Part shown: in pieces, positions 1-64,000 of the stretch
Position numbering within the stretch: position 1 is the first letter of the stretch
How the letters are laid out: the number at the start of each line of letters is the position of its first letter
Notes under the pieces: generated by a model
What the model saw: only the letters and a program-made list of their open reading frames with translations
What the model was told of the DNA's origin: nothing
The model's database searches: none
Made by a program: the position numbers and the translations under genes
NCBI RefSeq assembly: GCF_006716115.1
Contig: NZ_VFOO01000001.1
Location: forward strand, 372,001 to 436,000
DNA from: Subtercola boreus
Lineage (GTDB): Bacteria > Actinomycetota > Actinomycetes > Actinomycetales > Microbacteriaceae
Reading direction: 5' to 3'
Length of the DNA: 64,000 nt

Positions 1-675
1 GCGAGCGGCCCGTTCACGCGCTCGGTCGACGGCCTCATCGGGGGAGTGGTCGCACTGCTGCTCACGGCGCTGGTTCCCCGGGATGCCCGGCGGGTCGCCC
101 ACGCTGACGCGAAGCGGATGCTCGGCACCTTCTCGCGCATCCTGGAACGACTGGTGGAGGAGCTCCGCCGCGGCGACGAGAGCGACATCGGCTCGGTGCT
201 CGACCTCGCCCGCTCGACCCAGCCGCTGATGGACCAGTGGCGCGTCTCACTCGACTCGGCGATCGGCATCGCGAAGATCTCACCGTTCCTCCGGCGGCGA
301 CTGCCCGAGCTCGAACGCCAGAATGTGCTGTTGGGCGGGGTCGACCTGGCACTCCGCGACCTGCGGGTGGTCACGCGCCGCCTGCTTGTGGTGATGCGCG
401 ACGGTCGCCCCCGGAACGAACTCGCCGACCTGCTGAACGGCCTGGTGAGCGCGGTGAACCTCCTCGGCCAGAGCCTCGACGACCCGCTGGTGCTCCCGCT
501 CGTCCGCCAGAACCTCATCCTCGTGGCTGTGCGCCTCGACCCCGGGATGCTCTTCCCCGGTTCGACCGTGGCGGAGGGTTCGGTCGTGATGGAGCTCCGC
601 CCTCTCGTGATGGACCTCCTCACCGCCACGGGCCTCACCCCCGACGAAGCCCGGGCCGCCCTCCCCGCCCTCTGA
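1..675 (+). CDS. FUSC / aromatic acid exporter-type membrane protein, C-terminal part
   Basis: The reading frame is open from the first base, so the gene begins outside the window. The visible part starts with the end of a membrane segment (a Gly-Val-Ala-Leu-Leu run before an Arg-rich stretch) and continues as a roughly 200-residue helical cytoplasmic tail. The Asp-Gly-Leu-Ile-Gly-Gly turn before the last hydrophobic segment, followed by a long helical domain, is typical of FUSC/aromatic-acid-exporter proteins, thought to export organic acids. Family assignment rests on this C-terminal half only. It ends at a convergent junction with the methyltransferase gene, which holds an imperfect palindrome. 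Confidence 0.6.
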   Translation, partial: ASGPFTRSVDGLIGGVVALLLTALVPRDARRVAHADAKRMLGTFSRILERLVEELRRGDESDIGSVLDLARSTQPLMDQWRVSLDSAIGIAKISPFLRRRLPELERQNVLLGGVDLALRDLRVVTRRLLVVMRDGRPRNELADLLNGLVSAVNLLGQSLDDPLVLPLVRQNLILVAVRLDPGMLFPGSTVAEGSVVMELRPLVMDLLTATGLTPDEARAALPAL

Positions 676-685
676 GGCCGTTCCA

Positions 686-737
686 AAGGGTCTCATATCG
701 TGCCGCGCGAGACATCTTGGCGCGATTTGGGTCCCTT
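686..737. repeat. Imperfect palindrome at a convergent gene junction (copy 1)
   Basis: Arms 686-704 and 719-737 match at 15 of 19 positions with two further G-T pairs. The right arm, read in reverse, agrees with the left arm of the palindrome at 10359-10414 at 18 of 19 positions, so the two belong to one family. A third relative lies at 47346-47401. It may act as a two-way terminator; no long T-tract is present. Confidence 0.65.
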
Positions 738-762
738 CGGCGCGCGGGTGGGGAGGGGCAGG

Positions 763-1593
763 TCAGTCCCGGGCGTAGCCGCGGGGGGCGACGGATGCCC
801 AGGGCAGCGTCAGTTCGCCGAGCCGCCAGCGCGCGGCCGACCCCAGCACGGGCCAGCCCTCCGCGGCGAGGGCGCCCACGGCCGCGACCCAACGCTGTCG
901 CGGTCCGTACACCGAGAGCGGCGCATTGTGCTGCCAGGCCCGGTCGAGCGCGATCAGCAGCGCGTGGATGCTCTCGCCCTCCACATTGCGGTGGATCAGC
1001 ACCTTCGGCAGCCGTTCCGCCACGATCGACGGCCGTTCGAGCCCCGCGAGGCGGAGCGAGAGCGTGAACGACACCGGCCCTCCGGCATCCAGAGCCACCC
1101 AGCTCGACACCCGGCCGATCTCGTCGCAGGTGCCCTCGACGAGGGTTCCGCCGGGGTCGAGCCGCGCGGTCATCCGGTGCCACGCTGCGGGGACCTCGGC
1201 TTCGTCGTACTGCCGGAGAACATTGAACGCGCGGATGACCGTGGCCCCGCGCCCGCCCGGCAGGGGTACCTCGAACCCGCCGAGCGCGAAGCCGACCCGG
1301 GCGTCCCGCGCGAATCCCGAGCCGGACGTGCCGTCCCTCACAGCGGCCAGCTGTGCCATCGCTGTCGAAACGCGGGAGGGCGAGATCTCGAGCCCGACGA
1401 CCTCCACCTCGGGGCGCACCCGCGCGAGGCGCTGCTGCAGTTCGAAGGCCGTCACACCGCTGGCGCCGTAGCCGAGATCGACCACCAACGGTGTCGCCGC
1501 GCTGCGGAGCGCAGGCAGGGTGGCGATCCAGCGGTCGACGCGGCGGAGGCGGTTCGTGTTGGTCGTTCCGCGCGTGATTTCGCCGATGGGCAT
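763..1593 (-). CDS. Class I SAM-dependent methyltransferase
   Basis: 276 residues. Motif I of the Rossmann methyltransferase fold is visible as VVDLGYGASG near residue 37, followed by the acidic end of strand 2 (EVVGLEIS). The substrate is unknown. The start is supported by a TAGTCT hexamer six bases before the ATG, suggesting leaderless transcription. It is divergent from gpmA with only 17 bases between the two start codons, so both genes must share promoter DNA, with -35 regions inside each other's coding sequence. Confidence 0.75.
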   Translation of the reverse strand: MPIGEITRGTTNTNRLRRVDRWIATLPALRSAATPLVVDLGYGASGVTAFELQQRLARVRPEVEVVGLEISPSRVSTAMAQLAAVRDGTSGSGFARDARVGFALGGFEVPLPGGRGATVIRAFNVLRQYDEAEVPAAWHRMTARLDPGGTLVEGTCDEIGRVSSWVALDAGGPVSFTLSLRLAGLERPSIVAERLPKVLIHRNVEGESIHALLIALDRAWQHNAPLSVYGPRQRWVAAVGALAAEGWPVLGSAARWRLGELTLPWASVAPRGYARD

Positions 1594-1598
1594 GGTTC

Positions 1599-1605
1599 TA
1601 GACTA
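1599..1605. promoter_or_regulatory. Symmetric bidirectional -10 element between methyltransferase and gpmA
   Basis: The heptamer TAGACTA gives TAGACT on the plus strand, six bases before the gpmA ATG, and TAGTCT on the minus strand, six bases before the methyltransferase ATG. Both match TANNNT at leaderless spacing. A shared palindromic -10 firing in both directions is an inference from this geometry. Confidence 0.6.
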
Positions 1606-1610
1606 ATTCC

Positions 1611-2363
1611 ATGACTGAGCCCTACACCTTGATCCTGCTGCGCCACGGTAACAGCGACTGGAACCAGAAGAACCTGTTCACGGGATGGGTCGACGTGGGG
1701 CTGAGCGAGCAGGGTGTCGGCGAGGCGAAGCGTGCGGGCGAACTGCTGGCCGAGTCGGGCCTCGCGCCCGACGTGCTCTACACGTCGCGGCTCGTGCGCG
1801 CCATCGATACCGCGAACCTCGCGCTCGCCGTCGCAGGCCGACTCTGGATCGACGTGAAGCGCTCCTGGCGCCTCAACGAGCGCCACTACGGCGCCCTCCA
1901 GGGCAAGGACAAGGCGCAGACGCTCGCCGAGTACGGGGCGGAGCAGTTCCAGACCTGGCGGCGCTCCTACGACGTGCCGCCGCCCCCCATCGCCGATGAC
2001 GACGAGTACTCGCAGCTCGGCGACCCGCGTTACGCAGACCTCGGTGATGCCGTGCCCCGAACCGAGTGCCTGAAGGACGTCGTCGACCGGATGCTGCCCT
2101 ACTGGTTCAGCGACATCACCGTCGATCTCGCCGCCGGCAAGACCGTGTTGGTGACCGCGCACGGCAACTCGCTGCGGGCACTCGTCAAGCACCTCGACAC
2201 CATCTCGGACGACGACATCGCCGAGCTGAACATCCCCACGGGCATCCCGCTCGTCTACAGGCTCGACGAGAACTTCGTGCCCATCGAGCCCGCCGTCTAC
2301 CTCGACCCCGAGGCGGCCGCCGCCGGTGCGGCCGCGGTCGCGAACCAGGGGAACAAGAAATAA
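1611..2363 (+). CDS. gpmA: 2,3-bisphosphoglycerate-dependent phosphoglycerate mutase
   Basis: 250 residues, normal length for dPGM. It interconverts 3- and 2-phosphoglycerate in glycolysis and gluconeogenesis. The histidine phosphatase signature [10 protein letters not shown] includes the phospho-accepting His12. The downstream [10 protein letters not shown] segment supplies the second active-site histidine, and the [10 protein letters not shown] motif is also present. The Ala/Gly-rich C-terminus is probably a flexible tail. The ATG lies directly downstream of a -10-like TAGACT, so the mRNA is probably leaderless. Two strong hairpins follow before phoU. Confidence 0.97.
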
Positions 2364-2372
2364 GTGTCCGCG

Positions 2373-2399
2373 GCGAGGCGCCTTGAACAGGCGCCTCGC
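2373..2399 (+). terminator. Hairpin after gpmA
   Basis: A perfect 10-bp stem (GCGAGGCGCC with its complement) around a 7-base loop lies nine bases after the gpmA stop. There is no T-run, as is common for high-GC actinobacterial terminators. Confidence 0.6.
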
Positions 2400-2437
2400 T
2401 CCAAGCGGGGCACGCCGTCTGTCTTGACGCGGAACGA

Positions 2438-2471
2438 AAGAAGCCCCAGGTCGTCAGGCCTGGGGCTTCTT
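2438..2471. terminator. Bidirectional terminator between gpmA and phoU
   Basis: A perfect 13-bp stem (AAGAAGCCCCAGG with its complement) around an 8-base loop. It ends in TTCTT on the plus strand and has the same A/T-edged form on the minus strand, so it can terminate both convergent transcripts. Confidence 0.85.
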
Positions 2472-2488
2472 CGGTTGAACGGGTGGGA

Positions 2489-3145
2489 CTAGCGCACGCC
2501 CGAGCCGGTCCACTCGCCGGTCGCGAGGTACTTGACCTTCTTCGCGATGCTGACCGCGTGGTCGGCGAACCGCTCGTGGTAGCGCGACGCCAGCGTGACG
2601 TCGACGGTGTTCACCGAGGTGCCGGCCCAGGTCTCGCTGAGCACCGCTTCGAAGACGCTGACGTGCAGCTCGTCGATCCGGTCGTCCTTGTCGCGGATCT
2701 CGTCGGCCAGCGCCAGGTCTTCGGTCTCGATCAGGCGGCTGAGCATCTCGGCCACCTCCACGTCGAGGGCGCCCATCTCGCTGAACACGCCGAGCAGGCT
2801 GTCTTTCGCGACCTTGTCGGGGTAGCGGTAGCGGGCCAGCTGGGCGATGTGCTCGGCGATGTCGCCCATCCGTTCGAGCGAGGCGCTCATGCGGAGGGCG
2901 CTGACGACGATCCGGAGGTCGCGGGCGACCGGCTGCTGCAGAGCCATGATGCTGATGGCGAGCTCGTCGAGATCCGATGCCAGGGCGTCGATCTTGGAGT
3001 CCTCGGCGATGACCTGCTCGGCCAGCGCCACGTCGGACTCGTTGAATGCGGTGGTCGCGTTGGTGATGGCGACGACGACGAGACGGCTGATCTCGACCAG
3101 TCGCTCCTGAACTTCCCGCAGTTCCTGCTGGAAAACCTCGCGCAT
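2489..3145 (-). CDS. phoU: Phosphate signalling protein PhoU
   Basis: 218 residues starting MREVFQQELREVQ, the usual beginning of actinobacterial PhoU. An in-frame extension to 3253 is possible but lacks a ribosome site, whereas this ATG has AGAAAGG seven bases upstream. Two PhoU three-helix repeats are visible with metal-binding acidic patches (SLERMGDIAEH; SRYHERFADHAVSIAK). PhoU couples the phosphate transporter to the sensor kinase and restrains the Pho response. The gene is divergent from senX3-regX3, the standard actinobacterial arrangement. No pst genes are present here. Confidence 0.95.
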   Translation of the reverse strand: MREVFQQELREVQERLVEISRLVVVAITNATTAFNESDVALAEQVIAEDSKIDALASDLDELAISIMALQQPVARDLRIVVSALRMSASLERMGDIAEHIAQLARYRYPDKVAKDSLLGVFSEMGALDVEVAEMLSRLIETEDLALADEIRDKDDRIDELHVSVFEAVLSETWAGTSVNTVDVTLASRYHERFADHAVSIAKKVKYLATGEWTGSGVR

Positions 3146-3358
3146 GTGTTCAAACCTTTCTGCGGTGCTTCGCTGGTGATCTGGCGCGGTCGCACCGAAC
3201 AGTGCCGGCCTGCCACGCACGGTGGCCAGAGCGGACATCGCCATTTTGCCCACCCGAGGTTAACGGATGGTGCCGATCTGTTGAACTTCGTGCGACCTGC
3301 TGCCCGTGTGGAGACTTCGGAGAGTCCGCCGGCCGCCGGAGTCATTAGTGTAGTCGCT

Positions 3359-4513
3359 ATGGATTCAGGCTTGTTGGTGCTGCTCTCTGTGGCACTCGGC
3401 CTCACCGTGGGCTCGGGCTTCGTCTTCGTTCTCTTCGCTGCGGCGAGACGCGGCGACCACGCTGCCACCATCGTCGATCCCTCTGTTCCCGACGGTGTCG
3501 ACCAGGTCATCGACGCGATCGAGTCGGCCGGTGTGGTGCTCGACGCCTCGAACAACGTGGTGAAGGTGTCGCCGGCGGCGCTGGCCTTCGGCCTGGTCTG
3601 GAACCACGGCCTCGTGCATCCGGAGCTCACGCAGATGGTCGACTCCGTGCGCCGCACCGGCGTGCCCGTCTCCCGCGACCTGAGCCTCGCCAGGGGCCCG
3701 TTCGGCGACGCCACCATCCACCTCTTCGTACGCGTCGCCCGCCTCGGCAGCCGGTACCTGCTGCTGCTGGCGGATGATCGCACCGAGGCGCATCGTCTCG
3801 AAGAGGTCAGGCGGGACTTCATCGCCAACATCAGTCACGAACTGAAGACGCCGATCGGCGCGATCTCGCTGCTCGCGGAGGCGCTGGAGCCCGCGGCAGA
3901 CGATCCGGCGCAGGTGCGGCGTTTCGCGAAACGGATGGAGACGGAGGCGCAGCGGCTCGGGCGCATCACCCGGGAGATCATCGAACTCTCGAGGCTCCAG
4001 GCGGCGGATGTGCTCACCGACGCGACGCTGCTCGACGTCGACACGATCGTCGCCAGCGCTGTCGACCAGAACCACGTGCAGCTCGACACGCACAACGTCA
4101 CGATCGTGAGCGGCGGTGAGAGGGGCACCGAGGTCTACGGCGACGAAGGGCTGCTCGTGCTCGCCCTCCACAATCTGATCGCGAACGCGGTGCAGTACTC
4201 CCAGCCCGGCACCCGCGTCGGGGTCGGCGTGCGGCTGAACGACGGTGTCGTCGAGATCGCTGTCACCGACCAGGGCATCGGCATCCCCGAAGAGGACCTC
4301 GGCCGGGTGTTCGAGCGGTTCTTCCGCGTCGACCAGGCCCGCTCCCGCAACACCGGCGGAACCGGCCTCGGCCTCAGCATCGTCAAACACGTGATCGAGA
4401 ACCACGGCGGCGACATCCGCGTGTGGTCCCAGCCCGGCCTCGGGTCGACATTCACCATCCGGCTGCCGGCGGCGTCCCACGCTGCGGCGGCCTCGTTAGG
4501 AGAACCACAGTGA
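3359..4513 (+). CDS. senX3: Phosphate-sensing histidine kinase SenX3
   Basis: 384 residues. One N-terminal membrane segment (about 5-28) is followed by a PAS-like region (50-140), the dimerisation/phosphoacceptor domain with His160 in ANISHELKTP, and a HATPase domain with N box (NLIANAVQYS), G1 (DQGIGIP) and G2 (GTGLGLSIV). It phosphorylates RegX3 when phosphate is limiting. The ATG is preceded by TAGTGT and seven bases, a leaderless pattern. The frame stays open upstream through the antisense of phoU, but that is not coding. The stop overlaps the regX3 start. Confidence 0.94.
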   Translation: MDSGLLVLLSVALGLTVGSGFVFVLFAAARRGDHAATIVDPSVPDGVDQVIDAIESAGVVLDASNNVVKVSPAALAFGLVWNHGLVHPELTQMVDSVRRTGVPVSRDLSLARGPFGDATIHLFVRVARLGSRYLLLLADDRTEAHRLEEVRRDFIANISHELKTPIGAISLLAEALEPAADDPAQVRRFAKRMETEAQRLGRITREIIELSRLQAADVLTDATLLDVDTIVASAVDQNHVQLDTHNVTIVSGGERGTEVYGDEGLLVLALHNLIANAVQYSQPGTRVGVGVRLNDGVVEIAVTDQGIGIPEEDLGRVFERFFRVDQARSRNTGGTGLGLSIVKHVIENHGGDIRVWSQPGLGSTFTIRLPAASHAAAASLGEPQ

Positions 4514-5190
4514 TCCAGATCCTCCTCGTCGAAGACGAGATCGCGCTCAGCGAACCACTGGCCTACCTGCTGCAGCGTGAGGGGTACGCCGTCACGGTCG
4601 CCGCAGACGGGCCGAACGCCATCGCGGAGTTCAACAGGGGCGGCGTCGAACTGGTGCTGCTCGACCTGATGATCCCGGGCATCCCGGGAACGGAGGTGTG
4701 CCGCGAGATCCGCACCCGGTCCCAGGTGCCGATCATCATGCTGACCGCGAAGGACAGCGAGATCGACATCGTGGTGGGACTCGAGCTCGGGGCCGACGAC
4801 TACGTCACGAAGCCGTACTCGTCGCGCGAGCTGCTGGCGCGCATCCGTGCGGTCATGCGCCGCCGCAGCGAGTCCGCCGAAGTGGGCGAGCCGGTGCTGG
4901 AGGCGGGCCCGGTGCGAATGGATGTCGAACGGCACACCGTCGCCGTGAACGGTCGTGACACGCCCATGCCGCTCAAGGAGTTCGAGCTGCTCGAGATGCT
5001 GCTGCGGAACGCCGGCCGCGTGTTGACCCGGGGGCAGCTGATCGACCGCGTCTGGGGGTCGGACTACTTCGGCGACACCAAGACGCTCGACGTTCACATC
5101 AAGCGCATCCGCTCGAAGATCGAGACGGCGCCGTCTGAACCGGTGCTGCTGGTGACGGTGCGGGGGCTCGGCTACCGGTTCGAGGCGTAG
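4510..5190 (+). CDS. regX3: OmpR-family response regulator RegX3
   Basis: 226 residues. Receiver domain with Asp52 in LLDLMIPG and the conserved Lys in YVTKPYS, followed by a winged-helix DNA-binding domain ending RVRGLGYRFE-type (here TVRGLGYRFEA). The GTG start overlaps the senX3 stop (GTGA), so translation is probably coupled. It activates phosphate-starvation genes when phosphorylated by SenX3. The gene pair with phoU makes this assignment firm. Confidence 0.95.
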   Translation: MIQILLVEDEIALSEPLAYLLQREGYAVTVAADGPNAIAEFNRGGVELVLLDLMIPGIPGTEVCREIRTRSQVPIIMLTAKDSEIDIVVGLELGADDYVTKPYSSRELLARIRAVMRRRSESAEVGEPVLEAGPVRMDVERHTVAVNGRDTPMPLKEFELLEMLLRNAGRVLTRGQLIDRVWGSDYFGDTKTLDVHIKRIRSKIETAPSEPVLLVTVRGLGYRFEA

Positions 5191-5243
5191 CGGCAGGGTT
5201 CCGGATGCCCGGGCAGTCGCTCGCGCATCCGGTGGCCTGACGC

Positions 5244-5294
5244 CGTTGGAACGGGGCCGCCGTCGGAACCGGGCCGCCGTCGGAACGGGGCCGC
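5244..5294. repeat. Three tandem 17-bp repeats
   Basis: Units at 5244-5260, 5261-5277 and 5278-5294 read CGTYGGAACSGGGCCGC with one or two differences. They lie between the ends of convergent regX3 and the lipoprotein gene. No hairpin role is obvious. Confidence 0.8.
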
Positions 5295-5313
5295 TGGCGC
5301 TACCGGGCGGTGA

Positions 5314-5895
5314 CTACGGCGCGGGCGTCGGGGTGACGGTCGCCTCGGGGGCGAGCGTCGAGGTCGACGTGGGAACCGGCAGCGGCACGGGTGTCGCCGT
5401 CGGGGTCGGAGTCGGGGTCGCCGTCGGCTCGAGGCCGTCGAACTGCTCCCAGTCGCTCGAGAGCACGGGAACCAGCAGTTTGGTGCCGGTCACGCTGCCG
5501 TACTGGAAGAACACGGGGAAGAGCTGGCCCACGGTCAGGTCGACGTTGTCGAGGACGAGCCGCTGATCGGTGCTGCCGCCGACGGTGAGGGTGCTGCGCG
5601 CGCCGACGAGGGCCACGGCATCCACGCTCTTGCCGGAGGCGTCTTCGTACTGCACGACCACCTGGTGGTCTTCGTCGCCGGTGTTGACGAGCGACACGAT
5701 CAGGCTGGCCGACGTCTTGTCGTCGCTGATCAGCGTCGCGTTCCGGATAGCGAGGTCGGGCGAGACGTTGCCGTCGACACCGTCGGTGACCTGGCCGATC
5801 GACGTGGTCGCCTGGGGGGTGATGAAGGCGCAGCCCGTCGCGCTGACGCCGACGAGTGCGGCGACGAGAATGGATGCCGCGTACCGTGTTCTCAC
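5314..5895 (-). CDS. Putative lipoprotein, hypothetical
   Basis: 193 residues. The GTG start at 5895 is set by GGAGGG four bases upstream and gives a signal peptide ending SATGC, a lipobox with the acylated Cys. The mature part (about 50-150) looks like an all-beta domain with alternating hydrophobic residues. The C-terminus is a Pro/Thr low-complexity tail of repeated TPTPTAT-type units, probably a wall-spanning linker. Function unknown; it stands alone between regX3 and carD. Confidence 0.8.
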   Translation of the reverse strand: MRTRYAASILVAALVGVSATGCAFITPQATTSIGQVTDGVDGNVSPDLAIRNATLISDDKTSASLIVSLVNTGDEDHQVVVQYEDASGKSVDAVALVGARSTLTVGGSTDQRLVLDNVDLTVGQLFPVFFQYGSVTGTKLLVPVLSSDWEQFDGLEPTATPTPTPTATPVPLPVPTSTSTLAPEATVTPTPAP

Positions 5896-6069
5896 AAAAC
5901 CCTCCAGGAATACCCGTTCGCCGTCTTCCCGAAGAGGGGATCGGGCGGTGAACCCTTGCGAGTTTAGCCTACCGGTCAGCCCGGCCGATGCCGGTCGGGC
6001 AGCCGTCCGCGCACCTGTCCGGCGACCCCCCTTGTGGTAAATTGGTTGGTCTGGAAAGGACGGGCCCAC

Positions 6070-6552
6070 ATGCTTTTTGAGGTCGGCGAGACGGTTGTCT
6101 ACCCCCACCACGGCGCAGCAACGATCACCGAGGTCAGCACCAGGGTCATCAAGGGCGAGGAGCGGGTCTACCTCACGCTCCAGGTGAACCAGGGCGACCT
6201 GGTCATCAAGGTTCCGGCCCAGAACGTCGAGCTGGTGGGCGTGCGTGACGTGATCGGCCACGACGGCGTCGACCGGGTGTTCGAGGTGCTCCGCACGCCG
6301 TTCACCGAGGAGCCGACGAACTGGTCCCGCCGGTTCAAGGCGAACGGCGAGAAGCTCGCCTCGGGCGACGTCATCAAGGTGAGCGAGGTCGTTCGCGACC
6401 TGTGGCGCCGCGACAACGACAAGGGCCTGTCGGCGGGGGAGAAGAGCATGCTCGCGAAGGCCCGCCAGATCCTCGTCTCCGAACTCGCGCTCGCCGAGAA
6501 GACCGATGAAGGTAGAGCCTCCGTGATGCTCGACGAGGTGCTCGCGTCCTGA
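6070..6552 (+). CDS. carD: CarD-family transcription factor
   Basis: 160 residues. The N-terminal RNA-polymerase-interacting Tudor-like domain starts [17 protein letters not shown], the family signature. The helical DNA-binding C-terminal domain includes [15 protein letters not shown] and a conserved Trp. In mycobacteria CarD binds the RNA polymerase beta subunit and stabilises open complexes at rRNA and housekeeping promoters. The ATG has GGAAAGGA upstream, and a TAAATT -10 is seen near 6036. Followed by ispDF, a common actinobacterial neighbourhood. Confidence 0.95.
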
Positions 6553-6617
6553 CCGTCGCGGTCCGCGCCGCGGCGCGGCCACCCGGGCTGGCTGCTCCCT
6601 GACCCTAGGCTGGGTGC

Positions 6618-7805
6618 GTGAACAGCTCTGCAGCTCCCCGCGTCGCGGTCATCGTCGTCGCGGCCGGCAGCGGCTCGAGGCTCGGCCACATCCTGCCCAA
6701 GGCGTTCGTCGAGGTCGCCGGCCGCACCATCCTGTCCCGCTCTCTCGATCCGGTCTTCGCTCTCGCCGACGCGGTTCAGGTCGTCATCGTGGCGCCCGCC
6801 GACCGGCTGGCCGAGGCCGAACAGCTCGGGTCGGATGTCGCGGGGAGTGCATCCGCGTACCTGACGGTCGTGCAGGGCGGGGCGACCCGCCAGGAATCCG
6901 TCGCGCGCGGCCTCGCCGTGCTCAGGGCCTCCGTGCAGACCGTTCTCGTGCACGACGCGGCGCGCGCACTCACTCCCACGGCACAGTTCGACGCGGTCAT
7001 CGATGCCGTCGCGGCATCCGGCAGGGGCGCGGTTCCGGGCCTGCCCGTGAGTGACACGATCAAGCGCACCGACATGCTCGGCATCGCGCTCGAGACCGTC
7101 GACCGCTCCGAGCTCAGCGCCGTGCAGACCCCGCAGGGCTTCCCGCGGGACCAGCTCGAGCGGGCCTACGCCGAGGCGGGCCACGACGCCACCGACGACG
7201 CCGCGCTCGTCACCGAGGCGGGATTTCCCGTCGCGATCATCCCCGGCGACCCGCTCGCCTTCAAGATCACCACGGCCTGGGACCTGCGGCGCGCCGAGCA
7301 GGAGCTCCAGCCCGCGACGGCCCTCGCCCTGCCGAGAACCGGGGTCGGGGTCGACTCCCACGCTTTCGCGCTGCAGCCCGACGAGCAGCCGCTCTGGCTC
7401 GCCGGCCTGTTCTGGCCGGGAGAGAACGGCCTCTCGGGCCACAGCGACGGCGACGCGGTCTCGCACGCGATCTGCGACGCCCTGCTCTCGGCCGCAGGTC
7501 TCGGCGACATCGGCAGCACCTTCGGAACCGACGATCCCCGGTTCTCCGGCGCCCGCGGCGAGGTCTTCCTCACCGAGACGCTCCGGATGCTCGGCGCCGC
7601 CGGGCTCCGCATCGGGAACGTCGCCGTGCAGCTCATCGGCAACCGCCCCCGTTTCGCCGCCCGGCGGCAGGAGGCCGAGAGCGTGCTGGCGGGCATCCTC
7701 GGCGCTCCGGTGAGCATTTCGGCGACGACGACCGACGGTCTCGGGTTCACGGGGCGTGCCGAGGGAGTGGTGGCGATCGCGACCGCGCTGGTGTACCCCG
7801 CGTAA
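6618..7805 (+). CDS. ispDF: Bifunctional IspD/IspF (MEP pathway)
   Basis: 395 residues, a fusion. The N-terminal IspD half (about 8-235, CTP-binding [11 protein letters not shown] near residue 13, [10 protein letters not shown]) makes CDP-methylerythritol. The C-terminal IspF half (from about 240) has the metal pair Asp246 and His248 in GVDSHAF, plus HSDGDAV and TDGLGFTGR, and forms the cyclodiphosphate. Together they carry out two non-consecutive steps of isoprenoid precursor synthesis. The GTG start follows TAGGCT plus six bases, a leaderless arrangement. Confidence 0.96.
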
Positions 7806-7835
7806 CGGAACCCCAGACCCTCGTAAACTAGCGCA

Positions 7836-9254
7836 GTGACTCTTCGCCTCTACGACTCTCAAGCTCGTACCCTCAGGGACTTCGTGCCCCTGGTACCCGG
7901 CCGTGTCGGCGTCTACGTCTGCGGGCCGACGGTGCAGTCGTCCCCGCACATCGGTCACCTCCGTTCGGCGCTCGCCTATGACCAGCTCCGTCGCTGGTTC
8001 AGCTACTCCGGCCTCGACGTCACGCTCGTGCGGAACGTCACCGACATCGACGACAAGGTGCTGGTCAACGCCGCCGCGTCGGGCGAGGAGTGGTGGGCGC
8101 TCGCCTACCGCACCGAACTCGAGTTCACCGCTGCGTACACCGCCATCGGGGTCATGCCGCCCACCTACGAGCCTCGGGCGACGGCGAGCATCCCGGAGAT
8201 GCAGAGCATCATCGGCAGACTGGTGGATGCCGGACACGCCTACGCCGCAGCAGACGGTTCGGGCGACGTGTACTTCGACACCGTCTCGTGGCCGTCGTAC
8301 GGCGAGCTGACCCACCAGAAGCTCAGCGACATGGCCTCCGCCGAGGACTCGGACCCGCGCGGCAAGCACGACGTGCGGGACTTCGCGCTCTGGAAGGGCC
8401 ACAAAGAGGGCGAGCCCGCGACCGCGTCGTGGCAGAGCCCCTGGGGTGCCGGCCGGCCCGGCTGGCACATCGAGTGCTCGGCCATGAGCACCAAGTACCT
8501 CGGTACCCAGTTCGACATCCACGGCGGCGGTCTCGACCTGCGCTTCCCGCACCACGAGAACGAGCTCGCACAGTCCCGCGCCGCGGGCGACGCGTTCGCC
8601 AACTACTGGCTGCACAACGGGCTGGTCTCGGTGACGGGCCAGAAGATGTCGAAGTCCCTCGGCAACTCCGTCTTCGCCGCTGATCTGCTCGCCGCCGCGC
8701 GGCCGCTGGTCGTGCGCTACTACCTGGGCTCTGCCCACTACCGCTCCACCCTCGAATTCCAGGACGGCTCGCTCGCCGAAGCCGAGGCGGCCCTCGGGCG
8801 CATCGAAGGTTTCCTCGACCGTGCTGTGCGCCGGCTCGAGGGCACCCGCTTCTCGACGGACATCGTGGAGGTCGTCCCCGAGGCGTTCCGCACCGCGATG
8901 GACGACGACCTCGGTGTCCCCCAGGCGCTCGGCGTGCTGCACGAGGCCGTGCGCGACGGCAACACCGCCCTCGACGCCGAGGACTTCGCCGAGGCGGCGC
9001 GGCTGCTCGGGCACGTGTTCGCGATGACGAGCATCCTCGGAATCAACCCGCACGACCCCGCGTGGGCGAGCGACGACCAGAGCCAGACGGGCACGGCACT
9101 CAAAGCCCTCATCGAGCAGCTGCTCGAAGACCGACAGACCGCACGCAAGGCCCGAGACTTCGCCACCGCCGATCGCATCCGCGACGAGCTGGGGCAGGCC
9201 GGTATCACGATAGAAGACACCTCAACGGGTGCACATTGGAGTTTTGATGGCTAG
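7836..9254 (+). CDS. cysS: Cysteinyl-tRNA synthetase
   Basis: 472 residues, class I synthetase charging tRNA-Cys. The zinc ligand Cys29 lies in YVCGPTVQ, the HIGH motif is SPHIGH (36-41), the second zinc cluster is in IECSAMS, and KMSKS is at 270-274. The GTG start is preceded by TAAACT plus six bases (leaderless). The last eight bases overlap rlmB, indicating an operon. The neighbourhood carD-ispDF-cysS-rlmB is conserved in actinobacteria. Confidence 0.97.
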
Positions 9255-10353
9255 TTCAGGCAAGAAGCCCGGCCGCCCCGGCGCCGTCCGGCGCACGAGC
9301 AGGGGGCCGGCCGTCGGGTCGGGCGGCCAGGGCCGCCAGGCCCTCGAGGGCAAGAAGCCCACGCCCAAGGCGGAAGACCGCCCGTACCATCCCGCGGGAA
9401 AGGCGAAGGCCGCCAAGGAGCGCTTCGCCGCCGCGGGCGGCAAGAGCAAGGCGGCGCCCGAACGGCGTTCGAACGAGCCGAAGATCGCCGGGCGCGGCGG
9501 CCCTGCGGCGCGCAACGGTTCGGCCCGGGGAGCGGTCTCCGGCGCGAGCCGGGGCGGCCCGCAGGAGCCGGCGCGCCCCCAGCGCCGCCCGCTCAGCCGC
9601 GGCGAGGACTCCGAGGTGGTGACCGGCCGCAACTCTGTGGTCGAGGCGCTCCGCGCGAAGATCCCGGCGACCGCGCTCTACATCGCCACGCGCATCGAGT
9701 ACGACGAGCGCGTCAAGGAGCTCCTGCAGCTCGCGACGTCCCGCCAGATCCCGATCCTCGAGGTGATGCGTCCGGAGCTCGACCGCCTCGCCGGCTTCGA
9801 CTCCGTGCACCAGGGTGTCGCGCTGAAGGTGCCGCCGTACGAGTACGCCCACCCCGACGACCTCTACGACGAGATCCTCGCCCGCAAGGAGGTGCCGCTG
9901 CTGGTGGCGCTCGACGGCATCACGGATCCGCGGAACCTCGGGGCGATCATCCGCTCGACCGCCGCGTTCGGCGGACAGGGTGTCATCGTGCCCGCCCGTC
10001 GCTCCGTCAGCCTCACCGCGTCGGCGTGGAAGACGTCGGCCGGTGCCGCGGCCCGCACTCCGGTCGCGATGGCTCCGAACCTCACGCAGTCCCTGAAGTC
10101 GCTCAAGGCGAAGGGTGCCTTCGTGATCGGCCTCGACGGCGGCGGAGACATGGCGCTGCCCGACCTCGAACTCGCCCGCGGCCCCATCGTGATCGTCGTC
10201 GGCAGCGAGGGCAAGGGCCTGTCCAGGCTCGTCACCGAGACCTGCGACGCCATCGTGTCGATCCCGATCAGTGCGGCGACCGAGTCGCTGAACGCCGGCA
10301 TCGCGGCGTCGGTCACCCTCTACGAGATCTCCCGCACCCGCGCGCAGAAGTAG
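9247..10353 (+). CDS. rlmB: 23S rRNA 2'-O-ribose methyltransferase, RlmB/SpoU family
   Basis: 368 residues. The start ATG lies inside the cysS end with GGAG five bases upstream. The first 115 residues are a basic, Gly/Ala/Arg-rich disordered extension, likely RNA-binding. Then comes the SpoU substrate-binding domain ([11 protein letters not shown]) and the trefoil-knot SPOUT domain ([37 protein letters not shown]). RlmB methylates G2251 of 23S rRNA in the peptidyl-transferase region; specificity here is inferred from family and gene order. Confidence 0.93.
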
Positions 10354-10358
10354 GGCAC

Positions 10359-10414
10359 CGAAGGGACCCACATCGCGCCAAGGCCTCTGCTTCGGCGCGG
10401 TGTGGGTCCCTTCG
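10359..10414. repeat. Long near-perfect palindrome at a convergent junction (copy 2)
   Basis: Arms 10359-10379 and 10394-10414 pair over 21 positions with one G-T wobble around a 14-base loop. It lies between rlmB and the DUF4032 gene and can serve as terminator for both. Its arm is almost identical to the right arm of the 686-737 element. Confidence 0.85.
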
Positions 10415-10438
10415 TGCATCAGGACGGCCGGCCGGCGG

Positions 10439-11776
10439 TCAGACCGTGAGGCGCCAGTCGGCCTCGGGCTCCGCCGCGACATCCTCGGTCGAAGCGGACG
10501 CCTCGTCGTCGGGAACGGCACCCTTCTGCACGGAGATCGGGAGCGTGATCATGCCCGTCGGCGGGCCGACCACGGTCGCCTCGTCGCGGCGGTGGCGCAG
10601 GATGTCGTTGATGTAGGAGTTCAGCGCCTCAGCGAGCGGCACGTCGCGGCTCTCCTGCTGGCTCATGAACCAGCGGTGTTCGAGCAATTGGTGGAACACC
10701 TCCGCCGGTTCCAGCTTTCCCTTCAGGTCCCGCGGGATCGCCCGCACGACCGGCTCGAAGACCTTCGCGAGCCATTCGTGGGCGAGCATCTCCTCGTCGT
10801 ACTCGCGGCGGCCGAACTTCAGCGTGTAGGAGTCGAGGTCGTTGAGCAGGCGCCGGGCCTGGTTCTCTCCGGCGTCGAGCCCGGTCAGGCGCAGCAGTCG
10901 GCGCTGGTGGTGTCCGGCATCCACCACCTTCGGCTGGATGCGCACCGTGTCGCCGTCTTCGTTCGTCTTGATGGCGAGTTCCTCGATGTCGAAACCGAGG
11001 TCGTTGAGGCGGTCGACCCGCTCGTTGATGCGCCAGCGTTCGGACGAGGAGAAGGACTCGCTGCCGGTCAGCTCCTTCCAGAGCGACCGGTAGGCGGCCA
11101 CGATGCCGTCGCTGATGCGGATCGGGTCGAGCTCGTCGGCGACGCGGCCACCCGCCTCGAGGTCCATCAGCTCGCCGGCGATGTTGACCCGGGCGATCTC
11201 GAGGTCGTTCTCGCGTTGGCCGTTCGAGAGCCCGGTGGTGTAGAGCTGACCCGTCTCCGCATCGACGAGATAGGCGGCGAAGGATCCGGCGTCCCGGCGG
11301 AACAGCGTGTTCGAGAGCGAGACGTCGCCCCAGAAGAACCCGATGATGTGCAGGCGCACGAGCAGCACGGCCAGAGCATCCACCAACCGGGTCGCCGTGT
11401 CGGGGCGGAGGGTCTGCGAGAACAGCGCGCGGTAGGGGAGGGAGAACTTCAGGTGCCGGGTGACCAGCACCGAGTTGAGTTCGAGACCGTTGACGTCGGT
11501 GCGGTTGGTGATCACGGCAAGCGGGTCGACGCAGGGGATCTCGAGGTTCTGGAGGGTGCGGAGCATCGCGTACTCGCGCTTGGCCATCTCGTCGGTGGTC
11601 TCCTTGATCGCGATCACGTGGCCGCTGAGGTGCGCGAACCGCACCAGGTGCCGCGAGATGCCCTTCGGCAGCAGCGCGATGTTCGCTTCCGGCCACTCGT
11701 CGAGGGGCAGCTGCCAGGGCAGGTCGAGCAGGGCCGGATCGGCCGTCGCCGAAGTGATGTTCAGTGAGCCGCTCAT
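10439..11776 (-). CDS. DUF4032 protein with Kdo/WaaP-like kinase fold
   Basis: 445 residues. The N-terminal two thirds resemble lipopolysaccharide-kinase-like protein kinases: the invariant Lys in VIAIKETTDEMA, a catalytic-loop-like FFWGDVSLSNTLF, and a metal-binding Asp in YLVDAETG. The C-terminal part is the DUF4032 domain. Substrate unknown. The start ATG has TAGGAG five bases upstream. It is downstream of and on the same strand as the MsiK-like gene but is separated from it by a hairpin. Confidence 0.85.
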   Translation of the reverse strand: MSGSLNITSATADPALLDLPWQLPLDEWPEANIALLPKGISRHLVRFAHLSGHVIAIKETTDEMAKREYAMLRTLQNLEIPCVDPLAVITNRTDVNGLELNSVLVTRHLKFSLPYRALFSQTLRPDTATRLVDALAVLLVRLHIIGFFWGDVSLSNTLFRRDAGSFAAYLVDAETGQLYTTGLSNGQRENDLEIARVNIAGELMDLEAGGRVADELDPIRISDGIVAAYRSLWKELTGSESFSSSERWRINERVDRLNDLGFDIEELAIKTNEDGDTVRIQPKVVDAGHHQRRLLRLTGLDAGENQARRLLNDLDSYTLKFGRREYDEEMLAHEWLAKVFEPVVRAIPRDLKGKLEPAEVFHQLLEHRWFMSQQESRDVPLAEALNSYINDILRHRRDEATVVGPPTGMITLPISVQKGAVPDDEASASTEDVAAEPEADWRLTV

Positions 11777-11850
11777 GGATGCTCCTAGCGAGGTGTGCGC
11801 GGGTGGGAAGTCGATCGGCCGCCGACGTGAGCGGTCGTGCTCTTAAACAC

Positions 11851-11886
11851 GTCCGGGCCTGCCGAAGTGACGCAGCAGGCCCGGAC
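11851..11886 (-). terminator. Terminator after the MsiK-like gene
   Basis: A perfect 12-bp stem (GTCCGGGCCTGC with its complement) encloses a 12-base loop, 14 bases beyond the stop of the upstream minus-strand ABC gene. A short T-containing stretch follows on the minus strand. Confidence 0.75.
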
Positions 11887-11899
11887 GAAGTGCAGATCG

Positions 11900-13003
11900 T
11901 TACGCGTTGACGACCGGCTTGTTGCCGACGCGCTGGCCGCTCTCGACGTCGAAGAGGTGCAGGTGGCCGGGCTTCGCGGTCAGGTAGACCTTCTCGCCGG
12001 CGTTCGGGTGCACGCGGCCGTCGACGCGCGTGACGAGGTCGGTGCGGCGGCCGTTGATCTCCGCGTGGCCGTAGAGGTAGCCGTCGGCTCCGAGCTCCTC
12101 GATCAGGTCGATGTCGACGGGGAGGCCCTCGCCGAACTGCGACGCGACGACGATGTCCTCGGGGCGCACACCGATGGTGACCGTCTTGCCGCTGATCGAA
12201 CCGAGCAGTTCGCGCTCGACGGGGATGACCGAGGTGCCGAACTGCACACCGCCGTCGACCACGTCCGCGACGAACAGGTTCATCGCGGGGCTGCCGATGA
12301 AGCCGGCGACGAAGACGTTCTCGGGCTTCTCGTAGAGGTCGCGCGGGGTGCCGACCTGCTGCAGCAGGCCGTCCTTCAGCACGGCGATGCGGTCGCCCAT
12401 GGTCAGGGCCTCCGTCTGGTCGTGGGTGACGTAGACCGTGGTGACGCCGAGGCGGCGCACGAGCGAGGCGATCTGGGTGCGGGTCTGCACGCGGAGCTTC
12501 GCGTCGAGGTTCGACAGCGGCTCATCCATCAGGAACACCTGGGGCTGGCGCACGATGGCACGGCCCATGGCGACGCGCTGGCGCTGGCCACCCGAGAGGG
12601 CCTTCGGCTTCCGGCCGAGGTAGGGCTCGAGGTCGAGGAGCTTCGCCGCCTCGAGAACCCGCGTGGCCCGCTCGTCTTTGTTGACGCCGGCGATCTTCAG
12701 GGCGAAGCCCATGTTCTCGGCGACGGTCATGTGCGGGTAGAGCGCATAGTTCTGGAAGACCATGGCGATGTCACGGTCCTTCGGGGGAACGTCGGTGACG
12801 TTGCGCTCGCCGATGAAGATGTTGCCCGAGTTGACCTCTTCGAGGCCGGCGAGCATTCGGAGGGAGGTCGACTTGCCGCAACCGGAGGGGCCGACGAGAA
12901 CGAGGAACTCGCCGTCGGCGGTCTCGAGGTTCAGCTGGTCGACAGCCGGCCTTGTGGAACCCGGGTACAGGCGGGTTGCGTGGTCGAATGTTACAGACGC
13001 CAT
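11900..13003 (-). CDS. msiK: ABC transporter ATP-binding protein, MsiK/UgpC type
   Basis: 367 residues. Walker A GPSGCGKST, ABC signature LSGGQRQRVAMGRA, Walker B VFLMDEPLSNLDA and H-loop YVTHDQTEA are intact. The C-terminal TOBE/OB-fold regulatory domain includes GVRPEDI. This class energises carbohydrate (CUT1) importers. No permease or binding-protein genes are nearby, as for Streptomyces MsiK, one ATPase serving many sugar importers; that role is inferred. The ATG at 13003 has GAAGGAAG upstream, so the in-frame extension to 13180 is rejected. A hairpin follows. Confidence 0.9.
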   Translation of the reverse strand: MASVTFDHATRLYPGSTRPAVDQLNLETADGEFLVLVGPSGCGKSTSLRMLAGLEEVNSGNIFIGERNVTDVPPKDRDIAMVFQNYALYPHMTVAENMGFALKIAGVNKDERATRVLEAAKLLDLEPYLGRKPKALSGGQRQRVAMGRAIVRQPQVFLMDEPLSNLDAKLRVQTRTQIASLVRRLGVTTVYVTHDQTEALTMGDRIAVLKDGLLQQVGTPRDLYEKPENVFVAGFIGSPAMNLFVADVVDGGVQFGTSVIPVERELLGSISGKTVTIGVRPEDIVVASQFGEGLPVDIDLIEELGADGYLYGHAEINGRRTDLVTRVDGRVHPNAGEKVYLTAKPGHLHLFDVESGQRVGNKPVVNA

Positions 13004-13147
13004 GATTTCTTCTCTTCCTTCACCGGCAGGTACGTGCCGGACGATCCGTTGTGATGGATGGCGGGACAACGACATCGGTGACCCGCCTCCCAGTATGACA
13101 CGCCAGCCGTTTACCGCATTCTCAGTCTGGTTCATTACTATCGGTGG

Positions 13148-14038
13148 ATGCCCGAAGACAGTCGCCAGAACAAGAACCAACGCCGCGAGGCAGCCCGGGA
13201 GAAGGCGAAGCAGCTGCGTGAGCAGCAGCGACGGAAAGACATTCGCAACCGCGCGATCCTCTTCAGCGGCCTGGGCGTCGTCGTCATCGCCATCGTGGTG
13301 TGCGTCGTACTGATCGTCGCGAGCTCGGCGAAGCCCGCCGGCCCGGGCCCGCTCAACATGGCCAGCGACGGCATCAAGATCAGCCAGGGCAACGTGGCGG
13401 AGACGACGCCGGCCCTCGCCGACGGCCAGCAGCCGACGCCGAGTGCCACCAACGCTGCCGGTGTCATCGACATCCGCGTCTACATCGACTACCTATGCCC
13501 CTACTGCGGCCAGTTCGAGTCGACGAACCTCACCCAGATCGGCAAGTGGATCGACAGCGGCGCTGCGACGTACGAGATCCACCCGCTGGCCCTCCTCGAC
13601 CGCTCTTCGCAGGGCACCAGGTATTCGAGTCGGTCGGCCAATGCTGCCGCCTGTGTGGCGAACTACTCGCCGAACAACTTCTACGATTTCAGCGCCCTCC
13701 TGTTCTCGAACCAGCCGCAGGAGAGCACCACCGGGCTTGACGACGCGACTCTGCAGGACCTGGCGAAGCAGGCCGGTGTCGGCTCGGTCGACCAGATCAA
13801 CACCTGCATCACTGACGAGCAGTTCAAGGGCTGGGTGAGCGATTCCACCACCCGTGCCACGACCGAACCACTGCCGGGTTCCACCCTCGCCAAGGTGACG
13901 GGCACTCCGACCGTGCTGGTCGACGGCCAGCAGTACCAGGGCTCGCTGACCGACGCGAACGCCTTCGCGAACTTCGTGCTGCAGGTCTCGGGCCAGACGT
14001 CGTCGACGTCGACGCCCACCCCGACACCGACGCCGTAG
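13148..14038 (+). CDS. Membrane-anchored DsbA-like thioredoxin-fold protein
   Basis: 296 residues. A charged cytoplasmic N-terminus (1-36) is followed by one membrane segment (about 37-58) and an extracellular DsbA-like domain with the redox pair CPYC in IDYLCPYCGQFES and the cis-Pro loop (TGTPTVLVDG). Two extra Cys (AACVANY, NTCITD) may form a structural disulfide. A Thr-Pro tail ends the protein. It probably oxidises or shuffles disulfides in secreted proteins. TACTAT plus six bases before the ATG suggests leaderless transcription. Confidence 0.88.
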   Translation: MPEDSRQNKNQRREAAREKAKQLREQQRRKDIRNRAILFSGLGVVVIAIVVCVVLIVASSAKPAGPGPLNMASDGIKISQGNVAETTPALADGQQPTPSATNAAGVIDIRVYIDYLCPYCGQFESTNLTQIGKWIDSGAATYEIHPLALLDRSSQGTRYSSRSANAAACVANYSPNNFYDFSALLFSNQPQESTTGLDDATLQDLAKQAGVGSVDQINTCITDEQFKGWVSDSTTRATTEPLPGSTLAKVTGTPTVLVDGQQYQGSLTDANAFANFVLQVSGQTSSTSTPTPTPTP

Positions 14039-14044
14039 CGATCA

Positions 14045-14077
14045 GCGCTGGAGGCGTTCCCCGAACGCCTCCAGCGC
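14045..14077 (+). terminator. Terminator after the DsbA-like gene
   Basis: A perfect 15-bp stem (GCGCTGGAGGCGTTC with its complement) around a CCC loop begins six bases after the stop codon and insulates the downstream tRNA gene. Confidence 0.85.
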
Positions 14078-14135
14078 ACCCTCCACGCGCTGTGCGGACC
14101 CGGTGTCGGCATGGCTAGAATGGGGTGTTCCATCT

Positions 14136-14208
14136 GCCGGCGTGGCGCAATTGGTAGCGCACCGCTCTTGTAAAGCGGGGGTTGCGGGTTCAAGTCCCGC
14201 CGCCGGCC
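14136..14208 (+). tRNA. tRNA-Thr (anticodon TGT)
   Basis: A complete cloverleaf: acceptor GCCGGCG/CGCCGGC, D arm with GGTAGCGC, anticodon stem CCGCT/AGCGG with loop CTTGTAA (anticodon TGT), and T arm GCGGG-TTCAAGT-CCCGC. CCA is not encoded as such. A TAGAAT -10 lies near 14115-14120. It reads ACA/ACG-type threonine codons. Confidence 0.95.
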
Positions 14209-14273
14209 CCCTGTCAAACACTCGCACTGTCCCTGCATCACCCCAGTTCAAGCAGCGCCGACGGAGGCATGCG

Positions 14274-14996
14274 ATGAGAACCTTCCCCCGGGCTGGGCTG
14301 GTGCTCTCCGGGCTGGTTCTGCCTGCTGTGCTTCTCAGCGGCTGCGCGGCTTCACCGGGGCCGGCTCCAGCATCGGCCGGAGCGACCGCGGCGGCCAGTT
14401 CCACGACGGAGGCCAGCTCCACCCCGACGGCCGGCGTGCCCCGCGGAACGTCAAGCCCCTCAACGCCGACGGCCACTTCGGGCGCAGCCCCCGCCGCTGC
14501 CATCCCGACCGACTGCACCGACCTCATTGCTTCGTCGCCCTTCACCGACTCGTTCGGCGCGTGGCCCCTGAACGACACCGCGGTGATCGGAGCGCCGGGC
14601 ACCGAGTACTCGTATCCCGCCGGGTCGACCGTCCCGACTCCGGCGGCGAGTGGTGCGACCGTCGCCGAGACGCTCTCGGCCGCGACCCAGCTCCGGTGCG
14701 TCTGGCGCGACCCCCGGGCTGACATCACCTCGATGACGATCGAAATCGCGACCGTCGATCCGGCCATCGCGACGGGATACCTCGCGAGCCTGCCGGCACT
14801 CGGGTACACCTGCTCGCCGACGACGGCAGGCGCAGGCGCAGGCCTGGCATGTCTGCTCACCACGACCGACCCGAAGTACAGCGTCGACGTCGGCAGCACA
14901 TCCTTCCTCCGTGGTGACACGTATATCCACATCAGCCAGGCGAACGTCCAGACGCCCGGCCTCTTGGCCCTGCTCGAGTCGAGGCTCTGGGCCTGA
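14274..14996 (+). CDS. Putative lipoprotein, hypothetical
   Basis: 240 residues. The signal peptide ends in LLSGC (lipobox, Cys near residue 24) and is followed by an Ala/Ser/Thr/Pro linker to about residue 78. The globular domain contains four Cys that could pair (DCTDL, LRCVW, YTCSP, LACLL). No family recognised. The ATG has GGAGG a few bases upstream. It stands alone after tRNA-Thr. Confidence 0.78.
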   Translation: MRTFPRAGLVLSGLVLPAVLLSGCAASPGPAPASAGATAAASSTTEASSTPTAGVPRGTSSPSTPTATSGAAPAAAIPTDCTDLIASSPFTDSFGAWPLNDTAVIGAPGTEYSYPAGSTVPTPAASGATVAETLSAATQLRCVWRDPRADITSMTIEIATVDPAIATGYLASLPALGYTCSPTTAGAGAGLACLLTTTDPKYSVDVGSTSFLRGDTYIHISQANVQTPGLLALLESRLWA

Positions 14997-15050
14997 CGCC
15001 TCTCGCCGCATCCGGCCGGGGTCCGTTCGTCCCGCTGCCGGAGGCGAGGG

Positions 15051-15479
15051 TCACGGGCGGCCGGGCCCGCCCTTCTCGTCGACGAGTCCACCCGAACCGA
15101 GGGCCCGCTCGACCGTGATCTCGATCACCACGCGCCGGGGGTTCACCCCGGGCTGCCGGTACCGGCCGGCATAGAGCTCGACCGCGTGCGCCACCGCCGC
15201 GGCATCCCGCACCACGCATGACGGGCCCTGGAAGCTGAGCCAGCGCCCGCCGTCGACCTGCGCCACGGAGGCCTGGCCGCCGCGTTCGGCGTTCCGCACC
15301 TTCTGGGTGCCGTCGGAGGTGATGATGCGGGCGATGCCGTCTTCGAGCGTGAAGCCGACGGGCACCGAGTGCAGCCGGCCGGTCGGCCCGAGGGTCGTCA
15401 GGATGGCGAGGTGCCGGTCGGTGACGAAGACGGTGCCCGCTTCGGAGAGTCGGATGCCCGGCTCAGTGCCCGCGCTCAT
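15051..15479 (-). CDS. PPOX-class (F420/FMN-dependent) oxidoreductase
   Basis: 142 residues, the length of short split-barrel flavin/deazaflavin enzymes. The pattern LATLGPTGR-type (here ILTTLGPTGRLHSVPVGF), TQKVRNAERGGQASV and GRW matches the pyridoxamine-phosphate-oxidase-like family, many of which use F420 in actinobacteria. Substrate unknown. Its ATG overlaps the stop of the upstream methyltransferase (ATGA), so the two are translated as a pair. Confidence 0.78.
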   Translation of the reverse strand: MSAGTEPGIRLSEAGTVFVTDRHLAILTTLGPTGRLHSVPVGFTLEDGIARIITSDGTQKVRNAERGGQASVAQVDGGRWLSFQGPSCVVRDAAAVAHAVELYAGRYRQPGVNPRRVVIEITVERALGSGGLVDEKGGPGRP

Positions 15480-16189
15480 GCCGCCGCCCCGCTCTGCTGC
15501 TCGCCCTGCCCGGCGCCCGCCCGTGGATTCTCTGCCGCACCGAGCCGTTCGACCAGCACCACCCCGTCGTCGAGGGTCGCATGCTCGCCGTGCGGATCGA
15601 CGACCGCACGCGTGCGCGCCTCGCAGCTGATCGTCCGCCACGAGGCGGGGTCGAGGGCGAGCGACGCCAGCACCTCCTCCGGTGTGACGAAGTGCACGTC
15701 GGGCTGGTCGTGTCCGACCCACGAGGGCAGCCCCGAGTGCCCGACGATGAGCAGCCGGCCTCCCGGCGCCACCGCGGCGGCCGCGGCACGGAGGATCTCG
15801 GGCCTCGGAAGCTCGACCGGCGAGTGCAGGAACTGCGCGGACACCAGCTCGAACTCGCCCGTCGGGAAACCTGATCCGAGGTCCTGCTGCTGCCACGTTA
15901 CGGAACCACTCACCCCGGCAGCCTCCGCCGCGGCACGTGCCCGGTCGAGAGCGACGCCCGAGACATCCACCCCTGTCACCTGCCAGCCCCGCCCAGCGAG
16001 CCAGATCGCGTCGGCGCCTTCGCCACAGCCGACGTCGAGCGCGCGACCGGGTGCAAGCGCGGAGACCTCGTCGACCAGCACGGCGTTCGGCCGGCCGCTC
16101 CAGATCTGCTCGCGCTGCCCGTAGTGCTCGTTCCAGAAGGTCTCGGTCGACGGATGCCCGGAGGGGTCCGACGCGTGTTCGTGGCTCAT
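15476..16189 (-). CDS. Class I SAM-dependent methyltransferase
   Basis: 237 residues. Motif I ALDVGCGEGADAIWLA, motif II GVDVSGVALDRA, and motif IV-like FELVSAQFLHSP define a Rossmann methyltransferase of the Methyltransf_11/25 type, similar to thiopurine/tellurite-resistance-like enzymes (ETFWNEHYGQREQIWSGRPN start). Substrate unknown. It forms a two-gene operon with the PPOX oxidoreductase and is divergent from the reverse transcriptase, with 86 bases between starts. Confidence 0.82.
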   Translation of the reverse strand: MSHEHASDPSGHPSTETFWNEHYGQREQIWSGRPNAVLVDEVSALAPGRALDVGCGEGADAIWLAGRGWQVTGVDVSGVALDRARAAAEAAGVSGSVTWQQQDLGSGFPTGEFELVSAQFLHSPVELPRPEILRAAAAAVAPGGRLLIVGHSGLPSWVGHDQPDVHFVTPEEVLASLALDPASWRTISCEARTRAVVDPHGEHATLDDGVVLVERLGAAENPRAGAGQGEQQSGAAA

Positions 16190-16275
16190 TCGCCCATCCT
16201 CTGCGCCCTGCCGCGACGGTGCAAGTCCGCTTGCCGAAACGGCACGGCCAGCCCGCGTGCGTTAGCGTTCTGTGG

Positions 16276-18027
16276 ATGCGATGGTCGGCAGACGAGGTGG
16301 ACGGTTCAGGTTCTGATCCGTCCTCTCCGGGGTCACCCCGGGGTACGCAGGCCGACTCAGGCACTTCGCCGCAGGCGTCTCACCGCACTTCGAGCGGCCG
16401 AACGCCCGCACAGACGCACAGGTCGTCTGCCGGCCATCGCATTCCTTCTCCGACCTCGGCTGCGGCCGTACTCGGCCGTCGACCCCGGGTCACCGACGAG
16501 GCGGTCGCCACTGCGCTGGCCCTCGCCCTGCTCGCCGAACCCTCGTGGTCTGCCGAACGGATGCTCGGGGCGACCCAGTCCGTGTTCGGGGTGCGGCACC
16601 GGTGGTTGCCCGCGCTCGTGAGGGAGGTGCTCGTGGTGTTCCGAACGGCGCCTGTGGATGCTCCGCGGGAGCTCGCTGCGGTCATCCGCCGCTCGGCGGC
16701 ACTCACCGGCGCTCTCTCCCGGGCCGGGGAACGCGGACGCCCGCTCGCGATCGCGCACTATCCAGTGGGGGAGGCGGAGCATCCGGAGCCGGCGCCAGCC
16801 GCCGAACCCGCACGCGCCTCCGCCTCCGCCTCCGCCTCCGCGCCCGAACCCGCACGCGCCTCCGCCTCCGCCGCTGAGCCCCCGCCCGCCCCCTCCGCCG
16901 CTGAGCCCGCACCCGCCCTCTCCGGCGCTGAGCCTGCACCCGCCGCCTCCGCCCTCGTGCCCGTGCCTCCGCCCGCTCTCGCGCTGCCCCTCGAGCCGCC
17001 GTTGCCGCCGCCGATGCCGCTGCCGCGCACCCTCCCCGCCCTCGCCGCCCTGCTCGACGTCACCGCGGGCGAGCTCGACTGGCTCGCCGACACCGGCGGC
17101 TGGAACCGGCGCGCCCGCGAGGGCCCACTGCACCACTACCGGTACGAGTGGCGCACCCGGCCCGGCCGCGTGCCCCGGCTGCTCGAAGTGCCGAACGAGC
17201 GGATGCGCACCGCGCAGCGCACGCTCCTCGCTGAGGTTCTGGGAGGTCTGCCCCTGCACGACGCAGCGCACGGCTTCGTCCTTGGGCGGAGTGCCCTCAC
17301 GGCCGCGGGCCTGCACACGGGTACCGACGTGGTGATCACGCTCGACCTGGTGACCTTCTTCACCCGCGTCACGGCGGGGCGCGTCTATGGCACCCTGCGG
17401 CAGGAGGGGGTGCCCGAGCGTGTCGCCCTGGCGCTCACGGGCATCGCCACGAACCGCGTTCCGCCGAGGGTGATCGGGGCGATGCCGCCGGGCGGGGATC
17501 CCGGCGAGCGGTTCGCGCTCCGCCAGGCCCTCGCAACCGCACACCTGCCCCAGGGCGCGCCGACCTCGCCGATGCTGGCCAACCTCGCCATCCGCCGTCT
17601 CGATTCGAGGCTCGCCGGGTTCGCCCTGGCTGCGGATGCCCGCTACACCCGCTACGCCGACGACCTGACGTTCAGCGGGCCGCTGCCGCTCCGCCGCAGG
17701 GCAGACGCCTTCCTCCGCGGCGTCACCCGGATCGTGGTCGACGAAGGGCACACGGTGAACCGCCGCAAGACCCGGGTGCGCCCGGCGGCCACGAGCCAGC
17801 GGGTGACGGGAATCGTGGTGAACGAGCGCACCGCCCTGCCGCGGGCGGAGTTCGACCGGCTGAAAGCGATTCTGCACAACTGCGCGGAGCACGGCGCGGC
17901 GTCCCAGAACCGCGCAGGCCTGGAGGACTTCCGCGCGCATCTCCTCGGCCGGATCTCCTGGGCTCGCGCCCTCAATCCGGTGAAGGCCGAGCGCCTGCAG
18001 CGCGAGTTCGACCGCATAGTGTGGTGA
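16276..18027 (+). CDS. Retron-like reverse transcriptase with N-terminal extension
   Basis: 583 residues. The RT core spans about 300-583: HDAAHGFVLGRS (328-339), motif A LDLVTFFTRVT with catalytic Asp357, motif B LPQGAPTSPMLANL (424-437), motif C YADDLTFSG with Asp462/Asp463, and the retron-type VTGIVVN (510-516). An LDWLAD...HYRYEW segment (265-292) precedes it. The first 70 residues are Ser/Pro/Gly rich, 71-160 look helical, and 165-250 is an Ala/Pro/Ser/Glu linker. No group II intron maturase or endonuclease domain is present. The ATG follows TAGCGT plus seven bases, so the mRNA may be leaderless. No effector gene or obvious msr/msd is adjacent. The start is less certain than the core. 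Confidence 0.88.
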   Translation: MRWSADEVDGSGSDPSSPGSPRGTQADSGTSPQASHRTSSGRTPAQTHRSSAGHRIPSPTSAAAVLGRRPRVTDEAVATALALALLAEPSWSAERMLGATQSVFGVRHRWLPALVREVLVVFRTAPVDAPRELAAVIRRSAALTGALSRAGERGRPLAIAHYPVGEAEHPEPAPAAEPARASASASASAPEPARASASAAEPPPAPSAAEPAPALSGAEPAPAASALVPVPPPALALPLEPPLPPPMPLPRTLPALAALLDVTAGELDWLADTGGWNRRAREGPLHHYRYEWRTRPGRVPRLLEVPNERMRTAQRTLLAEVLGGLPLHDAAHGFVLGRSALTAAGLHTGTDVVITLDLVTFFTRVTAGRVYGTLRQEGVPERVALALTGIATNRVPPRVIGAMPPGGDPGERFALRQALATAHLPQGAPTSPMLANLAIRRLDSRLAGFALAADARYTRYADDLTFSGPLPLRRRADAFLRGVTRIVVDEGHTVNRRKTRVRPAATSQRVTGIVVNERTALPRAEFDRLKAILHNCAEHGAASQNRAGLEDFRAHLLGRISWARALNPVKAERLQREFDRIVW

Positions 18028-18144
18028 CCCCGTCGCCCACCAGAGGCGGCCCGCGGAGGGCTGCCGCAGGACGATGTTTGAGAGTGGGAGTCTGCTGAGC
18101 ATCCGCCCTTCCTGACAGCGCCGCCACCCGCTGCGGGGAGCCGG

Positions 18145-18157
18145 TGACGTAACGTCA
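18145..18157. promoter_or_regulatory. 13-bp palindrome upstream of the desaturase
   Basis: TGACGT-A-ACGTCA is a perfect odd-centred palindrome about 100 bases before the desaturase start, in the 227-base gap after the reverse transcriptase gene. It could be an operator for a lipid- or stress-responsive regulator. A second inverted pair (GACCAC / GTGGTC) lies closer to the gene. No regulator is encoded beside it. Confidence 0.4.
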
Positions 18158-18254
18158 TCAGAGGTTGCCCCGGACCACGGTCGCCATTCCCCAGAGAGTG
18201 GTCGGTTCACCGCAGGAGACCACTCACTCGCCCCACCTCGAAATGAGGCTCACC

Positions 18255-19373
18255 GTGAGCGCAACTGTCCCGTCCGCCGTGCCTGTCCCCGCCTCGAAAG
18301 TGCTGTTCACGCGCACGAAGCCGGGCGGCAACCGGGTCAATCCGACGACCGAGTACTCGGCTCTGCTACGCACGGTTCGGGATGCCGGACTGCTCCGTCG
18401 CCGACGCGGCTTCTATGGTCTGATGTTCGGCATCCTCGTCGCCGCGCTCGGCGGTGTCGTGACCGGTTTCGTGCTTCTCGGCGACTCGTGGTTCCAGCTG
18501 CTCATGGCGGCAGCGCTCGGGCTCATCCTGACCCAGTTCGCGTTCCTCGCCCACGAGGCATCCCACCGGCAGGTGTTCGAGTCGGGCAAGGCGAACGACC
18601 TCGCCGGCCGCACCCTTGCGAACCTCTTCGTGGGCATCAGCTACAGCTGGTGGATGACGAAGCACTCGCGTCACCACGCGAACCCGAACATCATCGGCAA
18701 AGACCCCGACATCGACAGGGACTTCGTCTCCTTCACCGAGGAGGACGCGGCGGCGACGAAGGGCATCTCCCGCTGGCTGACCAAGCGCCAGGGGTACATT
18801 TTCTTCCCGATCCTCGTGTTCGAGGGCCTGAACCTCCACCTGCACGGTTTCCGCACCGTCTTCGGTCGGGGCAAGGTCGACAAGCGCACGGTCGAGATCA
18901 TCATGCTGCTCGCCCGGATCGGTGCCTACCTCGCCATCGTCTTCCTGGCGCTCCCGCTCGGCATGGCCTTCGCCTTCGTCGGCGTGCAGCTGGCTGTCTT
19001 CGGCGTCTACATGGGGTCGTCGTTCGCGCCGAACCACATCGGGATGCCCGTGCTTCCCCGCGATTCGAAGGTCGACTTCCTGCGCCGCCAGGTGCTCACC
19101 TCCCGGAACATCTCCGGCGGCTGGTTCATGAACTTCTTCATGGGCGGCCTGAACTACCAGGTGGAGCACCACCTGTTCCCGAACATGCCGCGGCCGGCGC
19201 TGAAGCACGCCCAGCAGATCGCCCGCGAATACTGCGAGACGCACACGATCCTGTACACCGAGACGACGCTGTTCGAAGCCTACGGAGCGGTCGTCGGTCA
19301 CATGAACAAGGTCGGACTCGCTGCGGCGAAGAATGAGTTCATGTGCCCGGTGGGTTCGGCGTACGGGCGCTGA
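18255..19373 (+). CDS. Membrane fatty-acid (acyl) desaturase
   Basis: 372 residues from the GTG at 18255, chosen because ATGAGG lies six bases upstream; an ATG at 18243 would add four residues. Three di-iron histidine boxes are present: HEASH (100-104), HSRHH (137-141) and QVEHHLFP (His305/306). Hydrophobic segments flank them. It introduces double bonds into membrane acyl chains, probably linked to cold adaptation. It stands alone downstream of the RT gene, separated by 227 bases. Confidence 0.92.
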   Translation: MSATVPSAVPVPASKVLFTRTKPGGNRVNPTTEYSALLRTVRDAGLLRRRRGFYGLMFGILVAALGGVVTGFVLLGDSWFQLLMAAALGLILTQFAFLAHEASHRQVFESGKANDLAGRTLANLFVGISYSWWMTKHSRHHANPNIIGKDPDIDRDFVSFTEEDAAATKGISRWLTKRQGYIFFPILVFEGLNLHLHGFRTVFGRGKVDKRTVEIIMLLARIGAYLAIVFLALPLGMAFAFVGVQLAVFGVYMGSSFAPNHIGMPVLPRDSKVDFLRRQVLTSRNISGGWFMNFFMGGLNYQVEHHLFPNMPRPALKHAQQIAREYCETHTILYTETTLFEAYGAVVGHMNKVGLAAAKNEFMCPVGSAYGR

Positions 19374-19462
19374 TCGATCCTGGGGCGACCCGCAGGTGAA
19401 GATTGGGCAACACTGTGGGTTCTGTGCAGGTGTTTGCCAGTTGCAGAGAATATTCTGAATCT

Positions 19463-19822
19463 GTGAGCGCCTCTTCCGGTCCGGCCCGCAGTGGCCCGAC
19501 CATCGACGAAACGCAGCCCCACGCCGTCTACTCTCCCACCCCGTGGAGCGACGACGTCTGGTTCATGGCGCACGACGGTCGATGCCTCGGATGGATCCTC
19601 CGCTACGCCGAGGGCGACCGGCAGCTCTTCGGGGTCTACACGTACGGCTGCGACGAGCGTGGCCTCCGGGTGTGGGTGGCCTCGGAAACGACACTCGCCC
19701 GGGCATCCGTCTACATGGGCTTCCACGTTCGCGAGCTGCTCGAGCAGTCGAAGCGGCTGGGGCCCGATCCGGTCAACCCGCTGGGGCTCCACGAGCGTCG
19801 GCCGGCTCCCAAGAACCCGTGA
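19463..19822 (+). CDS. Small conserved-looking hypothetical protein
   Basis: 119 residues. The GTG start follows TATTCT plus six bases, the leaderless pattern used by neighbours, which rules against the longer frame from 19403. The protein is rich in Trp and Tyr (WSDDVWFMAHDG, CLGWILRYAEGD) and looks like a small soluble alpha/beta domain. No family recognised. Convergent with the msrB/nitroreductase operon. Confidence 0.65.
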   Translation: MSASSGPARSGPTIDETQPHAVYSPTPWSDDVWFMAHDGRCLGWILRYAEGDRQLFGVYTYGCDERGLRVWVASETTLARASVYMGFHVRELLEQSKRLGPDPVNPLGLHERRPAPKNP

Positions 19823-19849
19823 CGCCGGGCCCCACAGCTTGCTCGGCCG

Positions 19850-20386
19850 CTACAGCTGCGTGAGGTGATCCGCGGGATTCACGAGCTTGCGGGGCTTCTC
19901 GTATTGTCGCGGAGGCGCGTCGCCGACGTAGAGCCAGCCGAGCAGCTGCTCGTTCGCGGCGAGTCGGTGCATGCTGCGCACTGCCTCGTGACGGGTCTGG
20001 TTGCCGGTGCGCCAGAACACGCCCCAACCGGCCTCGTCGAGCAGCAGGGAGAGCCCGTGGGCGACGCCTGAAGCCACGGCCTCCTGCTCCCAGTACGGCA
20101 CCTTGTCGCTCGGCCGGTGAATGGCGACGATCGCGATCAGCAGCGGGGCGCGCCGGGCCTTCGACACCATCTTGGCGATGTCGCCGCCCTGCGCCTGGGC
20201 GAGGGCCTCGCCCAGGCGGTCACGGGTGTCGCCACGAAGTTCGATGAGCCGCCAGGGACGCATCGAACTGTGGTCGGCAACGGTGCCAGCGGCCTCGACG
20301 AAGCGCAGCAGCTCGGCGTGGTCGGGGGCGTTCTGCCCGACCTTCGACTGGGAACGCCGACGGAGCATGCTCTCCAGCGCTGACAT
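19850..20386 (-). CDS. Nitroreductase-family protein
   Basis: 178 residues, similar in length to YdjA-type single-domain nitroreductases. The N-terminus RRRSQSKV contacts FMN phosphate in the family; SSMRPWRLIEL and the GVAHGLSLLLDEAGWGVFWRTG segment are typical. It would reduce nitro or quinone-like substrates with NAD(P)H. It lies 9 bases after msrB on the same strand, with an AGGGGCG ribosome site, so it is probably cotranscribed with msrB. Confidence 0.85.
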   Translation of the reverse strand: MSALESMLRRRSQSKVGQNAPDHAELLRFVEAAGTVADHSSMRPWRLIELRGDTRDRLGEALAQAQGGDIAKMVSKARRAPLLIAIVAIHRPSDKVPYWEQEAVASGVAHGLSLLLDEAGWGVFWRTGNQTRHEAVRSMHRLAANEQLLGWLYVGDAPPRQYEKPRKLVNPADHLTQL

Positions 20387-20395
20387 CGCCCCTGG

Positions 20396-20797
20396 TCAGT
20401 TCTCGGTGTCGAACGACAGCGACACCGAGTTCATGCAGAAGCGGTCGCCCGTCGGCGTCGTCGGTGCGTCGTCGAACAGGTGGCCGAGGTGGGATCCGCA
20501 GTTCGAGCAGCGCACCTCTGTGCGAACCATGCCGAGGCTCCGGTCTTCGATGAGCTCGACGGCGTCGGAGTCCTTCGGTGCATAGAAGCTCGGCCAGCCG
20601 CAGTGCGAGTCGAACTTGGTGTCGCTGCGGAACAGTTCCTGGCCGCAGGCCTTGCACTTGTAGACGCCCTCGCGCTTCTCATCGAGCAGTTCACCCGTCC
20701 ACGGGCGCTCCGTGGCGGCCTGGCGGAGCACGGCGTACTCCTCTTTGTCGAGCTTCCTCTGCCATTCCTCGTCGGTCTTCGATACTTCGTAGCTCAT
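20396..20797 (-). CDS. msrB: Peptide-methionine (R)-S-oxide reductase MsrB
   Basis: 133 residues. Two zinc Cys pairs (KCKACG, RCSNCG), the core HCGWPSFY, and the catalytic Cys121 in RFCMNSVSL are all present. It repairs R-methionine sulfoxide in oxidised proteins using thioredoxin. It is followed by the nitroreductase gene, a redox pair. It is divergent from the acetyltransferase at 20858, with 60 bases between starts. Confidence 0.96.
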   Translation of the reverse strand: MSYEVSKTDEEWQRKLDKEEYAVLRQAATERPWTGELLDEKREGVYKCKACGQELFRSDTKFDSHCGWPSFYAPKDSDAVELIEDRSLGMVRTEVRCSNCGSHLGHLFDDAPTTPTGDRFCMNSVSLSFDTEN

Positions 20798-20857
20798 GGG
20801 GGGATACTTCTCTCGTCTCAGCGGGCCGCCAACTATCTTCACAGTAAACTCGGGGCC

Positions 20858-21319
20858 GTGTCTGACAATTCCATCATTCAGAAGAGGTTCAGCGAGCTCA
20901 CGACGACCGAGCTCTACGCGGTGCTGAAGCTCCGCACCGATGTCTTCTACGTCGAGCAGAAGGTCGATGAGAGCGAGTTGGATGACCGTGACCGTGAGCC
21001 TTCGACCGAGCACTTCTGGCTGGCCGACGGCCCGCGGGTCATCGCCTATCTCCGCGTGCTCGAAGACGCGGAGCCCGAACACCTCGACGCCGCCCGTGTC
21101 ATCGGCCGGGTGGTGGTCTCGGCGGAGCACCGTGGGCAGGGCCACGCCCAGGTGCTGCTCGCCCGGGTCGTGGAACAGTTCGGCGGCGAGGCGATGCTGC
21201 TGCACGCGCAGAGCTACACCGCGGGGCTGTACGCGAAGTTCGGATTCGAACCGTTCGGGCCGGAGTTCAGTGAGGCAGGCATCCTGCACACGACGATGTA
21301 TCGCGCGGGCATCCGCTGA
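20858..21319 (+). CDS. GNAT-family N-acetyltransferase, ElaA-like
   Basis: 153 residues. The start region LRTDVFYVEQKV and the acetyl-CoA loop VVVSAEHRGQGHAQVLL followed by HAQSYTAGLYAKFGFEPFG are typical of ElaA. Its substrate is not established. The GTG start follows TAAACT plus seven bases (leaderless). Confidence 0.9.
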   Translation: MSDNSIIQKRFSELTTTELYAVLKLRTDVFYVEQKVDESELDDRDREPSTEHFWLADGPRVIAYLRVLEDAEPEHLDAARVIGRVVVSAEHRGQGHAQVLLARVVEQFGGEAMLLHAQSYTAGLYAKFGFEPFGPEFSEAGILHTTMYRAGIR

Positions 21320-21446
21320 CCGTGTGACGCAGGTTGAGCACGCTGGTGCGGCGGGAATTCAGCGCCGCGCCGTACATCTGCTGCCAAGGTGCCGCGCCCT
21401 AGAATGGGCCGAACCAGCGGCAGAACGGGTAGGAGGGAGCAGGGCG

Positions 21447-21749
21447 ATGGCAGACACCGGAACCAGTCCCGCGCCCGAATCCTCCCGCGCCGGCTCCTCG
21501 CCGCTCCCCGAACGCGACCAGCGCATCCTCGAGTTCGAACGCACCTGGTGGACGCATGCGGGAGCGAAGGAACAGGCCATCCGCTCGGAGTTCGGTCTCT
21601 CCGCGGCGCGGTACTACCAGCTGGTGAACGCCCTGCTCGACTCCCCGGTCGCCCTGGCGTTCGATCCGATGCTCATCAGACGGCTCCAGCGCGTGAGAGA
21701 CACCCGAACGGCAGCCCGCGCTGCCCGTCTCCTTCCGCCCGGCGAATAA
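21447..21749 (+). CDS. DUF3263 helix-turn-helix-like protein
   Basis: 100 residues. The segment ERDQRILEFERTWWTHAGAKEQAIRSEF plus RYYQLVNALLDSPVAL (given in pieces) is the DUF3263 signature of a small actinobacterial HTH-like protein. A Ser/Pro N-terminus precedes it. The ATG has AGGAGGGAG upstream. It sits 19 bases before the LytR_C protein gene; this pair is common in actinobacteria. DNA target unknown. Confidence 0.85.
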   Translation: MADTGTSPAPESSRAGSSPLPERDQRILEFERTWWTHAGAKEQAIRSEFGLSAARYYQLVNALLDSPVALAFDPMLIRRLQRVRDTRTAARAARLLPPGE

Positions 21750-21768
21750 GAACGGTCCCTCCGCACCA

Positions 21769-22323
21769 ATGGCTTCAGAACCCAGCGACTCCTTCGACAA
21801 CCTGCCGGCCGACGTCGTGCGCCGTGGCGTGCACCGTGGGCCCCGTCCCCGTGGCCGGGGCTGGATCACGTTCGCGTGGGCGGCGCTCGCCACCGGTGTC
21901 CTCGTGGGTGCGGGTGCCCTCGGGCTGAATCTCATCAACACCGATCTCTCCGGTTCCGATTCGTCGTCGGCCGGCGGGGCGGTCTCGAGCGACCCGGCAA
22001 CGGTGACACCGACCCCCACGGTGGTTCCGACGGTGGATCCGGCCATCCCCGTCACCATCCTCAACGGCACGGATGTCTCGGGCCTCGCCACCCGGGCCGG
22101 TGGGCAGGCGACAGATGCCGGCTGGTCGGTCAGCACCGAGGCGAATGCGAGCGCAACAGACGTGACGACGTCGACCGTCTTCTACTCCGGCGCCGATGAC
22201 GAGGGTGCAGCCAAGGGCCTCGCGGAGAGCCTCGGAGGCATCGCCGTCGCAGTCTCCGACCAGTACGAGGCCGGTACTCTCACCGCGGTGCTCGGAACCG
22301 ACTACACCGACCCTGCCGGCTAG
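21769..22323 (+). CDS. LytR C-terminal-domain membrane protein
   Basis: 184 residues. One membrane segment (about 33-55) is followed by a Ser/Thr/Pro linker and a LytR_C domain (VTILNGTDVSGLATRAG...) of about 85 residues. The catalytic LCP domain that normally precedes LytR_C is absent. It is thought to act at the cell wall. Cotranscribed with the DUF3263 gene. Confidence 0.85.
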   Translation: MASEPSDSFDNLPADVVRRGVHRGPRPRGRGWITFAWAALATGVLVGAGALGLNLINTDLSGSDSSSAGGAVSSDPATVTPTPTVVPTVDPAIPVTILNGTDVSGLATRAGGQATDAGWSVSTEANASATDVTTSTVFYSGADDEGAAKGLAESLGGIAVAVSDQYEAGTLTAVLGTDYTDPAG

Positions 22324-22469
22324 GCCGCCGTCCCGTCATATTTCGGGATTGTTTAATCCTTGTTGAGTTGTGATCACGAGACCGCATTCTGCTTCGTTGC
22401 ACCGTTTTACTGGGAAACGGGTCACTTCAGTCGGAGTGATGGTGAGCAACACAGCAACAGGGAGTAACA
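22324..22469 (+). promoter_or_regulatory. Cold-shock gene upstream region / 5' leader
   Basis: About 145 bases without a gene, clearly AT-richer than its surroundings. A small hairpin (CCGTTT / AAACGG, about 22401-22420) and a strong ribosome site (AGGGAG) precede the start. A long leader is typical of cold-shock mRNAs, where structure responds to temperature; that function is inferred. Confidence 0.5.
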
Positions 22470-22673
22470 ATGGCGAACGGAACCGTCAAGTGGTTCAACG
22501 CTGAAAAGGGCTACGGCTTCATCACGGTCGAGGGCGGTGGGCAGGACGTCTTCGTGCACTACTCGGCTATCGACATGGGCGGCTACAAGGTGCTCGAAGA
22601 GGGCCAGCAGGTGATCTTCGAGGTGGGTACCGGATCGAAGGGTCCGCAGGCGGAGTCGGTGCGGCTCGCATAA
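22470..22673 (+). CDS. Cold-shock protein (CspA family)
   Basis: 67 residues, the standard CSD length. RNP1 (KGYGFITV) and RNP2 (VFVHYSAI) motifs bind single-stranded RNA/DNA. It probably melts mRNA secondary structure at low temperature or acts as an antiterminator. It has its own leader. One of two cold-shock-domain genes in this window (the other at 31703). Confidence 0.96.
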
Positions 22674-22716
22674 CCCCGGCCGGGCATCCGATCTGCCTCT
22701 CGTCCTCTGGGCGTCA

Positions 22717-22743
22717 CTTGCACTCTCACCTGTCGAGTGCCAG
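22717..22743 (+). promoter_or_regulatory. Imperfect CIRCE element overlapping the groEL -35
   Basis: CTTGCACTC-N9-GAGTGCCAG matches the HrcA operator with a few changes. TTGCAC (22718-22723) inside it is a plausible -35, with a weak -10 about 17 bases later. Confidence 0.75.
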
Positions 22744-22750
22744 TATTGGT

Positions 22751-22777
22751 TTAGCACTCGTGCACGCTGAGTGCTAA
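22751..22777 (+). promoter_or_regulatory. Perfect CIRCE element upstream of groEL
   Basis: TTAGCACTC-N9-GAGTGCTAA exactly matches the HrcA repressor operator consensus. It lies 46 bases before the groEL start, downstream of the promoter, so heat-shock control by HrcA is expected. Confidence 0.97.
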
Positions 22778-22787
22778 ACCTTTATGA

Positions 22788-24443
<1,656 letters not shown>

Positions 24444-24466
24444 GTCCCTTCTGACCAGCAGTTACA

Positions 24467-24502
24467 GCGGGTCGGTCTCTTCGGAGGCCGGCCCGCTTCT
24501 TC
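24467..24502 (+). terminator. groEL terminator
   Basis: A 10-bp stem (GCGGGTCGGT / GCCGGCCCGC, two G-T pairs) is followed by TTCTTCT, 23 bases after the groEL stop. Confidence 0.75.
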
Positions 24503-24622
24503 TATGCCCGTTGGGGAATATATCGTCCTGCTGTTGCGGTTCCCAGAGAACTGTGGCTAGTGTGGGCAACCGCGGCAGTCAGCCGCAGACGAATTTTCGA
24601 GACGCCCGAGGAGGTGAGCCAG

Positions 24623-24757
24623 ATGACGAACCCAGCAACAGATGCTTGTGCAGCAGCTGCACGTGCGAAGCGATTCCGCCGCACCGAAGCATTCAACGCC
24701 AGCGCACCAGCGCCTCTCATCTCGGCTCCAACCCCGGCCATCGTCGTCGCCGCCTGA
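24623..24757 (+). CDS. Small 44-residue ORF with a strong ribosome site
   Basis: The ATG is preceded by GAGGAGGTG with seven-base spacing, the best Shine-Dalgarno match in this region. The peptide is basic then Ala/Pro-rich (CAAAARAKRFRRTEAF...PTPAIVVAA). It ends 73 bases before the next gene and overlaps any longer start for that gene. Function unknown; it could be a leader peptide or a small protein. Confidence 0.5.
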   Translation: MTNPATDACAAAARAKRFRRTEAFNASAPAPLISAPTPAIVVAA

Positions 24758-24830
24758 CTCAGGCGATCTTCTGACGGTCCTCGCGGGGAGAGCCACTTCG
24801 CTCACTCTTCCTCCGAAGGACTTTCATCTC

Positions 24831-25337
24831 ATGTTCCGCGTCTCCGAGCGGAGCGACGACCTGTCGCTGCTGCTCTTCTCAACCACCGACCCCGTCTCGT
24901 GGGTCGACCCCGAACAGTTCGGCCGCGGCATCGCGTCGGGCAGCCTTCGCCGTGAGTGGACCTGGCTGGCCTTCGTCGACGACGACCCGCTCTCGGCCCC
25001 GGTCGCCCGGGCCGTCTGGTGGGCCCCTGCCGGCTCCGTGCATCCGGTCGAACTCCGCTGCCTGATCGTGGACCCCGGCGTACCGCATCCTGAGCTCTGG
25101 GGAGCGGCGCTCATCCGGTCGGCACATCGTGCCTTCCGCGCGGCCGGAGCTCTCTTCGACCCGGTTGTCGTGATCGGCGCCCTGACCGGCGGGCAGCAGG
25201 ATGCCGCCGCCCGGGCGGCGGTCGCGTGGCGCCGGGAGGCGGCGGCTCAGGCCGGCGCGACCGTCGAGCTGCGGAGCCGCACAGCGGCGACGCCCGCTGC
25301 TGCCTCCCACGTCCCCGCGGCACTGGCTGCCCGGTGA
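24831..25337 (+). CDS. Hypothetical protein, possibly acetyltransferase-like
   Basis: 168 residues from the ATG at 24831, which has GAAGGA eleven bases upstream; earlier in-frame starts would overlap the small ORF. The sequence has Trp-rich strands (WTWLAFVDDDPL, ARAVWWAPAG) and a helix-rich Ala/Arg C-terminus. The arrangement of strands before LRCLIVDPGVPHPELWGAALI recalls GNAT folds, but the acetyl-CoA loop is not clear. Convergent with the histidine kinase, seven bases apart. Confidence 0.6.
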   Translation: MFRVSERSDDLSLLLFSTTDPVSWVDPEQFGRGIASGSLRREWTWLAFVDDDPLSAPVARAVWWAPAGSVHPVELRCLIVDPGVPHPELWGAALIRSAHRAFRAAGALFDPVVVIGALTGGQQDAAARAAVAWRREAAAQAGATVELRSRTAATPAAASHVPAALAAR

Positions 25338-25344
25338 CCCCGCG

Positions 25345-27099
25345 TCAGGAGGCGGCGGGCGCGGGGGAGGCGGAGGCCGGCGCCTCGGGCGCAGCGAGGG
25401 GGAGGCTGACCCGGAAGGTCGCGCCGCCGCCAGCCGTCTCGAGGGCTTCGACGGTGCCGTTGTGGGCCGCGATGATCGACGCGACGATGGCCAGGCCGAG
25501 CCCGCTGCCACCCGTCTCGCGGGTTCGCGACGAGTCTGCGCGCCAGAACCGCTGGAAGATCTTCTCGCGGATCTGCGGCGGAATACCCTCGCCGTGGTCG
25601 ATGACGTCGAGCACGGCGAGGCGCCTCGCCTCGTCGACCTGCACCGACACCTCGATGGGACTGTCGTTGTCGGTGAACCGCAGTGCGTTCCCGATGAGGT
25701 TGGCCACCACCTGGCGGATCTTGTTCTCGTCGCCGAGGATGATCGGTGCCACACCGTCTTCGCGCTGCGCATCGAGCGTCGAGAGAGCGACGTCGGTGGG
25801 AGTGATCTCGACCGAACCGTCGGTGCGGGTGCGCCGGCCGCGGAAGCGGGCGAGCGTCGCCCCGGCGAAGCTGATCGGCCCGGTGAGGGAGGTGTTCGCT
25901 GCCGCCTTCTCCGTGCTGCGGGCGTCACGCTCCGCTGCGATGTCATCCATGGTCATGCCGTACGGGTTCGTCGCCGCCTCCGCCGCGGGTGCCAGCGAGA
26001 CGGGCTGGGAGGAGCGGGGCAGGATGATCGACACCACCCGCTCGGGGCTGGAGGCCCGGGCATCCAGAGCTGCGTCGACCGCGATCGGAACCAGGTCGAG
26101 GCGGGCGAGGTTCATCGGGCGGGTCTCGTCGAGGCGTGCCAGTTCGAGGAGGTCTTCGACCAGGGCGCCCATGCGGATCGCCTCCTTCTCGATGCGGTCC
26201 ATCGCTTTGGCGACCTCTTCGGGGGACTGCAGTGCGCCCATCCGGTAGAGCTCGGCGTAGCCCCGCACAGAGACGAGCGGTGTGCGGAGCTCGTGGCTGG
26301 CGTCGCCGACGAACCGCCGCATCTGGTCGATCGTCTTTGCGCGGTCGCTGAAGGCGGTGTCGATACGGCTCAGCATCGTGTTCAGCGAACGGTTCAGTCG
26401 CCCGACCTCGGTGTTCGGCGTGGCATTAGACATGCGCTGGCTGAAGTCGCCGTTCGCGATCTCGGCGGCTGTGCGCTCGACGGCACGGAGCGGCGCGAAG
26501 GTGCTCGTCACGAGCAGCCGGGTGAGAAGTGCGCCGAGCACGACGACACCGACGCTGAAGGCGAGGAATATCGAGAGGTACGTCGTGGTGATGCTCTCGG
26601 TCTTTTCAAGCGACGCTGCGATGACCATGGTGCCGGTGGTCTGGTCCTGGTAGCCGATCGAGAGCACGATGGCGTGCCACTGCTCCTTGCCGTCGGCAGA
26701 GTAGATCTCGTAGATCGGTTTCTGCGCCTGCGTCTCAGCGCTCGGCGTGAGCGGGAGCTCGGCGATGTTCGGCTCCTTCGACGCTGCCTGGGAGCCCCAG
26801 TTGCTCGTCGTCAGAGTGCCTGAAGGCCCGAGGAGGGCCACGTAGTACGCCGTCGACGCAGACGAAACCGTGTCGAGCGTGAAGGAATCCTTGGTCGCGC
26901 CCTTGCTGAGGAACGTCGAGACGTCGTCGTAACCCACCGACAGGCCCTTGTCGACCTGCTGCAGGAGGTACGAACGCAGCACGGTCATGGTGCCGATCCC
27001 GGCGACGATCAGGCCGACCGTCAGCAGCAGCACCGTGACGCCCGTGATCTTGGTGCGCAGGGAGATCGATCCCCAGAAGGTCGCAGGTGTGACAGCCAT
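25345..27099 (-). CDS. Sensor histidine kinase of a TrcS/PrrB-like system
   Basis: 584 residues. Membrane segments at about 17-41 and 174-195 flank an extracellular sensor of about 130 residues. HAMP (200-252), HisKA with His269 in GDASHELRTP, N box NLIGNALRF near 467, and G boxes DHGEGIPP and GGSGLGLAIV follow. An extra stretch of about 90 residues (361-450) separates the dimerisation helices from the ATPase domain. It is downstream of its regulator gene by 26 bases. Signal unknown. Confidence 0.88.
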   Translation of the reverse strand: MAVTPATFWGSISLRTKITGVTVLLLTVGLIVAGIGTMTVLRSYLLQQVDKGLSVGYDDVSTFLSKGATKDSFTLDTVSSASTAYYVALLGPSGTLTTSNWGSQAASKEPNIAELPLTPSAETQAQKPIYEIYSADGKEQWHAIVLSIGYQDQTTGTMVIAASLEKTESITTTYLSIFLAFSVGVVVLGALLTRLLVTSTFAPLRAVERTAAEIANGDFSQRMSNATPNTEVGRLNRSLNTMLSRIDTAFSDRAKTIDQMRRFVGDASHELRTPLVSVRGYAELYRMGALQSPEEVAKAMDRIEKEAIRMGALVEDLLELARLDETRPMNLARLDLVPIAVDAALDARASSPERVVSIILPRSSQPVSLAPAAEAATNPYGMTMDDIAAERDARSTEKAAANTSLTGPISFAGATLARFRGRRTRTDGSVEITPTDVALSTLDAQREDGVAPIILGDENKIRQVVANLIGNALRFTDNDSPIEVSVQVDEARRLAVLDVIDHGEGIPPQIREKIFQRFWRADSSRTRETGGSGLGLAIVASIIAAHNGTVEALETAGGGATFRVSLPLAAPEAPASASPAPAAS

Positions 27100-27125
27100 T
27101 TCAGCCCAAGACTACAAGGCGTGCC

Positions 27126-27815
27126 TTAGGCCTTGCTGACCTTCAGCATGTAGCCGAATCCGCGCTTCGTCTGGATGAGCGACTCGTCGGAGTACTGGTC
27201 GAGCTTCCGGCGGAGGTAGGAGATGTACGACTCGACGATGCCGGCGTCGCCGTTGAAGTCGTACTCCCAGACGTGGTCGAGGATCTGGGCCTTCGAGAGC
27301 ACGCGGTTCGGGTTCAGCATCAGGTAGCGCAGCAGCTTGAACTCGGTGGGGCTGAGCTCGATCGCAGTGTCGGCGACGAACACCTCGTGGGTGTCCTGGT
27401 CCATCGTGAGCTCGCCGGCCCGGATGATCGCGTCTTCGTCGGCCTGCATCGTGCGACGGAGGATCGCCTTGATGCGGGCGACGATCTCGTCGAGGCTGAA
27501 CGGTTTGGTGACATAGTCGTCGCCGCCCACCGTGAGGCCGGTGATCTTGTCCTCGGTGTCGTCTTTGGCCGTGAGGAAGAGGATGGGGGCGGTGTAGCCC
27601 GCCGCGCGCAGGCGCTTGGTGACGCCGAATCCGTTCATGTCGGGCAGCATCACGTCGAGGATGATGAGGTCGGGCTCCTCCTCGAGCACGGCCGAGATGG
27701 TCTGTGCGCCATTGCTCACGGCCCGCACGGCGAAGCCGGCGAAACGGAGGCTGGTGGTGAGCAGGTCACGGATGTTGGGTTCGTCGTCGACGATGAGGAT
27801 TCGGGGTCCGGTCAT
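27126..27815 (-). CDS. OmpR-family response regulator, TrcR/PhoP-like
   Basis: 229 residues. Receiver domain with phospho-acceptor Asp in IILDVMLPDMNGFG and Lys in YVTKPFS; the winged helix ends IQTKRGFGYMLKV. The GIVESYISYLRRKLD segment is typical of TrcR/PhoP-like regulators. GATAAT plus six bases precedes the ATG, so the operon mRNA is probably leaderless. It forms a pair with the downstream kinase. Confidence 0.9.
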   Translation of the reverse strand: MTGPRILIVDDEPNIRDLLTTSLRFAGFAVRAVSNGAQTISAVLEEEPDLIILDVMLPDMNGFGVTKRLRAAGYTAPILFLTAKDDTEDKITGLTVGGDDYVTKPFSLDEIVARIKAILRRTMQADEDAIIRAGELTMDQDTHEVFVADTAIELSPTEFKLLRYLMLNPNRVLSKAQILDHVWEYDFNGDAGIVESYISYLRRKLDQYSDESLIQTKRGFGYMLKVSKA

Positions 27816-27860
27816 GCCTCTATTATCTGCGGGTTCACTGGATGCTTCCTGAGAGCTTGG

Positions 27861-29495
27861 TCACAGCGATGCGGCGTCGAGGATGGTGTAGCTGTAACCC
27901 TGCTCCGCGAGGAACCGCTGCCGGTTCTGCGCGAAGTCCTGGTCGACGGTGTCCCGGGCGACGAGGGTGTAGAAGTTCGCAGAGAGACCGGACTCCTTCG
28001 GACGGAGCAGCCGGCCGAGGCGCTGGGCCTCCTCCTGCCGTGAACCGAACGACCCGGAGACCTGGATGGCGACGGTGGCCTCGGGCAGGTCGACCGAGAA
28101 GTTCGCGACCTTGCTGACCACGAGGATGGGCTCGTCTCCATCGCGGAACGCCTGGTAGAGCCGCTCCCGTTCCGGGATCGGGGTCGACCCGGTGAGTTGC
28201 GGTACGCCGAGTTCGCTCGACAACTCCTCGAGCTGGTCGAGGTACTGGCCGATGACCAGTATGCGTTCTCCGGAATGTTTCGCGACGAGTGCCTTGACGA
28301 CGTCGAGTTTGGCGGGGGCCGTTGCTGCGAGCCGGTACCGTTCGTCATCCGAGGCCGCAGCGTAGACGAGGCGATCCTGCTGCGGCAGGTCGATCCGCAC
28401 CTCGAAGCAGTCGGCGGGGGAGATGTAGCCCTGCGCTTCGATCTCCTTCCACGGCGCGTCGAAACGCTTGGGCCCGATGAGGCTGAAGACGTCGCCCTCG
28501 CGGCCGTCCTCCCGCACGAGGGTCGCGGTCAACCCGAGCCGGCGACGGGCCTGGAGGTCCGCGGTCAGCTTGAAGACCGGCGCCGGTAGCAGGTGCACCT
28601 CGTCGTACACGACGAGTCCCCAGTCGAGCGCATCGAGCAGTTCGAGGTGCGCGTATGCGCCCTTCCGTTTGGCGGTGAGGATCTGGTAGGTCGCGATCGT
28701 GACCGGCTTGACCTCCTTGACCTGGCCCGAGTACTCGCCGATCTCGTCCTCGGTGAGCGAGGTGCGCCGGAGGAGCTCCGAGCGCCACTGCCTGGCCGAC
28801 ACGGTGTTCGTGACGAGGATGAGCGTGTTGGTCTTGGCGGTCGCCATGGCACCGGCTCCGACAAGCGTCTTGCCGGCGCCGCACGGGAGCACGACAACAC
28901 CCGATCCACGTTCGAAGAAGTTGTCGATCGCCTCCTGCTGGTAGCCGCGCAGGTGCCAGTCGGTCTCGTCGAGAGTGATCTCGTGCGGGGTGCCGGGGGT
29001 GTACCCCGCGAAGTCCTCCGCCGGCCAGCCGAGCTTCACCAGTTCCTGCTTGAGCTGGCCGCGCGCCCAGGGCTCGATGACGAACGTGTCGTCGGAGAGC
29101 CGCGACGGCAGCAGTGGGGCGATCCGACGGCCCTTGACGATCTCGGTGAGCACCGCCGTGTCCGTCGCGCGGAGGGTGAGCACTCCGTCGGGCTGGCGTT
29201 CGATGACGAGGCGGCCGTACCGGCCGACGGTCTCGGCGATGTCGATCGAGACCGACTGCGGCACCTGGAACTTCGAGTACCGCTCCAGCGTCGCGAGGAT
29301 CTCCTCGGCCGTGTGACCGGCCGCACGGGCGTTCCAGAGACCGAGGCGCGTGATGCGGTAGGTGTGGATGTGCTCGGGCGCACGCTCGAGTTCAGCGAAG
29401 ACCGCGAGCTCGTGGCGTGCGCTGTCGGCCTGTGGATGAGCGACCTCGAGCAGCACGGTGCGGTCGCTCTGAACGATCAGTGGTCCGTCTGGCAT
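27861..29495 (-). CDS. XPB-type DNA repair helicase
   Basis: 544 residues from the ATG at 29495, chosen because TAAGCT lies eight bases upstream; a TTG at 29504 would add three residues. An N-terminal damage-recognition-like domain precedes the SF2 core: Walker A PCGAGKTLVG, DEVH box VVYDEVHLLP, motif III LGLTATL, and motif VI EEAQRLGRLLRP. Bacterial XPB unwinds 3'-5' and is thought to act in repair. It lies 40 bases downstream of the helicase C-terminal-domain gene. Confidence 0.93.
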   Translation of the reverse strand: MPDGPLIVQSDRTVLLEVAHPQADSARHELAVFAELERAPEHIHTYRITRLGLWNARAAGHTAEEILATLERYSKFQVPQSVSIDIAETVGRYGRLVIERQPDGVLTLRATDTAVLTEIVKGRRIAPLLPSRLSDDTFVIEPWARGQLKQELVKLGWPAEDFAGYTPGTPHEITLDETDWHLRGYQQEAIDNFFERGSGVVVLPCGAGKTLVGAGAMATAKTNTLILVTNTVSARQWRSELLRRTSLTEDEIGEYSGQVKEVKPVTIATYQILTAKRKGAYAHLELLDALDWGLVVYDEVHLLPAPVFKLTADLQARRRLGLTATLVREDGREGDVFSLIGPKRFDAPWKEIEAQGYISPADCFEVRIDLPQQDRLVYAAASDDERYRLAATAPAKLDVVKALVAKHSGERILVIGQYLDQLEELSSELGVPQLTGSTPIPERERLYQAFRDGDEPILVVSKVANFSVDLPEATVAIQVSGSFGSRQEEAQRLGRLLRPKESGLSANFYTLVARDTVDQDFAQNRQRFLAEQGYSYTILDAASL

Positions 29496-29535
29496 AACTG
29501 CCAAGCTTACGTGGCCCGAGGCCCCGCCCCGCCCC

Positions 29536-31344
29536 TCACGACGCGGCGGGGGCCAGCTGCACCTGCGTGATACTCGCCAGCGGGAGGGTGCGTTCGACGC
29601 CCGCCTTCTGGTCTGTCCCGCGCATCCGGCCGCTGCCGATACTGGTCGGAACCACAGGGAAGCTGACCTCGGAGCCGTTCGGCAGCCGCACGGTGACGAT
29701 CACGGGCGTCTTGCCCTTGACCGCCACGTCGAGCTGGCGAACCAGCCACGCTTCGGCCGTGTCCGCACCGGGACGCACGCCGCTCCCGCGGAGCCGGTTG
29801 ACGAGTTGCTCGGCGACCTCGTTGGTCACCTTTCGCCGGGGTTCGACGACCTGCACGCGGTTCAGCGCGACGGGGTTGCCTCCGGGGCCCTCAGCGATGA
29901 CCGGGTAGCGGGCATCGATGAGCATCCAGTAGACCGTGTCGAGGTCGTACCGGCTGGTCAGGCGACTCGCCCCGTCGAAGACGAGTTCGAGGGAGACGAG
30001 GTTCGCGTCGACGGCGATCGTGTGCAGTAGGGCGACGTCGTCGGAACGCACGAAACTCCGGGGCTGCTCGGCATCGAGCGGCTCGAGGCTTCCGGCGCGC
30101 AGCAGCCCGTAGCGTGCACTCGACTCGGCGATCAGGTACTCCAGCGGCTGCGGGATCCCGCCGGGTGCGATGCCCGAGAGGAAGCTCCGGATGCTCGCCG
30201 CCGTGAACCCCGCACTGAGAGCACGCGCGATGGAGGCCTGCGAGATGCGGTACGACGAGGCGATGGAGTGCGACTCCACCTGTGCCAGCTGGCGGAGGGT
30301 CGCGTCAATCTCCGGCTTCAGCGGGCCGGGCGCGACGATGGTGAGGTCGTGCTGGAGGTAGACCGTGTCCACCTCGGGGGGCAGCAGGGGCTCGACCGAA
30401 CGGATGGCGGCAGCTTCGTCTTCGCAGAGCAGAGCGGTGCCTGCGGAGCTGGCGAAGCCCGCCGTCACGATGCCCAGACGCTCGGCATCGGCCGTGAACT
30501 GGGCGATCTGGCGGGAGAGCCCGTCGCCGCCGGCGGGATACAACCACTGCAGGTACTCGGTGAGGTTGTCGCCCCAGGCGCTGTGCACGCGGCGGCAGAG
30601 CACTTCCCGGACGTTCTCGTCGAGAGCATTCAACCAGGCGGAGGCAAGGTGGCCCCAGCGCTCGGCGAGGGGGAGCAGCATCCATTCGCGGGAGAACGGA
30701 GTGGCGAACCAGGAGGAGTCCTCCCGGGCGGCGAGGCCGGCGATGCGGGCCACCCTCAGGATGACGTTCATTGTCTCGGGTGGCTGGCCGGTCGCCGCGG
30801 CGAGCCGTTTGGCGTCGGGCACCGCGAGGCCGCCCTTGGCCAGTTCCCGGGCGGGCGACGTGGCGAGCGCGTTCGTCAGCTCGGTGACGGCGATGGCCGT
30901 CTCGAAGGCGCTCTCGGCGGCGATGCGGTCGGTGCCGCTCCGTTCCGTGGGGGAGGGGGCGGGAGGCGAGGAGGGAGCTCGGACGCTGGCGAGATCGGCG
31001 ACGGAGGGGAGACCCGCGGCCGGCCAGCCCTCGAGTACCGCGCGGACGCTGTCGTAGGGCTGGAGGATTCCGTCGACGTCGGCGACGAGCATCGCCCGGG
31101 ACGCGGAGAGGAGTGCGGGGGATGCCGCAGCGACGGGCGTACCGCCCTCGGCCACGAGAGTGAGGGTGGGGCGATCGAGGTGGGCGAGGGCATCCATCAC
31201 CGACTCCGGGCGGAGCAGCGCGTCGGCCAGGTCGAAGAAGTCCCGGAGGTCACGGCCCGAAAGATGGCGCGACTCGAGGAGCGAGATCAGGGCAGCGTCG
31301 CTCTCGGTCTGCAGTCGGCTGGCCAGAGCGAGCGTGTCGCTCAT
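29536..31344 (-). CDS. Helicase C-terminal-domain protein partnered with XPB
   Basis: 602 residues. It matches the actinobacterial XPB/Ssl2-associated family (Helicase_C_3): a helical N-terminus (ALISLLESRHLSGRDLRDFFDLAD), a winged-helix middle region, and a C-terminal part including VYLQHDLTIVAPGPL and YRISQASIARALSAG. No Walker motifs are present, so it is probably non-catalytic. Its start overlaps the stop of the upstream membrane gene, and XPB follows, making a three-gene operon. Confidence 0.85.
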   Translation of the reverse strand: MSDTLALASRLQTESDAALISLLESRHLSGRDLRDFFDLADALLRPESVMDALAHLDRPTLTLVAEGGTPVAAASPALLSASRAMLVADVDGILQPYDSVRAVLEGWPAAGLPSVADLASVRAPSSPPAPSPTERSGTDRIAAESAFETAIAVTELTNALATSPARELAKGGLAVPDAKRLAAATGQPPETMNVILRVARIAGLAAREDSSWFATPFSREWMLLPLAERWGHLASAWLNALDENVREVLCRRVHSAWGDNLTEYLQWLYPAGGDGLSRQIAQFTADAERLGIVTAGFASSAGTALLCEDEAAAIRSVEPLLPPEVDTVYLQHDLTIVAPGPLKPEIDATLRQLAQVESHSIASSYRISQASIARALSAGFTAASIRSFLSGIAPGGIPQPLEYLIAESSARYGLLRAGSLEPLDAEQPRSFVRSDDVALLHTIAVDANLVSLELVFDGASRLTSRYDLDTVYWMLIDARYPVIAEGPGGNPVALNRVQVVEPRRKVTNEVAEQLVNRLRGSGVRPGADTAEAWLVRQLDVAVKGKTPVIVTVRLPNGSEVSFPVVPTSIGSGRMRGTDQKAGVERTLPLASITQVQLAPAAS

Positions 31345-31610
31345 CTGGAGCTACGAGCCTCGCGGGATCGGCGCACGAGATTCACAGCCAGCAGTGCGAT
31401 GAACAACGCGATGGCGAGGGGGAGGCCGAAAAGCGGGAGCACGAGGATGGTCGGCCACACTCCCTGGCTGAAACTGTCGCCCTTCATCCCGGCGGCCGTG
31501 CCGATGATGACGGCGAGGAAAGCGAGGATGGAGAGGCCGATCGCGCTGGCGACCATGTACGCGAGAATCCGCTGGACCCGTGAAATGGGCTGAGTGTCTG
31601 TCTTGGTCAC
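31341..31610 (-). CDS. Small membrane protein upstream of the XPB operon
   Basis: 89 residues with two hydrophobic segments (about 17-40 and 53-76) and a basic C-terminus. The GTG start is provisional; AGGAG lies one base upstream, rather close. Its stop overlaps the next start (ATGA), indicating translational coupling. Function unknown. Confidence 0.65.
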   Translation of the reverse strand: MTKTDTQPISRVQRILAYMVASAIGLSILAFLAVIIGTAAGMKGDSFSQGVWPTILVLPLFGLPLAIALFIALLAVNLVRRSREARSSR

Positions 31611-31702
31611 TCTCCTGATACTACGCACCCAGCGCAGAGCGAATAGGCTGAGGGGTGGCCGGAGTGCAATAAACCGGCACAAGACTTAGAGGAGATCCAC
31701 AC

Positions 31703-32083
31703 ATGCCAACCGGCAAGGTCAAGTTCTACGACGATGAGAAGGGCTTCGGCTTCATCAGTTCCGATGACGGCCAGGAAGTGTTCCTGCACGCGTCAGCCCT
31801 GCCCGCCGGCGCGAGCGTAAAAGCGGGCACGAAGCTCGAATTCGGTATCGCCGACGGCAAGCGGGGAGTGCAGGCGCTCTCGGTGCGCGTGCTCGAAGCC
31901 CCGCCGAGCATGGTGAAGCTCAGCCGGAAGCCCGCCGACGACATGGCCGTGATCGTCGAAGACCTCGTGAAGGTGCTCGACGGTATCGGAACGAACCTGA
32001 AGCGCGGCCGCTACCCCGAGGCCAGCCACAGCCGAAAGATCGCTGCGCTGCTGCGCAAGGTCGCCGACGAGCTGGACGCCTGA
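31703..32083 (+). CDS. Cold-shock-domain protein with C-terminal extension
   Basis: 126 residues. The N-terminal CSD (1-66) has KGFGFISS and EVFLHASAL. The C-terminal 60 residues form a helical extension (DDMAVIVEDLVKVLDGIGTN... RKIAALLRKVADEL), absent from standard Csp proteins. AGGAG precedes the start. It is followed after two bases by the DUF3027 gene, a conserved actinobacterial pair. Confidence 0.92.
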   Translation: MPTGKVKFYDDEKGFGFISSDDGQEVFLHASALPAGASVKAGTKLEFGIADGKRGVQALSVRVLEAPPSMVKLSRKPADDMAVIVEDLVKVLDGIGTNLKRGRYPEASHSRKIAALLRKVADELDA

Positions 32084-32085
32084 GG

Positions 32086-34094
<2,009 letters not shown>

Positions 34095-34123
34095 CTACGT
34101 GCGCGAGAAGCAAGGAGCGGCCG

Positions 34124-34816
34124 TTGGCGGATTTGATCGACACCACTGAGATGTACCTCAGAACCATTCTCGAACTCGAAGAAGAGAACATCACCCCGCT
34201 GCGGGCGCGCATTTCTGAGCGCCTCGGGCACTCCGGCCCGACCGTCTCGCAGACCGTCGGCCGCATGGAACGCGACGGGTTGGTGGTGGTCTCCACCGAT
34301 CGTCATCTCGAGCTGACCGGTCCCGGTCGCCGAAAGGCGATCCACGTGATGCGCAAGCACCGTCTCGCCGAGCGCCTGCTCAGCGATGTCATCGGGCTCG
34401 ATTGGGAGTTCGTGCACGAGGAGGCATGCCGCTGGGAGCATGTGATGAGCGAACAGGTGGAGCGGCGCATCCTCGAGATGCTCGACCACCCGACGGAGTC
34501 TCCCTACGGCAACCCGATCCCGGGTCTCGAAGAGCTCGGCGACACGGAGGCGATCCCCTTCACCCGGGGCGTGGTCAACATCGTCACGCTGGTGCACGGT
34601 GCGGTGGGCCCGCAGACGAAGATCATCCGGCGCCTGGGCGAACCGGCACAGGTCGACCCCGAGCTGTTGCTGCAGCTGAAGCAGTCCGGTGTGGTTCCGG
34701 GCAACTCGGCGGCATTCTCGGCCGCCGGCTCCTACGTTCTGGTCGAGGTCGAGGGGTTCAGCCAGGGGCTCGAGCTGCCCAACGAGGTGGCGAGTCACAT
34801 CTTCGTCGGCATCTGA
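34124..34816 (+). CDS. DtxR/IdeR-family metal-dependent repressor
   Basis: 230 residues from a TTG with AGGAG six bases upstream. The winged helix (TTEMYLRTILELEEE, GHSGPTVSQTVGRMERDGLV) is followed by the dimerisation/metal domain with HRLAERLLSDVIG and CRWEHVMSEQVE, which hold Cys, His and Glu ligands, then an SH3-like C-terminal domain. It represses iron or manganese uptake genes when metal is bound; which metal is not visible. A TACCCT -10 lies near 34091. Confidence 0.93.
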   Translation: MADLIDTTEMYLRTILELEEENITPLRARISERLGHSGPTVSQTVGRMERDGLVVVSTDRHLELTGPGRRKAIHVMRKHRLAERLLSDVIGLDWEFVHEEACRWEHVMSEQVERRILEMLDHPTESPYGNPIPGLEELGDTEAIPFTRGVVNIVTLVHGAVGPQTKIIRRLGEPAQVDPELLLQLKQSGVVPGNSAAFSAAGSYVLVEVEGFSQGLELPNEVASHIFVGI

Positions 34817-34855
34817 TTCGTTTCCCCGTCAGGTAGTTGGCAAGGGTCAATCTTC

Positions 34856-34871
34856 GTTACCAATTTGTTGC
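34856..34871 (+). promoter_or_regulatory. Possible MtrA/GlnR-type direct repeat
   Basis: GTTAC-N6-GTTGC is close to the GTnAC-N6-GTnAC type box recalled for MtrA and GlnR regulators of actinobacteria. It overlaps a CCAATT-N6-AATTGG inverted repeat (34860-34877). It lies about 200 bases before a cell-wall peptidase gene, the kind of target MtrA controls. Assignment is an inference. Confidence 0.35.
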
Positions 34872-34879
34872 AATTGGGT

Positions 34880-35072
34880 GTTTCAAGGTGACAAAGCCGG
34901 GGGCCTCCCGTACCATCGAACAAGTCCACGGGGCTGAGAACCAGCCCCCGGCACGACGAAGACAACCAATCACAGACACAGACAAACCCGGCGCTCCGCG
35001 GTCCTCTCCCCCGAGGGCACGGCTGAGAGCCGGGGCTGCGACCTAGACCGCAGCGTGCCGGAGGAAAGAATC
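34880..35072 (+). promoter_or_regulatory. Structured 5' leader of the NlpC/P60 gene, candidate riboregulator
   Basis: A 9-bp stem (GCCGGGGGC at 34896-34904 with 34944-34952) encloses 39 bases. A second structure at 35016-35059 can fold as a three-way junction: closing stem GGCAC/GTGCC, hairpin GGCT-GAG-AGCC, hairpin GCTGCG/CGCAGC. It ends exactly at the Shine-Dalgarno GGAGGA. TCCTC at 35002-35006 could pair with GAGGA of the ribosome site instead. The element GGCTGAGARCC occurs in both structures. It matches neither the c-di-AMP nor the TPP riboswitch as I know them. Confidence 0.5.
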
Positions 35073-35897
35073 TTGCCCCTGTCGAGCGAATTGCCAGGCT
35101 CACCCGAGTCCAAGCCCAACCCGAAGAGCCTGACCCGCACCAGGGTCTCCCACGCAAAACCCCGCAAGTCCCTCAAGATCACGAAGCGCGGCATCGCCAG
35201 CACTGTGGTCATGACGGCAGCTGCCGGTCTGATCGCCACGATGGCGCTCCCGGCCTACGCCTTCAGCACCGCCGGCGCCTTCGACCCGAGCGCCTCCCTG
35301 AGTTCGGTCGAGACCGGCCAGCAGACCCTCGCGGTCGATGCTGCCGCCCTCGACTCGACGGTGAGCCGCGACGCCTACGTCGCTCCGAGCAAGGACGACG
35401 TCGCTGCCGAGAAGGCGAAGGTCGCAGCCGAGGCTGCCGCTGCCGCCGCGAAGGCAGCAGCGCTACAGGTCGCCACGGTGGCCAGCACGTCGGTGACGTC
35501 CAAGGCCAGCGCGTCGTCGAACAGCGGCATCGTCGTCAATCCGCCGTCGGGCCCCTACAGCGGTGAGGCCGTCGTCGACTTCGCCATGCAGTTCGTGGGC
35601 GTCGTCCCCTACGGTTCGGGCGCCAGCCCCGACACGAGCTTCGGATGCGACGGACTCACGCAGTACGTCTTCAAGCAGTTCGGCATCAATCTGCCCCGTA
35701 CGGTGAGCAACCAGGCGGCCATGGGCACGCGGATCTCCGCGTCGGACGCACAGCCCGGCGACCTCATGATTTACTCGATCGGCCACGTCGGCATCTACGC
35801 CGGCAACGGCAAGATGATCGACTCGCCCGACTGGGGCCGTTTCGTCGAGTACCGCCCGGTCTGGGGCAGCTACTACTTCGTGCGGTTGGGTATCTAA
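35073..35897 (+). CDS. Secreted NlpC/P60 (C40) peptidase, short N-module
   Basis: 274 residues from a TTG with GGAGGAAAG upstream. A basic N-terminus leads into a hydrophobic export segment (about 43-64, ending MALPAYAFSTAGAF). An Ala/Lys linker follows, then the C40 domain (165-274) with catalytic Cys192 in FGCDGLTQYVF and His238 in IGHVGIYAG. It probably cuts peptidoglycan stem peptides. The N-module is shared with the next gene eight bases downstream; the C-module is shared with the gene at 38114. Confidence 0.9.
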   Translation: MPLSSELPGSPESKPNPKSLTRTRVSHAKPRKSLKITKRGIASTVVMTAAAGLIATMALPAYAFSTAGAFDPSASLSSVETGQQTLAVDAAALDSTVSRDAYVAPSKDDVAAEKAKVAAEAAAAAAKAAALQVATVASTSVTSKASASSNSGIVVNPPSGPYSGEAVVDFAMQFVGVVPYGSGASPDTSFGCDGLTQYVFKQFGINLPRTVSNQAAMGTRISASDAQPGDLMIYSIGHVGIYAGNGKMIDSPDWGRFVEYRPVWGSYYFVRLGI

Positions 35898-35905
35898 GCC
35901 CCTCC

Positions 35906-37183
35906 ATGACTGAAGTTCCATCAACGAGGCGAGCGCGCCGCGAGTACGAGCGGCTTCTCAGCGAACGTGCTGACGGCGGTCGGGCGACGGAGATCCCGCA
36001 GGGGATCGTCGAGCACCTGACGCGTGCGGCTGCGCCAGTACGGGCAGGTGCACCCGTCGTCGCGCCGGTGCCGGTCATCCCTCCACAGGTGATGGCGCAC
36101 CTGGTGCCCGCGTCGATCAGCCCGGCGGCGGTCGTGCCCGTCGCGAGCACCCCCGCGGCAGCCGCGCCCACGGCGATCACTTCCACCGCAGTTGCGCCGT
36201 CGGAGATCGTGCTGGCGCCAGTCACACCCGCGGCCCATGCGGCAGCTGCCGCGCCTCCGCCCCGGGATGTCGCGCGGCCGCGCTCTGCGCCACGCACCCC
36301 CGCCACGGCCCCTGCGCTGCTTGGTCGGCCCGGCCGGTCGAAGCCCTCGAAGAAGCGCAGGGTCGCGAACATCGCCGTCATGACTGCCGCCTTCGGCCTG
36401 ATCGCGACCATGGCGCTTCCCGCCTACGCGTTCTCCACGTCGGGCGCGTTCACCCCCGTCTCCGACTCGGCGCCCTTCGGTGCCGGGCAGCAGAGCATCC
36501 AGAGCAGCCTCGACCAGGCCGCGCTCTCGGTGACTCGCGACGACTACAAGGCACCCACCCAGGACGAGCTGAAGGCGCAGCAGCTGGCCGCAGCCGCCGC
36601 CGCACAGGCCGCCTCGCAGGCTGCGGCCCTGAAGCTCTCGTCGGGCAGCGCGATTGCGGCTGCGGCCTACCCTTCGACGGTCTCGCCCGCCGTGCAGGCG
36701 CTCGCCCAGCAGCTGATGGATGCCGTCGGCACCGGGCAGCTCGTCGGCTCCCGCCCCGACCACATCAAGGAGATCGGGTACCTCGCCGCGGGCCAGGTGG
36801 TCGACGGCTGCGGCGTCGACATCCGCGTGCTGCAGACCATCAAGGTCGCGATCGACAACTTCTCCAAGGTCGGGGTGAGCGACATCAACCGGCTCTGCAC
36901 CGGGCAGATCGAGGGAGCCGGTACGGCTTCCCCGCATTATCGGGCAGGGGGCGGGCACGCTGTGGACTTCTACATCCTCAACGGCCACAGCCTCACCGGC
37001 GGCGATTCGGATTCGATGAAACTGCTCCGGCTGCTCGACCCGCTCGTGCCGCCGAACACGAATGTCGGCCAGAGCGGTTGCCGGTCATCCGGTTCCGGCT
37101 TCGTGAACCTGTCCGAGTTCAGCGACTCCTGTAGCCACCTGCACGTCGACTTCATCAGTGCCCGCGGCTCGACCCTGAGCTGA
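35906..37183 (+). CDS. Secreted protein with LAS-peptidase-like C-terminal domain, short N-module
   Basis: 425 residues. A long Ala/Pro/Val-rich cytoplasmic N-terminus (1-150) precedes the same export module as its neighbour (ATMALPAYAFSTSGAF). An Ala-rich linker follows, then a C-terminal domain of about 170 residues with conserved IEGAGTASPHYRAGGGHAVDF and SCSHLHVDF segments. The His/Asp/His pattern recalls LAS-fold zinc peptidases (M15 type), but spacing is not canonical. The same domain ends the protein at 39672. Probably acts on the cell wall. Confidence 0.8.
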   Translation: MTEVPSTRRARREYERLLSERADGGRATEIPQGIVEHLTRAAAPVRAGAPVVAPVPVIPPQVMAHLVPASISPAAVVPVASTPAAAAPTAITSTAVAPSEIVLAPVTPAAHAAAAAPPPRDVARPRSAPRTPATAPALLGRPGRSKPSKKRRVANIAVMTAAFGLIATMALPAYAFSTSGAFTPVSDSAPFGAGQQSIQSSLDQAALSVTRDDYKAPTQDELKAQQLAAAAAAQAASQAAALKLSSGSAIAAAAYPSTVSPAVQALAQQLMDAVGTGQLVGSRPDHIKEIGYLAAGQVVDGCGVDIRVLQTIKVAIDNFSKVGVSDINRLCTGQIEGAGTASPHYRAGGGHAVDFYILNGHSLTGGDSDSMKLLRLLDPLVPPNTNVGQSGCRSSGSGFVNLSEFSDSCSHLHVDFISARGSTLS

Positions 37184-37254
37184 CTCCGGGTGCGGCTCTC
37201 AACAGAGTGAGGCTGTGTGAACAGTCCGTTACAGGTTGCATCCCGCGTCGCCGA

Positions 37255-37452
37255 AGCCTAGGGATTCGGGCCGGAGTTTGTTAGCCTTCTCGCACTGATA
37301 TTCCTCGATCCATCGGGAGAGTTCGTGAACCAGGCAGCCTGCATCCCCACCACGGGTGACGTGCTGCGCGGCGTGCGAATACTCCAGTGCGTACACATAG
37401 CCCGCGGTTCACTGCGTGGTAAGGCGTTGTCTTCATGACAACGCCTTTTTTT
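37255..37452 (+). ncRNA. Candidate small RNA or small ORF in a 351-base gap
   Basis: The gap 37184-37534 has no recognised gene but ends in a strong intrinsic terminator at 37421-37452 (stem AAGGCGTTGTC with its complement, T7), about 240 bases after the previous stop. The transcript probably starts near 37290, after a possible TTGTTA / TATTCC promoter. A GTG-started 37-codon frame runs from about 37325 and stops in the terminator loop; its SD spacing is poor. I cannot match it to tmRNA, RNase P, SRP or 6S RNA. Confidence 0.45.
37421..37452 (+). terminator. Strong intrinsic terminator
   Basis: An 11-bp stem (AAGGCGTTGTC / GACAACGCCTT) with a 5-base loop and a T-run, the most classical terminator in the window. 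It ends 82 bases before the HNH gene. Confidence 0.9.
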
Positions 37453-37534
37453 GTGCCCGCACGCCTGGCGGATGACAGGACCATCAGCACCGTGGAATCC
37501 CTGGTAGCCGACCAGGGGCCTCGAAAGGGAGAAA

Positions 37535-38035
37535 ATGCGAACGCTGGTTTTGAACGCGGGCTATGAGCCGCTGGGTGTTGTGTCGTTCCGTCGAGCGCTC
37601 GTGCTCGTGATGAACGACAAGGCGAAGATCGTCGAGAGTGATGAGGATGCGCCGGTGTGGGCGTCATCCGGAGCGTATGAACGGCCGTCGGTCATCCTGC
37701 TGACGCGGTATGTGAAGGTTCCGAGCTCGCGCCAGGTTCCCGTCAGCCGGCGTGGGGTGCTGCGCCGCGACAACCAGCGCTGCGCCTACTGCGGAAAGTC
37801 GGCGACGACGATCGACCACATCCAGCCGCGCTCCCGGGGCGGGAAGGACACGTGGGAGAACCTCGTGGCCTGTTGCCTCCGCTGCAACAACCTCAAGAGC
37901 GACCGGACCCCGGCGGAGATGGGCTGGTCGCTCCGCGGTGGCCAGCCGCGCATGCCGCACCATGCGGGCTGGTTCGTCCGCGGGGTCGAACGTGCCGAGC
38001 CCGAATGGGAGGGCTACCTGCAGCCTGCCGCGTAG
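37535..38035 (+). CDS. HNH endonuclease-family protein
   Basis: 166 residues. The start MRTLVLNAGYEPLGVVSF and the zinc-HNH core RCAYCGKSATTIDHIQPRSRGG ... CCLRCNNLKSDRTP (Cys pairs, DH, N) are those of a widespread actinobacterial housekeeping-like HNH protein, not a mobile homing nuclease. GGGAG precedes the ATG. Function in the cell unknown. It lies inside the cell-wall island, downstream of the candidate small RNA. Confidence 0.92.
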   Translation: MRTLVLNAGYEPLGVVSFRRALVLVMNDKAKIVESDEDAPVWASSGAYERPSVILLTRYVKVPSSRQVPVSRRGVLRRDNQRCAYCGKSATTIDHIQPRSRGGKDTWENLVACCLRCNNLKSDRTPAEMGWSLRGGQPRMPHHAGWFVRGVERAEPEWEGYLQPAA

Positions 38036-38113
38036 CCGGCGTGGGTTCCGGATGATCGGGTTCCGGATGATCGTGAGCCGGTCATCCGGAGCCCACAGCA
38101 GCGCCTGCCGCTA

Positions 38114-39472
38114 CTAGACGATGCGGATGAAGATGTAGCTGCCCCAGAGCCCGGGGTTGTGCGTCACGTAGCGGCCCCAGTCGGGGGAGTGGATGACGCC
38201 GCCGTGGCCGTCGTAGATTCCGACGTGCGCGTTCGGCCAGACCACCAGGTCTCCGGCGCGGACCTGCGACGACGAGACGCGCACGCCCATCGCGGTCTGG
38301 GCGCTGACGAGTCGAGGCAGTTTGATGCCGAAGTGGCCGTACACCCACTGGGTGAGCCCGTCGCAGCCGAAGCTGTCGTTGGGGTTCGCGCCCCAGCCGT
38401 AGGGAACGACGCCGACGTACTGTTGGGCGTAGGCGACGACGGCATTACCGTCGAAGGGCTGGCCGGGGGAGTCGATTATCGGGGCGGGTGCGGGTGAACT
38501 GCTGCCGCCGCTGCCGCCGCTGCCACCGCTGGAACCACCGCTGGACGAGCCGCCGTTGCCTCCGCCCGACGAGCCACCGCCGGAGCTGCCCGACCCCGGG
38601 TTCGCTGCCGCTGCCGCCGCGGCTGCTGCAGCCGCCTGCGCGTCGGCCGCGGCCTGGGCGGCAGCGCGTGCCTGCTCCTCGGCGAGCTTCCGCTGTTGTT
38701 CGGCGACGACGCCGGCGTTGTACTGCTCTTCCGTCGTGATGGCGTTGCTGGTCAGGGCGGCGAGCTGCACCGTCATCTCGTCCTGGTGCGCCTCCTGCTC
38801 GAGCAGAGCGGCCTTCAGGCCCTGCTGCGCGTTCACCGCATCGGCGAGGGAGGCGGCTGCGGCGTCGGCGAGACTCGTGAGGGCCTTCTCGGCCTCATCG
38901 GCCTGAGCGCTCAGCGAGGTCGCGTTGTTCGCGTCCTGGGTAGCGGCTTCGAACACTTTCTTCGAGGTGTCGCCGAGCTTCGACATGGCGCCGAGCTGGT
39001 AGAGCAGGTTGTCGCTCTTCTCCCCGGAGACCAGCAGCTTCATCGACAGGTCTGTTCCGGCTGAGCGGGCGAACTGCGCGGTGAGCGCTGCGGCCTGCTT
39101 GCGGGAGGCCTCCGCCTTGGTTGTGGCTTCGGCGGCCTGGCTGCGGAGCTGCTGGGCCTTCAGTTGGCCGTCGGCCAGGGCGTTCTGCGCGGCCTCATTC
39201 GCGGCCCACGCCTTGTCGGCGACGGCCTGCGCTGCGGCGACCTGGCTCTGCAGCCCCGAGATGAGCCCCTGCAGGCGGCCGATCTCGGACTGCTTAGACG
39301 CTTCGTTCGCGCGAGCTGCGACGACATCGTTCCAGCTCGGGTAATTGTCGGCGTACACCGGCGAACCGCCGGTGATCGTCGCGGTCACGGCGAGGGCTGT
39401 GACGGCCAGTGAGACCACGAGGGTTCTCCACGGAGCGCGGCGGTGGGCAGCGCGGCGGGGGGATGACGACAT
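38114..39472 (-). CDS. Secreted NlpC/P60 (C40) peptidase, coiled-coil N-module
   Basis: 452 residues. Signal peptide (about 16-41, ending GSPVYADNYPSW). A long coiled coil (45-255, Ala/Gln rich) is followed by a Gly/Ser linker, then a C40 domain with the Cys in FGCDGLTQWVYGHFG and His in NAHVGIYDGHGG. The architecture resembles RipA/CwlO-type hydrolases whose coiled coil interacts with FtsEX. Its N-module is shared with the gene at 39672 and its catalytic domain with the one at 35073. A 9-bp repeat array lies upstream. Confidence 0.92.
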   Translation of the reverse strand: MSSSPRRAAHRRAPWRTLVVSLAVTALAVTATITGGSPVYADNYPSWNDVVAARANEASKQSEIGRLQGLISGLQSQVAAAQAVADKAWAANEAAQNALADGQLKAQQLRSQAAEATTKAEASRKQAAALTAQFARSAGTDLSMKLLVSGEKSDNLLYQLGAMSKLGDTSKKVFEAATQDANNATSLSAQADEAEKALTSLADAAAASLADAVNAQQGLKAALLEQEAHQDEMTVQLAALTSNAITTEEQYNAGVVAEQQRKLAEEQARAAAQAAADAQAAAAAAAAAAANPGSGSSGGGSSGGGNGGSSSGGSSGGSGGSGGSSSPAPAPIIDSPGQPFDGNAVVAYAQQYVGVVPYGWGANPNDSFGCDGLTQWVYGHFGIKLPRLVSAQTAMGVRVSSSQVRAGDLVVWPNAHVGIYDGHGGVIHSPDWGRYVTHNPGLWGSYIFIRIV

Positions 39473-39487
39473 GGATCCTCGAGTCTG

Positions 39488-39568
39488 TTTACGTTTGCCA
39501 CAGTCGTCACTCCAGTCACACGAGTCACTGCTATAACACCAACAACAGCGTTAACAGTAGCAACACCC
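39488..39568 (-). promoter_or_regulatory. Nine tandem 9-bp units upstream of the coiled-coil NlpC/P60 gene
   Basis: Reading the plus strand in steps of nine from 39488, positions 4-5 are always AC: TTTAC, GCCAC, GTCAC, GTCAC, GTCAC, ATAAC, ACAAC, TTAAC, GCAAC, each followed by four variable bases. The period matches the GTCAC-type 9-mer direct repeats reported for mycobacterial MtrA, a regulator of cell-wall hydrolases. The array starts 16 bases before the gene start on the minus strand. Confidence 0.65.
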
Positions 39569-39671
39569 CGGCGTGTTGCCTACAGTTCGCTGGGATGTGA
39601 TGCAGATTCCGGGCGCGTCGCAACAGCCCGGGCATCCATACCGGGTGTAGAGCCGTACGCTGAGGGCCGAC

Positions 39672-41087
39672 TTAGAAGTCGTCGACGTGCAGGTGGTTGC
39701 AGGTGTCGTAGAAGTCCGAGAAGTTCTTGAGGCTCGGTTCTGTGCCCGCCGACGTGCGGCAGTTGCGCTGCCCGAGGCCCGATCCGTAGGGCATGATCGG
39801 GTCGAGCGCCTTGATCAGGTTGATCGACGCGTTGTTCGAGCCGTTCAGCCCCACACCGCCCACCGCGATGAAGTCGACCGCGTGCCCGCCGCCGTTCCGG
39901 TAGTGGGCGGATGCCGTCCCGGCGCCCTCGATCTGGCCTGTGCAGCGGCGACTGATGTCGCTCACCGCGGCGCTGCCGAAAGCGCGTACCGCCGTCACCA
40001 TGGCCTGCAGGATCACCGTGTCGATACCGCAGTTCGGAACCGACTTGCCCGCCGCGATGTACGAGATCTCGAAGATGTGGTCGGGGTAGGAGCCGCGGAA
40101 CTGTCCGCTGGCCACATAGTCCATCAGCTCCTGGGCGAGCGCCTGCTGGTCGCCCGACACCGGGCCCACGCTGACGCCGCTTCCGGCTGCCCGTGCGGCG
40201 GCCGCTGCTGCTGCGGCGGCACGGGCAGCGGCGGCGCGCGCCTCGACGCCCGCCTGGTACTGCGCCTCCGTCGTGGCTGTGTTGCTCTGCAGGGAGGCCA
40301 GCTGGGCGTACAGCTCCTCCTGGTGGGCGCTCTGCTCGTTCAGCGCGGCGATGAGGTCGCGTTGCGCGGCCGCGGCCTGCTCGAGCGCGGCCTGTGCTGC
40401 CGCGGCGAGGCCGGCCAGAGCATCCTTCGCCACCTGCGCCTGCGCGCTGACCGAGGCGGCGGTGTTCGCGTCCTGTTTGGCCTGGTCGTAGATGCCGGTG
40501 ATGGTCTCGCTCAGCTTGCCCATCGAACTGAGCTGGGAGAGCAGGTCGCTGGCTTCGCTCGAATCACTGCCGAGCAGCAGGGACGTGATGTTCTGGCTGC
40601 CCGCCGACCGGGCGAACGTCGCCGCGATGAGGGCGGCCTGTCGACTGGAGGTGTCGGCTTTCGTCTGCCAGGTCGCGGCGCTCGCGGCCAGCGAATCGGC
40701 CTTGCTCTGGCCCGCGGCAAGCGCCGCCTGTGCGGCCTCGTCCTCGGCGCTCCGCTGCTCGACCAGTGCCTGAGCGGCGGCAGCCTTCTGCTGCAGGTCG
40801 CTGATGATCGCGTTGATGCGCTGCACCTCCGCCCCCTTCGCCGACTCGCTGCTGCGGGCGGCTTGCACGTCGTCCCACGTCGGGTAGTCGTCGGCGAACG
40901 CGGCGGTCGTCGGCCCGAGGATGGTGCCGGCGATCGCGAGAGCGGCGATCAGGATGCCCGTGGTGACCGTGCGTGTTCGGCGCTTCAGCGTGGTCGCGCC
41001 GCGCGCGCCCTTCGTGCTGACGCTCTGCGCGCGGCCTCGACGGCTCGCTACGGTGCCTCGCAGGGCGGGATGGGTCGGAGTGTTCAT
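39672..41087 (-). CDS. Secreted protein with LAS-peptidase-like C-terminal domain, coiled-coil N-module
   Basis: 471 residues from the ATG at 41087 (GGATCC just upstream, the same context as the 39472 start). Signal segment about 42-66 ending TTAAFADDYPTW, coiled coil to about 290, Ala/Arg stretch, then the domain with IEGAGTASAHYRNGGGHAVDF and CNHLHVDDF found also at 35906. The coiled coil aligns with the 38114 protein (YPxWxDVxAAR start). It probably binds or cuts peptidoglycan; catalysis is unproven. Confidence 0.82.
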   Translation of the reverse strand: MNTPTHPALRGTVASRRGRAQSVSTKGARGATTLKRRTRTVTTGILIAALAIAGTILGPTTAAFADDYPTWDDVQAARSSESAKGAEVQRINAIISDLQQKAAAAQALVEQRSAEDEAAQAALAAGQSKADSLAASAATWQTKADTSSRQAALIAATFARSAGSQNITSLLLGSDSSEASDLLSQLSSMGKLSETITGIYDQAKQDANTAASVSAQAQVAKDALAGLAAAAQAALEQAAAAQRDLIAALNEQSAHQEELYAQLASLQSNTATTEAQYQAGVEARAAAARAAAAAAAAARAAGSGVSVGPVSGDQQALAQELMDYVASGQFRGSYPDHIFEISYIAAGKSVPNCGIDTVILQAMVTAVRAFGSAAVSDISRRCTGQIEGAGTASAHYRNGGGHAVDFIAVGGVGLNGSNNASINLIKALDPIMPYGSGLGQRNCRTSAGTEPSLKNFSDFYDTCNHLHVDDF

Positions 41088-41267
41088 GGATCCTCGGGCG
41101 CTCGGGCACCCCCGTCGGGGCACGTCCACGGTCTTGTCTAACATCGCCGCCGCGCAGATGGATGCTGCGGCTGCGGTGATTCACCAACCCGAACGAATGC
41201 TGTGCATCCCCTTCGGCGCCGGGCGCTGCTCCCGCTCCGCGCCGGAGGCTGTAAACTCGTGCGGTCA

Positions 41268-41339
41268 GCCTCTGTAGCTCAATGGAAGAGCAAGTCCGTC
41301 CTAAGGATTAGGTTGGGGGTTCGAGTCCCTCCAGGGGCA
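41268..41339 (+). tRNA. tRNA-Arg (anticodon CCT)
   Basis: Acceptor GCCTCTG/CAGGGGC (one wobble), D arm GCTC-AATGGAA-GAGC, anticodon stem AGTCC/GGATT with loop GTCCTAA (anticodon CCT), and T arm with GTTCGAGTCC. It reads AGG codons. The accessory genes hipB and fic start within 420 bases downstream, so this tRNA may mark an insertion point. Confidence 0.93.
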
Positions 41340-41379
41340 CCCTGCTTTTGTTCGGTGTGCTGACGGCGGCAGGCTTCTC

Positions 41380-41423
41380 TGTGTGCGTACGGCGACATCT
41401 GCTAATGTGTGCGTACGGCGACA
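41380..41423 (+). promoter_or_regulatory. Two 18-bp direct repeats flanking the hipB promoter
   Basis: The identical 18-mer at 41380-41397 and 41406-41423 contains CGTACG and has a 26-base period. The TAATGT -10 (41403-41408) lies between and overlaps the second copy, so a repressor bound to both would block transcription. Autoregulation by the HipB-like protein is inferred. Confidence 0.65.
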
Positions 41424-41432
41424 GGGGCGACC

Positions 41433-41657
41433 ATGCGGACAGTGCGAGAAGCGGCAGCGGTCGTTCGTGAACTGCGGGAGCAGGCCGGTTTGACGCAGCT
41501 CCAACTCGCGGAACGCGCTCGGGTTTCACGATCGTTCGTGGCCGACCTCGAAGGCGGCAAGCCCACTGTCGAGGCCGGAAAGCTCATGGATGTGTTCCAG
41601 GCACTGGGGTTCGAGATCTCGCTCCGCGCTGAGGATTCCGGCGAGGTGCGCTGGTGA
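41433..41657 (+). CDS. HipB-like XRE-family antitoxin
   Basis: 74 residues, almost entirely a helix-turn-helix (VRELREQAGLTQLQLAERARVSRSF...), with the short C-terminal FEISLRAED typical of HipB antitoxins. AGGGG precedes the ATG. Normally hipB is followed by hipA; here only a stub remains. It therefore looks like the surviving half of a toxin-antitoxin operon, or a free regulator. Confidence 0.8.
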   Translation: MRTVREAAAVVRELREQAGLTQLQLAERARVSRSFVADLEGGKPTVEAGKLMDVFQALGFEISLRAEDSGEVRW

Positions 41658-41692
41658 CGAAATTGTATGATCAGCGGCCGACGAATCTCTAG
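41654..41692 (+). pseudogene. Truncated hipA remnant
   Basis: A GTG overlapping the hipB stop (GTGA) opens a 12-codon frame, V-T-K-L-Y-D-Q-R-P-T-N-L, then TAG. Full HipA toxins commonly begin with a similar Thr-Lys-Leu-Tyr stretch at exactly this overlap. Nothing of the kinase domain follows. The match is short, so this is a cautious call. Confidence 0.45.
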
Positions 41693-41713
41693 CATCCGCT
41701 GCTTTTGGCCGCC

Positions 41714-41747
41714 CTTACCGATGGTTATGCATATAACCATCGGTAAG
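41714..41747. promoter_or_regulatory. Perfect palindrome over the fic promoter
   Basis: Arms CTTACCGATGGTTAT and its complement (15 bp each) surround GCAT. The right arm runs into TAAGAT (41744-41749), a -10 located six bases before the fic ATG. It is a likely operator, possibly for the winged-helix tail of the Fic protein itself. Confidence 0.75.
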
Positions 41748-41755
41748 ATGTGAGA

Positions 41756-42961
41756 ATGACGACGGATAACGAGCGCGAATGGCCGGCGGTCGGCTTCGAG
41801 TCCGTCGACTGGCAGGCGTCGAGTGAGCCGGGGGTGTCTCGGCGGGCTGCGCTGAAAGCCCGAGGGCCGTATGACGCCGCAATCCCGCCTCTCATCGCGG
41901 GCCTGCAGATTCCTGCGCTCGACTCTGAAACGGTGACGGGCGCTGAAGACGCGGTGATCGAGCTCGCTCGGTTCGACAGCGAGGTCGGAGCGATCGCCGC
42001 GCCTTTCTCGGCCATCCTTCTGAGGAGCGAGAGCGCCGCGAGTTCTGAAATCGAACATCTGACAGCGTCCGCGAAGAGCATCGCGCTGGCCGAGCTCGGC
42101 CGGAAGGCCGGGGGCAACTCTCGCCTCATCGTGGGCAACGTGCGTGCCATGGAGGCTGCGATCGAGATGGCCGAAGAGCTCGACGTCGCGACCATCATCA
42201 GCATGCAGTCGGCGCTTCTCCGAAACGACCAGCCCGAACACACGGGTGCGTGGCGCAATCAGGCTGTCTGGATCGGCGGAGGGTACGCGAACAGTCCGCA
42301 CTCGGCGGCGTTCGTCCCGCCCCGGCACGAACGCCTGGCCGAACTGATGGATGATCTGGTTGAGTTCGCCCGGCGAACCGATCTGCCGGTGATTGCCCAG
42401 ATCGCGATCGCCCATGCGCAGTTCGAAACCATCCATCCTTTCCCGGACGGCAATGGACGAACAGGTCGAGCGCTGATCCAAGCCATGTTGCACAGGCTGG
42501 GTGTGACGCGGCAGGTCACCGTGCCCGTCTCGGCTGGACTGCTGCGCGACACGTCCGCGTACTTCGCCTCGCTCACCGACTATCGCGCCGGAAATGTCGT
42601 CCCGATCATCCGCGCCGTGACTGATGCTTCTCTGGAGGCAGTGGTCAGTGGGCGGAAACTCGTCGTCGACCTCACAGCGATTCGCGCGCGCTGGGAGCGT
42701 GACGCCACACCACGAGCGGGAAGTGCGGGTCGACGGCTGCTCGACGTTCTCCAACGACAGCCTGTCATCGACGCGAATACGGTCGGCGCGGCTCTCGGTG
42801 TCAGCGAACGGAACGCGCAGAACGGCCTCGACCGGCTGGTCGGGGACGGCATCCTGCACCAGATCGGATCCGCGTCGCGGATGCGGGTCTACGAGGCGCG
42901 CGAGGTGCTGGCCGCCCTCGATGCCTTTGCGGCGCGGGCCAAGCGGGCGCGCGGGGCTTGA
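41756..42961 (+). CDS. Fic-domain protein with C-terminal winged helix
   Basis: 401 residues. An N-terminal FIC_N-like region holds a class II-type inhibitory helix, SSEIEH (96-101), with Glu100 able to block ATP; His replaces the usual Gly/Asn. The Fic core motif HPFPDGNGRTGR (227-238) is complete, so AMPylation activity is expected. The C-terminal third (325-395) looks like a winged helix (DANTVGAALGVSERNAQNGLDRL). The ATG is preceded by TAAGAT plus six bases. Targets unknown. No separate antitoxin gene is needed for this class. Confidence 0.92.
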   Translation: MTTDNEREWPAVGFESVDWQASSEPGVSRRAALKARGPYDAAIPPLIAGLQIPALDSETVTGAEDAVIELARFDSEVGAIAAPFSAILLRSESAASSEIEHLTASAKSIALAELGRKAGGNSRLIVGNVRAMEAAIEMAEELDVATIISMQSALLRNDQPEHTGAWRNQAVWIGGGYANSPHSAAFVPPRHERLAELMDDLVEFARRTDLPVIAQIAIAHAQFETIHPFPDGNGRTGRALIQAMLHRLGVTRQVTVPVSAGLLRDTSAYFASLTDYRAGNVVPIIRAVTDASLEAVVSGRKLVVDLTAIRARWERDATPRAGSAGRRLLDVLQRQPVIDANTVGAALGVSERNAQNGLDRLVGDGILHQIGSASRMRVYEAREVLAALDAFAARAKRARGA

Positions 42962-42983
42962 GCAAAGGGTGTATCCGACGGGC

Positions 42984-43565
42984 TCAGCGCCTCGGATCCG
43001 GATCGTCGTCCTCGGTGAAGACGACGTCGGCGAGGGCGCGCGGGTGCTCGCGCGCGATGAAGGCACGCTCCTGGGCAGCCCAGCGCTCCCAGTGCGGCGC
43101 GTAGGCCTCGCCGTCCCGCGCCAGGGCGCGCTGCTTGCGGGTTGCGTCATCGAGTTCGACCCAGACGCGGAGGGTCGCGAGGGCGGCGTTCTGGCGGCTG
43201 AGGCTCCCGATCCCCTCGACGATGAGCGGGAGGGCCGGGTCGATGGATGCCCATTCCGCACCGGTGTCGGTGACCCAGTCGTGGCGCTGCCACCGTGGGG
43301 CCGATGACGCCAGCAGGTGATCGTGCACGTGCGCCGAGGCGGCGTCGAGACCGTCCCACCCCGGGTAGATGTCGTCGAGCCGCACGAGGGTGACCGGCCC
43401 GGGCCAGCGTTCGGCGAGGGCGGTGGCCAGCTCCGACTTACCCGATCCGGATCGCCCGTCGATCAGCACCACCGGCGGGTGGGATCCCGGTGAGGCTGAG
43501 GGGAGGGCAGGCCCGAGACGACGGAGGAGTGCGTCTGCACGCTCTGCCGAACGCGAGAACATCAT
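42984..43565 (-). CDS. P-loop kinase-like ATP-binding protein
   Basis: 193 residues. Walker A VLIDGRSGSGKSELATAL and a second acidic motif LVRLDDIYPGWDGL resemble uridine-kinase/AAA_18-type small-molecule kinases. A lid-like Arg-rich helix is seen at DDATRKQRALARD. Substrate unknown. The ATG follows TAATCT plus eight bases. Confidence 0.82.
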   Translation of the reverse strand: MMFSRSAERADALLRRLGPALPSASPGSHPPVVLIDGRSGSGKSELATALAERWPGPVTLVRLDDIYPGWDGLDAASAHVHDHLLASSAPRWQRHDWVTDTGAEWASIDPALPLIVEGIGSLSRQNAALATLRVWVELDDATRKQRALARDGEAYAPHWERWAAQERAFIAREHPRALADVVFTEDDDPDPRR

Positions 43566-43597
43566 GTGTCGAGAGATTACCCGAATCGGCGATCTTC

Positions 43598-43810
43598 ATG
43601 AATAATGGCCAAGTGCCATCGACGTCTCGCTCCTCCACCAGAAGATCCGGGTCCTCGGGACGTCGTCGCAAGCCTGACTTCTCCCGCCCGGAACTGACCA
43701 CTCCGTGGCAGAAGTTCACCCGCAATGTGTTCGTGCGGGTGGCGGCCGCGGTTGTTCTCGTCGGGGGCACGGGCGCGCTGACCTGGGTCGCTGTCAACAA
43801 CTCTCTCTGA
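43598..43810 (+). CDS. Small single-pass membrane protein
   Basis: 70 residues with a Ser/Arg-rich basic N-terminus and one membrane helix near the C-terminus (FVRVAAAVVLVGGTGALTW). A GTG at 43613 with AATAAT six bases upstream may be the true start (65 residues). Function unknown. Confidence 0.6.
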   Translation: MNNGQVPSTSRSSTRRSGSSGRRRKPDFSRPELTTPWQKFTRNVFVRVAAAVVLVGGTGALTWVAVNNSL

Positions 43811-43888
43811 CCAGCCGCGAAAGATAGCGATTCCGCGCGAGTCCCGCAAGGCCGCCCGCGAAGACGCCCACCGGGCAATGATGGTCCC

Positions 43889-44044
43889 ATGGGACTCTTC
43901 ATCGGAATCATCGTCGTCGGTATCATCCTGCTCGTGCTGGGGGTCGCCGTCGAGGCGGCGAAGGTGCTGATCTACATCGGTATCGCCGTGCTGCTGATCG
44001 GTGTGATCGCGACGCTGATCCGCTACATCCGCAACCGGGCCTGA
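43889..44044 (+). CDS. 51-residue hydrophobic membrane protein
   Basis: The ATG at 43889 opens a 51-codon frame encoding two hydrophobic stretches separated by EAAK and ending RYIRNRA, fitting a tiny two-helix inner-membrane protein. Third-codon positions are C/G rich as in real genes of this genome. No clear ribosome site is seen. Function unknown. Confidence 0.55.
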   Translation: MGLFIGIIVVGIILLVLGVAVEAAKVLIYIGIAVLLIGVIATLIRYIRNRA

Positions 44045-44103
44045 GGGTCGCGCGGGCCTGGCGCCTGCGGGTTCGTGAACCCCCGCGACATCCAGAGCCC
44101 GGC

Positions 44104-44487
44104 TCAGCCTGCGATGAGCAGGAAGACCAGGCCGAGGAGCGCCGGAGTGCCCTGGAGGGTGGCTGCGCGCAACCGCTCGCGGCCCGTGGACAGCAGCACC
44201 AGGGCAGCCAGCACGATCGAGGACATCGTGAACACGGCGAGCGTGAAGCCGACCACGTGGGCAGGCGTGTAGAGCAGCACCAGTCCGATTGCTGCACCGA
44301 CGGCCAGGAACAGGTTGTAGAAGCCCTGGTTGTAGGCGAGCGGCGCCGTCGTGTCTGCATCTGCCTGGGAGGTGAGGCCGAACCGCTTCCAGATGACAGG
44401 TCGCCGCCACTGCAGGCTCTCCATCACGAAGATGTACACATGGAGCAGTGCCGTGATGCCGACGAAGACGGACGCGAGGATACTCAT
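44104..44487 (-). CDS. DUF1304 membrane protein
   Basis: 127 residues with four hydrophobic helices. LLHVYIFVMESLQW, YNQGFYNLFLAVG and the third helix after PAHVVGFTLAVF are the DUF1304 signature. Function not known. TAGACT plus six bases precedes the ATG, a leaderless start. Confidence 0.9.
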   Translation of the reverse strand: MSILASVFVGITALLHVYIFVMESLQWRRPVIWKRFGLTSQADADTTAPLAYNQGFYNLFLAVGAAIGLVLLYTPAHVVGFTLAVFTMSSIVLAALVLLSTGRERLRAATLQGTPALLGLVFLLIAG

Positions 44488-44585
44488 ACGGCCAGTCTAG
44501 GCAAGCACTACGCGCTGTCGGAGGATCGGCGTAGGCTGAAGTCGCTTCCGGCAACGACCGCCGGACGGTACCGAGAGGACGACCT

Positions 44586-44843
44586 ATGGCTATCGACGAC
44601 GACGACATCACCACCGAACAGGGAGCGGGCGGAGAGGGTCCCGCGGATGGCGGCGCAAACCCGAATGGGCACGATGGCGGAGCCGATGGTTCTGCCGGCG
44701 CAGGAGAAGGTCCCGCCGACGGGGGAGCAAACCCCGACGGCCACGACGGCGGAGCCGATGGCTCGGCCGACGAAGGGGAAGGTACCGCCGATGGCGGAGC
44801 GAACCCCGGCGGCCACGATGGCGGAGCCGACGGCTCGGCGTAG
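44586..44843 (+). CDS. Acidic Gly/Ala/Asp tandem-repeat protein
   Basis: 85 residues. After MAIDDDDITTEQGAG come three copies of a 24-residue unit (the last 22), GEGxADGGANPxGHDGGADGSA, encoded by 72-bp repeats at 44631, 44703 and 44775. Probably disordered; it resembles the short proteins sometimes named BatC in this family. GAGGA precedes the ATG. A TAGGCT -10 lies near 44530, facing the leaderless DUF1304 promoter. Confidence 0.75.
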   Translation: MAIDDDDITTEQGAGGEGPADGGANPNGHDGGADGSAGAGEGPADGGANPDGHDGGADGSADEGEGTADGGANPGGHDGGADGSA

Positions 44844-44939
44844 TGCCTGATTTCGAGCGCGGGTCGGGCGACCGGCCCGCGCTTTCTCATGTTCAGCAGC
44901 CCGAAGCCGGGCAGGACCGCTGCCACGCAGGAGAGACCC

Positions 44940-46178
44940 ATGGATGAACACCCCGCCCTGGCCCGTCTGGTCGGCGATGACGCCCCGCAGTTCGGCGAGG
45001 AGTACTGGGCGACGAAGCCGCTCCTGAACGAGGCCGATGCCGGTGGACACGCCCGGTTCGACGACCTCTTCACCGCCCGTGCCGTGGACGAGCTCGTCTC
45101 GGAGCGCGGTCTCCGCACCCCGTTCATGCGGATGGCGACGGAGGGTTCTGTGCTGTCACCGAAGACGTACACGGCACCCGGCGGTTTCGGCGCGGAGGTC
45201 GGCGACCAGGTGTCGAGCGAGAAGGTGCTGGCGGAGTTCGCCGCCGGTGCCACGATCGTGTTGCAGGGACTGCACCGCACCTGGCCGGCCCTGATCGACT
45301 TCACCCGGGCGCTCACCGACGACCTCGGGCATCCGGCGCAGGTGAACGCCTACATCACGCCAGCGTCCAACCGCGGGTTCGATCCGCACTACGACGTGCA
45401 CGACGTCTTCGTGCTGCAGATCAGCGGTGAGAAGCACTGGCGCATCCACGAGCCGGTTCACGTCGCCCCGCTCCGCGACCAGCCGTGGAGCGACCATCGC
45501 GCTGCTGTGGCAGAACGGGCATCCGGCGCCGCCTACCTCGACAGCGTGCTGAAGCCCGGTGACGTGCTCTACCTGCCGCGCGGCTGGATCCACTCGGCGG
45601 AGGCGCTCGGCGGCACCTCCGTGCACCTCACGATCGGCGTTGCGGCCTACACGCGGGCCGATGTCGCCGAGACCCTGCTCTCGGTGATCGGAGAGACCGA
45701 GGCTCTGCGGCTCTCCCTGCCGCTCGGACTCGACTTCGGCGACGCCGACGCTGTGCGGCCCCTGGTCTCCGAGGTGCTGGGCGCCCTGCGGGCTGCGCTG
45801 GCGGTTCCGGATGATCGTGCCGCCGCCGCCCGGCAGGTCGACGCTGTGGCGTGTGCGCTGTCGCGGCGTCTGGCGGGCGACACCCGGCCCGAGCCCGTGG
45901 CGCCGCTCGCCACGGTGGATGCGCTGGCCTCCCTCGGCCCTGCGACCGAGGTGCGACTCCGCAGGTCGCTGCGCGCGCGGCTCGAACACGTCGGGGAGAA
46001 CGTGCGGTTGGTCGCCGGCTCGAAGACGCTTTCGCTGCCCGCCGAAGCGGCACCTGCGCTGGAACGGGTACTTATGGGCGAACCGGTCGCGGTGGCCGAT
46101 CTGCCGGGACTCGACGGGGACTCGGCAGTGGTGGTGGTGCGGCGGTTGCTCCGCGAGGGTGTCGTGGTGCCGGCGTGA
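44940..46178 (+). CDS. JmjC-like cupin oxygenase (ribosomal oxygenase type)
   Basis: 412 residues from the ATG at 44940 (AGGAGAG upstream), not the longer frame. The cupin core has the iron motif HYDVHD (HxD) and the distal His in GGTSVHLTIG. IHEPV and the lysine in GEKHWRI would hold 2-oxoglutarate. The C-terminal half is helical with a winged-helix-like end, as in ROXA/YcfD-like protein hydroxylases. The target, perhaps a ribosomal protein, is inferred from family. The next gene follows after 28 bases. Confidence 0.85.
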   Translation: MDEHPALARLVGDDAPQFGEEYWATKPLLNEADAGGHARFDDLFTARAVDELVSERGLRTPFMRMATEGSVLSPKTYTAPGGFGAEVGDQVSSEKVLAEFAAGATIVLQGLHRTWPALIDFTRALTDDLGHPAQVNAYITPASNRGFDPHYDVHDVFVLQISGEKHWRIHEPVHVAPLRDQPWSDHRAAVAERASGAAYLDSVLKPGDVLYLPRGWIHSAEALGGTSVHLTIGVAAYTRADVAETLLSVIGETEALRLSLPLGLDFGDADAVRPLVSEVLGALRAALAVPDDRAAAARQVDAVACALSRRLAGDTRPEPVAPLATVDALASLGPATEVRLRRSLRARLEHVGENVRLVAGSKTLSLPAEAAPALERVLMGEPVAVADLPGLDGDSAVVVVRRLLREGVVVPA

Positions 46179-46206
46179 GTCACCCGGGCGCCCGCGGCGC
46201 GCGGCA

Positions 46207-47340
46207 GTGACGGAGCCGGGCGGAGGGCTGCCGTTCCGACCGCGCGCGACGGAGTCCGTGCCTGCGGCGGCGCCGGCACCCGTGCGAGCGGCGCGGCTCG
46301 GCATGCTGCCCGTGCCGCTTCCGGCCACCCAGAGGCTCGGGGCGGGCATCCCCGACTGGTTGCCGTGCAGCGACCGGTCCCGCGGGCGGCAGGATCCGCT
46401 CTGGGCGACGGGCTCGCGCGGACTGCAGTGGTTCCTCGTCGAGATCGAGGGTTCGTGGGGAATGAACGCGTTCACGTCCTCAGCGCTCGGGCGGGAACTC
46501 GGGCAGCGGATCGTGTCCCGGGTCGAAGCGGCAGGCATGCGACCGTTGGCGATCCGGCGCACCGGGCGGCGCGATCCGGGGGCGAAGACCCGCTGGCGGT
46601 GGGCGTTCGTCGACTCGCGGCCCGGGTTCGAAGAGGTGCGGTGGGGTGAGGTGGATGCTCCGGGGGAGCTGCTCGAGGTTCCGCTCGACGGGTCGACGGG
46701 CATCCACTCTGCGGAGCCGGTCTACGCGGTGTGCACCCACGCCAAACACGACCAGTGCTGCGCGGTGCGGGGGAGGCCGGTCGTGGGTGCGCTCGCGGCA
46801 GAGTTCCCGCACGAGACCTGGGAGTGCTCGCACCTCGGCGGCGACCGGTTCGCGGGCACGATGGTGCTGTTCCCGGAGGGGCTCTACTACGGCCGGGTCG
46901 ACGACGCGGACGCGGTCGCGGTGGTGCGCCTCGCGCGGGAGGGCCGGGTGGACGAGCGGTTCTTCCGCGGGCGCAGTTCGCTGACGCACCCGGTGCAGGC
47001 GGCGCAGCACTTCGCGCGGGAGCGTTTCGGGGTCGACCGGCTCGCGGCGTTCGCGCCGCTCGCCGAGCGCGAGGGCGGCGTGGATGGCGTCACGGTCGTG
47101 ACGCTCGCGGCCGGCGCTGGCGCGGGCGCGGCTGGCGCGGCGGGCGTTGGCGCGGCGGGGGCTGGCGCGGCGGGAGGTGGCGCGGGCGCGGCTGGCGCGG
47201 CGGCGAGTGTCGGGGTCGCGGATGCCCGGATCGAGGTCGTCGTCGCGGAGACACTCTCGCAGCCGCTGCTCAGCACGTGTGGCACCACCCGCTTCGGTCG
47301 GGTGCGCGAGTTCACCCTAGTGTCCCTGACCCCGGCCTGA
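46207..47340 (+). CDS. Sucrase/ferredoxin-like thioredoxin-fold [2Fe-2S] protein
   Basis: 377 residues from a GTG. The Suc_Fer-like signature is complete: VCTHAKHDQCCAVRGRPVV and ETWECSHLGGDRFAGTMVLFPEGLYYGRV (given as separate pieces of the family). A low-complexity run of Ala/Gly repeats (near 47105-47215) interrupts the C-terminal part. Role unknown; related proteins are thought to be electron carriers. It lies directly after the oxygenase, to which it could supply electrons; that link is speculative. Confidence 0.85.
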   Translation: MTEPGGGLPFRPRATESVPAAAPAPVRAARLGMLPVPLPATQRLGAGIPDWLPCSDRSRGRQDPLWATGSRGLQWFLVEIEGSWGMNAFTSSALGRELGQRIVSRVEAAGMRPLAIRRTGRRDPGAKTRWRWAFVDSRPGFEEVRWGEVDAPGELLEVPLDGSTGIHSAEPVYAVCTHAKHDQCCAVRGRPVVGALAAEFPHETWECSHLGGDRFAGTMVLFPEGLYYGRVDDADAVAVVRLAREGRVDERFFRGRSSLTHPVQAAQHFARERFGVDRLAAFAPLAEREGGVDGVTVVTLAAGAGAGAAGAAGVGAAGAGAAGGGAGAAGAAASVGVADARIEVVVAETLSQPLLSTCGTTRFGRVREFTLVSLTPA

Positions 47341-47345
47341 CCGGT

Positions 47346-47401
47346 CGAAGGGCCCCAAACTGTGCGCTGCGCGTTGGTTTGGAGCAGTTTGCGTCCCTTC
47401 G
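47346..47401. repeat. Imperfect palindrome at a convergent junction (copy 3)
   Basis: The outer arms CGAAGGGNCCCAAACTG and complement pair with a few mismatches around a GC-rich centre. The outer CGAAGGG...CCCTTCG is shared with the elements at 686 and 10359. It lies between the sucrase/ferredoxin-like gene and the NUDIX gene. Confidence 0.6.
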
Positions 47402-47437
47402 AGGGGCCGGCGGCCCGCGAGAGGAGGGCGGGGCGGG

Positions 47438-48667
47438 TCAGGCGGCGTCGAGGAGGGCGAGGAGCCAGGAGGGGCCGAGCACGGTGGCCCCGAGGGCTTC
47501 GACGCGGGCAGTGAGGCCGCGGTCGGCGGTCACGACGAAGATGCGTGGGGCGGCATCCGACGCGCCGGTGGCCGCGCTTGCGCCGTTCGATCCGGAGCCG
47601 ACGTCGGACGCACCGGCGTGGGCCGCCACCGCGTCGACGATCGCCTGGTCGCCGTCGTGTTCGGCGGGGAGCAGTTCGACAGGCCGGGCGAGCTCCGCCT
47701 CTCCGGCACCGTGCCCCGCGAGGAGGTCGCCCGAGCCGGCGCTCCCCGAAGCGACGCCACCCGGGACGGAAGCGCCCGAGCCGACGCCACCCGAAGCGGC
47801 GCCGCCCGGGGCGGAAGCGCCCGAGCCGACGCTGCCCGAAGCGGCGCCACCCGAGCCTGTGCCACCCGAGCCTGTGCCACCCGAAGCGGAAGCGCCCGCG
47901 ACAGCAGCAGCCGCGACATCCGGAGCGTCGAGACGCGCAGCGCGGGCCTGGCCTTCTGTGACGAGCACGATGTGCGGCCACCAGCGCGTGCCCGCGAGCG
48001 ACGGGTCGTCGTCGATGCCGAGGGAGGCCGCGCTCAGACCGTCACGGCCGAGGCGCGAGAGGCGGCCGGCGAGGCGTTCGGTGGCGCCGACCCTGTCTTT
48101 CCACCAGCCGTCGGGGCGGGAGCCGACCACGTTGGCCGAGTCCACGATGAGAACGGTGCGCCGCGACAGTTCTGCGCTGAGCACAGGCCAGCTCGCACCG
48201 AAACCCGGGTGCAGGGGGAGCGCCGCCACCTCGTCGACCGGCACCCAGCGCACCTCGATGCTCTCGGCGTCGGTGACCGCGGCATCGAAGGGTGCCGTGA
48301 CGTCGACGACGACGGTGGTGTAGCTCCAGAACCCGAGGTCGAGTGTGGAGGTCATCCGGAGCCGGAGCGCGTCGACGACGACCCCCGCCTCTTCGGACGC
48401 CTCGCGGACGGCACCCTGTACGGGCGTCTCGCTCTCGTGGCGCGCACCGCCCGGGAGTCCCCACGTTCCGCCGAAGTGGCTCCAGTTGGCGCGGTGCTGC
48501 AGCAGGATGCCGCGGGCCGGGTCGTGCGCCAGCAGGCCCGCAGCCCCGAAACGGCCCCAGAACCTGCGGCCCGAACCGTCTTCGACCCAGCCGTCACCGC
48601 TCCCCGGGGCGGAGTGCAGCCGGGGCGGTACAAAGGAGTGTGGCGAGGGCTCCGCCTGCTCTGTCAT
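47438..48667 (-). CDS. NUDIX hydrolase fused to a NYN/PIN-like domain
   Basis: 409 residues. The N-terminal NUDIX domain has the box GGARHESETPVQGAVREASEEAGV (as the GX5EX7REUXEEXGU pattern). From about residue 170, VLIVDSANVVGSRPDGWW opens a NYN/PIN-type nuclease fold with later Asp-rich VTADRGLTARVEALG. A Gly/Ser/Ala repeat (about 262-315) and a further loop are inserted into that second domain. It could couple nucleotide clean-up to RNA decay. CAAAAT plus six bases precedes the ATG. Confidence 0.82.
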   Translation of the reverse strand: MTEQAEPSPHSFVPPRLHSAPGSGDGWVEDGSGRRFWGRFGAAGLLAHDPARGILLQHRANWSHFGGTWGLPGGARHESETPVQGAVREASEEAGVVVDALRLRMTSTLDLGFWSYTTVVVDVTAPFDAAVTDAESIEVRWVPVDEVAALPLHPGFGASWPVLSAELSRRTVLIVDSANVVGSRPDGWWKDRVGATERLAGRLSRLGRDGLSAASLGIDDDPSLAGTRWWPHIVLVTEGQARAARLDAPDVAAAAVAGASASGGTGSGGTGSGGAASGSVGSGASAPGGAASGGVGSGASVPGGVASGSAGSGDLLAGHGAGEAELARPVELLPAEHDGDQAIVDAVAAHAGASDVGSGSNGASAATGASDAAPRIFVVTADRGLTARVEALGATVLGPSWLLALLDAA

Positions 48668-48779
48668 GACCTGATTTTGTCACGCCGGGCGGTGCTCGAC
48701 GAACCAGCCGACACGCACACTCCGCGAAACTCGGGCCCGCCTACCGGGAATACGGGCGTGTCGCGCATAAGGTGCTTGT

Positions 48780-51700
48780 GTGTGGCGTGCCGATAAGAAA
48801 CGAGATTCAGACCCTGAAGAGTCTGGCACCGACGAAGCGACGTCGGCGTGGGGTCGCCGCGCCGATTCCGGAGCCCCCGGCAGAGGTGAGACGGCGATGA
48901 GAACGGGCTCGATCATCTCCACCGATGACCTGGTGGAACCGACCCGCCAAAAGTGGCGGGAGCAGCTGGCTGCTGTCGGCGGCCTCAGCCCGCTCATCCA
49001 CTTCGACGACGCGCCGCGCTCGAGGGTCGACCTGACGTCGACGCACCCGAGCGGTCTGGCCCAGTTCATCACGGGCAACGCGACGTTGCTGTCGAGCCTC
49101 ATCCGCGACGAGCTGGCCCTTCGCAGCGCCCGCATCGCCGCCGGCGCGATCACCGACAAGGGCGTGGAGCTCCGTGCCGTGCGCGGCATCGACTCCGTGC
49201 ACCTCGCGATCGGCCTCGCCCAGTGGAAGCTCGAGGAGCAGGAGTTCAGCGCTCCGCTTCTGCTCCGCCCGCTCTCGGTGCGCCGGTACGGCCGCGACTT
49301 CGAGTTGAAGCTCCGCGGCGCGCCCTTCGTCAACCCCGAACTCGCCCGGGCCCTCTCCGAGCAGTTCCAGATCACGCTCGACGCCGAGCAGGTCGTCGCG
49401 CTCGCCGCCTCGAACGGCGTGTTCAAGCCCCAGCCGGTCATCGACCACCTCCGCGGCATCACCTCGCACCTGCCCTGGTTCAGCGTGCAGCCGCGGCTCG
49501 TGGTGTCGTCGTTCGCCGATGTCGCCACGTCGATGGTGTCGGATGCCCGGAAGCTCGATCATCCGGTGCTCGACGCCGTGGCCGGCAGCCTCACGGCGCG
49601 CCGGGCCGTGCAGGAGTCGTACCACCCGGTCGAGCCGAGCCCGCAGGACTCGCGCACACCCTCGACCGACACCCTGCTGCTCGATGCGGACGCCGAGCAG
49701 GAGAACGTCGTCGCGCAGATCTCGGGCGGCAACTCGCTCGTCGTCAAGACGCTTCCCGGCACCGGCGGCACGCAGACCATCGTGAACGCGGTCGGCGCCC
49801 TGGTCGCGCAGAACAAGCGTGTACTCATCGTGAGTCCTCGCCGCCTCAGCCTCCGCGGCATCGCCCGCCGCCTGAACGACGTCGGGCTGCCCGGGGCCGC
49901 GGTGTCGCCGCGCACGCTCCGCCGCGACCTGATCCAGTCGATCGGCCGCAACGAGAAGGCGATGCAGCCGCATGTCGCCGACGTCGACGAGGCGCTCGTG
50001 CGGCTCCGCCACGTGCTGCTCGACTACCGCCAGTCTCTGTCCCGCGTCGATCCGCTGCTGAAGGTCTCTGTTCTGGATGCCCTGCGGGAGCTTGCGCGCC
50101 TGTCGCTGCTGCCCCAGCCGCCGGCCACCACCGCGCGCCTCGACCGCCCGTCGCTCGAGGCGCTCGCCTCGGGGCGCGGCAAGGCGGCGAAGACGCTGAT
50201 CAAGGCGGCGGCACTCGGCGAGTTCCGCTACGGGCCGGGCGACTCGCCCTGGTACGGCGCGAACTTCGACACGGCAGAAGACGCCGCCGAGGTGCATGCA
50301 ACAGCCAAGCGCGTGCACCGCACCGACCTGCCGAACCTGCTCACCCGGGCCTACGAGCTCGTCGGACAGACGCACATGCGACAGTTCACGACCATCTCCG
50401 AGCTCGGCTCCTACCTCCGCCTGCTGCTCGACCTGCGGGAGACGCTCGACAAGTTCCTGCCCGTCGTGTTCGACCGGTCCCTCACCGACATCATCGCGGC
50501 CACCGGGCCACGCCGCGACTCCGCGCAGATGACCGGAACCTCCCGTCGTCGCCTCCGCAGCCTCGCGAAGGAGTACGTGCGCCCCGGGGTGCACATCGGC
50601 GACATCAACGCTTCGCTCCGTCGCATCCAGCAGCAGCGCACCCTGTGGCACCGTTTCGCCGCTGCCGGCATCCCGCCGGAGGTGCCGACCGGGCTCGACG
50701 ACGTGCAGGTGGCCTTCCAGCGCGTGAGCGAAGACCTCGCGCGGCTGGATGTTCCGCTCGGCCTCGCAGGATCGGCCCGCCAGCTGAGTGAACGGCCGAT
50801 CAACGAACTGATCCCGCTGCTCGACGGGCTCGCTGCCGACTCCGAGGTGCTCGCGAACCTGCAGGAGCGCACGGCACTGCTCGACACCCTTCGGGAACTC
50901 GCCCTCGACCCCCTGCTCACCGACCTCTCCGAACGTCACATCCCGGAAGACGCTGTGGCCGACGAACTCGAGCTGGCCTGGTGGCAGAGCGTGCTCGAAC
51001 TGATGCTCGCGAACGACCGCGCCCTGCTCGGGGCCAACACGGGCATCCTCGACCGCCTGGAATCGGACTTCGTGCTCGTCGACGAGGCACACGCATCGGT
51101 CAGCGGGCAGATCCTCTCCTGGCAGCTTTCGGAGACGTGGAGCGTGGGTCTTGTCGACCACGCCGACGAGGCCACCGCACTGAAGACGCTGCTGCGGGGC
51201 GACGGGGTCACCTCCGCCTCGCTGCAGAAGGCTGCGCCGTACCTCAGCCGGGTGCTCGCGCCCGTCTGGCTCGCGTCCCCCTACGAAGTCAGCGAGATCA
51301 CCGACGAGATCGTGTTCGATGCGGTCATCCTCGTCGACGCCGGAGCGACCACGCTCGCTGAGAACGCCGGCGCGATCCGTCGTGCCCGGCAGGTCGTGGC
51401 GTTCGGCGACCCCGTCACGCAGACGCCCTCGCACTTCGAGATCGCGGTTGCGGCCGTCGTGCAGCCCGCGCCGCGGAGCGCCTCCGGTGACGCCGCTGTT
51501 GCGGCCGACGCGCAGTCGGTTGAGCAGCTGGCCGGGGAGTCCGCGATGGCCCGCCTGGCCGAGATCGTGCCCACGCTCTCGCTCACCCGCAGCTACCGGG
51601 CCGGCGGCGAAGACCTCGCCGAGCTCGTGAACCACCGGTTCTACAACGGCAAGATCGACTCGTTGCCCTGGGCGGGAACCTTCCTCGGTCACGGCAGCCT

Positions 51701-52553
51701 GACGCTGCACTACCTCGAGGGTGCGGGCGGGATGCCCGACAGCGAGACCGGTGCCGTCGAGAGTGTCGACGCCGAAGTCGAGCGCGTCGTCTGGCTGGTC
51801 ATGGACCACGCCCAGAAGTACCCGCGCGAGTCTCTCATGGTGATCACCGCCAGCGCCAAACACGCGGTGCGCCTGCAGCAGGCCGTTCTCGCAGCGTTCG
51901 CGAAGCGCAGCGACCTGAGCGACTTCATCCTGAAGGACCGGGCGGAGCCGTTCATGGTGGCGACGCTCGAGCAGTCGGTGGCGCAGAGCCGTGACCGGGT
52001 GATCTTCTCGGTCGGCTATGGGCGCACCCCGCACGGCCGGGTGCTGTCGAACTTCGGTCCGCTCGCAAAACCGGGCGGAGAGCGCCTGCTCGCGGTCGGT
52101 ATGACCAGGGCCCGCCGCTCGATGGACATCGTGAGCTGCTTCAAGCCGACCGACATCGACGAGGAGCGCATGACGTACGGTGTCGTGTCGCTGCGCCAGA
52201 TTCTCACCGAAGCCGAGAACGGGCCCTCGCCCGACACGTTCTCGAGCCCCGGGGATGCCCTGCTCATCGACCTCGCCCGGCGCCTCGGTGCCCGGGGCCT
52301 CGAGGTTGCGTTCGAGCACCGCGGCAAGCTGACGCTGGTGGCCTCGTACGAGGGCCGCGCGATCGTCGTCGAGACGGACGCGGTGGTGCACTCGATGAGC
52401 CTCCGCGAGTCGCTCCGGCTCCGCCCCGACATGCTGAAGCGCCTCGGCTGGCACTACCTGCGCGTGCACAGCTTCGAGCTGTTCACCGACCCCGAGGCCG
52501 TGGCGACGCGCATCGCGTCGGTCATCGGCGTGCGGCAGCTCACCGCGGTCTGA
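48780..52553 (+). CDS. Large helicase-like protein with degenerate ATPase motifs and nuclease-fold tail
   Basis: 1257 residues, family of UvrD/Upf1-like SF1 proteins. The Walker A position reads LPGTGGTQT (325-333) with Gly330 where Lys is required. The Walker B site reads VILVDAGATT with Ala854 in place of Glu. Motif VI (VGMTRARRS, near 1107) and the motif IV-like SYRAGGEDLAELVNHRF remain. The end (about 1165-1257; VETDAVV... LGWHYLRVHSFELFTDP) fits the MTES_1575-type restriction-endonuclease-like tail. The GTG follows TAAGGT plus six bases. Probably a structural or DNA-binding protein rather than a motor. Confidence 0.8.
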   Translation: MWRADKKRDSDPEESGTDEATSAWGRRADSGAPGRGETAMRTGSIISTDDLVEPTRQKWREQLAAVGGLSPLIHFDDAPRSRVDLTSTHPSGLAQFITGNATLLSSLIRDELALRSARIAAGAITDKGVELRAVRGIDSVHLAIGLAQWKLEEQEFSAPLLLRPLSVRRYGRDFELKLRGAPFVNPELARALSEQFQITLDAEQVVALAASNGVFKPQPVIDHLRGITSHLPWFSVQPRLVVSSFADVATSMVSDARKLDHPVLDAVAGSLTARRAVQESYHPVEPSPQDSRTPSTDTLLLDADAEQENVVAQISGGNSLVVKTLPGTGGTQTIVNAVGALVAQNKRVLIVSPRRLSLRGIARRLNDVGLPGAAVSPRTLRRDLIQSIGRNEKAMQPHVADVDEALVRLRHVLLDYRQSLSRVDPLLKVSVLDALRELARLSLLPQPPATTARLDRPSLEALASGRGKAAKTLIKAAALGEFRYGPGDSPWYGANFDTAEDAAEVHATAKRVHRTDLPNLLTRAYELVGQTHMRQFTTISELGSYLRLLLDLRETLDKFLPVVFDRSLTDIIAATGPRRDSAQMTGTSRRRLRSLAKEYVRPGVHIGDINASLRRIQQQRTLWHRFAAAGIPPEVPTGLDDVQVAFQRVSEDLARLDVPLGLAGSARQLSERPINELIPLLDGLAADSEVLANLQERTALLDTLRELALDPLLTDLSERHIPEDAVADELELAWWQSVLELMLANDRALLGANTGILDRLESDFVLVDEAHASVSGQILSWQLSETWSVGLVDHADEATALKTLLRGDGVTSASLQKAAPYLSRVLAPVWLASPYEVSEITDEIVFDAVILVDAGATTLAENAGAIRRARQVVAFGDPVTQTPSHFEIAVAAVVQPAPRSASGDAAVAADAQSVEQLAGESAMARLAEIVPTLSLTRSYRAGGEDLAELVNHRFYNGKIDSLPWAGTFLGHGSLTLHYLEGAGGMPDSETGAVESVDAEVERVVWLVMDHAQKYPRESLMVITASAKHAVRLQQAVLAAFAKRSDLSDFILKDRAEPFMVATLEQSVAQSRDRVIFSVGYGRTPHGRVLSNFGPLAKPGGERLLAVGMTRARRSMDIVSCFKPTDIDEERMTYGVVSLRQILTEAENGPSPDTFSSPGDALLIDLARRLGARGLEVAFEHRGKLTLVASYEGRAIVVETDAVVHSMSLRESLRLRPDMLKRLGWHYLRVHSFELFTDPEAVATRIASVIGVRQLTAV

Positions 52554-52644
52554 CTCTCAGCTGAAACAAATTTTCGCTGTTTCGCGTAATGACTGCCGGT
52601 TGGCGGTGTCTCTCAGTTGTCAACACCCAACGAGAGGTTTCACC

Positions 52645-53145
52645 GTGTCAACCACATTTCATCGTCTCATTGTCGGCGCAGTCACCGCTGCCTCGGCAGT
52701 CGCGCTCATTGGCGCTGGTGCAGTTTCTGCTCAGGCGGATCCGATCGCACCCCCGGTAACCGCGAGCCAGACTTACGCCCAGTTCACGGTTCCCGAGCCC
52801 GGCGCCTATCAGCGCAGCACTGCACCCGTTGAAGGAAGCATCAATTTCGGGGTGAGGCCTGGTGCAACGACCGCCGACCTTGCGATTTCGCTCTGGTGCG
52901 ACGACGGGAAGACCTACCCGCTGCACACCGCGCTGGACTCAGCTCGTTCGAACCTCCCGACTGGTGTCAGCTACTCCGCTGATCTTCCGCTGACCCTCGT
53001 CGGCCACGGCTGCACGCTTGCCGCGCTGGACCGAACCGGGCAGCCCGTCTGGTTCCGGCCCGCTCGATACAGCAACAGCAAGGCGAAGACGACGACGATC
53101 CTCTATGGCGACGTCGTCTACCGGAACGGCAACGGCGGCCTCTAG
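52645..53145 (+). CDS. Secreted hypothetical protein
   Basis: 166 residues from a GTG with GAGAGG seven bases upstream. Signal peptide about 6-36 ending VSAQADP. The mature part is a small, probably beta-rich domain with two Cys (LWCDDG, GHGCTL) that may pair. Codon third positions and local composition are less GC-rich than neighbours, hinting at recent transfer. No family recognised. The gap before it has a small GAAACA/TGTTTC inverted repeat. Confidence 0.72.
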   Translation: MSTTFHRLIVGAVTAASAVALIGAGAVSAQADPIAPPVTASQTYAQFTVPEPGAYQRSTAPVEGSINFGVRPGATTADLAISLWCDDGKTYPLHTALDSARSNLPTGVSYSADLPLTLVGHGCTLAALDRTGQPVWFRPARYSNSKAKTTTILYGDVVYRNGNGGL

Positions 53146-53152
53146 TCGCTCG

Positions 53153-53386
53153 TCAGTAGTGGGGCGGCACGTCGTCTTTGAGGCGCGACTCGTTGTCGTC
53201 GGGGGAGTCGCCCCAGGCGGCAGCGGTGTCCTCGTCGGCGACGGATGCGCGGAGGTGCGGCTGCACGACGGCGGCGGACTGCGGTTCGGCGTCGGAGCCG
53301 GGGGTAGGAGCGGTGCTCACGCGCCGCCGCCCCACCTGCTTCACGGGCAGGGCTGCAGCGCGGTCATCCGACGAGCCGGCGGTCAC
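53153..53386 (-). CDS. Small conserved actinobacterial hypothetical
   Basis: 77 residues from a GTG overlapping the mscL stop (GTGA), so coupled to mscL. The C-terminus WGDSPDDNESRLKDDVPPHY matches the pattern W-(x)-PDD-x-R-(x)-PPHW/Y seen at the end of many short actinobacterial proteins. Ser/Ala-rich elsewhere. Function unknown. Confidence 0.65.
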   Translation of the reverse strand: MTAGSSDDRAAALPVKQVGRRRVSTAPTPGSDAEPQSAAVVQPHLRASVADEDTAAAWGDSPDDNESRLKDDVPPHY

Positions 53387-53844
53387 TCGTTGGGGAAGGG
53401 CGGGCCCGCGGGCGTCTGGCTCGCGGTCGTGGCGCCCACGGAGCGCTGGGCGGCCAGCAGGTCGCGGATCTCGGCGAGCAGTTCGGCCTCGGTGGGGGGA
53501 GTGGCCGCGGCCTCCTCGGTGGGCGGGCTCTGCTGGCCCTTGAAGAAGGCGACCTTCTTGAGGTGGTTGATCGGCAGCACGAAGACGAAGTAGACGACCA
53601 GCGCGATGATCAGGAACTGGATGATCGCACCGATGACCAGCCCGAATTTGAGCGTCGAGCCATTGATCGTGAAGTCCAGAGCGTCATCGAGCTGGCCTGA
53701 CTGGAAGACCGCGGCGATGAGCGGGTTGAAGATGCCGCCGACGATCGCCGTGACTACTGCCGTGAAGGCTGTACCGATGACGACGGCGACTGCCAGGTCG
53801 ATCACGTTTCCGCGGAGGATGAACTCTCTGAAGCCCTTGAACAT
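53383..53844 (-). CDS. mscL: Large-conductance mechanosensitive channel
   Basis: 153 residues. The N-terminal MFKGFREFILRGNVIDLAVAVVIGTAF with TM1, the periplasmic loop, TM2 (IGAIIQFLIIALVVYFVFV) and the cytoplasmic helix are standard. The pentameric channel opens on osmotic downshock. The cytoplasmic tail after KKVAFFKG is longer and Pro/Ala-rich. Translationally coupled to the small downstream gene. Confidence 0.97.
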   Translation of the reverse strand: MFKGFREFILRGNVIDLAVAVVIGTAFTAVVTAIVGGIFNPLIAAVFQSGQLDDALDFTINGSTLKFGLVIGAIIQFLIIALVVYFVFVLPINHLKKVAFFKGQQSPPTEEAAATPPTEAELLAEIRDLLAAQRSVGATTASQTPAGPPFPNE

Positions 53845-53871
53845 GTGCTATTCCTTACGTTTCTCGGGTGG

Positions 53872-54207
53872 TCAGGCAGCTGCGCCGGATGAACTCGCCG
53901 GCTTGGCGGGAGCTGAGGCCGGTTTGCTGTCCGACGATGACGATGACGATGACGACGTGGAATCCGACGACGAGGAGCCACCGCTGCCCTCGCCCGACGA
54001 CTTCTTCGGCCCGTCGGTCGACGTCTTCGTCGCCCTCGAGTCGTTGCGGTAGAAACCCGATCCGTTGAACGTCACGCCGACCGCACCGAAGACCTTGCGC
54101 AGCTTCCCACCGCACACGGGGCAGACAGTGAGTGAATCGTCGGTGAACGCCTGCTGGATGTCGAACGCGTTGTCGCATTCGGTGCAGCGGTAGGAATAGG
54201 TAGGCAA
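53872..54207 (-). CDS. FmdB-family zinc-ribbon protein
   Basis: 111 residues starting from a TTG with GGAG six bases upstream (LPTYSYRCTECD). Two CxxC knuckles (YRCTEC, TVCPVCGG) form a zinc ribbon, followed by VTFNGSGFYRNDSR and a Ser-rich tail of about 45 residues. FmdB was named as a regulator of formamidase, but the family's role is unclear. It is next to the cyclo-ligase gene on the same strand. Confidence 0.93.
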   Translation of the reverse strand: MPTYSYRCTECDNAFDIQQAFTDDSLTVCPVCGGKLRKVFGAVGVTFNGSGFYRNDSRATKTSTDGPKKSSGEGSGGSSSSDSTSSSSSSSSDSKPASAPAKPASSSGAAA

Positions 54208-54246
54208 GAAGTGCTCCAGGTGATTTTTCTCGGTGGTACGGACGGA

Positions 54247-54825
54247 TCAGAAAGTGAGGATGCGGTTCGGCGTCACGATGCCGTCGACGGGCTGGTCGTG
54301 CACCTCCCGCGGTACGGTGTCGAGCAGTTCGTCGTCGTAGATCACAGCGTAGACAGGGGGGCACTTCTGCATCGACCCGAGAGTCTTGTCGAAGTACCCG
54401 CGCCCCCAGCCGAGCCGCATTCCGCCGGCGTCGACTGCGGCGGCGGGGATGATGATCAGGTCGACGTCGTTGATCGCGATCGGCCCCAGCAGTTCTCCGA
54501 CAGGCTCGGGCATGCCGAACAAGCCGACGGCCTCGGTCTCGCCGTCGCCGTGGGCCCAGTCGAGCAGCCCGTCTTCGCGGGTGATCGGGAAGAGGGTGCT
54601 GATGCCGTTCGCGAACGCCCAGTTCAGGAACGGGCGCGTGTTCGGCTCGTTCTGGGCCGAGAGGTAGCAGGCGACGAGTTTGGCGCTGTGCTGCCCGGTG
54701 AGCGCGATGAGGTTCTGGGTGAACGCCTCGGTCGCACTCTCCCGCTCCGTCGAGGTGCGGTTCCGCCGTCGTTCGCGGAGTTCCGCGCGCAGTGCGCGTT
54801 TGATGTTGCTCGTTTGCGACAGCAT
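54247..54825 (-). CDS. 5-formyltetrahydrofolate cyclo-ligase
   Basis: 192 residues. The substrate/ATP-binding signature MRLGWGRGYFDKTLG is intact, and an N-terminal basic KRALRAELRERRRN helix is present. It converts 5-formyl-THF to 5,10-methenyl-THF using ATP. The ATG follows TAAAAT plus six bases, a leaderless start, divergent from galU. Confidence 0.94.
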   Translation of the reverse strand: MLSQTSNIKRALRAELRERRRNRTSTERESATEAFTQNLIALTGQHSAKLVACYLSAQNEPNTRPFLNWAFANGISTLFPITREDGLLDWAHGDGETEAVGLFGMPEPVGELLGPIAINDVDLIIIPAAAVDAGGMRLGWGRGYFDKTLGSMQKCPPVYAVIYDDELLDTVPREVHDQPVDGIVTPNRILTF

Positions 54826-54909
54826 GTATTGATTTTAGGTGGTGCCACGTGACGCGAGTGTTTCGGAACCTCTCCGACGGGCACGCGATTTTTGGATACC
54901 CTCATAGCC

Positions 54910-55800
54910 ATGACCTCATCCATCACCAAAGTTGTGATTCCTGCGGCCGGCCTCGGAACGAGATTCCTGCCCGCGACAAAGGCAATGCCCAAAGAGATGC
55001 TGCCCGTCGTCGACAAGCCGGCCATCCAGTACGTCGTCGAGGAGGCGGTCGCCGCCGGGCTCGTCGATGTGCTCGTGATCATCGGTCGCAACAAGAACGC
55101 CCTGGCCAACCACTTCGATCGCAACACGGAGCTCGAGCACACGCTCGAGCAGAAGGGTGACAACAAGAAGCTGGCACTCGTCGCGGAGGCCAGCGCCCTG
55201 GCCGACGTGCACTTCGTGCGGCAGGGTGACCCGAAGGGCCTCGGCCACGCGGTGCTGCGGGCGAAAGCGCACGTGGGCAACCAGCCGTTCGCCGTCATGC
55301 TCGGCGACGACCTGATCGACGCCCGCGACGTGCTGCTGACGAAGATGCTCGAGGTGCAGGACTCCCGCCAGGCCAGCGTGATCGCGCTGATGGAGGTCGA
55401 GCCGTCGCAGGCGCACCTCTACGGCATCGCCTCGATCGAGGAGACGGGCGAAGACGACGTGGTACGGATCACCGGCCTCGTCGAGAAGCCCGAACCCGGC
55501 ACCCAGCCGTCGAACCTCGCGATCATCGGCCGCTACGTGCTCCGCCCCGAGGTGTTCGACGTTCTGGAGACCACGCAGCCCGGCAAGGGCGGCGAGATCC
55601 AGCTGACGGATGCCCTCGAGACCCTGGTGGAGCAGCCCGAGCTCGCCGGGGGTGTCTACGGCGTCGTGTTCCGCGGTCGTCGGTACGACACCGGGGACCG
55701 TCTGGACTACATCAAGGCGATCATCCGGCTCGCCAGTGAGCGCGAAGACCTCGGCCCGGACCTCCGGCCCTGGATCAAGGAGTTCGCCGAAGGGATCTGA
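54910..55800 (+). CDS. galU: UTP-glucose-1-phosphate uridylyltransferase
   Basis: 296 residues. The nucleotide-binding start VVIPAAGLGTRFLPATKAMPKEMLP and later VEKPEP, GKGGEIQLTDA and RYDTGDRLDY are diagnostic. It makes UDP-glucose for wall polysaccharide, glycolipid and trehalose synthesis. TACCCT plus seven bases before the ATG suggests a leaderless mRNA. In many actinobacteria a MoeA-like glp gene follows; here the acetyltransferase comes directly. Confidence 0.97.
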   Translation: MTSSITKVVIPAAGLGTRFLPATKAMPKEMLPVVDKPAIQYVVEEAVAAGLVDVLVIIGRNKNALANHFDRNTELEHTLEQKGDNKKLALVAEASALADVHFVRQGDPKGLGHAVLRAKAHVGNQPFAVMLGDDLIDARDVLLTKMLEVQDSRQASVIALMEVEPSQAHLYGIASIEETGEDDVVRITGLVEKPEPGTQPSNLAIIGRYVLRPEVFDVLETTQPGKGGEIQLTDALETLVEQPELAGGVYGVVFRGRRYDTGDRLDYIKAIIRLASEREDLGPDLRPWIKEFAEGI

Positions 55801-55839
55801 TGCGTCCGAGTGCTCCCGGCGCGGTGATTATCATTGGCT

Positions 55840-56493
55840 ATGTTCGTTCCGACCCTTCACGACGATGCCATCGGCATTCGCCCCATCCGCGTCCGTGATT
55901 CGAAGGCGCTCGAGGGCGAACTGATCTCCAACCGGGCGTGGCTCCGCAAGTGGGAGGCCACCAGCCCGAACGCGCCCCTGTCGTTCGACACCCGGGCGAG
56001 CATCCGTTCGCTGCAACAGAACGCCCGGGCGGGGTTCGGCCTGCCGTTCGTGATCGAGTACCAGGGCCAGCTGGCCGGCCAGCTGAACGTGTCGTCGATC
56101 AGCTACGGGTCGGTGTCGTCGGCGAGCATCGGCTACTGGGTGTCGGAGCGGTTCGCCGGGCTGAACATCACCCCGACGGTCGTGGCTCTCGCCACCGACT
56201 ACTGTTTCGCGTCGGTGGGTCTACACCGCATGGAGATCTGCATCCGGCCGGAGAACGCGCCGAGCCTGCGCGTGGTGGAGAAGCTGGGGTTCCGCTACGA
56301 GGGGCTGCGGCGGCGCTACATCCACATCAACGGCGACTGGCGCGACCACTTCTGCTTCGCGCTGGTGGGCGAGGAACTGCCGGTCGGGGTGCTTCAGCGC
56401 TGGCAGCAGGGGCTCGTTCCGGCGGGGCAGGGCAGCGTGCCGGAGGCGGATCGGGTCGAGGCGCTGACGCCGATCGCCACGCGCAACCGGTGA
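55840..56493 (+). CDS. RimJ/RimL-type GNAT acetyltransferase
   Basis: 217 residues from the ATG at 55840. It has RPIRVRDSKAL, GYWVSERFAGLNITPTVVALATDY, and RPENAPSLRVVEKLGFRYEGLRRRYIHINGDWRDH, typical RimJ-like acetyl-CoA and substrate motifs. Members acetylate N-termini of ribosomal or other proteins. The position between galU and sepX/glpR is conserved. TATCAT lies five bases before the ATG. Confidence 0.92.
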   Translation: MFVPTLHDDAIGIRPIRVRDSKALEGELISNRAWLRKWEATSPNAPLSFDTRASIRSLQQNARAGFGLPFVIEYQGQLAGQLNVSSISYGSVSSASIGYWVSERFAGLNITPTVVALATDYCFASVGLHRMEICIRPENAPSLRVVEKLGFRYEGLRRRYIHINGDWRDHFCFALVGEELPVGVLQRWQQGLVPAGQGSVPEADRVEALTPIATRNR

Positions 56494-56612
56494 GCGGATT
56501 CGCCGTCTGAGCCCTGGATGCCCGCGGGTCGATCGGGTGGGCATCCGGCACTCGCGGCGACACGCGCCGTCGGTTGGGCCGAATTCCGCGCCGCGCCTCA
56601 TACCGTAGACCC

Positions 56613-57782
56613 ATGACAACGGACTGGCTCGGCGGAGGACTCATCGTCGCCCTGGCCGCCGTGCTCTGGCTGATCTACCTGTTGCCGACCTGGTTCCGGC
56701 GGAACGAATTCCTCTCGACCGAGAGGAACGTCGTGCGGTTGCAGCAGACGCTGCGTATCCTTGCCGAGACGAGCGAGGTGCCCGATGAGGTGCACGTCGA
56801 GGCGAATGCGCGGAGTGTCGCCGAGCAGCAGCGTGTGCTGAAGAAGGCGAACGCGCAGAACCTGCTGGCGGAACGTGCGGGCCTCCAGACGCTGATCGAG
56901 CAGGGGCGTGCAGCGCAGGCGGCAGCCCTCAGTCGCAACCTCGAAGATGCTTCCAGCGCCGATTCCGGAGAACACGAGACCATCGTGTTGGCACCGCGGC
57001 CCCCGGCCCTCACTTTCCGCCAGGCGTCGCTGAAGCTCCGGCGGGCGCGGGCGGCGACCTCGGGCATCCTGCTGCTGGCGCTCGCCGTCGCGGTACTGGG
57101 CGGCGTACAGGTTGCCGTCAACGGTGCCTGGGTGGTTCTGGTCGTCGGCCTGATCGCGGCGACGCTCTGCGTGACACGGCTGGGGCGGCTCGCACGCGAC
57201 GGCCGGGCGCTGCAGAGCCGCGGCATCGCTGGAGAATCCGCTGCCACGGCGCCTGTCTCCGGTGCGGGCCGGGACTCGGCGCGTGCCTCCCGCGTGCCCG
57301 AGTATGTGTTCGCCGATGAGGATGTCGCGCTGTCAGCCGCCGGATCTACGGGTTATGCCGCTGAGGTCGTCGACGGGCCTGATGCGGGTGTCGTGGTCGA
57401 CGAGGGCATGACACTCGCCGACGACGGATCCGGCTGGACCCCGGTGCCGCTGCCGAAGCCCCTGTACGTCGGTCACCGACGGATCGACGGGGACATGCCC
57501 GTCTCGGCATACGTCGCGGAGACAGCGGAGAGGGCCGAGCAGGCGCTCCGCGCGGCCGCCCGTGACTCGGAGCAGGCCCTGCGCAGAAACCAGCGCGCAG
57601 AGACGGCAGTGGATGTCCCGGAGGAACTCCTCCACACCGGAACCACTGAGGCGCCCACTGTGACCCTTCCGCCCCTTCCGCAGGCGGCCCCCAGCCGGTT
57701 CGCGTCGATGGGCGTGATCGACGCGGCCGAGACGGGGGCGATCGACGTGGACCGGGTGCTCGCCCGCCGCCGCGCCGGCTAG
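56613..57782 (+). CDS. sepX: Divisome membrane protein SepX/GlpR
   Basis: 389 residues from the ATG at 56613 (TACCGT plus six bases upstream). The start GGLIVALAAVLWLIYLLPTWFRRNE and the following helix LQQTLRILAET match SepX/GlpR, with a pair of central membrane helices (about 150-195) and a long acidic/disordered C-terminus. SepX of Streptomyces stabilises FtsZ rings; GlpR of corynebacteria is the membrane receptor for the gephyrin-like Glp. The galU-rimJ-sepX order supports the call. Glp itself is not in this cluster. Confidence 0.82.
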   Translation: MTTDWLGGGLIVALAAVLWLIYLLPTWFRRNEFLSTERNVVRLQQTLRILAETSEVPDEVHVEANARSVAEQQRVLKKANAQNLLAERAGLQTLIEQGRAAQAAALSRNLEDASSADSGEHETIVLAPRPPALTFRQASLKLRRARAATSGILLLALAVAVLGGVQVAVNGAWVVLVVGLIAATLCVTRLGRLARDGRALQSRGIAGESAATAPVSGAGRDSARASRVPEYVFADEDVALSAAGSTGYAAEVVDGPDAGVVVDEGMTLADDGSGWTPVPLPKPLYVGHRRIDGDMPVSAYVAETAERAEQALRAAARDSEQALRRNQRAETAVDVPEELLHTGTTEAPTVTLPPLPQAAPSRFASMGVIDAAETGAIDVDRVLARRRAG

Positions 57783-57848
57783 ACCCTCCCGACGGGCGGT
57801 TGGTTCGACGATGGTGCTCGCTCGTGATAACCTTGCGAAGCAGTTTTC

Positions 57849-57921
57849 GGGGCTATGGCGCAGTTGGTAGCGCGCCTCGTTCGCATCGAGGAGGTCAGGA
57901 GTTCGAATCTCCTTAGCTCCA
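57849..57921 (+). tRNA. tRNA-Ala (anticodon CGC)
   Basis: Acceptor GGGGCTA/TAGCTCC (one wobble), D arm GGCGCAGTTGGTAGCGC in two parts, anticodon stem CCTCG/CGAGG with loop TTCGCAT (anticodon CGC), and T arm AGGAG-TTCGAAT-CTCCT. Reads GCG codons. Confidence 0.95.
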
Positions 57922-58036
57922 CCGGTACTGCAGAGAAGTGGGCCGTTTCCTTCGGGGAGCGGCCCTCTTCCCGTTGTACGCTCGAACTCGTTGCACACTC
58001 CTGGCACCGTCGCCGTTCACGTTCGAAAGCAGACCG

Positions 58037-59734
58037 ATGAGAAGTCCTGTCACCGCCCGCCGCTGGCCCCTGGTCGTGACTACTGCGGCCCTCGTGGCCG
58101 GGTCGGTGGTCGTGGCCGTGCCGTCGACCGCCAGTGCCGCGACTGGGTACCACATCAGTGGGCACGTGACGCTCGGCACGAAACTCGCGGGGGCGGGCGC
58201 CGTCGATGTCACCTACATCACTGCATCGTCGAGCGGCCTGTTCCCGTCGGAGACGACGACCGATTCCACGGGGGCCTTCTCCTTCGACGTTCCGACGAAC
58301 ACCCGCTTCATCCTGCAGGTCGCCAACACGGGCCCGGGGAACTTCGCGCCGTACACCTCGTCCCCGCTCGGCGGGCCCTCGTGTTCGGTGGAGGACTGGA
58401 TCGATCCGACCGCTGACATCAGCGGCCTCGACATCACCCTCCCCGTGGGCGGCGAGATCTCCGGCACCGTGACGGATGCGGCGGGCAAGCCTCTCGCCGA
58501 CGTCGATCCCATCGCGCAGGACATCAACAGCTGTTCGACCATCGACAGCGCGTACCCGAAGTCGCAGGTCTTCGCGCCCGCGACCGGGGCCGATGGGAAG
58601 TACCGCGTGCGGAACCTCCCCGTGGCGACCTCTTTCCAGGTGCAGTTCTACGCCGGCGGGGAGACCAACTCGTTCGTGCGCCAGTACCTCGGTGAGGCCC
58701 CCTGGGCGCCGTACGGCGGCACCTACGCCGTGACCGCGGGCAAGACCCTCACGAAGAACATGACGCTGTTCGCGGGCGGCACGCTGACCGGTTCGATCAC
58801 CTGCACCTGCGACCGCGCTGCCTTCGAACCCTCAGAGGTGCAGGTCGACCTCGAGGGACTCGACCCGGTCAGCCGGCAGTGGGTGAGGTACACCGAAGCG
58901 GTGGTGACCCGTGACGGTGACGCAACCTCCTATTCCGCGAACTACCTCACTCCCGGCAGCTACCGTGTGACCACGTCGTCGACGCTCGACGGGTTCACCA
59001 CGTCGTCGTCGGCGCCGGTCACGGTGGTCGATGCGGTGAGTACAGTGCAGAACGTGCGGCTGGCGTCGGCCGCGACATCCAACCCGGGGGTGAGCCCGGC
59101 CGTCAACTCCTTCATCACGGCGCTGTACAGGGACTTCCTCGGCCGCACGCCCTCGGCGCCTGAGGTGAAGGGCTGGGCGGCGAACCTGGCCGCCGGCGCG
59201 CCGCGCACGTCGATCGCCGTCGGGTTCGCCGACAGCGACGAGTACCGGCTGATCCGGATCGATGCGGCGTACCACTCGATCCTCTGGCGGGGTCCGGATG
59301 CCGCGGGGCGCGCGTACTGGCTCGACCAGATGCACCGCGGGGTGATCCGCACCGAAGACATCGAGAAGCAGTTCTACGCCTCGCAGGAGTACGTGGACAA
59401 TCGTGGTGGCACGCAGCAGTCCTGGGTGGGCGCGATCTATCTCGACCTCCTGAAGCGCAACCCGAGCGTGTCGGACATCTCCTTCTGGTCGCGGGCGGCC
59501 GACCAGCAGGGGCGTGTCGCGATCACGGTCTCGTTCTGGCAGTCGCAGGAGACGGCCGAGCGTCGCGTGTCGGCCATGTACGCCTCCTACCTCGGCCGCA
59601 CCCCCGACCAGGGCGGGCTGGCGGCCTGGACGGGCTACGACCTCGCGAACGGCGACTCGGTCACGCGCTCGAGCCTCACCTCGAGCGACGAGTACTTCAC
59701 GCTCGCGGCGAAGCGGTTCCCGGTCGCGCCGTGA
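58037..59734 (+). CDS. Secreted DUF4214 surface protein
   Basis: 565 residues. The signal peptide (about 8-34) ends ASAATGYH. The N-terminal half carries carboxypeptidase-regulatory-like beta domains (GGEISGTVTDAAGKPLADV). The C-terminal 210 residues hold DUF4214 units: ALYRDFLGRTPSAPEVKGW, IYLDLLKRNPSVSDISFW and MYASYLGRTPDQGGLAAW. Such proteins sit on the cell surface and may bind polysaccharide. The in-frame extension upstream covers the tRNA flank and is not coding. Confidence 0.88.
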   Translation: MRSPVTARRWPLVVTTAALVAGSVVVAVPSTASAATGYHISGHVTLGTKLAGAGAVDVTYITASSSGLFPSETTTDSTGAFSFDVPTNTRFILQVANTGPGNFAPYTSSPLGGPSCSVEDWIDPTADISGLDITLPVGGEISGTVTDAAGKPLADVDPIAQDINSCSTIDSAYPKSQVFAPATGADGKYRVRNLPVATSFQVQFYAGGETNSFVRQYLGEAPWAPYGGTYAVTAGKTLTKNMTLFAGGTLTGSITCTCDRAAFEPSEVQVDLEGLDPVSRQWVRYTEAVVTRDGDATSYSANYLTPGSYRVTTSSTLDGFTTSSSAPVTVVDAVSTVQNVRLASAATSNPGVSPAVNSFITALYRDFLGRTPSAPEVKGWAANLAAGAPRTSIAVGFADSDEYRLIRIDAAYHSILWRGPDAAGRAYWLDQMHRGVIRTEDIEKQFYASQEYVDNRGGTQQSWVGAIYLDLLKRNPSVSDISFWSRAADQQGRVAITVSFWQSQETAERRVSAMYASYLGRTPDQGGLAAWTGYDLANGDSVTRSSLTSSDEYFTLAAKRFPVAP

Positions 59735-59808
59735 CGGACGAGGTACCGGGCCGCCCGTAGGGAGATCTGTCCCGGTCGGTGGGCGACGCGGCTGGAGGGG
59801 CCCCGCCC

Positions 59809-61632
59809 TCAGCCGAGCGCGGGCAGCGCCGGCTTCGTGGGGGAGTAGAGCCAGGCGTCGAAGAAGCTCGCGAGGTTCTGTCCGGAGACCTTCTCGGCGT
59901 AGGCGATGAACTGCTCCGTCGTGACCGAGTGGCCGGCGTTCTCGCTCGCCCAGCCCTTCAGGATCTGGAAGAAGCTGTCGTCGCCCACCGTCGTGCGGAG
60001 CGCCTGCAGCGTCATGCCGCCCCGCGTGTAGACCGGCCCGTCGAAGATGCCCGCGGCGCCCGGGTCGGCGACCACAGTCGTCCAGAAGGCGTCGTCGTCG
60101 GCCGGGTCGTCGCTGCCTGTGGGATTGGCGTAGGCGGCTTCGAACGACTGCTCCGTCGTCGGCCCGCCGGTGTGTTCGGCCCAGAGCCATTCGGCGTAGG
60201 TGGCGAATCCCTCGTTCAGCCAGATGTCCGACCAGCGCTCCATCGAGACGCTGTCGCCGTACCACTGGTGGGCGAGTTCGTGCACCACGACCGAGGCGTC
60301 GGCGTCGGAGGGGAAGGCCCAGCTCGGGTAGATCGGGCGGGTCTGGTTCTCGAGCGCATAGGGGAGGTAGTCATTCGGAGTCGGCCCGAAGTCGGCGATG
60401 GCGATACCGCCCGCCTCGCTGAACGGGTAGGCCCCGAACGACTGCGACAGGAAGGAGATGACCTCGGGCTCGTCGTCGAAGATGGAGGTCGCGACGTCGC
60501 CCACGAAGACCCCGTCTCCCGCGTCCTGCGTGAAGAGGGCGGGTGCGACCGCGTTGTAGTAGGCGATGCCGCCTTCATCGTGCTCGGTGATCGTGTAGTC
60601 GCCGACGGTCGCGGTGGCGAGGTAGGTGGCCATCGGCTTCTCCATCTCCCAGTCCCAGGTGCTCGACGTTCCGGAGGTGGTGTGCGACGCGAGCCGGCCG
60701 TTGCCGATCACCTGGAGGCCGGCGGGAACGGTCATCCGCGTACTGAAGGTGGCCTTGTCTGCCGGATGATCGTTGGCGGGGAACCACGTCGCGGCGACCC
60801 GGGGCTGGCCGACGACGACCGCTCCGTCGTTCGTCGGGAACACGCCGGCCGGGCCGAAGGCGTCGCTGATCGTGATCGGGATCCCCGCGTAGGTCACGGT
60901 GGTCGTGAGGGTCGCACCGTTCAGGATGCCCGCCGGCGGTGTCACGGTGAGTTCCGTGCGCGGGGGAGTCGCGTCGCCGTCGGTGCTGCCGGGCGTCTGC
61001 GGCTGGCCGGTGGTGTCGCTGATCTGTGTCGTGGCGAGGCTCCAGGCGGCGGCGGATCCGTCGACCGTCAGGTCGCTGATGGTGATCGCGTCGGAGCCGT
61101 CGACGGCGCGGGTGTCGAAGTCGAGGTTGAACGCCGAGAGGTTCTGGGTGGCGGTCGCGGTGATGGTCGCGGTGCCCGAGAGTTCATGGGTGGCCGGGTC
61201 GTAGGCGAGGTCGAGGTCGTAGTGGCTCACGTCGTAGCCGCCGTTGCCGTCGAGGGGGAAGTAGCTGTCGCCGATGCCGGCTGCGCCCGGCTGGAAGTCG
61301 ACGGGGGCGGCCGTGCCGGTGGGAACCGGCGTCGGGGTGGGGGCCGCGGTGCCGGTCGGCACGGGTGCCGGCGTCGTCGTCGTGGGGGGCGGGGCGATCG
61401 CGCCGGCCGGGCAGGGGGAGGAGAGCGTCGCCGCGGAGCTCGCGGGCGGCGTCGCCGCTCCCGAGGCCAGCAGTGCCAGCACCAGCAGCGGCGCGGCGGC
61501 GAACATCGCCCCGCGACGGCGCCCGGTGCGGAGCATCAGGGCGGCGACACCGATGCCGACGGCGACGAGCGCCACAGCGATGAGCATCGGCGAGGCATCG
61601 AAGCCGGTGGCGGCGAGTTCGCAACTCTGCAT
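59809..61632 (-). CDS. Secreted M1-family metallopeptidase
   Basis: 607 residues. Zinc motif HELAH (451-455) with the third ligand Glu474 in LNEGFATYAEW; RGGMTLQALR and the C-terminal domain are typical of M1 aminopeptidases. The N-terminus is odd: a LAATG pentapeptide (6-10), a membrane helix, a RRRG charge cluster, then a second hydrophobic segment with Ala-rich cleavage-like site and a Pro/Thr linker before the enzyme. A later ATG at Met33 could be used. It probably digests peptides outside the cell. Confidence 0.9.
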   Translation of the reverse strand: MQSCELAATGFDASPMLIAVALVAVGIGVAALMLRTGRRRGAMFAAAPLLVLALLASGAATPPASSAATLSSPCPAGAIAPPPTTTTPAPVPTGTAAPTPTPVPTGTAAPVDFQPGAAGIGDSYFPLDGNGGYDVSHYDLDLAYDPATHELSGTATITATATQNLSAFNLDFDTRAVDGSDAITISDLTVDGSAAAWSLATTQISDTTGQPQTPGSTDGDATPPRTELTVTPPAGILNGATLTTTVTYAGIPITISDAFGPAGVFPTNDGAVVVGQPRVAATWFPANDHPADKATFSTRMTVPAGLQVIGNGRLASHTTSGTSSTWDWEMEKPMATYLATATVGDYTITEHDEGGIAYYNAVAPALFTQDAGDGVFVGDVATSIFDDEPEVISFLSQSFGAYPFSEAGGIAIADFGPTPNDYLPYALENQTRPIYPSWAFPSDADASVVVHELAHQWYGDSVSMERWSDIWLNEGFATYAEWLWAEHTGGPTTEQSFEAAYANPTGSDDPADDDAFWTTVVADPGAAGIFDGPVYTRGGMTLQALRTTVGDDSFFQILKGWASENAGHSVTTEQFIAYAEKVSGQNLASFFDAWLYSPTKPALPALG

Positions 61633-61790
61633 GGTTCCCCCGTATCAGAACGTCCGCTCACCTTATCCTCCCGGTGTTTCGGCGTGGTTTCGAAAGGGGA
61701 ACGAGACGGGTGGGCACCGACGGCTCCAGGGGCCTGTCAACCCCCGGGGCCCCACCCAAACCGTCGCCGTCGTGTGTTCGAACCCCCCAC

Positions 61791-62627
61791 ATGACAGAAA
61801 TCACTGCACACCACGGAATCTTCAGGAACACCGACCTCCACGTCGACGACACCGGTGGATCGGGTCGCCCGGTCGTGCTGATCCACGGCTGGCCGCTCTC
61901 CGGCGAGTCGTGGTCGGAGCAGGTTCCGGCCTTCGAGTCCGCCGGTTACCGGGTCATCACCTATGACCGCCGCGGGTTCGGTCGGAGCGACAAGCCGAAG
62001 ACCGGCTACACCTACGACACCCTCACCGAAGACCTCCACACCCTGCTCACCGAGCTCGACCTCACAGACGTCACGCTCGTCGGCTTCTCGATGGGTGGCG
62101 GCGAGGTCGCCCGCTACTTCACGAAATACGGCGCGGAACGCCTGCACAGCGTCGTGTTCGCTTCGGCGGTGCCGCCGTTCCTGCTCAAGGGGCCGACGAA
62201 CCCCGACGGCCCGCTCGACGCGGCGCAGGCGGCGAAGATGACGGCCGGCCTCACCGCTGACGAAGACGCCTTCTACGACGAGTTCACGACCCAGTTCTTC
62301 TCGGTCGACGGCGTGCTGAAGGTCACCGAGGAGCAGCGCCAGCAGGCGCTCGCGCTGGCCAAGCAGTCCAGCAAGCTCGCTTCTCTCGCCTGCATGGCGG
62401 CGTTCGCCTCCACCGACTTCCGGGAAGACCTCCCGAAGGTGTCTGTTCCGACCCTCGTGATCCACGGTGACGGCGACGGAACGGTTCCGTTCCAGGGTTC
62501 CGGTGCGCGCACGCACGAGGCCATCGCGGGCAGCGAACTCGTCGTGATCACGGGTGCGCCGCACGGCGTCACGGTGAGCAACCCCGAGGAGTGGAACGAA
62601 GCCGTTCTGGCCTTCCTCGCGAAGTAG
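61791..62627 (+). CDS. Alpha/beta hydrolase, chloroperoxidase-like
   Basis: 278 residues. The oxyanion region HGWPLSGESW, nucleophile elbow VGFSMGGGEVAR, catalytic Asp in VIHGDGDGTVPF and His in GAPHGVTVSNPEEW form a complete triad. Closest in pattern to cofactor-free haloperoxidases/perhydrolases and esterases. Natural substrate unknown. The in-frame extension upstream from 61674 lacks a good start. Confidence 0.93.
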   Translation: MTEITAHHGIFRNTDLHVDDTGGSGRPVVLIHGWPLSGESWSEQVPAFESAGYRVITYDRRGFGRSDKPKTGYTYDTLTEDLHTLLTELDLTDVTLVGFSMGGGEVARYFTKYGAERLHSVVFASAVPPFLLKGPTNPDGPLDAAQAAKMTAGLTADEDAFYDEFTTQFFSVDGVLKVTEEQRQQALALAKQSSKLASLACMAAFASTDFREDLPKVSVPTLVIHGDGDGTVPFQGSGARTHEAIAGSELVVITGAPHGVTVSNPEEWNEAVLAFLAK

Positions 62628-62734
62628 CCCAGCGCTCGCACCGCACTCACCGGGAGGGCGCAGCCGGAAATCTGCGCGAAATACCGATCACGTACCGTAC
62701 TTCCTGTAAGCACCATCAACATTCAGGAGTACTC

Positions 62735-63790
62735 GTGTTCAGTTGCCCGAAGGCCATGGAGTACGGCCCGTGCGGGGGCGTGCACGACGACGGCTCCTGC
62801 GAGGTCTCCCCGGATCCGTGCGTCTTCCTGCAGGCTCCCGCGCGACTGTTCGACGGGGTGCACCGCAGGGATGCCCCGCCCCTCCGCCCCGAGCCGGCCC
62901 CCCTCATCGAGGAGGGCCGGCTCATGGTCGCTCTGCTGGAGGATCGGCCCGTCATCATGAGCGACTTCCCGATCCGGGCTGCCGAACGAGCCGCGATGGC
63001 CGACGGAGCAGCGGTGCTCCGCCACGCAGTGGATGCGGTGCTCATCGGTGAGCCACCGAGCGTCTCGGTGCAGTTCGCACCCGCCTACCGGGTGCAGCTG
63101 CTGAAGAGCTTCGGTCTCGACGTCTGGACCAGTGTGAACTGCCGCGATCGCAACCGCGTCGCGCTCGAAGGCGAGCTGGCGGCGCTCGCCGACGCCGGCG
63201 TCTCGGGGGTGCACTGCATCACCGGTGACCACACCCTCCTGGGCCGGCGGCCCGAGGCGATGCCGGTCTTTGACCTCGACTCCACCCAGCTCGCCGCGCT
63301 CGCCCGGGCCCGCGGGCTCCTCGTGTCTGTGGCGGAGTCCCCGGATGCCCCTCCGCGCGGTACCCGCCCAGCCCGGTACGCCCAGAAGGTGCTCGCGGGG
63401 GCCCAGGTCTGTTTCATCAACATCTGTTCCGGCGCCGAGACGGTGCGGGAGTTCATCCGTGCCGCTCGGGCGGAGGGCGCGGGCGGGCACTTCATCCCCT
63501 GTGTGCCGTTCATCGTGGATGAGGGAAGCGCGGCCATCATGACCGGACTCAGCTCCCATGTGCTCCCGGCCGGGTACATCGAGCGGATCATGGGCTCGCT
63601 CGATCCCCGAGCGGAGGGCATCCGGGCGGCGGTCGAGCTCAGCCTCGAGTTCCTCGCCGTCGATGGGATCTCGGGCGTCTGCCTCTCCGGCGGTGGTACC
63701 CGCGGCGGTGAACTCGAGTACGCGGGCGCGATGGCGGAGGCGGCGGTGCTGCTGCGGAGCCGTCTGGCCGAGCGCTCCGGCATCGCCTGA
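62735..63790 (+). CDS. Methylenetetrahydrofolate reductase-like protein with N-terminal MTHFR_C module
   Basis: 351 residues from a GTG with AGGAG six bases upstream. The first 40 residues form the Cys-rich MTHFR_C module (FSCPKAMEYGPCGGV, SCEVSPDPCVF), which binds a metal or cluster in related proteins. The rest looks like the MTHFR TIM barrel (VHCITGDHTLLG, INICSGAE, HFIPCVPFI). In classical MetF the barrel stands alone. It may act in folate-dependent C1 transfer from an unusual methyl donor; this is inferred. Confidence 0.8.
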   Translation: MFSCPKAMEYGPCGGVHDDGSCEVSPDPCVFLQAPARLFDGVHRRDAPPLRPEPAPLIEEGRLMVALLEDRPVIMSDFPIRAAERAAMADGAAVLRHAVDAVLIGEPPSVSVQFAPAYRVQLLKSFGLDVWTSVNCRDRNRVALEGELAALADAGVSGVHCITGDHTLLGRRPEAMPVFDLDSTQLAALARARGLLVSVAESPDAPPRGTRPARYAQKVLAGAQVCFINICSGAETVREFIRAARAEGAGGHFIPCVPFIVDEGSAAIMTGLSSHVLPAGYIERIMGSLDPRAEGIRAAVELSLEFLAVDGISGVCLSGGGTRGGELEYAGAMAEAAVLLRSRLAERSGIA

Positions 63791-63901
63791 GTCGGCGGCC
63801 CCGATCGAAGCCCGAGAGTTCACCCGCTCGTTACACAGGCACGCCGTCTGTGACGAGCCGGAAACACAAGCGGCCTATTCTCAAAATGTAAGTAGGAATA
63901 A

Positions 63902-63915
63902 CAGTTATGTAACTG
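63902..63915. promoter_or_regulatory. Palindrome in the promoter of the last gene
   Basis: CAGTTA-TG-TAACTG is a perfect inverted repeat in an AT-rich stretch 56 bases before the next start. It may be an operator for the partial gene that follows. Confidence 0.35.
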
Positions 63916-63970
63916 ACTGCTAACAATCCCTGCCGCAGACCACCCCCCTGCCCTGACGAATGGAGTACCC

Positions 63971-64000
63971 ATGTTCCGCCGCGCCAGTCCCGTATTCGTA
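63971..64000 (+). CDS. Start of a gene cut by the window edge
   Basis: An ATG with GGAG seven bases upstream opens MFRRASPVFV and runs off the window. The basic-then-hydrophobic start would suit a signal peptide. Nothing more can be said. Confidence 0.5.
   Translation, partial: MFRRASPVFV

Follow-up and report, generated by a model that had tools for sequence, protein, structure and literature searches.

The four-gene island

The window, a 64,000-nucleotide stretch of the Subtercola boreus genome (contig NZ_VFOO01000001.1, positions 372,001 to 436,000), contains four genes whose products combine two N-terminal modules with two C-terminal domains (Table 1). The short module is predicted to have a Pro/Ala-rich tail in the cytoplasm, then a single hydrophobic segment that ends in LPAYA, and some 60 residues thereafter. 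The other module is a coiled coil, which in coil-C40 stands between a signal peptide-like start and a Gly/Ser linker that leads to the NlpC/P60 (C40) domain. Each module is found once with a C40 domain and once with a LAS-like domain, and all four open reading frames and pairings that an earlier note had described are present. That note had also placed the genes in adjacent, same-strand pairs. This is true within each pair, where 8 bp separate short-C40 from short-LAS and where, on the minus strand, coil-LAS comes first and coil-C40 lies 199 bp further. It is not true of the island as a whole, wherein the two pairs are convergent (short on the plus strand, coil on the minus strand) and have an HNH endonuclease-like gene between them.

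Table 1. Features of the island and its flanks, in window coordinates
Feature	Position	Strand	Details
DtxR-type metal-dependent repressor gene	34058-34816	+	Pfam PF02742 5.4e-29, PF01325 7.5e-18
short-C40	35073-35897	+	TTG at 35073; frame opens with GTG at 35055
short export module of short-C40	~35193-35507		signal-like stretch ending LPAYAF
NlpC/P60 domain of short-C40	35604-35876		
short-LAS	35906-37183	+	
short module of short-LAS	~36350-36625		
LAS-like domain of short-LAS	~36674-37180		
HNH endonuclease-like gene	37535-38035	+	Pfam PF01844 4.8e-14; between the two pairs
coil-C40	38114-39472	-	
coiled-coil module of coil-C40	38699-39343		
NlpC/P60 domain of coil-C40	38183-38407		
coil-LAS	39672-41087	-	frame opens at 41144; signal peptide-like start
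coiled-coil module of coil-LAS	~40239-40886		
LAS-like domain of coil-LAS	39675-40169		
tRNA-Arg(CCT)	41268-41341	+	ARAGORN; right edge of island, beside coil-LAS end

The Pfam model NLPC_P60 (PF00877) matches both C40 proteins (1.7e-18 and 3.1e-16), and the scores of 67 bits for P0001 and 59.7 bits for P0003 are both above the cut-off of 23; NCBIfam likewise supports the C40 assignment. The LAS part of the two remaining proteins has no match in Pfam or NCBIfam. When the modules were aligned pairwise and scored against 200 residue shuffles, like modules proved to be clearly related: the two short modules share 50 identities (z 24), the two C40 domains 67 (59%, z 58), the two coils 141 (48% by BLAST, z 40) and the two LAS domains 85 (53% by BLAST, z 66). 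The control pairings gave z 3.2 for short against coil, which reflects low-complexity Ala, and z -0.8 for C40 against LAS.

Eleven of 12 Subtercola genomes carry the whole island; in the twelfth the contig ends within the first gene. The tRNA lies near the end of coil-LAS in 10 of the 11 island loci, and none was found in S. vilae (L029).

Modules and heads across the Microbacteriaceae

The expectation that these N-terminal modules carry exchangeable catalytic heads is borne out across the family. Coil modules are found with M23, C40 or LAS heads and are often encoded in tandem pairs with different heads, and short modules (the label 'shortlike' was assigned by eye) are found with C40, M23, CHAP or LAS. 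The same S. boreus genome has two coil-M23 genes and five LAS domains rather than two. It also has a coil gene at C1:1765306 whose tail appears lysozyme-like by eye and has no Pfam match; a PDB search with this tail gave only WD40-repeat matches, with no significant single stretch, which we take to be spurious. The earlier description of a complete 2 x 2 set is apt for the four adjacent genes, but not as the full set of combinations. Comparison with relatives suggests that the island is one part of a larger Microbacteriaceae matrix, in which the cutting domain has repeatedly been changed behind the same two modules.

The short-C40 gene is the resident of a conserved DtxR-HNH locus. Among 40 loci of other genera (L215-L254), which were sampled as best matches and not by random draw, DtxR is located upstream of short-C40 in 37 and an HNH endonuclease-like gene downstream in 36. 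DtxR directly precedes short-C40 in 33 loci, and in four others a short-M23 gene (three loci) or a LAS gene (one locus) intervenes. Some genera carry an added short-M23, short-CHAP or LAS gene here, such that the same evolutionary choice, a second hydrolase with another head, has been made differently in several genera at one locus.

C40 domains and coiled coils

The catalytic Cys and His are present in all 73 aligned C40 domains. The third polar residue of C40 peptidases is usually His. Here it is H in 13, A in three and E in two of the 18 coil-C40 domains, and D in 40, H in 13 and T in two of the 55 short-C40 domains, with D in P0001 and H in P0003. In the C40 tree, which has 73 rows, 114 columns and long branches, the 13 coil-C40 domains of the window type are nested in a clade that is otherwise short-C40 (100/100), and the other five, all from other genera, are far away. 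A single clade of all coil-C40 proteins is rejected both in this tree (p-AU 0.0088) and in the coil tree (p-AU 0.0099); partial rows, labelled 'na' for C40 and 'none' for the coil, were left out of these trees. On the nesting and the AU rejection together, coil-C40 is judged to have arisen twice.

The model of the coil module (pLDDT 86.9) comprises a pair of long helices with a short helix at the tip. Its closest matches by VIA are the coils of RipA (6ewy, Z 13.5), Cg1735 (8auc, 13.2) and RipA-SteB (9hmx, 12.9), although for a helical hairpin a Z of about 13 is at a level that VIA flags as a possibly common arrangement. Lower matches include EnvC (8tzl, Z 10.4) and RipC (8jia, 10.3), and unrelated coiled coils score 10 to 12. 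The best Foldseek match is again RipA (E 0.0053), followed closely by SMC coils.

The genome has one FtsX extracellular domain (FtsX_ECD, E 1.1e-19, at C1:786520). Among the loci examined, its own FtsX as a tblastn query matched just its own two loci and gave no FtsX beside coil genes.

The LAS-like domain

Of 199 family genomes, 39 have LAS domains; in the order and class samples no other family has one. Peptidase families in Pfam, M15 and M74 included, match none of 31 LAS domains at E values up to 1, and PDB chains gave no sequence match. PHROGs offers two weak families; two of the 31 domains match one named tail protein, with a best E of 0.0081. A phage origin was considered and set aside, as two queries of 50,697 phage records gave no match and none of 46 pattern-matching stretches in IMG/VR was confirmed. 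LAS is an uncatalogued domain that, in these samples, is apparently restricted to the Microbacteriaceae.

There are four ordered residues, H96, D106, H163 and H165 (H ... D ... HxH), that are found in all 110 LAS domains, including those with other partners. By analogy with MepA and 1lbu, we take these residues to be metal ligands. The AlphaFold model (pLDDT 92.7) has as its first 26 of 50 VIA-align matches Hedgehog N domains, the Zn DD-peptidase 1lbu, MepA and ChiX, all of which we class as LAS-fold proteins, at Z scores of 6.0 to 6.8 that are below 8. The best Foldseek match is MepA, at E 0.019, with none under 0.001. LAS is a putative zinc peptidase with a predicted LAS fold.

Plasmid copies of LAS are fused to an N-terminal domain that matches the solved muramidases 8b2h (E 3.6e-12) and 8b2e (2.5e-10), and this fusion ties LAS to wall cutting. 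In two actinobacterial plasmid regions that were inspected, the fusion gene adjoins conjugation genes. PLSDB rates 31 of 45 LAS plasmids as non-mobilizable, including the inspected Rathayibacter plasmid, even though the latter lists a relaxase and transfer genes.

In the midpoint-rooted LAS tree, muramidase-LAS rows surround coil-LAS and short-LAS. Against a clean origin on plasmids followed by transfer to the chromosome, one clade of all coil-LAS and short-LAS domains is not rejected by the AU test (p-AU 0.388); 12 of 110 rows were left out of the LAS tests for long branches (ten 'repeat' rows, L155 and L156). At this p-AU, LAS may have entered a chromosomal gene just once and been swapped between the coil and short modules afterwards.

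Origin and function of the four genes

We consider it probable, on balance, that the products of the four genes are exported peptidoglycan hydrolases in which two delivery modules are combined with two catalytic heads, and that they were assembled from parts that existed before the genus. The grounds are the domain architecture, its conservation, the discordance among trees, the invariant ligand-type residues and the predicted folds, from which we infer secretion, enzyme activity, bond specificity and docking at the division site. The short module would export one set of hydrolases. The coil, which is similar to the regulatory coiled coils of RipA, RipC and EnvC, would probably keep the second set docked and restrained at the division machinery. 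As a cysteine peptidase, the C40 domain would be expected to cleave the stem peptide beside D-Glu. LAS, as a zinc peptidase, would be expected to cleave the cross-bridge or a bond at or close to the D-Ala end. Because C40 and LAS stand behind each module, two sites or cell-cycle steps would each receive two complementary bond specificities. A short-type C40 domain would have been pasted behind the coil in an ancestor that Subtercola shares with three related genera, and LAS would have been joined to both coil and short modules before Subtercola arose.

An alternative history, in which an ancestral pair was duplicated in tandem inside Subtercola and the heads were then swapped locally, is very improbable despite the adjacency of all four combinations and the placement of both coil genes of the island in one 35-row clade (SH-aLRT 98-99). 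For C40 it is refuted by the genera g22, g37 and g88, which share both coil-LAS and window-type coil-C40; in four genomes of these genera that have both, the two are on different contigs. For LAS it is refuted, under the AU-test model, by rejection of a clade that unites the two LAS domains of the island (p-AU 0.000126), and the short-LAS domain of the island shares 69% identity with another chromosomal LAS copy against 53% with coil-LAS. The coil of coil-C40 is 47-48% identical to Subtercola coil-LAS coils, which is hardly above its 36-49% identity to coil-M23 coils of other genera. The duplication with domain exchange that the earlier note had proposed therefore stands with regard to exchange, which the coil-C40 trees and AU tests support, but not with regard to an origin within the island.

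The functions of the parts can also be read otherwise. In Hedgehog N domains the LAS fold serves in signalling, and the degenerate LytM fold of EnvC acts as an activator; LAS could similarly be a wall- or protein-binding domain with no enzyme activity. Its top structural matches are Hedgehog N domains and known peptidase profiles do not match it, but we regard this as quite unlikely since H, D and HxH are invariant regardless of partner, and since LAS stands where C40, M23 or CHAP domains otherwise do and, on plasmids, is joined to a muramidase-like domain. It is also unlikely that the coil is no more than a spacer or a stalk through the wall, with neither docking nor autoinhibition, and that the two modules do not mark separate sites. 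Fold matches among coiled coils are unspecific, and the Pfam PcsB coil model (PF24568) matched only one of 49 coil members, at E 0.02. However, the first three VIA matches are all coils of RipA-type hydrolases, the model shows a layout of helix, tip helix and helix, and the coil has a match in 118 of 120 family genomes with 11 columns invariant among 49 coils, seemingly beyond what a spacer would need.

The probable reading, in which hydrolases combine two delivery modules with two heads, would make the island a natural factorial experiment in one genome, wherein the site of action could be separated from the bond that is cut. The island also draws attention to a peptidase-like domain that has no name yet, bears a distinct active-site signature and is carried on chromosomes and plasmids of actinobacteria that have an unusual B-type peptidoglycan. 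A broader proposal, which is possible but which we consider doubtful, is that the Microbacteriaceae have a two-address system of interchangeable heads for cutting their own B-type wall, in which an export module and a division-type coil would be the fixed addresses and lineages would repeatedly re-equip them with different peptidases at one fixed locus. Its newest head would be LAS, an uncatalogued family of zinc peptidases that the cell took over for its own wall from the muramidase-fused wall-cutting proteins of conjugative plasmids.

Comparison with known systems

In titles and abstract openings retrieved by a literature search that covered little of the subscription literature, there is no description of this gene set. 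One paper gives the architecture of RipC as a signal peptide, a coiled coil, a flexible linker and a C-terminal NlpC/P60 domain (PMC10694151), and another describes this architecture for RipA-SteB (PMC12977500). Coil-C40 has the same domain order as RipA and RipC of the Mycobacteriales and Cg1735, which are controlled by SteB or FtsEX, and the coil model is closest to their coils. Unlike in these systems, the coil in the Microbacteriaceae also occurs with M23 or LAS, often in tandem pairs of different heads.

EnvC, CwlO and PcsB embody the same idea, with one regulatory coil and different heads in different bacteria. The heads of these FtsEX-class coils are LytM in EnvC, NlpC/P60 in CwlO and CHAP in PcsB. 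Both EnvC (8tzl, 6tpi) and PcsB (4cgk) are among the fold matches of the coil. In contrast to those systems, a single genome here places several heads, LAS-like included, behind one type of coil, and the match to the PcsB coil sequence is marginal.

With the LAS superfamily (MepA, the S. albus Zn DD-peptidase 1lbu, ChiX and DacB/LdcB) and Hedgehog N domains, the Microbacteriaceae LAS domain shares the order S-x-H ... A-x-D ... H-x-H and a zinc-type ligand set, and its predicted fold resembles theirs. It differs in that it has no Pfam peptidase or PDB sequence match and has a conserved Cys. Relative to what we take to be the classical LAS spacing, there are two to three extra residues from the first His to the Asp.

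A paper with the GH184 family in its title (PMC10394673) lists the chains 8b2e and 8b2h. Both of these GH184-type muramidases have a match in the N-terminal half of the plasmid LAS fusion, whereas here the domain is fused to LAS and is found among conjugation genes in the two plasmid regions inspected.

The four module genes and their copies

There are four cell-wall protein genes within positions 35073-41087 of the window, in a genome of 4.2 Mb on two contigs (C1 and C2). The two short genes are separated by 8 bp and share an N-terminal short export module. The two coil genes, of which coil-LAS is first on the minus strand, are spaced by 199 bp and share a coiled-coil module. When module pairs were compared with 200 residue shuffles, like modules were far above the shuffled sequences, with 50 identities for short (z 24), 67 for the NlpC/P60 domain C40 (z 58), 141 for coil (z 40) and 85 for the LAS-like domain (z 66); the control cross-pairs gave z 3.2 (short/coil) and -0.8 (C40/LAS). 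The claim of the earlier note that two N-modules and two C-modules occur in all four combinations is correct, and this arrangement is unlikely to be due to chance.

Features of the island, its flanks and related genes elsewhere in the genome
Feature	Position	Strand	Remark
DtxR-type metal-dependent repressor gene	window 34058-34816		upstream of short genes (35073-37183)
short-C40	window 35073-35897	+
short-LAS	window 35906-37183	+
HNH endonuclease-like gene	window 37535-38035		between short pair and coil pair
coil-C40	window 38114-39472	-
coil-LAS	window 39672-41087	-
small helix-turn-helix gene	window 41409-41657		far side of tRNA-Arg from island
Fic/DOC gene	window 41750-42961		after helix-turn-helix gene, far side of tRNA-Arg
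further short-LAS	C1:1482384
LAS then DUF4214 repeats (L041)	C1:2576046-2576624		secreted-looking; DUF4214 by Pfam
muramidase-LAS fusion (L042)	C2 84178-84645		LAS fused to a muramidase-like domain; second contig, 165 kb
coil-M23 gene (L126)	C2 114071-114811		second contig

NLPC_P60 matches in this genome at E up to 0.001 are confined to short-C40 and coil-C40, and two of its five LAS copies lie in the island. There are two coil-M23 genes. Contig C2 carries both a muramidase-LAS and a coil-M23 gene, and so has a chromosome-type wall enzyme too. The helix-turn-helix and Fic/DOC genes beside tRNA-Arg form a toxin-antitoxin-like pair, for which tblastn gave no match in the flanks covered for the ten other complete Subtercola islands.

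The LAS domain

Four residues (H96, D106, H163 and H165 in short-LAS numbering) and two cysteines are present in all 110 LAS domains, and a third cysteine in 107. L041 and L058, in which a secreted-looking LAS domain precedes DUF4214 repeats (identified by Pfam in L041), have one residue fewer between the first His and Asp, and other genera (L157-L164) have LAS with long C-terminal regions. An AlphaFold model from 31 sequences (pLDDT 92.7, pTM 0.91) has MepA as its best Foldseek PDB match (E 0.019, probability 0.85). VIA-align lists Hedgehog N domains, 1lbu, MepA and ChiX in its top 26 rows (Z 6.0-6.8), and Amuc_1100 comes next (5.6). We take these 26 to be LAS-superfamily members, whose H, D and H are presumably zinc ligands. 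The domain has no PDB sequence match and no Pfam peptidase match, and NCBIfam offers no family for short-LAS and only weak coil-type matches for coil-LAS. As far as these libraries go, the LAS head is an undescribed domain.

The domain is found in 39 of 199 Microbacteriaceae genomes (21 of 85 genera); the three hits among 297 genomes of the order and the three among 394 of the class all come from this family. It is also present in 45 PLSDB plasmid records, 14 typed mobilizable and 31 non-mobilizable. Among the matches listed, the host genera all belong, as far as is known, to Microbacteriaceae, and 20 of 20 annotations read 'hypothetical protein'. In two plasmid regions inspected, the LAS gene is surrounded by a type IV conjugative transfer protein, TraM-recognition proteins, relaxases and MobC, and on C2 a TrbC-like match, under the curated cut-off, lies two genes from a LAS gene.

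Conservation of the island

The four-gene island, sought in relatives, is intact in 11 of 12 Subtercola genomes (our own, L023-L029 and L044-L046), always in the order SerC, DtxR, short-C40, short-LAS, HNH, coil-C40, coil-LAS, with the two coil genes convergent to those before them. The twelfth (G001, L043) is cut off within short-C40 by the end of its contig. Two complete islands (L027, L046) have a second short-C40, and 10 of the 11 have tRNA-Arg(CCT) close to the coil-LAS end. In S. lobariae (L028, about 12500-14338, minus strand) a large serine recombinase-like frame, seen by eye, reaches this end, which suggests an element integrated at tRNA-Arg. S. vilae (L048, L049) has two extra coil-LAS genes outside the island that form a separate branch in the coil and LAS trees.

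At the third active-site position of C40, the window short-C40 and 40 of 55 short-C40 domains have D, and the window coil-C40 and 13 of 18 coil-C40 domains have H. Some Subtercola carry a short-C40 variant with GHTEIY (L027 5458-6549, L028 6639-7598, L043, L046 6579-7844), and both aligned rows have T at this position.

Modules in other Microbacteriaceae

At E up to 1e-10, the coil module was matched in 118 of 120 family genomes and 84 of 85 genera. Outside Subtercola and the genera coded g22, g37 and g88, it carries M23 or another C40 type in the genera looked at, and once a lysozyme-like tail. At E up to 1e-8, the window short-C40 protein was matched in 95 of 120 genomes and 69 of 85 genera, partly through the C40 domain alone. 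Among 40 other-genus loci around the best such matches (L215-L254), all with short-C40 by home-made profiles, DtxR lies upstream in 37 and HNH downstream in 36. One possible link is that the wall enzymes are under metal control. Three of these loci (L220, L233, L237) add short-M23 before C40, and seven add short-CHAP, either before HNH (L218) or after it (L223, L225, L231, L236, L240, L246); Pfam covered four of the seven CHAP and one of the three M23 genes, and the remainder rests on home-made profiles.

A LAS gene precedes C40 in one of the 40 loci (L253) and in two more g88 loci (L180, L181). By eye, the N-terminus of the g88 LAS gene is short-like in its tail, hydrophobic segment and length, and it gave no match to the home-made short profile. 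LAS proteins of g66, g39, g68 and g80 match that profile weakly (1e-5 to 6e-8). Because LAS follows C40 in Subtercola and precedes it in g88, the two placements may be independent events. Short-LAS and look-alike proteins (L138, L134, L132 and L030 among them) have very long, presumably cytoplasmic Pro/Ala-rich N-terminal tails with repeated SRRExRE-like motifs ahead of the hydrophobic segment.

Origin of the combinations

The earlier note read the island as duplication with domain exchange. Exchange of heads is borne out by two trees. In the coil tree (88 rows; a 75-row version was also made), coil-C40 needs two origins, a 12-row group of other genera and the 15-row window type, and a single clade of all 27 is rejected (p-AU 0.0099). 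The window type joins coil-LAS, itself one clade (SH-aLRT 99), in a 35-row clade (98) from Subtercola, g22, g37 and g88. The C40 tree (73 rows, careful method) is limited by 114 columns and long branches. It places the 13 window-type coil-C40 domains within a 34-row clade otherwise of short-C40 (100/100) and the five others apart (100/100), and the AU test rejects a single clade of all 18 (p-AU 0.0088). The attachment of a short-type C40 domain to coil thus probably came before these four genera diverged.

For LAS, an origin within the island did not stand, since the 22 island LAS rows as one group are rejected (p-AU 0.000126), and the local-shuffle reading gives way to that of an older exchange in the family. 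The LAS tree (110 rows) unites coil-LAS in one clade (95, and 93 in a 98-row tree) and clusters short-LAS with the look-alikes (39 rows, 89), with muramidase-LAS rows scattered around both; all coil-LAS and short-LAS as one group is not rejected (p-AU 0.388). In the four g22, g37 and g88 genomes having both coil-LAS and coil-C40 (G032, G113, G047, G098), the two are on separate contigs. Hence, judging from the trees and contigs, the parts are older than Subtercola and the island is a gathering of them. We consider it rather probable that the family exchanged catalytic heads, one of them LAS, behind two delivery modules. Perhaps this amounts to a wall-cutting system of fixed addresses and interchangeable heads, with LAS recruited from conjugative plasmids. 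Parts of the story are at odds with the mobility types given to the plasmids and with the lack of a short-profile match in the g88 genes, which slightly lowers our confidence in both readings; the wider one we regard as doubtful.

Comparison with known systems

One account (PMC5945732) describes B2-gamma peptidoglycan with 2,4-diaminobutyric acid in Subtercola species, and in S. vilae and others the replacement of most glutamic acid by 3-hydroxyglutamic acid. In our interpretation, two predicted bond chemistries (C40 and LAS) would be paired behind each address module. Coil-plus-hydrolase proteins and head exchange are ideas already known. Coil-M23 is followed by same-strand coil-C40 in 12 of 19 coil loci of other genera, picked from best hits, and the Subtercola coil pair has the same order with LAS replacing M23.

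The AlphaFold model of the coil shows a pair of long helices (4-96, 110-214) together with a short tip helix. Its VIA list is headed by RipA 6ewy (Z 13.5, 200 residues), Cg1735 8auc (13.2) and RipA-SteB 9hmx (12.9), with EnvC (10.4) and RipC (10.3) intermixed with unrelated coiled coils, and Foldseek places 6ewy first (E 0.0053) with SMC coils behind. NCBIfam RipC covers coil and C40 of the window coil-C40 protein (53-439, E 4.6e-10), well under the family cut-off, and the genome encodes one FtsX_ECD. Two papers describe RipC as docking on FtsX with its NlpC/P60 head kept inactive by the coil (PMC10694151) and the RipA coil as bound by SteB (PMC12977500). These docking and regulation features are those of RipC and RipA, and by analogy we infer that the coil module here may have a regulatory docking role.
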